Of a stretch of 20,459 nucleotides of DNA, positions 1 to 20,459 are shown piece after piece. Source of the stretch: a virus; IMG/VR virus record IMGVR_UViG_3300037185_000020, positions 1 through 20,459 of that record; one strand, written 5' to 3'. The position numbers and the translations under genes are program-made. The notes below the pieces were generated by a model. It was not told the DNA's origin. It ran no database searches and saw only the letters and a list, made by a program, of their open reading frames with translations. Every line of letters begins with the position of its first letter. Within the stretch, counting starts at the first letter, position 1.

Positions 1-1717
1 TATCTGTTGAGATAAGCAAGTTTGAAGAATTCAGCGTGTTAGCAGACACAATATTGCCATGCACCGTTCCTGTGAGAGTTGTTACATTACCATTACCATC
101 AACGGTAATCTTATCATTTTTGAAATAGGAAGCACTTAAACTTTGACTTGCCCAAGAAGCACTTGTTGCTGTGTCCGCATTTCCATTCAATGAAGCGGTA
201 ACACTTGTGGCAACAATGTTAGGCGTAGTAATTTGGTCTGCCGTAAGATACGTTTCCGAAGTATTACCTAAACCAAGGTCTTGTAATTCGGCACTGCCGA
301 AGGTATCAATGCCGTATTGTGGTAAATTCGGCGATTGATAGGTTTGCGCTACACCCGCATTATCAGCATAGGACGCTGAAATAGAACTGGATGCCCAAGA
401 TGAACTATTACTTACTAAAGGCATTGGTGCCCAAGAAGCACTCTTAGCATAACTTGCTGATAGTGAAGCACTTGACCAACTTCCACTTGCCTGATATTGT
501 TGAGGATACAAATTCGGCACATAACTTGCTGAAATAGATTGAGAAGCCCAAGAAGCTGATACAGCATTATTCACAGGTCCATCAACATCATATCCTTCAA
601 TATAACTTGCAGTAGTTGCAAAATCTGAATAATATACAAAGATTTGATGGCTTTGACTTATTGCAAATGAAGCTGTATCTGCCCACGATGAACTCAAACT
701 TCTACTTGCCCACGAAGCACTTGCTTGAAATGTATCTGGTACCCAACTTGCACTCAATGACTGACTTGACCAAGAAGCACTTGGATTTTGTGTAAATGGT
801 GCATATGAAGCACTAATAGATGCCGATGCCCAACTACTTGAGTTACTAACTGTAGGCATAGGTGCCCACGAAGCACTCAACGATTGACTGGCCCAAGAAG
901 CAGAAGTTATAGAAACTAACACCGATTGAGTTATTTGAGTAAATGAAGCAGTATCGGCATAAATGGAGTGATATGATTGACTTGCCCAAGAAGCAGATTG
1001 AACTGAACCGGGCGACCCTTGTAGTAAATATCTTGCATCACTTGCCTGTGCTGTATAAGCATATTGCCCTTGATTCTGGAGGGTGATTGTATTGGATACA
1101 TTTACATTGGATACGATACAATCAGAAGCATTACACGAACCACTTGGCCATATCTGAAATGGGGTGGTTTTCAGTTTGCCCTTGAAAGTTATTTGATACG
1201 GCATTTGTATCAATGGAACTGTTATACCACTTATATTTGTTATTTTATAAGTAAGAGTATCAGCAACCACAAATGAATCCTGCCATCCAACATTTTTCCA
1301 TAATGGTTTAATGTTTAGATAGTTGTATTTTAGATTTGTTTGAGTTGTAAGCAATGAAACACCTATAAGATTTTCTAAATCAAAATATACATTGGATATT
1401 GAAGACGTGATATAAGAACCACTAACAATATTGGCACTTGCTGTGTTTGATGAGCCGGGAGTGTTGATATACCAATCATTTGAAGAAGTTGGAGTATTAA
1501 ACTCAACTTTGTAAATATTATCAAATATGTCCAACGTCTCTGGGGCGTATCGTTCAACAATTGGGTCACCTGTTACTATTATAGGCGATGAAGGGACTGT
1601 TGGATAAGTTACCGGCAATATTTGGAATGAACCTGTCGTCAGATTACCATTCAGTACATTGAATGGATTAACCAAATTGCCGTTAGACAACCGGAAACTA
1701 AATAATTGATTGCTCAT
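1..1717 (-). CDS. Tail fibre / host-contact protein with Ser-Ala-Trp repeats, partial (C-terminus outside the window)
   Basis: The frame is open from ATG at 1717 to the left edge, giving about 572 codons with no stop, so the C-terminus is missing. An SD-like AGAAGAAG lies a few bases before the ATG. Residues 1 to about 230 are non-repetitive and rich in Asn, Thr and Ile. Residues from about 240 to 520 consist of short degenerate repeats built on SASWASQSLSASW and SASYA. The last part (VDGNGN..., GNIVSANTLNSSNL) looks like a beta-helical fibre shaft. Such Ser/Ala/Trp/Tyr repeats are common in phage fibre proteins, and the gene sits last in the tail-tip cluster, where fibres usually lie. The role in host attachment is inferred. 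No chaperone or peptidase domain is visible in the part present. Confidence 0.8.
   Translation of the reverse strand, partial: MSNQLFSFRLSNGNLVNPFNVLNGNLTTGSFQILPVTYPTVPSSPIIVTGDPIVERYAPETLDIFDNIYKVEFNTPTSSNDWYINTPGSSNTASANIVSGSYITSSISNVYFDLENLIGVSLLTTQTNLKYNYLNIKPLWKNVGWQDSFVVADTLTYKITNISGITVPLIQMPYQITFKGKLKTTPFQIWPSGSCNASDCIVSNVNVSNTITLQNQGQYAYTAQASDARYLLQGSPGSVQSASWASQSYHSIYADTASFTQITQSVLVSITSASWASQSLSASWAPMPTVSNSSSWASASISASYAPFTQNPSASWSSQSLSASWVPDTFQASASWASRSLSSSWADTASFAISQSHQIFVYYSDFATTASYIEGYDVDGPVNNAVSASWASQSISASYVPNLYPQQYQASGSWSSASLSASYAKSASWAPMPLVSNSSSWASSSISASYADNAGVAQTYQSPNLPQYGIDTFGSAELQDLGLGNTSETYLTADQITTPNIVATSVTASLNGNADTATSASWASQSLSASYFKNDKITVDGNGNVTTLTGTVHGNIVSANTLNSSNLLISTD
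365..442 (-). repeat. Internal coding repeat of the fibre, copy B
   Basis: These 26 codons match those at 800-877 in 24 of 26 residues (both carry SASWAPMP then VSNSSSWAS). The DNA matches at only 54 of 78 positions by hand count. Several serines are encoded by AGT in one copy and TCN in the other. Confidence 0.85.
800..877 (-). repeat. Internal coding repeat of the fibre, copy A
   Basis: Partner of 365-442: same length (78 nt), ungapped, 24 of 26 residues identical, with extensive synonymous divergence. Shorter units encoding SASW recur on the minus strand near 151, 431, 548, 709, 769, 864, 891 and 984, without constant spacing. Confidence 0.85.
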
Positions 1718-1798
1718 TTTTGAACTTCTTCTGTGATACCTCTATCACGTATAATAACTATAAAAACATTTACTCAAAGGGTATTTTCTTATTACATA
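1718..1798 (-). promoter_or_regulatory. Leader gap before the fibre gene, with a small perfect hairpin and an AT-rich 12-mer
   Basis: The gap holds a perfect 6-bp stem, GTGATA/TATCAC with loop GAGG (1733-1748), just upstream of the SD of the fibre gene. It also holds TTTATAGTTATT (minus strand, 1753-1764), an exact 12-mer that recurs in the gap before the gpW-like gene at 17707-17718. A loose sigma70-like pair, TTGAGT and TATTAT about 15 bp apart, overlaps it. This may be a separate promoter or operator for the fibre gene, but the match is weak. Confidence 0.3.
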
Positions 1799-2080
1799 TT
1801 ACCAAAGATTGAGTGGGCACTCTTCTTCTTTTAGTTGCGTCTTTGCCTCAACAAAGCATAAACAGGCATCGCATTTTGAGAAATTGGTGAGACCATTATG
1901 GTTAGCATATTTCGGGTCTTTATTGCGCGAGGCGTGCTCACATTGACGGCATATATCTCTGCGTGCTCGTATGGTATCCTTATCGGCGATACCAATGTGT
2001 AGCAATACTTTGCTCAACCCAACAACACCTTTGGCTATAGTTGCCGGCGAATAAGACGCAGTATGATTACAGCAAGGCAT
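1799..2080 (-). CDS. Small zinc-ribbon protein of the tail-tip cluster
   Basis: This start gives 93 residues. Six cysteines follow a clear metal-binding pattern: C44-x2-C47, then C70-x2-C73-x-C75, then C88 in a terminal ECPLNLW. The closing CxxCxC...K...CP..W layout is one I associate with small zinc-ribbon proteins in many tailed phages; their function is not known to me. Residues 10-40 are predicted helical. The frame stays open upstream and also offers ATG at 2116 and 2191. I chose 2080 because it begins 7 nt after the stop of the Cys-rich protein, has GAGAG just before it, and avoids the overlap. A start at 2116 would overlap that gene by 29 nt. It is probably co-translated with the gene before it. 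Zinc binding is inferred. Confidence 0.72.
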   Translation of the reverse strand: MPCCNHTASYSPATIAKGVVGLSKVLLHIGIADKDTIRARRDICRQCEHASRNKDPKYANHNGLTNFSKCDACLCFVEAKTQLKEEECPLNLW

Positions 2081-2087
2081 ATGACTC

Positions 2088-4181
2088 TCAAATTCCAAAC
2101 TCCGCTGATTCTCCATAAGTATAACAATCTGCCGTGGCAGGCTGCCCACATTGATAGGTAGGTGGTAACAACCAACAAGGCAGAACTGCACTTGAAGTAA
2201 ATGGTGGCGCTCCCACGGGTACGCTGCACTCTGCCTCTACATAATCTGCTGGTCCCATTTCGGCTACCCAGAGTGGGTCAAGGATATTACCTACGGGGAT
2301 GCCTTGCCATTGATGCTTGTGGTCTGGGTTTGGCATTGTGAATATGTTGTTGAACTTCTCAACAGAACCAGCGGGTAACATTGCCATCGAGGGGGGGGCA
2401 CAAGGATTTGACAAAGCGTTGCAACTCTGTGTGCATTGGAAGACATATGAGTTATCACATATATTAGTCAACCAACTCAAGTAAACGAAGTTGCCAAGAG
2501 AAGCATTGGTATTCCACGCTTGGTTGGGTGCTCCGTGACTTCTTACATAGTTGCTTGCAGAAAATGGTTGTGCTCCCGCATACGTGAAATGAGTAGAATC
2601 TATGACCGTTACCACTTTACCATAATCCCCCGAGTTTCCAAACTCGGCAGCATTTATGAAATCTACCACGTCCCCATTTGTCAAGTAAGGTGCGGGTTGA
2701 GACAAGGTTACGGTCACTGTACCTTCTGCTAATGACGAAGTAATCAATTTGATCCAACCACAAATAGGAGTAGCATTTGGATAAAATGCTCTATCAGCCC
2801 CACAAGGTCTTGCATAATTGATCGAAGGTACTATATCTTGTATCGCCACAAACTTTTGCATATGATACACCCCGTCACTGAAAATATAACTGAAAGCACC
2901 TTTGGTATAAGGTGACGGATGCAATTCATTAAAGTCCGTCCAATAAGTTGCCCAAGGTGGTATCATCGGAAAAAAATCACTATTCCACTGACCAGTAATG
3001 CCCCCGCGATCATACGGTATAAGGAAACTGTAATAACCAAGTTGAGTATTTGCTGACCCCGAACCAAGCAGACCATATCCTATAGGTAGAGGTGCTCCAA
3101 GGATTGCTCCCGTATAAGTCCCACCATTCAATGTTCCGCAATTTCCCCATATCTCAATTCCCGATTCCGGGTTGATAGGTGAAGGCGCTTCATCGCGTTT
3201 GACCTCAACCGTAATCGTACACGTATCATCTGTCCTCCACGGCAGCAATAGATCACTAGACATGTCCCACGTATTGGCGAGAGTCACACAGTCGGCTTGC
3301 ACGTCTGAGATACTATAACCATCTGATAGATAGCCGTTGAAAGAAATACCACCCCTCCAAGCAGTACCACATAAAACTTGGTCGCCGGGGGAGGACATTC
3401 CATACCCAAACGAAGTAGATGATAGGTTAGCACTTGTTAATATCCAACCGTTAAGACCAATACCACCAAGCGCCCATAGGTCAACAAATGGGCATGTATT
3501 TGAGCCGGTGGGTTGGTTGAACCCAGCAAACCCAGCTTGACCACAAGCGAACCCCATACCTATCAGTGAATATACTAGAGGCATCGGCTGTGCTGGACCA
3601 CTAACCAACATCCAATCATCTATACATTGGAGTGTGGTTATATTACCGCTATTTTTATCGACTAAATATTCTCTTACCCAATTCAGCGTATAAACCGTGT
3701 CTGGGACTGGACCAAATGCGTTATCTGCGTTTTTTTGTGACATGCCACCAGTAACAGAACGATAACAACGTAGATACCTCGTAGGAGCATCCCCACAATC
3801 CCCCGGACAACTGCTGTACGGAAATGAACCGTGATGGACTTTCTTTACTCGCACTGATTTCCAACCGCTTGCAACAGGTTGACAAACACTGGCGGTATAG
3901 TAAGAGCCAGAACCACTTGCGGTTATCCAACAATTGCTTTGTAGTTGACTCGAAGAGACGGAGCAGGAGCAGGGTATAGTACTATCACCATCTACGGGAG
4001 CTTGGCAGATACCACCAACAAAATCTTGAGTAACGTTTTCGTAGATTTTATATGAGGAGGAAGAGCTTGTGTTTGGATTTCCGATAAATTGACCACAATC
4101 ACCAAATGAGATGTATGGTAATGCTACACCACCATTGCAAACTGGACGCAAACTCTGAGTCAGGAGGGACATATAGTTCAT
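2088..4181 (-). CDS. Large cysteine-rich tail-tip / receptor-contact structural protein
   Basis: The protein has 697 residues and 27 cysteines by my count, which is unusual for a phage structural protein. The cysteines are concentrated in the first 150 residues (CSC, CPGDCGD) and again toward the C-terminus (CTQSCN, CAPPS). Sequence around residues 500-540 (NGDVVDFINAAEFGNSGDYG, then VVTVIDSTHFTYAG) resembles the small beta-sandwich modules seen in many phage tail proteins. No transmembrane segment or enzyme motif is evident. ATG at 4181 directly follows the stop of the preceding gene (TAAATG); ATG at 4172 is an alternative. Its place after the tape measure and before the fibre points to a baseplate or tip component, but I do not recognise the family. 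Confidence 0.8.
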   Translation of the reverse strand: MNYMSLLTQSLRPVCNGGVALPYISFGDCGQFIGNPNTSSSSSYKIYENVTQDFVGGICQAPVDGDSTIPCSCSVSSSQLQSNCWITASGSGSYYTASVCQPVASGWKSVRVKKVHHGSFPYSSCPGDCGDAPTRYLRCYRSVTGGMSQKNADNAFGPVPDTVYTLNWVREYLVDKNSGNITTLQCIDDWMLVSGPAQPMPLVYSLIGMGFACGQAGFAGFNQPTGSNTCPFVDLWALGGIGLNGWILTSANLSSTSFGYGMSSPGDQVLCGTAWRGGISFNGYLSDGYSISDVQADCVTLANTWDMSSDLLLPWRTDDTCTITVEVKRDEAPSPINPESGIEIWGNCGTLNGGTYTGAILGAPLPIGYGLLGSGSANTQLGYYSFLIPYDRGGITGQWNSDFFPMIPPWATYWTDFNELHPSPYTKGAFSYIFSDGVYHMQKFVAIQDIVPSINYARPCGADRAFYPNATPICGWIKLITSSLAEGTVTVTLSQPAPYLTNGDVVDFINAAEFGNSGDYGKVVTVIDSTHFTYAGAQPFSASNYVRSHGAPNQAWNTNASLGNFVYLSWLTNICDNSYVFQCTQSCNALSNPCAPPSMAMLPAGSVEKFNNIFTMPNPDHKHQWQGIPVGNILDPLWVAEMGPADYVEAECSVPVGAPPFTSSAVLPCWLLPPTYQCGQPATADCYTYGESAEFGI

Positions 4182-4874
4182 TTATGGTTGATATGGAAGA
4201 TACTCTGGCAAAAAGGCACTTCCACTGATATACGCCATTACATAGGCAGTTGCTAAAGTTCCATTAGGGAGACACATATTCATTGCTCTCATGCCGATAG
4301 GTAGAGCATTCCAAAAGGTATTATTAGCTGTAATTTGTGAGTTACTATAAACCGTTACCGAAGCTGTATAGCTGGTCGGTATTTCAGGATATTGAGGCCA
4401 ATAGACGTTATAGCTATTCCAACGCGTTGACTGAATAACATCATAAGGAACGCCGCCGGGATATGCTGGAACGATATAGTTGCTGAACCAAGTTTCGTCA
4501 CAGTTGCCGGGCGGAATATAACCAACGCAAATAAACAAGCCGGGCGAAATTGGAAATGTTTCGTATCCACTATCAGCGGTTGAACCAATGTCCAAAGGAG
4601 TACCTGTTATATCAAGATATACTTTATCAGGTCTTACTCTTACTATTTGGTTGGGGTAATACTCCATATCGCTATTATAGTCACCCACATATTTGATAGG
4701 CAAATGTTCATCTACCTTATTCAAAGATATTACCGCTCCCTGTGGAGTATAATCCACGCGGATTCCAGAACCAGCAATAAGGTTATGGGCATTAAGGGAA
4801 CCAGCAACCCTATTTCGCCAAGCACTGGATTTATTCTCAGTTAGCGGTAAAGGATTTATCCTATTCTGTATCAT
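4182..4874 (-). CDS. Tail-tip or fibre-adaptor protein
   Basis: The protein has 230 residues. Residues about 27-53 (NAHNLIAGSGIRVDYTPQG then AVISLN) match a pattern common near the N-terminus of phage fibre-associated proteins, a Gly-rich turn followed by a short beta hairpin. Residues about 60-90 (YVGDYNSDMEYYPNQIVRV) resemble the aromatic G-D-Y...Y-x-x-x-x-V motif of small carbohydrate-binding-type modules attached to tail fibres. The rest is rich in Tyr, Pro and Asn. ATG at 4874 is one base after the stop of the upstream gene (TAATATG), and its own stop abuts the next ATG, so the tip genes are tightly coupled. Function is inferred from these motifs and position. Confidence 0.75.
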   Translation of the reverse strand: MIQNRINPLPLTENKSSAWRNRVAGSLNAHNLIAGSGIRVDYTPQGAVISLNKVDEHLPIKYVGDYNSDMEYYPNQIVRVRPDKVYLDITGTPLDIGSTADSGYETFPISPGLFICVGYIPPGNCDETWFSNYIVPAYPGGVPYDVIQSTRWNSYNVYWPQYPEIPTSYTASVTVYSNSQITANNTFWNALPIGMRAMNMCLPNGTLATAYVMAYISGSAFLPEYLPYQP

Positions 4875-4875
4875 A

Positions 4876-5937
4876 TTATGTTATGCCTGTATAGTTTGGC
4901 GGATACGGTGTTGGTTGTAGCGATGGAAAATCGCCAATAGGTGAAAATCTATAATAAAGGTCGTCAAGCCATTCATCAAACTCAAAATTCTGCTCTATAC
5001 GAACTTTGGTCGGCGTCATAAACGTTCTAATAGGCACACCAACCAAATATCCACCAAGGGCAAAAGAAGTTGTGCTATCCTTGTATTGGTTATCTGCTAA
5101 TGATTTTGGCATAGCATAACTAGGAAGTAATTGAGCAGTTGTTACTGGGTCTGGATTGAAATATTTTATCAAATCTTGGCGTGAAATGATAGGATTGACA
5201 TTAGAAAGCTGAGCTGCTGCAGGCGACAAAATCTGTGTGTAATAAGGATTAGCGTCATAAGCATTTGGGTCTTTGATAGAGTAAACCGCCACACGCTTTA
5301 CATGAATGATGGTTGACTGAACCGATGTTACGCCCGACTTCAAGTGGTTTAAGAATTGAGAGGCAATGGGCTGCAAAGCAACAAGTTGTCCTAACTGAGT
5401 TGGTGTTAGCGTTGAGTTATTCAATGGGTTTACCGTGAAATTTACATGTCCATATACGCCATACTTCACTGCCTCTTTGATTACAACTCTCACCCAAGGC
5501 GGAACCGTATATCTTGCTGTATCGTTCAGCAAAGTAGAGTTTGGATAAGTTGTGAAAATACCAGCATCAAATATGTCTCTATTGACAACATTTGGCGTAA
5601 TTTCCCATTGCACACGTTCATTCACCCGATTATCTGTATCAGCGATTTCATCGTATGGCACTGTAATAGTTATGGAGTAGTTTAGCCCCGGCAATTCTTG
5701 GATAGTATAGGAATAGTTTTGGTTTGCTACCCATAAAGCTAAATCATAAACATCAGCCTTTATTCCTACATAAATTTTTTCTGTGCTACCAAGCGTTGTT
5801 GCGGAAAATGAGGATTTTCTTGGTTGCAATACTAGTTGCCCCAATGGAGCACCCATAGCAACAAATGGGTCGTATGGGTTGGTATTACCAGCCAATAAGC
5901 TTGATTGATATGTCGCTATGTCATTTCTTTCTATCAT
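4876..5937 (-). CDS. Tail-tip protein immediately after the tape measure, family not recognised
   Basis: The protein has 353 residues from the chosen start. The frame extends to ATG at 6018, but that would overlap the tape measure by 80 nt. ATG at 5937 follows the tape-measure stop by one base (TAATATG) with an AGGA SD at normal spacing, so I prefer it. The protein looks beta-rich and soluble, with many Tyr, Asn and Pro residues. A region around residues 85-130 (YTIQELPGLNYSITITVPYD) looks like a beta-sandwich edge. In siphoviruses this slot usually encodes a distal tail or other baseplate protein, but I see no diagnostic motif. Structural role is inferred from position only. Confidence 0.75.
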   Translation of the reverse strand: MIERNDIATYQSSLLAGNTNPYDPFVAMGAPLGQLVLQPRKSSFSATTLGSTEKIYVGIKADVYDLALWVANQNYSYTIQELPGLNYSITITVPYDEIADTDNRVNERVQWEITPNVVNRDIFDAGIFTTYPNSTLLNDTARYTVPPWVRVVIKEAVKYGVYGHVNFTVNPLNNSTLTPTQLGQLVALQPIASQFLNHLKSGVTSVQSTIIHVKRVAVYSIKDPNAYDANPYYTQILSPAAAQLSNVNPIISRQDLIKYFNPDPVTTAQLLPSYAMPKSLADNQYKDSTTSFALGGYLVGVPIRTFMTPTKVRIEQNFEFDEWLDDLYYRFSPIGDFPSLQPTPYPPNYTGIT

Positions 5938-5938
5938 A

Positions 5939-7570
5939 TTATAATCCTGCTCCTTCGCTTTCTCCGCCACTGTCAATATCAGGCGTTGTGTTTTCCACAA
6001 TCTGTTGCAATAGTTCAACCATTTTGCTATTTAACTGAATAATTTTGGATTGAATGTCTGCACCAAATACACCACCGATGGCTAGATTTTTACTGCCTGA
6101 TCCGCCGCCAGTTCCACCTTCGCCCAATCGGCTGAGGATACCTTGTCTTGTTGGCGGTGGTCCTAATCCCCCGCTAAATAGGTCTGAGCCAGCTATGTCT
6201 GCGGCACCTATACCAGCAGCCGAATAGCCAGCACCAGCAATACCCATAGGTCCAGTATATTTATCAATACCTCTTGCCCAAGCTATAATTTCCCGTGGAC
6301 TCATCTTAACAAACATATTCTGTAACATCTTATTGCCACCTGAGCCCGTCTTTACCCAATTCAATATTTCAGGAATGCTCATGGTTTTGAGTGCGCTTCT
6401 TATCGTTGATACACCTAGTGCTCCCACTCTACTTGCAATACCTGATAATCCTGTTCCACCAATACCACTAAAATTGGCTGCTGCTGCGCCAGCTTTACCA
6501 GCTAATGTCTCTGCTCCTACTACACCTGCCGCACTTTCAATTCCTCTAGCACCAAGGCCCGCAGCCTTTGCCCAAGGACTAACTCCGAATGTGGCAAGTG
6601 TTCCAAGACCTTCACCTGCACCCGCTCCTTCTCTTTCCGCTTCTGTTTCAGGTCGTCCAAATGGTTGCCAATTGCCAAAACTAACAAGACCCGGCAAGAA
6701 GTTGCCGATGCCTTTATACATTGATTTGATTCTTGTCTTACCTTGTGCGGTATCCTGTTTCCAAGCATCCTTTTCAGCTTGTCCGCCGAATATAGCTTTA
6801 ATTCCCAAGAAGGGATTTCTTATTGCAGCAGTAGCAACAGCAACTAATCCATTTACCATCTTAGCAAAACCGTCAACAATGCTCAACACTAAATGGATTG
6901 GAGTAGCCAAATGGTTGACGATGGATTTCAAGTCCTCTTTTATCAGCATCATGCCTCTGGTCATAGCAAGAGAGTCTGCCTCTGAAACAATTTGTGATTC
7001 GTGAGCAGCCTGATATTGTGGTCCATTTCTACCATTAGCTTCTTTACCTAAAGCACGTATATCCAAATATGCCTTGGCTCCATAGATTGATTGCAGTGCT
7101 CCTTCATTGCCGTTTCCACCGCCTGCCAAGGTCTTATAGAATAACTCAGAAGTGTTCAATCTATTTGGGCCAGTTAAGTCAGAAGGATTGATTTTTAGTG
7201 CATGAAAACTTTGTGCTAGTTTCACATTGCCGTTGGCAGCTTTGGTGGCGGCAGCTTCAAGTTTATTGTAATAATTATGTATCTTATCAACAGACACCCC
7301 TGCCCTTTCTGCCATTACTGCAAGAGCTTGATATTGTTCTCCCGTCATTCCAAGCGCACGAGCGGTTTTTTGTAGCTCAGTTGCCCATTCACCTGTTCGT
7401 CTTACCATTTCTTCAACAGCGACAACACTGAATACGCCTTTGAGTTTATCACCAATACTTTTTTGTAGTTCATCGCCTAGTCCTTTAGCTTCACGTTTTA
7501 CATCTGCTATAGAACGTAGCGCTGAACTATTTTCACCTTCAATCCTAAATTTTAGCGAACTTACAGCCAT
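5939..7570 (-). CDS. Tail tape-measure protein (short)
   Basis: The protein has 543 residues. An N-terminal helical part (FRIEGENSSALRSIADVKRE) is followed by coiled segments around residues 60-120. A hydrophobic Ala/Gly-rich middle contains likely membrane-active stretches (for example LVLSIVDGFAKMVNGLVAVA). The C-terminus is Gly-rich and ends with a helix containing MVELLQQIVENT, a common tape-measure ending. It sits between the chaperone candidate and the tip genes, as expected. The tape measure sets tail length and usually enters the host envelope during injection. At about 0.15 nm per residue it predicts a tail near 80 nm. ATG at 7570 directly follows the upstream stop (TAAATG). No muralytic domain is evident. 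Confidence 0.85.
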   Translation of the reverse strand: MAVSSLKFRIEGENSSALRSIADVKREAKGLGDELQKSIGDKLKGVFSVVAVEEMVRRTGEWATELQKTARALGMTGEQYQALAVMAERAGVSVDKIHNYYNKLEAAATKAANGNVKLAQSFHALKINPSDLTGPNRLNTSELFYKTLAGGGNGNEGALQSIYGAKAYLDIRALGKEANGRNGPQYQAAHESQIVSEADSLAMTRGMMLIKEDLKSIVNHLATPIHLVLSIVDGFAKMVNGLVAVATAAIRNPFLGIKAIFGGQAEKDAWKQDTAQGKTRIKSMYKGIGNFLPGLVSFGNWQPFGRPETEAEREGAGAGEGLGTLATFGVSPWAKAAGLGARGIESAAGVVGAETLAGKAGAAAANFSGIGGTGLSGIASRVGALGVSTIRSALKTMSIPEILNWVKTGSGGNKMLQNMFVKMSPREIIAWARGIDKYTGPMGIAGAGYSAAGIGAADIAGSDLFSGGLGPPPTRQGILSRLGEGGTGGGSGSKNLAIGGVFGADIQSKIIQLNSKMVELLQQIVENTTPDIDSGGESEGAGL

Positions 7571-8236
7571 TTATTTTGCTTTCTCTTTTATTTCAGAACG
7601 GACCTTAGCAGCATATTCCGAAGCTTCTTTCTCAGATTGGATTTGTTGTTTGGTTTTCACCGTAATAGCTCCATTCTTGGCTGCGAACGTTGTCCATTCC
7701 GAATATATTCGGCGCATAGACATATTCATAATCTCTGACTGGCTATATCCATATTCATTCTTCATTACAGCATATAGATTTTGCATCCAATCAATACCGC
7801 TTGGTGGAGAAGGTGAACCCCTCTCAACAAAATTTGGCATTGAATTGATATAGTAATTCAGATATTCTTTTACCTTATTTACCTCAATAAAAATATTCCA
7901 ATGATTTGTCTTATGAATATAATTAGCAATATTTTCTTCTAACACTGCTCTTGTTATATCAAAAAACTCTTTATCATCAATAAGTTTTTGGTTATCTTCG
8001 TATGAGTGCCCACATACCATTATGAGTAACAATATATGTCTAATAGAATGCTTATAATTTTCATCCGGGTCACTGGAGATTTCATCTGGATACAGCTCTG
8101 GTGACAATAAAGGAGAGGAATACTGGTCTAAGAAAGTCCAGTGGCCCAATGAAAAAGGGCGAAGCTCTACACCGCAGACAACATGCGTTGGCGGTATAAG
8201 CGTCTCAGCGAAACTATTGCTTTTTGTATCGTCCAT
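7571..8236 (-). CDS. Probable tail assembly chaperone (lambda G position)
   Basis: The protein has 221 residues, mostly helical and charged, with a short hydrophobic helix (IRHILLLIMVCG) near residue 68 and a Lys/Glu-rich C-terminal tail (KEASEYAAKVRSEIKEKAK). The N-terminal part (PPTHVVCGVELRPFSLGH) resembles proteins found before tape measures. An SD (AAAGGT) precedes ATG at 8236. It lies between the tail-tube candidate and the tape measure, where chaperones that coat the tape measure are encoded. Lambda makes G and GT by a -1 frameshift; here the tape measure starts right at the stop and I see no slippery heptamer leading into a useful second frame, so a frameshifted product seems unlikely. 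Function is mainly from position. Confidence 0.62.
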   Translation of the reverse strand: MDDTKSNSFAETLIPPTHVVCGVELRPFSLGHWTFLDQYSSPLLSPELYPDEISSDPDENYKHSIRHILLLIMVCGHSYEDNQKLIDDKEFFDITRAVLEENIANYIHKTNHWNIFIEVNKVKEYLNYYINSMPNFVERGSPSPPSGIDWMQNLYAVMKNEYGYSQSEIMNMSMRRIYSEWTTFAAKNGAITVKTKQQIQSEKEASEYAAKVRSEIKEKAK

Positions 8237-8256
8237 AACTTTACCTTTTCAAGAGA

Positions 8257-8284
8257 GGACGGCACCTAATAATAGATGCCGCCC
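8257..8284 (-). other. Strong intergenic RNA stem-loop between tail-tube and chaperone genes
   Basis: On the minus strand GGGCGGCATC pairs with GGTGCCGTCC around the 8-nt loop TATTATTA: a 10-bp stem with two G-U pairs. The sequence after it is TCTCTTG rather than a T-run, so it is not a standard intrinsic terminator. It may protect or cut the upstream mRNA, or weakly attenuate transcription, separating the highly needed tube gene from the chaperone. Confidence 0.6.
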
Positions 8285-8314
8285 CCCATTGAATAAACCG
8301 ATAAAGGACGACAC

Positions 8315-8740
8315 TTAGGCGATAGCGTCCCACGACATGCAAGTCACAACGATTTCGGCATCACCTGTTGCCGTGCGTCTTTCCTGAACACTTTCAACTT
8401 TCCAATTTGTGTTGTTGATATGGTTATTAGCATCAATAGCATCTATGATGGTAATAGGGCCACCAACTACAGGCTGGAACTGGCTTGTAACTAAGTTACC
8501 GTCAGCAGTTGCTGTATTAGATGGAATGTATGTGAATGTGCCACGGGACTTGAAATCATACAGCGTTGCAATGGCGGTATTGCCCAACTGATTTGGGTAT
8601 AAAGCCTGTGCTGACTGACGTTCATGGTCAATGTTCTGAATTAAACTATTCACTCCGAAAGCTGTGCAAGACACACCATTGGTTGACCAACGGGCTTGTA
8701 GGCCGTAGAAGTAATTTGTATTTCCTGCGAATGTAGGCAT
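8315..8740 (-). CDS. Probable major tail (tube) protein
   Basis: The protein has 141 residues and looks beta-rich, without helices long enough for a scaffold. It contains the pattern TFTYIPSNTATADGNLVTSQ and a C-terminal strand run (KVESVQERRTATGDAEIVVT), both compatible with a tube-like beta sandwich. A clear AAAGGA SD precedes ATG at 8740. It occupies the lambda V position: after the tail-terminator candidate and before the chaperone and tape measure. It is followed by a stem-loop, in keeping with a product needed in many copies. It is shorter than lambda gpV, which has an extra Ig-like domain. Tube identity is inferred from order and predicted fold rather than a diagnostic motif. Confidence 0.62.
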   Translation of the reverse strand: MPTFAGNTNYFYGLQARWSTNGVSCTAFGVNSLIQNIDHERQSAQALYPNQLGNTAIATLYDFKSRGTFTYIPSNTATADGNLVTSQFQPVVGGPITIIDAIDANNHINNTNWKVESVQERRTATGDAEIVVTCMSWDAIA

Positions 8741-8759
8741 AGTATTTTTCCTTTATTGT

Positions 8760-9254
8760 TTAGTTGTTTGGTAATGGGCTTCCGCTAAGGCTGCCACTAA
8801 GGCTGCCAATAACACGAAGCGTGTAATCTGAGATTAGAGCATCTTGGTTTACTGAGTGCTTTGTATCCAACTTCTGAACGAATTGGCTCACGAAACTATG
8901 AGAGATAGAAGCTGAGTTTAGACAACTTTTCAGATTTGGATTACAAAGAGCATTGAAAATATTAGCTGATAAAGAACCCAATGATGGATTGCTTTGACCG
9001 GATATTGACCCCGATACGTCAGCCGCCATTTCTTTTACACTTATCTGCACCGTCAAATCAAACACATTGCTAAATGGGTGCGTTTCTGTGGCGGTGTCGG
9101 ATGAAATGAATACTGCTGGTGCTTGTAGTTCCTCAATATTACCTATGCCAGTATAATACGAAGCAGTTGTCTCAAGCGGATCGCAAGAGCCAATCAAGTA
9201 ATCCGTTATGGATTGCTCGGCTGCGTAGTTTAGACTGACAAAGCTACCTAACAT
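8760..9254 (-). CDS. Probable tail terminator / tail completion protein (lambda U position)
   Basis: The protein has 164 residues. Mixed strands and helices include APAVFISSDTATETHPFSN, then a strand FDLTVQISVK, then DYTLRVIG. This matches the outline of small tail-terminator proteins that cap the tube and join it to the head. It is placed just upstream of the tail-tube candidate, as in lambda. The C-terminus is low-complexity Gly/Ser (SGSLSGSPLPNN), encoded in part by a tandem 12-bp repeat. The start at 9254 lacks a strong SD and follows the previous stop by 12 nt. The assignment rests on position and general fold. Confidence 0.55.
   Translation of the reverse strand: MLGSFVSLNYAAEQSITDYLIGSCDPLETTASYYTGIGNIEELQAPAVFISSDTATETHPFSNVFDLTVQISVKEMAADVSGSISGQSNPSLGSLSANIFNALCNPNLKSCLNSASISHSFVSQFVQKLDTKHSVNQDALISDYTLRVIGSLSGSLSGSPLPNN
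8785..8808 (-). repeat. Tandem 12-bp coding repeat, two perfect copies
   Basis: The unit ctaaggctgcca (plus strand) occurs twice in a row. On the minus strand it encodes the repeated Gly-Ser-Leu-Ser near the C-terminus of the tail-terminator candidate, so copy-number changes would keep the frame. Confidence 0.85.
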
Positions 9255-9266
9255 ACAATGATTAGA

Positions 9267-9671
9267 TTAGCTCTGTTGGGCAAGCCACTGAACGCTACCG
9301 GACGTTGGCGTTGCTACACCTGTTGGCCAACCACCGGTTACTTTTGCATATAAACCAGCAAGTGAACCACTCCAAGGCGTTACGGTTTGTGTTCCGGGAT
9401 TTAGAATTGCTTGAGTATTTCCACCCGTAGAACCTGTAGCAATGGTAATTACACTTGCAGAATACTGCGTATCATCATTTACCACGCTATACAGGATTAT
9501 ATCCGTTAGTGAACCAAGACTTAATGCTGTCCAAGCTACTGAGCCAATGGTCTGTGTTCCTGCAATGAAATTGCTGGACGTTGTTTGTAAGTTTTGATTG
9601 CTTGCTAGGGTGGTCCTTACATTATCCACCGTTGAATTTACTGATTGATTTATGCTTATGCTATTTGCCAT
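9267..9671 (-). CDS. Small structural protein between the gpZ-like and tail-terminator genes, unrecognised
   Basis: The protein has 134 residues and is rich in Ser, Thr, Gln, Gly and Ala, with predicted beta strands (TDIILYSVVNDD, YSASVITIATG) and almost no charged residues. There is no signal peptide or membrane segment. ATG at 9671 is preceded by AAAGGA at good spacing, so the gene is well expressed on paper. Lambda has no gene at this point, between Z and U. The composition resembles decoration, fibre or spike proteins, and it could be a head or neck decoration, but I do not recognise a family. Confidence 0.7.
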   Translation of the reverse strand: MANSISINQSVNSTVDNVRTTLASNQNLQTTSSNFIAGTQTIGSVAWTALSLGSLTDIILYSVVNDDTQYSASVITIATGSTGGNTQAILNPGTQTVTPWSGSLAGLYAKVTGGWPTGVATPTSGSVQWLAQQS

Positions 9672-9697
9672 AATATTGTTTTCCTTTATTGTTTATT

Positions 9698-10393
9698 TTA
9701 CCGAAATCCCATTTTTCTATTAAATTCTTGATGAACAGGATTAAATTTTCTATCAAGATAAACTCTCATACTTGCTACTTCTTTATCTACAGCTTTCTGT
9801 AAGCCATCTTGTTTTATGTTAGCAAGTTCAGCTTTATGTCCTGAATCTTTACCGCCAATGTCGTTTTGAATTTCACCCCAAACTCTGGGGCCACGTTCAA
9901 TTCTGGCCACGGTAGCTTTACCAAGTTTTTCAAAATTCTTTTTACTCATGGTGGCCTTATCCACCGGTGCCGTTGACTGCCATCTTCGGGCAAAGGTCAA
10001 TTCACCTTTCTGCCTCAAATATGCTTCTAACATAACAATAGCATTCTTCCACCCTGACCTGACAAAGTTGACCGAAGCCTTTCTTTGTCTTATGAGTTTT
10101 GATATAGCTTTCTCCATCTTTGGACCATACAATCCTTTTTCGCCTTTAGCTCCTAATTGAGAATTTATCATAACGGCAGCTAATGGAGCATCATAATCTC
10201 TAGCCTTGCCACGCAATTCTGTTTCAATTTTACCTTTATCAGAATGCTTAGTAAGCGACGTAGCATTTCTTGCTATGTAATACAGTTTTGTATTGATAAC
10301 ATCTGCTGGTGCTCTTTTCTGAAATACCATATAGGCATCAAGCACCTTATCAAACTCCTTTGTATCCAATGCCATTGTAAAGCCTGCCGCCAT
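9698..10393 (-). CDS. Probable minor tail / tail-completion protein, gpZ-like
   Basis: The protein has 231 residues, rich in Lys, Arg and Ala and largely helical. Blocks typical of the gpZ or HK97-gp10 type tail-completion group include KEFDKVLDAYMVFQKRAPADV near the N-terminus, an IARNA stretch, and a basic C-terminal end (YLDRKFNPVHQEFNRKMG). These proteins act at the head-tail junction. The frame opens at 10417, but ATG at 10393 has AGAGGA at 7-nt spacing and starts one base after the upstream stop (TAATATG), so I chose it. It sits after the head-closure candidate and before the tail-terminator candidate, as in lambda. The family assignment is moderate. Confidence 0.65.
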   Translation of the reverse strand: MAAGFTMALDTKEFDKVLDAYMVFQKRAPADVINTKLYYIARNATSLTKHSDKGKIETELRGKARDYDAPLAAVMINSQLGAKGEKGLYGPKMEKAISKLIRQRKASVNFVRSGWKNAIVMLEAYLRQKGELTFARRWQSTAPVDKATMSKKNFEKLGKATVARIERGPRVWGEIQNDIGGKDSGHKAELANIKQDGLQKAVDKEVASMRVYLDRKFNPVHQEFNRKMGFR

Positions 10394-10394
10394 A

Positions 10395-10775
10395 TTACAA
10401 TCCTCTGGTAATACCAACTGATACTATACGAATTCTTGCACCATTTGTAGTAGCAACTCCATCAGTTCCGTAATCAAATACGGAGTCCTGCTTTACATTT
10501 TCTATACGGAATGGCTTGCCATTGAACATTATTCTTTGTTGTGCTTGAGGTATTACGTCACCGGGGAATGTTTCGTTCCCCGATGGGTCATACCTTGGTA
10601 TAGTAATAGTCAACATCTGTTCAACGGTGAAACCACCCTCAACCAAGTCCCTATTGAATTGGGACAAACTAGCGATACACGTATAGGATACATTATTCCA
10701 CACAAAGGATGGATTACCAAGTTCGCCTTCTATTTCGGCCATATCTGCAATCATTTCTGCGTGTAATGTTCCCAT
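10395..10775 (-). CDS. Probable head-closure / head-tail joining protein (lambda FII position)
   Basis: The protein has 126 residues. An N-terminal helix (AEMIADMAEIEGELG) is followed by a compact beta barrel-like part (FVWNNVSYTCIASLSQ, PRYDP, IMFNGKPFRIENVKQD, RIRIVSVGI). The pattern of a buried W or F strand, a G-x-x-F/Y-R-I-x-x-V strand and a final V-strand fits small stopper proteins that sit under the portal. ATG at 10775 follows the upstream stop by 4 nt. It is placed before the gpZ-like gene. Function is inferred from this outline and position; no sequence motif decides it. Confidence 0.6.
   Translation of the reverse strand: MGTLHAEMIADMAEIEGELGNPSFVWNNVSYTCIASLSQFNRDLVEGGFTVEQMLTITIPRYDPSGNETFPGDVIPQAQQRIMFNGKPFRIENVKQDSVFDYGTDGVATTNGARIRIVSVGITRGL
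10401..10406 (-). promoter_or_regulatory. Shine-Dalgarno sequence setting the start of the gpZ-like gene
   Basis: AGAGGA on the minus strand lies 7 nt before ATG at 10393, inside the last codons of the preceding gene. The longer frame starting at 10417 has no comparable site and would overlap the upstream gene by 23 nt. Confidence 0.7.
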
Positions 10776-10779
10776 ATCG

Positions 10780-11073
10780 TTATGCTATTATTCCTGTAAA
10801 TATACCATTGGTGAAACTTGCCGTCACACCAGCAGCAACATTTACATTTCCTGTTGCCCCTACAACAACCGCAGGAGAATATGTAGCCAATCTTGTTAGA
10901 TAATCTGCATCTGACTCCGTTGGGTTGATGTCTGGTGGCAACTCATTTGCCCACATTCTTGCAGTATATGCTGCATATGTTTCAGTTGTTCGTTGATAAT
11001 CCGCGTTTGGTGGATTGCCAGCTTGATGAGCCGCTGCTGTTGCTTGATATAAACTTCCTGCTGTAGCTGCCAT
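10780..11073 (-). CDS. Small protein sharing a duplicated domain with its upstream neighbour
   Basis: The protein has 97 residues. Residues about 15-65, beginning AHQAGNPPNADYQR, align without gaps to the upstream protein at 26 of 51 positions. Shared features are H-x-A-G-N-P-P-N, QR, Y...RM..N, PDI.P.E.DA.Y, and RLA.Y. The C-terminal 30 residues (AVVVGATGNVNVAAGVTASF) are different, small and beta-prone. AAAGGA precedes ATG at 11073. It lies in the lambda FI region, after the capsid gene and its terminator and before the head-closure gene, but I see no specific FI signature. Function is unknown; an interaction or assembly role is possible. Confidence 0.75.
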   Translation of the reverse strand: MAATAGSLYQATAAAHQAGNPPNADYQRTTETYAAYTARMWANELPPDINPTESDADYLTRLATYSPAVVVGATGNVNVAAGVTASFTNGIFTGIIA

Positions 11074-11077
11074 ATAC

Positions 11078-11482
11078 TTAGTTTCCTTTTTCGATTGTTG
11101 ACTGCTCGGTATTGCTATACCAATTCGCTTGATAATGCGGATGACTGTTAGAAACAGGGGCTTTTGGTTGCGGCTCTGAAACCACTTCTGGCTTCTTTGC
11201 TTCTTTTGCTAGGGCAGTCAATCTTTGTGTATATTCCACATAAGATTCATTTACTTTTTTGTCTTTGCCCTTTGGATGCTGTTCAATCTTATAAAGATAA
11301 GCCGCCAATCGCTTTTCATAGGCAGCGTCTGTTTCATTTGGTAGAATATCTGGAACGAAACCGTTACTGGCCATTCGTTTTGCATATTGTTCAAATGATT
11401 CTTGTTTACGTTGGCAGCCACAGTTTGGTGGATTGCCTGCTTCGTGTAACTTTCTGATAGCCTGATAATTTGGTTGTGTCAT
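11078..11482 (-). CDS. Hypothetical protein with repeated Y-x-x-Y-x-x-R-L units, paralogue of the next gene
   Basis: The protein has 134 residues from ATG at 11482, chosen because AAAAGGA precedes it at 4-nt spacing. The frame continues to 11650, but that would overlap both the terminator and the capsid gene. Residues about 13-63 carry the domain shared with the gene at 11073-10780. Inside it and after it a short unit recurs: ESFEQYAKRM, DAAYEKRLAAY and ESYVEYTQRLTAL. The C-terminal 35 residues are Pro/Ser/Asn-rich and probably disordered. It is the first gene after the capsid terminator, so its expression depends on read-through or an unseen promoter. Its position is that of lambda FI, which helps DNA packaging, but homology is not shown. 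Confidence 0.75.
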   Translation of the reverse strand: MTQPNYQAIRKLHEAGNPPNCGCQRKQESFEQYAKRMASNGFVPDILPNETDAAYEKRLAAYLYKIEQHPKGKDKKVNESYVEYTQRLTALAKEAKKPEVVSEPQPKAPVSNSHPHYQANWYSNTEQSTIEKGN

Positions 11483-11505
11483 AATATCCTTTTGTTTGCT
11501 TGTAT

Positions 11506-11545
11506 AAGAAAAAGAGCCGACCAGCCTTTTATAACTGGCCGGCCC
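11506..11545 (-). terminator. Intrinsic terminator after the major capsid gene
   Basis: On the minus strand GGGCCGGCCAG pairs fully with CTGGTCGGCTC (11-bp stem, two G-U pairs) around a 10-nt loop, followed immediately by TTTTTCTTA. It begins about 24 nt after the capsid stop and ends before the SD of the next gene. It would raise capsid mRNA relative to neck and tail genes, or act together with an antitermination system. Confidence 0.82.
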
Positions 11546-11568
11546 TTCCCATGTGAAAATTCTCTCGA

Positions 11569-12534
11569 TTAGGTTGAGAGAAGCGGAACAATTGCTTTTG
11601 GATTTCCTGCGGCTACTCCGTAAAGAGCAACTGCTGCAAGTCTCCAACATGGCACGGATACGTCATAGACGACACGAACCTGCAATGATAGTCTGCTGGT
11701 TGGGTCAACCGCTGTGGCGGATTGCACCAGCCCGTTATTTACGTCAACTGGCGAACGCACTGCGAGCACCAATCCCTGTTTATTGCCTGCGATACCTACC
11801 AACTTATCGCCGTTAACACTACCGGTGACTGCGGCTCCGCCTTGTGGTAGGGCTGCGTCATAGAAGCGTGGATACATTGTAATGCTATCAAAGTCCATGA
11901 GCTTCATGGCTGGCTTGCCATTAGGACCATAGCCATTACCCTGCACTACGGCTGGTGAGCCATAGACATAGGTTGGCAATACACTGTTTACCAAGCTCAA
12001 ATAGAGTGAAGGATTAACAATCGCGTATCGGCTTGATTCTGGAACTTCATTGGTGTTCAACTGCTTGGAAGCAGCACCCAATGAGAATGAACCACTGACG
12101 CCGAAAGCGCCGGTAGAACCTGAGATTGCTGACGTGAATACAGAACTTGTTACCAAGTTAATGCCGTCAACAATGATACCATTCGCCAATTGTTTAATCA
12201 TTGGCGGGAAGTAAGTGTTTTGCAACATCGTTGGCGTAATTGTCGCCCACTCTGTTTCGTTGAATTGAATATCGTAATCCTTAGTAGCCAAGGTCGCAGT
12301 TACTGGTGATGCAGAAGCACGGGACTTTGCCCAACCATTCAAGCCAAGGTCATTCAATGTGCCCCAGATGGTTGTAGGAATACGGGTTGTTACTGATACA
12401 CCGCCATTTGAAATTGATTCATCGAAATTCTCCGTGAACATTTCTCTTGGTGGCATGTCAGCAATGAATTGCTCAAGGGATTTCTGTGCATATACTGCCA
12501 AGAAGCCTTGTAAACTATTTGCTGTGATTGCCAT
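11569..12534 (-). CDS. Major capsid protein, HK97 fold (P22-coat-like or lambda E position)
   Basis: The protein has 321 residues. It begins with a helix (AQKSLEQFIADMPPREMFTE). A strand-rich block follows (GVSVTTRIPTTIWGTLNDLG, then LATKDYDIQFNETEW), and later blocks such as SRYAIVNPSLYLSLVNS, which read like the spine helix, E-loop and A-domain parts of HK97-fold coat proteins. The P22 coat family is my best guess. It forms the icosahedral shell. The context is strong: portal, protease and a coiled-coil assembly protein upstream, neck genes downstream, and its own terminator. An SD-like AAAGAAAG precedes ATG at 12534. No conserved crosslinking residue or decoration domain is evident. Confidence 0.85.
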   Translation of the reverse strand: MAITANSLQGFLAVYAQKSLEQFIADMPPREMFTENFDESISNGGVSVTTRIPTTIWGTLNDLGLNGWAKSRASASPVTATLATKDYDIQFNETEWATITPTMLQNTYFPPMIKQLANGIIVDGINLVTSSVFTSAISGSTGAFGVSGSFSLGAASKQLNTNEVPESSRYAIVNPSLYLSLVNSVLPTYVYGSPAVVQGNGYGPNGKPAMKLMDFDSITMYPRFYDAALPQGGAAVTGSVNGDKLVGIAGNKQGLVLAVRSPVDVNNGLVQSATAVDPTSRLSLQVRVVYDVSVPCWRLAAVALYGVAAGNPKAIVPLLST

Positions 12535-12570
12535 AATATTTTATGCTTTCTTTGTAGTCTCAGTTAAATG

Positions 12571-12999
12571 TTAAGAAATCCCCAAAGCTTGAGACAACCC
12601 CGCTTTGTGCTTCTGATAGAATTGGGTTTTTTCAGTGCCCGATAATGAATTGAATGTTTCCATCAATTCAGCCGGAGACTTACTATTCCCCAAAATTGTG
12701 TTTTCTGCTGGAAAAGTTGTTACGCCTATACAAGTTAAAGCTTCATTGACTTTCTGATTGACAGATTTTTCTGTCTTTACCAGTTTATCTTCTAGCACTT
12801 TCACTTTCGCTGCGTGTTCTTTCATCATCTTTTCCTTTTCAGCTTCGTAGGAAGCCTTCACATTCATAAAGGATGCAATAGTTTGTTTATAGCTATTGTT
12901 CTCCTGTGCTAATGTTGTAATGCGGTCATTGCTATCTTCAAGTTGTTCTTGAAGCGTAGTAATTTCTGCCTGTAGGTTAGATGTGCCTATTCCGAACAT
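12571..12999 (-). CDS. Coiled-coil head assembly protein, probable scaffold
   Basis: The protein has 142 residues. Residues about 8-95 form a strong coiled coil (AEITTLQEQLEDSNDRITT, then a Lys/Glu-rich helix around VLEDKLVKTEKSVNQK). A short C-terminal helical domain contains FNSLSGTEKTQFYQKHKAGL. This last motif recalls the C-terminal capsid-binding tails of scaffold-type proteins in lambda-like phages. It is directly upstream of the capsid gene, where scaffold or decoration genes lie. It has no beta domain like lambda gpD, so scaffold is the better guess. It starts 8 nt after the previous stop with AAGAA before ATG. Confidence 0.68.
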   Translation of the reverse strand: MFGIGTSNLQAEITTLQEQLEDSNDRITTLAQENNSYKQTIASFMNVKASYEAEKEKMMKEHAAKVKVLEDKLVKTEKSVNQKVNEALTCIGVTTFPAENTILGNSKSPAELMETFNSLSGTEKTQFYQKHKAGLSQALGIS

Positions 13000-13007
13000 A
13001 AAAATTC

Positions 13008-13679
13008 TTATTGGTTGAATGAACTACCGCCAAATGTTTTTATAATGGCATTATTCCATTCTGTTTTTTCCTTGGAAATAGCATTGGTTCTAATACCGAA
13101 AGCATTTCGCCATTCATCGGTTGTAGGAAGCGCCATCTTCTTTGGAGTATCTTTTTCGGCTTCTTCTTCGTCAGCTTTTTCAGCTTTCGGTGGAGCATAG
13201 CCGTCGTCATATCCCTTGTTGGCAGCTTTCTTTTCGTCGCCATCCGGTTCAACGCTCTTGGCATTCTTTTCATCACCATCTGGTTCTTCATCGCCGTCTG
13301 GTTCTGTGTGCTTTGCCTTCTTCATTTTGCCCTTGCCCTTGCAGTGTGTGCATTCACATTCATCATCGGCATAGCCTTCATCTGGCTCCTTTTGATACTT
13401 CTCACCCGGCTTCTCTGTTTCATCTTCTGGGTCATCGCCATTATGTGGGTCATCTGGAGTAACATCGCCTTGATATTGTCCGTCATACTTGCCACCGGCT
13501 TTCTTTTCTTCTGTGCCGGGCACGCCGGGAACTGCTGCCTTCTTGGAAACCATTTCCTTAGTTAAATCTACCATAGTTGCTTCGGTCTTAACTTCTTTGG
13601 TTGCTTCAACGGTAGCTGACGTGGAATCCGTCTTATTAGCTGGAACCACGATTATCTTTACTTTGTCCATTTGCTTCAT
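13008..13679 (-). CDS. Acidic, low-complexity head-region protein with a CxCxxC knuckle
   Basis: The protein has 223 residues, highly charged and probably disordered. The sequence EPDGDE occurs three times (residues 126-131, 132-137 and 144-149). Residues 108-116 hold CECTHCKGK, a single knuckle like half of a DnaJ-type zinc finger. The C-terminal 40 residues (DEWRNAFGIRTNAISKEKTE) are more ordered. It lies between the protease/endonuclease pair and the scaffold candidate, so it may be a second scaffold, a protease substrate or a minor head protein. There is no strong SD before ATG at 13679; the leader is only A and T with one C, and ATG at 13670 is an alternative. I do not recognise the family. 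Confidence 0.72.
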   Translation of the reverse strand: MKQMDKVKIIVVPANKTDSTSATVEATKEVKTEATMVDLTKEMVSKKAAVPGVPGTEEKKAGGKYDGQYQGDVTPDDPHNGDDPEDETEKPGEKYQKEPDEGYADDECECTHCKGKGKMKKAKHTEPDGDEEPDGDEKNAKSVEPDGDEKKAANKGYDDGYAPPKAEKADEEEAEKDTPKKMALPTTDEWRNAFGIRTNAISKEKTEWNNAIIKTFGGSSFNQ

Positions 13680-13700
13680 ATTATTATAATATATAGTTTT

Positions 13701-14318
13701 CTAAAACACCTTGGTTACAGATAAAACGTTTCCATTTTCATCGGCACTAGCACGAATGAAGTGTTTTAATGGATTACCAATAGAATTGAAATGCTCAATT
13801 ATATTGGTCTGTCTTATCAAATCTTTTTTCTTCATGTGCGGATGGTTGTGGTAAGGCGTATCATATTCATACCAAATATGCTTTTCCTTATCATATCCGT
13901 CAGCATCATATCCTAAATCCCAAAATCGTTTTGGTTTATAATTAAATCCCTGTGCATTTAATTTATCAAAATATTCTTTAGCACCCTTATCCTCTTTGGT
14001 GGATATTCCTAAGTTTGCTACACGCTGCAATTTAATAATTCTCATTCGTCTTTTGGCATCTTCCGTATGTTGCTTGCCTTTTTCCGTTGCAGATATTTTC
14101 TTTATTGTTTCTTCTGTATGATGATTACCCAATATCCACGGAATCTGCCCTTTATTAGCTTCTGATAACTTGTTTCTTGTTTCCACTGATGGTATTCTGC
14201 CTTTATTACCACAAGAACGGCACATACGACCTTCACACACCTTTAAGCTATCTTTATCTTTGTGTGTTATCTCTATGCCACATTTAGGGCAATGACGTAT
14301 ATATTGCTTATTTTCCAT
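13701..14318 (-). CDS. Free-standing homing endonuclease-like protein: zinc ribbon, NUMOD3 motifs, PD-(D/E)XK-type nuclease domain
   Basis: The protein has 205 residues. A zinc ribbon (C10-x2-C13 and C33-x2-C36) is followed by three NUMOD3-like helices (near residues 44-57, 66-81 and 83-95; for example HHTEETIKKISATEKGK), the DNA-binding motifs of phage homing endonucleases. The C-terminal domain has W-D-x-G-Y-D-A-D and then WYEYDTPYHNHP...KKKDLIRQ (residues 149-170). This resembles EDxHD or Vsr-type nucleases, with candidate residues D139, E151, D153, H157, K165 and D166. It begins with an 11-nt overlap of the protease end (ATGGAAAATAA) and leaves flanking genes intact. It is a selfish gene rather than a head protein; the exact nuclease family is inferred. 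Confidence 0.78.
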   Translation of the reverse strand: MENKQYIRHCPKCGIEITHKDKDSLKVCEGRMCRSCGNKGRIPSVETRNKLSEANKGQIPWILGNHHTEETIKKISATEKGKQHTEDAKRRMRIIKLQRVANLGISTKEDKGAKEYFDKLNAQGFNYKPKRFWDLGYDADGYDKEKHIWYEYDTPYHNHPHMKKKDLIRQTNIIEHFNSIGNPLKHFIRASADENGNVLSVTKVF

Positions 14319-15147
14319 TGGTTGTTATGTATGCTAAGTATTGGTCCATATCGTCTAACAATACATCTACAAAGCCAAATTTAAGTGCTTCTTCGCCCTC
14401 ATAACTTAAACCTTCCATATTCGCTTCATCAATTTGAGGGCGTTTGCTTAAGATAGTATCTTTAAATTTTCTATGTTGTTTATCGGAGTCCGCTTGTAAT
14501 ATGGATTTTTCTTTATCTGTCAAACTTCTAAATTCGTGACCCATCATTTTTGCCCATCCGCTTGATGCGATGAACATTGACAGTCCATTTTGTTTCATCT
14601 GTTCAGTGGCATCAAGCACAAGACTATAAACACCAACACCGCCCACTTCTGAACTTGGAATCATACCTACACCACGGCATTGTGATAACAACCAGTAGGC
14701 TGCCGATGTTGCCATCTTGTCAGTCCATCCATAGACGGGCTTTATATGCTCATCAATGTTGGCAATCTTTCGGCCCAATTCTTCAATGCCACAAGTTTCA
14801 CCGCCGGGACTACAAAAGTTGAGAACAATATTCTTAACATTTGGGTCTGCTACACAATTGCTTAGGGCATCTGAAATCCATTCAACATCAACAAGACCAA
14901 GTGCCTCATCTTCAACTGGTGATACATCTTTAGCTATAATACCATTGACTGTTATAATTGCTGTTGAATCTTCTTCAACCGCATCGGTAAATTTATTGCC
15001 GTCCAAATAATCTTCGCCAAAGATTGGAACGTTTGGTTGCTCCAATAGAGTTTCAATCTGCTTGATAAGATTGGTATGGGCGGTTGGAGAAATCAGCATC
15101 TTCTGATTTACCAATCGCTGTGCTAGTCTTGATACATTATTGTCCAT
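14308..15147 (-). CDS. Head maturation protease, S49 / SppA-type (lambda gpC-like)
   Basis: The protein has 279 residues from the chosen start. The ClpP/crotonase-like S49 fold is shown by the oxyanion motif SPGG (residues 113-116), the nucleophile region KMATSAAYW (Ser148), the tGS-type block SSEVGGVGVY, and a lysine in SSGWAKMMG (Lys200). The 52-residue Ser-Lys spacing fits the Ser/Lys dyad of lambda gpC as I recall it. It cleaves scaffold and portal or other head proteins inside the procapsid. The open frame reaches 15210, but only ATG at 15147 has AAAGGAG, 6 nt before it. It overlaps the portal end by 11 nt. Unlike lambda, I see no in-frame scaffold nested at its 3' end; separate genes follow. 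Confidence 0.9.
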   Translation of the reverse strand: MDNNVSRLAQRLVNQKMLISPTAHTNLIKQIETLLEQPNVPIFGEDYLDGNKFTDAVEEDSTAIITVNGIIAKDVSPVEDEALGLVDVEWISDALSNCVADPNVKNIVLNFCSPGGETCGIEELGRKIANIDEHIKPVYGWTDKMATSAAYWLLSQCRGVGMIPSSEVGGVGVYSLVLDATEQMKQNGLSMFIASSGWAKMMGHEFRSLTDKEKSILQADSDKQHRKFKDTILSKRPQIDEANMEGLSYEGEEALKFGFVDVLLDDMDQYLAYITTNGK

Positions 15148-16774
15148 TGAAAGCTCCTTTAGGTTTTTCATCACCCTGTTCTGGGCCAGCGCCTGCTTGC
15201 TCTTGAACACGAATGGTAGGCTTGATACTATCGCTCAATAGAGACAAGATAATGTCAAAGTCTTTGCCCGTTTTCTTAGAAATTCTATCAGCAGCTTCAA
15301 CAATTCTCATTGTTTCATCTTCGCGTTCACTAATCAATTCGCCTGCTGTTCTGCCACCCTTACTTGAAATATCATTTAGTGACTTGATACCAGCTTTATA
15401 ATCTGCCAAATCACTTGAACGGGTCCAGCCTTCATCAAGTGTCAAATCGTTTGGGTGAGTAAGCTCAAATACTTGAGTAAAGTTTTCGTCATTATTCTTT
15501 GGAATTAAACCGGCTTTCTGTGCATTGGCCAGTGCCCATGCTATAATGAACTTGCCGTGTTTATCCAACACTGTCTGCCTGCGAACGATAGACGACTTGA
15601 ATACTTCAGCAATACCTGTAGTAATCTTGCCCGTTACGTCTTGAGGCGAATAGACAAGCTGGTGAGGAACACCTATACAAGATAGAATCTGGCTCTCCAA
15701 ACGCTTTATGAACATCATGGTTTGGTCGGCTGGTGTATTGCTACCCAATGTCTTTAGGTCGCCACCTTGAGCACGAATGTATCTAATGCTTGGACCTTGA
15801 ACAACTTCAACGCCGTGAATGTCGGGCTGTGGAATCTGACTACCGAATTCAAGTGCTTGAGTATTCATAGCAGCAAGAATTTGAGCTGTTTCCATCGGAG
15901 CTTCGCCGCTTGGCGTCTTTTCAATCAGCCCGATACACGATTCAATCTTGATTTTTTCAATCAAATAACTGTCCAGTTCTTGAATTGATAAAGCTTTTAG
16001 AATTGCTGGGCCGATGCTTGGCATACCTCTGCCCTTATCAAAAAATACAGGGTCATAAACTAGCGTTGCATTCTTTGCTGAAATTATTTGGTCATTGGTA
16101 ACATACGGCATATTGGTTACAAGATTGCCAATGCTTTGAACATTGTATCCTATCGCCTTACCGGCCATGTTATAGAGAACGCCATCGCATAGAATGCCAT
16201 CGCCAAGCGGAGAGTCGTCAGCGGTAAAGATTTTGTTATCCATGCTCAAAGAGCGAACTCTATGTGAGGGAATAATCTGAAATTTTGGAAAGCCATTCTG
16301 ACTAAAACCATAAATGCAAAGGAAATCGCCGTCCGTATCTAGGAGGCGACTTTCAAGATTCATTACCGTTTGGAAAGGATAGTTGGCGCCTCTTGTGCAG
16401 CAATTAGGATAGAAGTCATTCAATAGCCAATCCACTGCGTCTTTGCCCCAAGCGGTATTGTCACCAATGTATTCAGGGAGATAAGCGGTGCCAACTACGA
16501 AGTCTGATAAAATCTTTATGCCTGCTGAAACAAATGGTAGCTGTGCGGTCATCTCCCTTGACCATCGCACAACTAGTTCACGGGATACTGAATCCAACCC
16601 TTGTTCAGAATCGGATAAAGTATAAAATCTTGGCCGGTAGTTGCCCCACTCCGGATAGCTGTAAATATTCCCGTACAATCCAAGGGCTTGCTTTTTAGGA
16701 GCATTGTGGACCAGTTTATCTGCTGGAGAAACTGATTTTCCATATTTATCAAAAAGTGAAATATTAGCTTTCAT
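15137..16774 (-). CDS. Portal protein, lambda B family
   Basis: The protein has 545 residues, close to the usual lambda-type portal length. Recognisable blocks are SREMTAQLPFVSAGIKILSD (residues about 72-91), LESRLLDTDGDFLCIYG (140-156), the strand FPKFQIIPSHRVRS (162-175), a loop with GGDLKTLGSNTPADQTMMFI, and a C-terminal helical part with GVPHQLVYSP and GIAEVFKSSIVRRQT. The portal is the dodecameric DNA channel at one capsid vertex and docks the terminase. It overlaps both neighbours by 11 nt: the GIY-YIG gene at its start (ATGAAAGCTAA) and the protease at its end (ATGGACAATAA). It lies after the terminase and gpW-like genes as in lambda. Confidence 0.95.
   Translation of the reverse strand: MKANISLFDKYGKSVSPADKLVHNAPKKQALGLYGNIYSYPEWGNYRPRFYTLSDSEQGLDSVSRELVVRWSREMTAQLPFVSAGIKILSDFVVGTAYLPEYIGDNTAWGKDAVDWLLNDFYPNCCTRGANYPFQTVMNLESRLLDTDGDFLCIYGFSQNGFPKFQIIPSHRVRSLSMDNKIFTADDSPLGDGILCDGVLYNMAGKAIGYNVQSIGNLVTNMPYVTNDQIISAKNATLVYDPVFFDKGRGMPSIGPAILKALSIQELDSYLIEKIKIESCIGLIEKTPSGEAPMETAQILAAMNTQALEFGSQIPQPDIHGVEVVQGPSIRYIRAQGGDLKTLGSNTPADQTMMFIKRLESQILSCIGVPHQLVYSPQDVTGKITTGIAEVFKSSIVRRQTVLDKHGKFIIAWALANAQKAGLIPKNNDENFTQVFELTHPNDLTLDEGWTRSSDLADYKAGIKSLNDISSKGGRTAGELISEREDETMRIVEAADRISKKTGKDFDIILSLLSDSIKPTIRVQEQAGAGPEQGDEKPKGAFNGQ
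15154..15160 (-). promoter_or_regulatory. Shine-Dalgarno sequence setting the start of the head protease
   Basis: AAAGGAG on the minus strand lies 6 nt before ATG at 15147, inside the last portal codons. Longer starts at 15171 and 15210 have no such site. Confidence 0.8.
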
Positions 16775-17369
16775 TCAATACCCATTCTTTATACGACGGT
16801 TTTACCCCGTGTAATAATTTCCATACACCCACCGGCTTTAGATTAAATTGTGTATAGAAATCTTGTCTTGTGCCATTGAATACTTCATTAGTAATTCTAT
16901 GACGAAATTGATAAGTATTCTTATCTAAATGTCTTTTAGTGCCAACCAAACTCAAACTTACTTTCTTTCTTTGCTTATCTGTAAGATGCTTACCAAGCAT
17001 AGTGCCCGGTTTACCATACCTAACATTATTTGGACCACGCAATTTATCTTTAGTTTCTTCTGTATGCTTTCTACCACCCATTACAGAATAAGCATCGTGA
17101 CTTAAATTGTATGCTAAAGAATAATCAAGTGTATCAAGAAAACTCTGTTCTACATCAAGCAATTGTTCTACAGGCACTTCTTTAATCAATTCAAACTTGA
17201 AAGCACTCTCACCATACTTATTCCAAGCAAATTGAAGGTGTCTATTTTTATGTCTATTACCACGCAATTCTTTTGTATGCTGGGACCACCTATTATCTAC
17301 ATCAGCAGATGAGCCAATGTAAACTTTACCATTTACAGTATTAGTGATAGAATAGATACCTGACTTCAT
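16764..17369 (-). CDS. Free-standing GIY-YIG homing endonuclease with NUMOD3 motif
   Basis: The protein has 201 residues. The GIY-YIG nuclease domain is complete: GIY at 4-6, YIG at 17-19, Arg27 in NRWSQH, a helix with KNRHLQFAWNKYGESAFKF (41-59), the catalytic-type Glu74 in DVEQSFLDT and YNLS at 87-90. A NUMOD3-like motif follows (GRKHTEETKDKLRG, 99-112), then a basic linker and a C-terminal helix-turn-helix-like part (GTRQDFYTQFNLKPVGVWKL). It would cut an intron-free cognate site and spread its own gene by repair. It starts 5 nt after the gpW-like stop and overlaps the portal start by 11 nt. No intron or intein surrounds it. Confidence 0.93.
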   Translation of the reverse strand: MKSGIYSITNTVNGKVYIGSSADVDNRWSQHTKELRGNRHKNRHLQFAWNKYGESAFKFELIKEVPVEQLLDVEQSFLDTLDYSLAYNLSHDAYSVMGGRKHTEETKDKLRGPNNVRYGKPGTMLGKHLTDKQRKKVSLSLVGTKRHLDKNTYQFRHRITNEVFNGTRQDFYTQFNLKPVGVWKLLHGVKPSYKEWVLNES

Positions 17370-17374
17370 AAGAA

Positions 17375-17680
17375 TTAGCCCGGAGGAGGCGTTGGTTTAT
17401 TTGCCCACCACCACCAACCACCACCAAAGAATGGCTTTGTCTTTCGGATAAAATGGCCATAAGTTTGAGGGTCAATCTGCTTGAGAGAATACTTACATTC
17501 TTGAAGGATTTCATTGGGCGACATTGTAAATTGCTTACGAGCTTCTGTTCCTTCACCCGCCCATTGCATTAAAGTTTTTCCCTCTAAAATTAAAGATACT
17601 GCCTTTGCTTGGATTGCAAGGATGGTATCTTCGTCAAGGGTATCAAATATGCCTGTGGGCACAAAAGAGTTATTTGCCAT
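17375..17680 (-). CDS. gpW-like head-tail connector protein
   Basis: The protein has 101 residues. The central helix-strand-helix part (LDEDTILAIQAKAVSLILEG, MQWAGEGTEARKQFTM, then SPNEILQECKYSLKQIDP) has the pattern of lambda gpW: a first helix ending in G, a short hairpin, and a last helix beginning with Ser-Pro. It lies between large terminase and portal, exactly as W does in lambda. gpW joins the head vertex before the stopper and tail. An extra tail of about 25 residues includes FFGGGWWWWANKPTPPPG, longer than gpW itself. ATG at 17680 has no clear SD. Confidence 0.72.
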   Translation of the reverse strand: MANNSFVPTGIFDTLDEDTILAIQAKAVSLILEGKTLMQWAGEGTEARKQFTMSPNEILQECKYSLKQIDPQTYGHFIRKTKPFFGGGWWWWANKPTPPPG

Positions 17681-17738
17681 AAATTTATGTGTTTGTTAAC
17701 AACAGCAATAACTATAAATATCCAGCTCCAAACTAACA
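17681..17738 (-). promoter_or_regulatory. Gap before the gpW-like gene with shared 12-mer and palindrome
   Basis: The gap holds TTTATAGTTATT (minus strand, 17707-17718), identical to the 12-mer before the fibre gene, and the perfect palindrome TTGTTAACAA at 17693-17702. Both 12-mers lie about 27-36 nt before their ATG. A promoter or regulator site is possible, but no convincing -35 box accompanies it. Confidence 0.25.
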
Positions 17739-19580
17739 TTATTTCTTCAAACTACCACTCATGGCATTTATGATATTCTGTTTCTCTATTACATCGCTTG
17801 TATAAATGCCTCTCATAGATGCTCCAACTAATGCCATACACATACAGTCCAACCAGTGGTTATTATCAGAATGCTTTATCCATCTTGGAGCCTTTACACC
17901 TGTCTTATCTTCAATCCATTCAAGTGATTCTGCATTTAGGTGTTCATCAAAATTCGGGTCTTTAGTAGGCAATACCAGCTTTATATCTGAATTTCCTTCT
18001 CTAATATGGAAAAGCATATTCTTGATTGGCAAGTTTGCCCACTGAATAAGTCTAGCGAATTGTGCGTTGTTGATAGACGCTTTGATTTCTGGGGAGAAAT
18101 ATCTGCGAGCAGTATCAGTGCCAATCTTATGATTATAGTATTCGTGCCCACCATCTCCTTTAAGAGCCCACCAGCCGTATAGCACAACCTTTCGGTTGAA
18201 CACAATAGGCTGACTATGCGAACAGCACTCACGATAAACTTCATCGCTATTATATCCACTATCCACCATTACGCCTGCGGATGGAACGCCCCATTTGGTT
18301 TGTAGTGCAGCAACATCTTCCCACTTATGGCAGAATGAGTGGTCAAGCACTCTAATTTCTCTTTGGCTAAAAGAGCATACAACGTAGTATTTGACTTCGT
18401 TTTTCTTCTGATAATCAACCGCGATACAGCGAAATAATTCATCCGGCCATTTCTCATCGGGATTGAATGCCGTAGCCAATACTTTACTTGCCTCAATCGG
18501 TTGGCTTCTTCGCCAGAAATGTCCAAGCACTTGTTGAGTAAAGATTCTCAATCCATCTGTGGTGCCTATTCGCCTATGTGTTGTAATTGCCTGTAAATAC
18601 TGAATTACCATTTGCTTGAACGGTATCTTCATGTTCACCGCCGCGGGCCAAACGTATGTGTGGCACTGTGGATTGCCATTATCCCTTGTCAAAATATACT
18701 TGCCGGTATCATTCAGATAACGCCTATTAGCTTCTGTGTCTGTCAATGAGCCTGTGCAGTAGTAACATTGTAGTCTTGCTGTCTCTGCCGTTCCTTCATA
18801 ATCGTAAGAACTGCTATCTGGCAGCATCTTTTTATCCCATACCATGCCTGCCCAACTGCCTGATTCAGTCTCTTTACTCCAATAATAAGGCTGAAAGTTA
18901 CCACAACAAGGGCATTTCCAAGCCCACTCAAATATTTTGCCCGTCATTTCATCCCATAGACCATCGCCTTCAACACCCGGCTGACTTGTAATAAGCACTT
19001 TCTTCTGTGTGCCGTAAGCAGTTGTTCTTGCTTTTGCCTTGGTAATGCTATCCTTATCCCACAACCATACTTCATCTGCAAGCAGATAGCGAATAGTAAG
19101 ACCATGCAAAATGTTTTCCTTGGCACCGCCCATCTTTATACTCATGTGTGGAAGGTTGATGCCGGTTATGGTGGCACTGAAACGTTTATTATCCAACATA
19201 GCCTTTACAGGTGGGCACCGTTCAAGAAGTGGTATCAGTCTTGTCTCAACAAAAGTTTTTGCCATGTCATCTGTCTGATGCAGCTTTAGTACCGGACCTC
19301 CATCGTTCACGATAACGTAAGGCAAAAACAACTCAGAAGCCATTGTCTTGCCTGTCTGGGTCGCAGCAATAAGGTTGACCTGCGTAACGTCTTGGTTGCG
19401 TAAATCCTTTATCGGCTCAATTAGATACTTGGACAAATTTATATCAAACTTACCTTGCACAGCATAGTTGGGCGGTAAGTCCACGTATTCGTGTGCCCAT
19501 TCATACACTTCGCCATTGAATGGCGGTTCAAAGCTATTAAGAAATGACTGAACCAGTGATGTTTGTAGTTTCGCTTCCAT
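17739..19580 (-). CDS. Terminase large subunit, GpA family
   Basis: The protein has 613 residues, near the length of lambda gpA (about 640). The N-terminal ATPase has a Walker A-type loop AATQTGKT (72-79) and a Walker B IRYLLADE (163-170), then a coupling motif VLITSQP (195-201). A zinc-binding pair follows, CPCC (223-226) and CYYC (272-275), typical of this family. The nuclease domain contains acidic strands AVDY (387-390) and VMVDSGYNSDEVY (438-449), plus a late WLDCMCMALVGA block. It cuts concatemers and pumps DNA into the procapsid through the portal. ATG at 19580 lies within the end of the preceding ORF (44-nt overlap). All key residues look intact. Confidence 0.96.
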   Translation of the reverse strand: MEAKLQTSLVQSFLNSFEPPFNGEVYEWAHEYVDLPPNYAVQGKFDINLSKYLIEPIKDLRNQDVTQVNLIAATQTGKTMASELFLPYVIVNDGGPVLKLHQTDDMAKTFVETRLIPLLERCPPVKAMLDNKRFSATITGINLPHMSIKMGGAKENILHGLTIRYLLADEVWLWDKDSITKAKARTTAYGTQKKVLITSQPGVEGDGLWDEMTGKIFEWAWKCPCCGNFQPYYWSKETESGSWAGMVWDKKMLPDSSSYDYEGTAETARLQCYYCTGSLTDTEANRRYLNDTGKYILTRDNGNPQCHTYVWPAAVNMKIPFKQMVIQYLQAITTHRRIGTTDGLRIFTQQVLGHFWRRSQPIEASKVLATAFNPDEKWPDELFRCIAVDYQKKNEVKYYVVCSFSQREIRVLDHSFCHKWEDVAALQTKWGVPSAGVMVDSGYNSDEVYRECCSHSQPIVFNRKVVLYGWWALKGDGGHEYYNHKIGTDTARRYFSPEIKASINNAQFARLIQWANLPIKNMLFHIREGNSDIKLVLPTKDPNFDEHLNAESLEWIEDKTGVKAPRWIKHSDNNHWLDCMCMALVGASMRGIYTSDVIEKQNIINAMSGSLKK

Positions 19581-19773
19581 TTAGCTTTTTAGTAGGTTTC
19601 CAATCGATCATATCGTAGTTTCGCCTGAAAGTATCAATGTTTATTTTTGGATTGCTTGTTACAATCTGAACGGTGTTGAATTTAGTTGCAGTAGCTTTAC
19701 AAGTATCTCTCCAAGCATCGGCCTCATTCTTTATGATTGCTGGTGCTTCATATTTCTTTATTTGCTTTTTCAT
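19537..19773 (-). CDS. Small ORF between terminase subunits, function unknown
   Basis: The protein has 78 residues from ATG at 19773 and is basic at the N-terminus (MKKQIKKYEAP). The frame also offers ATG at 19809, but 19773 follows the small-terminase stop by 10 nt and avoids the overlap. The middle (NEADAWRDTCKATATKFNTV) looks helical. The end overlaps the large-terminase start by 44 nt. No domain is recognised. Its fit into the operon and the gap-filling position support a real gene, perhaps a packaging accessory, but a non-coding stretch cannot be excluded. Confidence 0.6.
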   Translation of the reverse strand: MKKQIKKYEAPAIIKNEADAWRDTCKATATKFNTVQIVTSNPKINIDTFRRNYDMIDWKPTKKLNGSETTNITGSVIS

Positions 19774-19783
19774 ACGTTTATCT

Positions 19784-20290
19784 TTATTTCCACTTCTCCA
19801 TTTCAGCATTTATCAGTTTGAATACCTCCTGTGTGCTCTCATCTATGATACGTTCATAGCCTGTGCATTTAGATTGAAGCTCTTGCCTTTGTTTCTTGAG
19901 CACACTTGAAAGGATTACACCCAGTTTGGTAAGAAATTTCTTTATTTCAGCAGGGTCAATTAGTTCTTCTTTCTTCTGAGCAATGGAAAGATCACGAAGC
20001 ACAACGTCACGTTTAGCAATTTGAGTTTTGTAGTATTCAAGTGATTCTTCAGCATCCGCTTCAATCGCTACTTTGTGTGAAGTAAGATATGGCTCCAATT
20101 CAGCCCAACAAATTCTACTGCTTGAACGAAAGCCGGGTGCTCCCATCTTCTTTGCTGCCATCAAAACCTTCTTTGGATAGCCTGTTTGTGCAGAGCATTG
20201 TAACATTGAAGTAAAGACGGCGGTATTGGGAACAACACTGCCAGAACTGGCAGGAACTAAACTTGAGGAATCTACATTCTGAGCACACAT
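19784..20290 (-). CDS. Terminase small subunit, Nu1-like
   Basis: The protein has 168 residues, close to lambda Nu1 (181). Residues about 33-69 hold a winged helix-turn-helix-like segment (SAQTGYPKKVLMAAKKMG, then FRSSSRICWAELEPYL) matching the pattern of small-terminase DNA-binding domains. Helices follow with YYKTQIAKRDVVLRDLSIAQ and KKEELID, then DPAEIKKFLTKLG and a final amphipathic helix. This order (DNA binding, oligomerisation helix, GpA contact) is that of Nu1-type proteins, which recognise the packaging site and recruit the large subunit. ATG at 20290 is the first in frame after a stop at 20315-20317. SD is weak. Confidence 0.85.
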   Translation of the reverse strand: MCAQNVDSSSLVPASSGSVVPNTAVFTSMLQCSAQTGYPKKVLMAAKKMGAPGFRSSSRICWAELEPYLTSHKVAIEADAEESLEYYKTQIAKRDVVLRDLSIAQKKEELIDPAEIKKFLTKLGVILSSVLKKQRQELQSKCTGYERIIDESTQEVFKLINAEMEKWK

Positions 20291-20459
20291 TTCATGCCAT
20301 AAATAGATGTGCCATTACCAAACCTTATGATTATAGCCAAGCAATAACCCATTTCCATCCCCAAATCCCCCAAAACCAACGCAAAACGCATTGGCATCAA
20401 TGCCATCAACGCTGGCATACGTGTTTCAGTGCTCAAGTTTTCAGCGCATAGACAAGAGC
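20291..20459 (-). other. Region upstream of the packaging operon; no confident gene
   Basis: A minus-strand frame is open from the window edge to TAG at 20272-20274 and is Met-rich. A second minus-strand frame contains VDGIDANAFCVGFGGFG but has stops before it and no ATG. Either could be the end of an upstream gene whose start is outside the window. The packaging (cos) site often lies in this kind of region, but nothing here marks it. Confidence 0.4.
20330..20335 (-). promoter_or_regulatory. Possible -10 element before the packaging operon
   Basis: A perfect TATAAT occurs on the minus strand about 40 nt before the small-terminase ATG. No convincing TTGACA-like box lies 16-18 bp upstream, so the call is weak; a phage-activated late promoter could lack one. 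Confidence 0.25.

Follow-up and report, generated by a model that had tools for sequence, protein, structure and literature searches.

A tandem pair of paralogous genes with a repeated unit in the post-capsid slot of a siphovirus-like phage

We show here that two adjacent genes, P1 and P2, which lie directly after the capsid gene of a virus record (IMGVR_UViG_3300037185_000020, positions 1-20,459; this whole 20,459-base stretch is referred to below as the window), are true paralogues that arose by an old gene duplication. Their common domain has a history of its own: doubling of a helical unit of ∼22 residues gave a two-unit domain, the gene was then duplicated, and P1 carries a third unit. 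The case documents the history of an orphan phage protein through unit duplication, gene duplication, unit gain and the possession of different tails, although in kind the event is an ordinary one, a duplication in a variable phage gene slot. Our preferred explanation of what the pair does, held tentatively and with the function inferred, is that P1 and P2 are lineage-specific, paralogous minor accessory proteins of the head module.

Table 1. Coordinates of the P1/P2 region and its neighbours in the window
Feature	Position	Strand	Remarks
Connector-like protein, FII position	10395..10775	-	4 nt past P2; relatives have homologues in the corresponding place
P2	10780..11073	-	97 aa, pI 4.4 (acidic); carries the shared domain and an uncharged hydrophobic tail of 30 residues
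Shared domain of P2, residues 9-65	10879..11049	-	P1-P2 alignment
Helical unit 2 of P2 (E53-L62)	10888..10917	-	Motif and repeat test
Helical unit 1 of P2 (E31-M40)	10954..10983	-	Motif and repeat test
P1	11078..11482	-	134 aa, pI 8.8 (basic); carries the shared domain, a third helical unit and a charged tail of low complexity
Helical unit 3 of P1 (E79-L88)	11219..11248	-	Motif and repeat test; absent from P2
Shared domain of P1, residues 6-62	11297..11467	-	P1-P2 alignment
Helical unit 2 of P1 (E50-L59)	11306..11335	-	Motif and repeat test
Helical unit 1 of P1 (E28-M37)	11372..11401	-	Motif and repeat test
Terminator-like hairpin, strong, U-rich 3' side	11509..11550	-	-27.6 kcal/mol, z -5.84
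Major capsid protein	11569..12534	-	PHROG 283 major head protein, E 6e-11; upstream of P1

Paralogy and repeat units of P1 and P2

A first-pass annotation of this DNA had read positions 10780-11482 as two adjacent paralogues, and both open reading frames are indeed found there on the - strand (Table 1), with the ribosome-binding-like sequence AAAAGGA just 5' of the ATG of P1 and AAGGAAA 5' of that of P2. The shared domains align without a gap, with 29 of 57 residues identical and a BLOSUM62 local score of 144; the 26 identities in 51 residues counted at first pass belong to this same alignment, minus the conserved YQA at its start. None of 10,000 shuffled versions of P2 reaches that score (mean, 25.5; standard deviation, 4.3; maximum, 51), and a tblastn search of the window with P1 as the query recovers P2 at an E value of 6.9e-14. 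Past the shared domain, the two tails are unrelated (local score, 12), in agreement with the different C-terminal parts described before, and the P2 tail has no charged residue among its 30. Over the 57 codons, dN and dS are estimated at 0.43 and 2.06 by NG86 and at 0.45 and 1.15 by LWL85. Both genes have been kept under protein-level constraint while silent sites neared saturation, and the duplication is therefore not recent. That the similarity arose by chance, or that the reading frames are not genes, would fit the lack of any homologue outside the contig in the searches made, but it is refuted by the shuffle test and further opposed by the ribosome-binding-like sites and the constraint, so that we regard it as extremely improbable.

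The proposal of tandem duplication and divergence is thus borne out by the alignment score, the dN and dS estimates, and the repeat test, the last of which takes it one level deeper, to the units. The longer gene had been said to repeat a Y-x-x-Y-x-x-R-L unit; the repeat is real, but this description was too narrow, as the unit is E[ST]xxxYxxR[ML] and occurs in P2 as well, with two copies there and three in P1. The shared domain consists of two copies spaced 22 residues apart, and when the two-row alignment of the domain was searched without a preset register, the 22-residue offset came out as the top pair of alignment windows, with a score of 89 that 5 of 5,000 column shuffles reached. The third unit of P1 scores 102, a value reached in 0 of 20,000 shuffles and to be compared with a maximum of 49 among 19 other proteins of the window. 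At least one E[ST]xxxYxxR[ML] appears in 30 of 200,000 shuffles of P1 and in 9 of 200,000 shuffles of P2, for a pattern defined after the sequences had been viewed. When each sequence is compared with itself alone, the repeat is weak, its best pair being reached by 51 of 1,000 shuffles for P1 and by 280 of 1,000 for P2. AlphaFold models, too weak to be relied on for either protein (pLDDT of 46 for P1 and 50 for P2), predict a mainly helical fold with low confidence, in which the helices coincide with the repeat units; a Foldseek search with the P2 model gave no match below an E value of 5.

Among known helical repeats, the pentatricopeptide repeats of designed cPPR chains in the PDB have a superficially similar RM..NG..PD stretch and match the whole P1 sequence at an E value of 9e-6. 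We rejected this identity because the score adds up over designed repeats that are nearly identical: the best single 35-residue pentatricopeptide stretch in P1 reaches 6.9 bits with an i-Evalue of 89, which leaves P1 outside the family, and P2 and the two-row profile both lack a match to the pentatricopeptide chains in the PDB.

Searches for relatives of the shared domain

The first-pass annotation had staked its reading on an alignment better than that of shuffled sequences and on the presence of the domain elsewhere. The first of these holds by a wide margin; as to the second, no further instance of the domain turned up in the collections searched, and the profile search of other phages that had been proposed found none there. 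As a positive control, the profile of the two-row domain alignment (A2) recovers both domain copies in the window. No relative was found in viral_contigs with P1, P2, the capsid protein, or A2 as the query, nor in genome_contigs with A2. The AGNPPNxxxQR DNA pattern has one match in viral_contigs, in L003, where it overlaps a terminase-like gene in another frame and was judged to be chance; the domain profile, run on the 120 related loci (23,801 reading frames), also has this as its best match (E value, 0.057). In 50,697 phage records, tblastn with whole P1 and P2 (E values up to 1) gave no relative, and with the domains (E values up to 10) it gave two matches to the P1 domain (E values of 3 and 9) that we judged to be chance. 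P1 and P2 have no relative in Pfam, PHROGs, NCBIfam, or PADLOC, and none was accepted among PDB sequences searched with P1, P2, A2, and A5; PDB rows for P1 at an E value of 0.055 or worse, protective antigen chains included, were judged to be chance.

On whole genomes, in samples that partly overlap, A2 gave (i) no match at E values up to 0.1 in the 16 genomes or records of the fetched loci; (ii) none at E values up to 0.1 in 38 virus records; (iii) none at E values up to 0.01 in 294 genomes from the phylum of G016; (iv) 23 at E values up to 0.1 in 387 genomes from the phylum of G002, against ∼39 expected by chance; and (v) 3 at E values up to 0.01 in 384 genomes from the class of G002, against ∼4 expected. 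The eight phylum-level matches whose loci were inspected are all partial and unlike the domain, and the best class-level match (L132; E value, 4.1e-4) lies amid housekeeping genes, not phage genes. The viral and genome scans require exact short peptide words and may therefore miss distant relatives. By the libraries and collections searched, the P1/P2 protein family appears to be new, and the duplication, as far as is visible in them, would be confined to this contig.

The post-capsid slot and possible roles of P1 and P2

The evident genes of the window all lie on the - strand in a lambda-like order: terminase large subunit, a small conserved gene, GIY-YIG endonuclease, portal, and S49-type protease; then a second endonuclease-like gene, two scaffold-like genes, capsid, P1, and P2; then the connector-like gene and the tail genes up to the tape measure gene and beyond. 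The terminase matches that of Verrucomicrobia phage P8625 (E value, 4e-23), which is also the only named phage matched by the portal, and both proteins point as well to prophage-like loci, mostly within Verrucomicrobiota genomes. The source phage is siphovirus-like, with phages and prophages of Verrucomicrobiota as its nearest relatives, and its host is probably of Verrucomicrobiota type.

From 120 fetched loci, we took the 29 with capsid and connector-like matches close together as a sample of the slot; some of these records are near-duplicates (e.g., L062, L067, and L069), and the 29 cases are therefore not independent. The slot is empty, with no room for a gene, in 10 of them. The other 19 divide by content: (i) seven have a protein of ∼130 residues as the first gene, two of which were tested (L116 and L077) and the others judged by eye; (ii) four have a protein of 170 to 184 residues, without a match for that of L096 in Pfam or that of L100 in PHROGs; (iii) three near-identical records have no convincing gene; and (iv) five have other content, including L097, in which a complete AbiEi/AbiEii pair (toxin-antitoxin) fills positions 4300-5960, flanked by the capsid and connector-like genes. 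The L116 protein matches Bbp16 in Pfam just below the cutoff (E value, 1.1e-5; 26.1 bits against 27.1) and has phrog_427 in common with that of L077. The slot of L018 gives a weak Bro-N match, and P8625 and its kin (L004, L008, L012, and L035) have one slot gene of 69 to 82 residues. Judged from these loci, the post-capsid place in Verrucomicrobiota-type phages can be marked as a variable swap site, which is empty or holds proteins like Bbp16, small orphan proteins, or cargo of the toxin-antitoxin type. Since the slot is variable or empty in related phages, position alone is no predictor of a packaging role.

This bears on the assignment of the pair to the lambda FI slot at first pass, which is right in position (capsid, P1, P2, connector-like gene, and then a longer gene at the place of Z) but finds no likeness in sequence to gpFI. 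The connector-like protein is homologous to the one at the same place in L062 (30.6% identity; E value, 1.6e-9). The connector label is itself weak: against lambda gpFII the protein reaches only an E value of 0.029 and a probability of 1.7%. Lambda gpFI (NC_001416, L131) is a DNA packaging chaperone encoded, like P1 and P2, between the capsid and connector genes, and at 132 residues it is similar in size to P1. It is described as bound to the prohead, on the gpE lattice, and proposed to work via nonspecific DNA binding (PMC4856287). P1, P2, or both could accordingly stand in for gpFI as prohead-bound chaperones that aid the docking of terminase and DNA, a role that their position, their small size and partly charged composition, and the basic character of P1 would suit. 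However, neither blastp (E values up to 10) nor the domain profile matches gpFI to either protein, and the slot is vacant in many related loci, which makes such a role unlikely. The presence of two paralogous copies in the window is a further difference from gpFI. A SAP/HeH-like reading of P1 and P2, suggested by the gpFI N terminus, was dropped for want of profile support.

The spacing of the genes is a further source of evidence. P1 and P2 are 4 nt apart, P2 is 4 nt from the connector-like gene, and P1 is separated from the capsid gene by 86 nt that contain the hairpin of Table 1, which our pattern scan did not list. In that scan, of E. coli-type consensus, no promoter-like site was listed for the - strand from the capsid stop to the P1 start, nor, the hairpin having escaped it, any terminator-like site on the strand of P1 and P2. 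Morons are cargo genes with their own promoter and their own terminator; no site listed by this E. coli-type scan, which overlooked the hairpin, gives P1 and P2 either one. P1 and P2 might nonetheless be moron-type cargo for host takeover, defence, or counterdefence, unrelated to the particle. The AbiEi/AbiEii pair, the weak Bro-N match, and the other unrelated proteins in the slot of relatives point in this direction, as do the absence of P1 and P2 from every family library searched and the GC3 of P2 (0.21, the lowest among 13 genes measured). Given the scan, with its E. coli-type consensus, and the 4-nt spacing to the connector gene, which speak against it, we hold cargo to be possible but on the unlikely side. 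A packaging or head-surface accessory module, as suggested at first pass, is possible. The close spacing to the connector gene and the Bbp16-like precedent in the slot modestly favour a head-module accessory over cargo.

Bbp16 of phage BPP-1 and its likes (L116 and lookalikes) are small and encoded directly past the capsid gene, in the same slot as P1 and P2. Bbp16 has a jellyroll fold and is a cement protein needed for the production of BPP-1 (PMC3863775). P1 and P2, in contrast, are predicted, in the low-confidence models described above, to be mainly helical, and they match neither PF21190 nor its PHROGs at E values up to 1 in Pfam and PHROGs. Gp12 of P8625, the nearest named phage, and its relatives in L008, L012, and L035 are likewise single small genes at this position, present in one copy only and without similarity to P1 and P2 detectable by the domain profile.

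In the accessory explanation that we prefer, P1 and P2 would be made together with the other morphogenesis proteins, and the shared domain would be a common docking part, either on the capsid lattice or, one protein being basic and the other acidic, on each other. The two unrelated tails would perform different jobs. A shared docking domain combined with different tail jobs would make the pair minor head-associated accessories rather than essential core components. We count in favour of this explanation the homology, the repeat units, the dN and dS estimates, the packing, the hairpin, and the opposite pI values, together with the ∼130-residue slot protein of 7 of the 29 loci, Bbp16-like in L116. 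Against it we count the lack of a homologue, the weak models, and the low GC3 of P2; moreover, given the AbiE cargo in the slot of L097 and the 10 empty slots, P1 and P2 may lack any link to the head. Alternatively, the two proteins could help to assemble the tail or connector, as chaperones or in a scaffold-like manner, without staying in the finished particle, as their operon position beside the connector and tail genes might suggest; we think this very unlikely, as there is no match in the family libraries and the genes precede the connector, not the tape measure gene. We further speculate, as a doubtful extension of the accessory explanation, that this new family forms a heteromer of basic P1 and acidic P2 on the capsid surface with its different tails displayed, a decoration system of two parts that a single phage lineage would have invented in the slot where relatives put other capsid accessories. 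If P1 and P2 are virion proteins, they would be a compact example of how decoration modules arise.

Other genes of the window

Some minor observations concern other genes. The portal and protease genes overlap by 74 nt (15137-15210), and the tape measure gene overlaps the next gene by 80 nt (5939-6018), provided in both cases that the listed starts are right. Between the protease and capsid genes, positions 13008-13679 encode an acidic protein of 223 residues, without a family match in PHROGs or Pfam, whose cysteine-rich CECTHCKGKG stretch resembles a DnaJ-type zinc motif. The small conserved gene and the portal gene flank the GIY-YIG endonuclease gene (16764-17369). In a sister record of 4.1 kb (L005), which is 84% identical in the terminase and ends short of the capsid gene, the GIY-YIG gene (2117-2770) lies between the terminase and the small gene, as if relocated relative to the window. 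Finally, a 101-residue protein at the lambda W place (17375-17680) gives nothing above the cutoff in Pfam or NCBIfam; it is conserved in related phage loci, with 361 related stretches in viral_contigs, and should be a useful marker gene.
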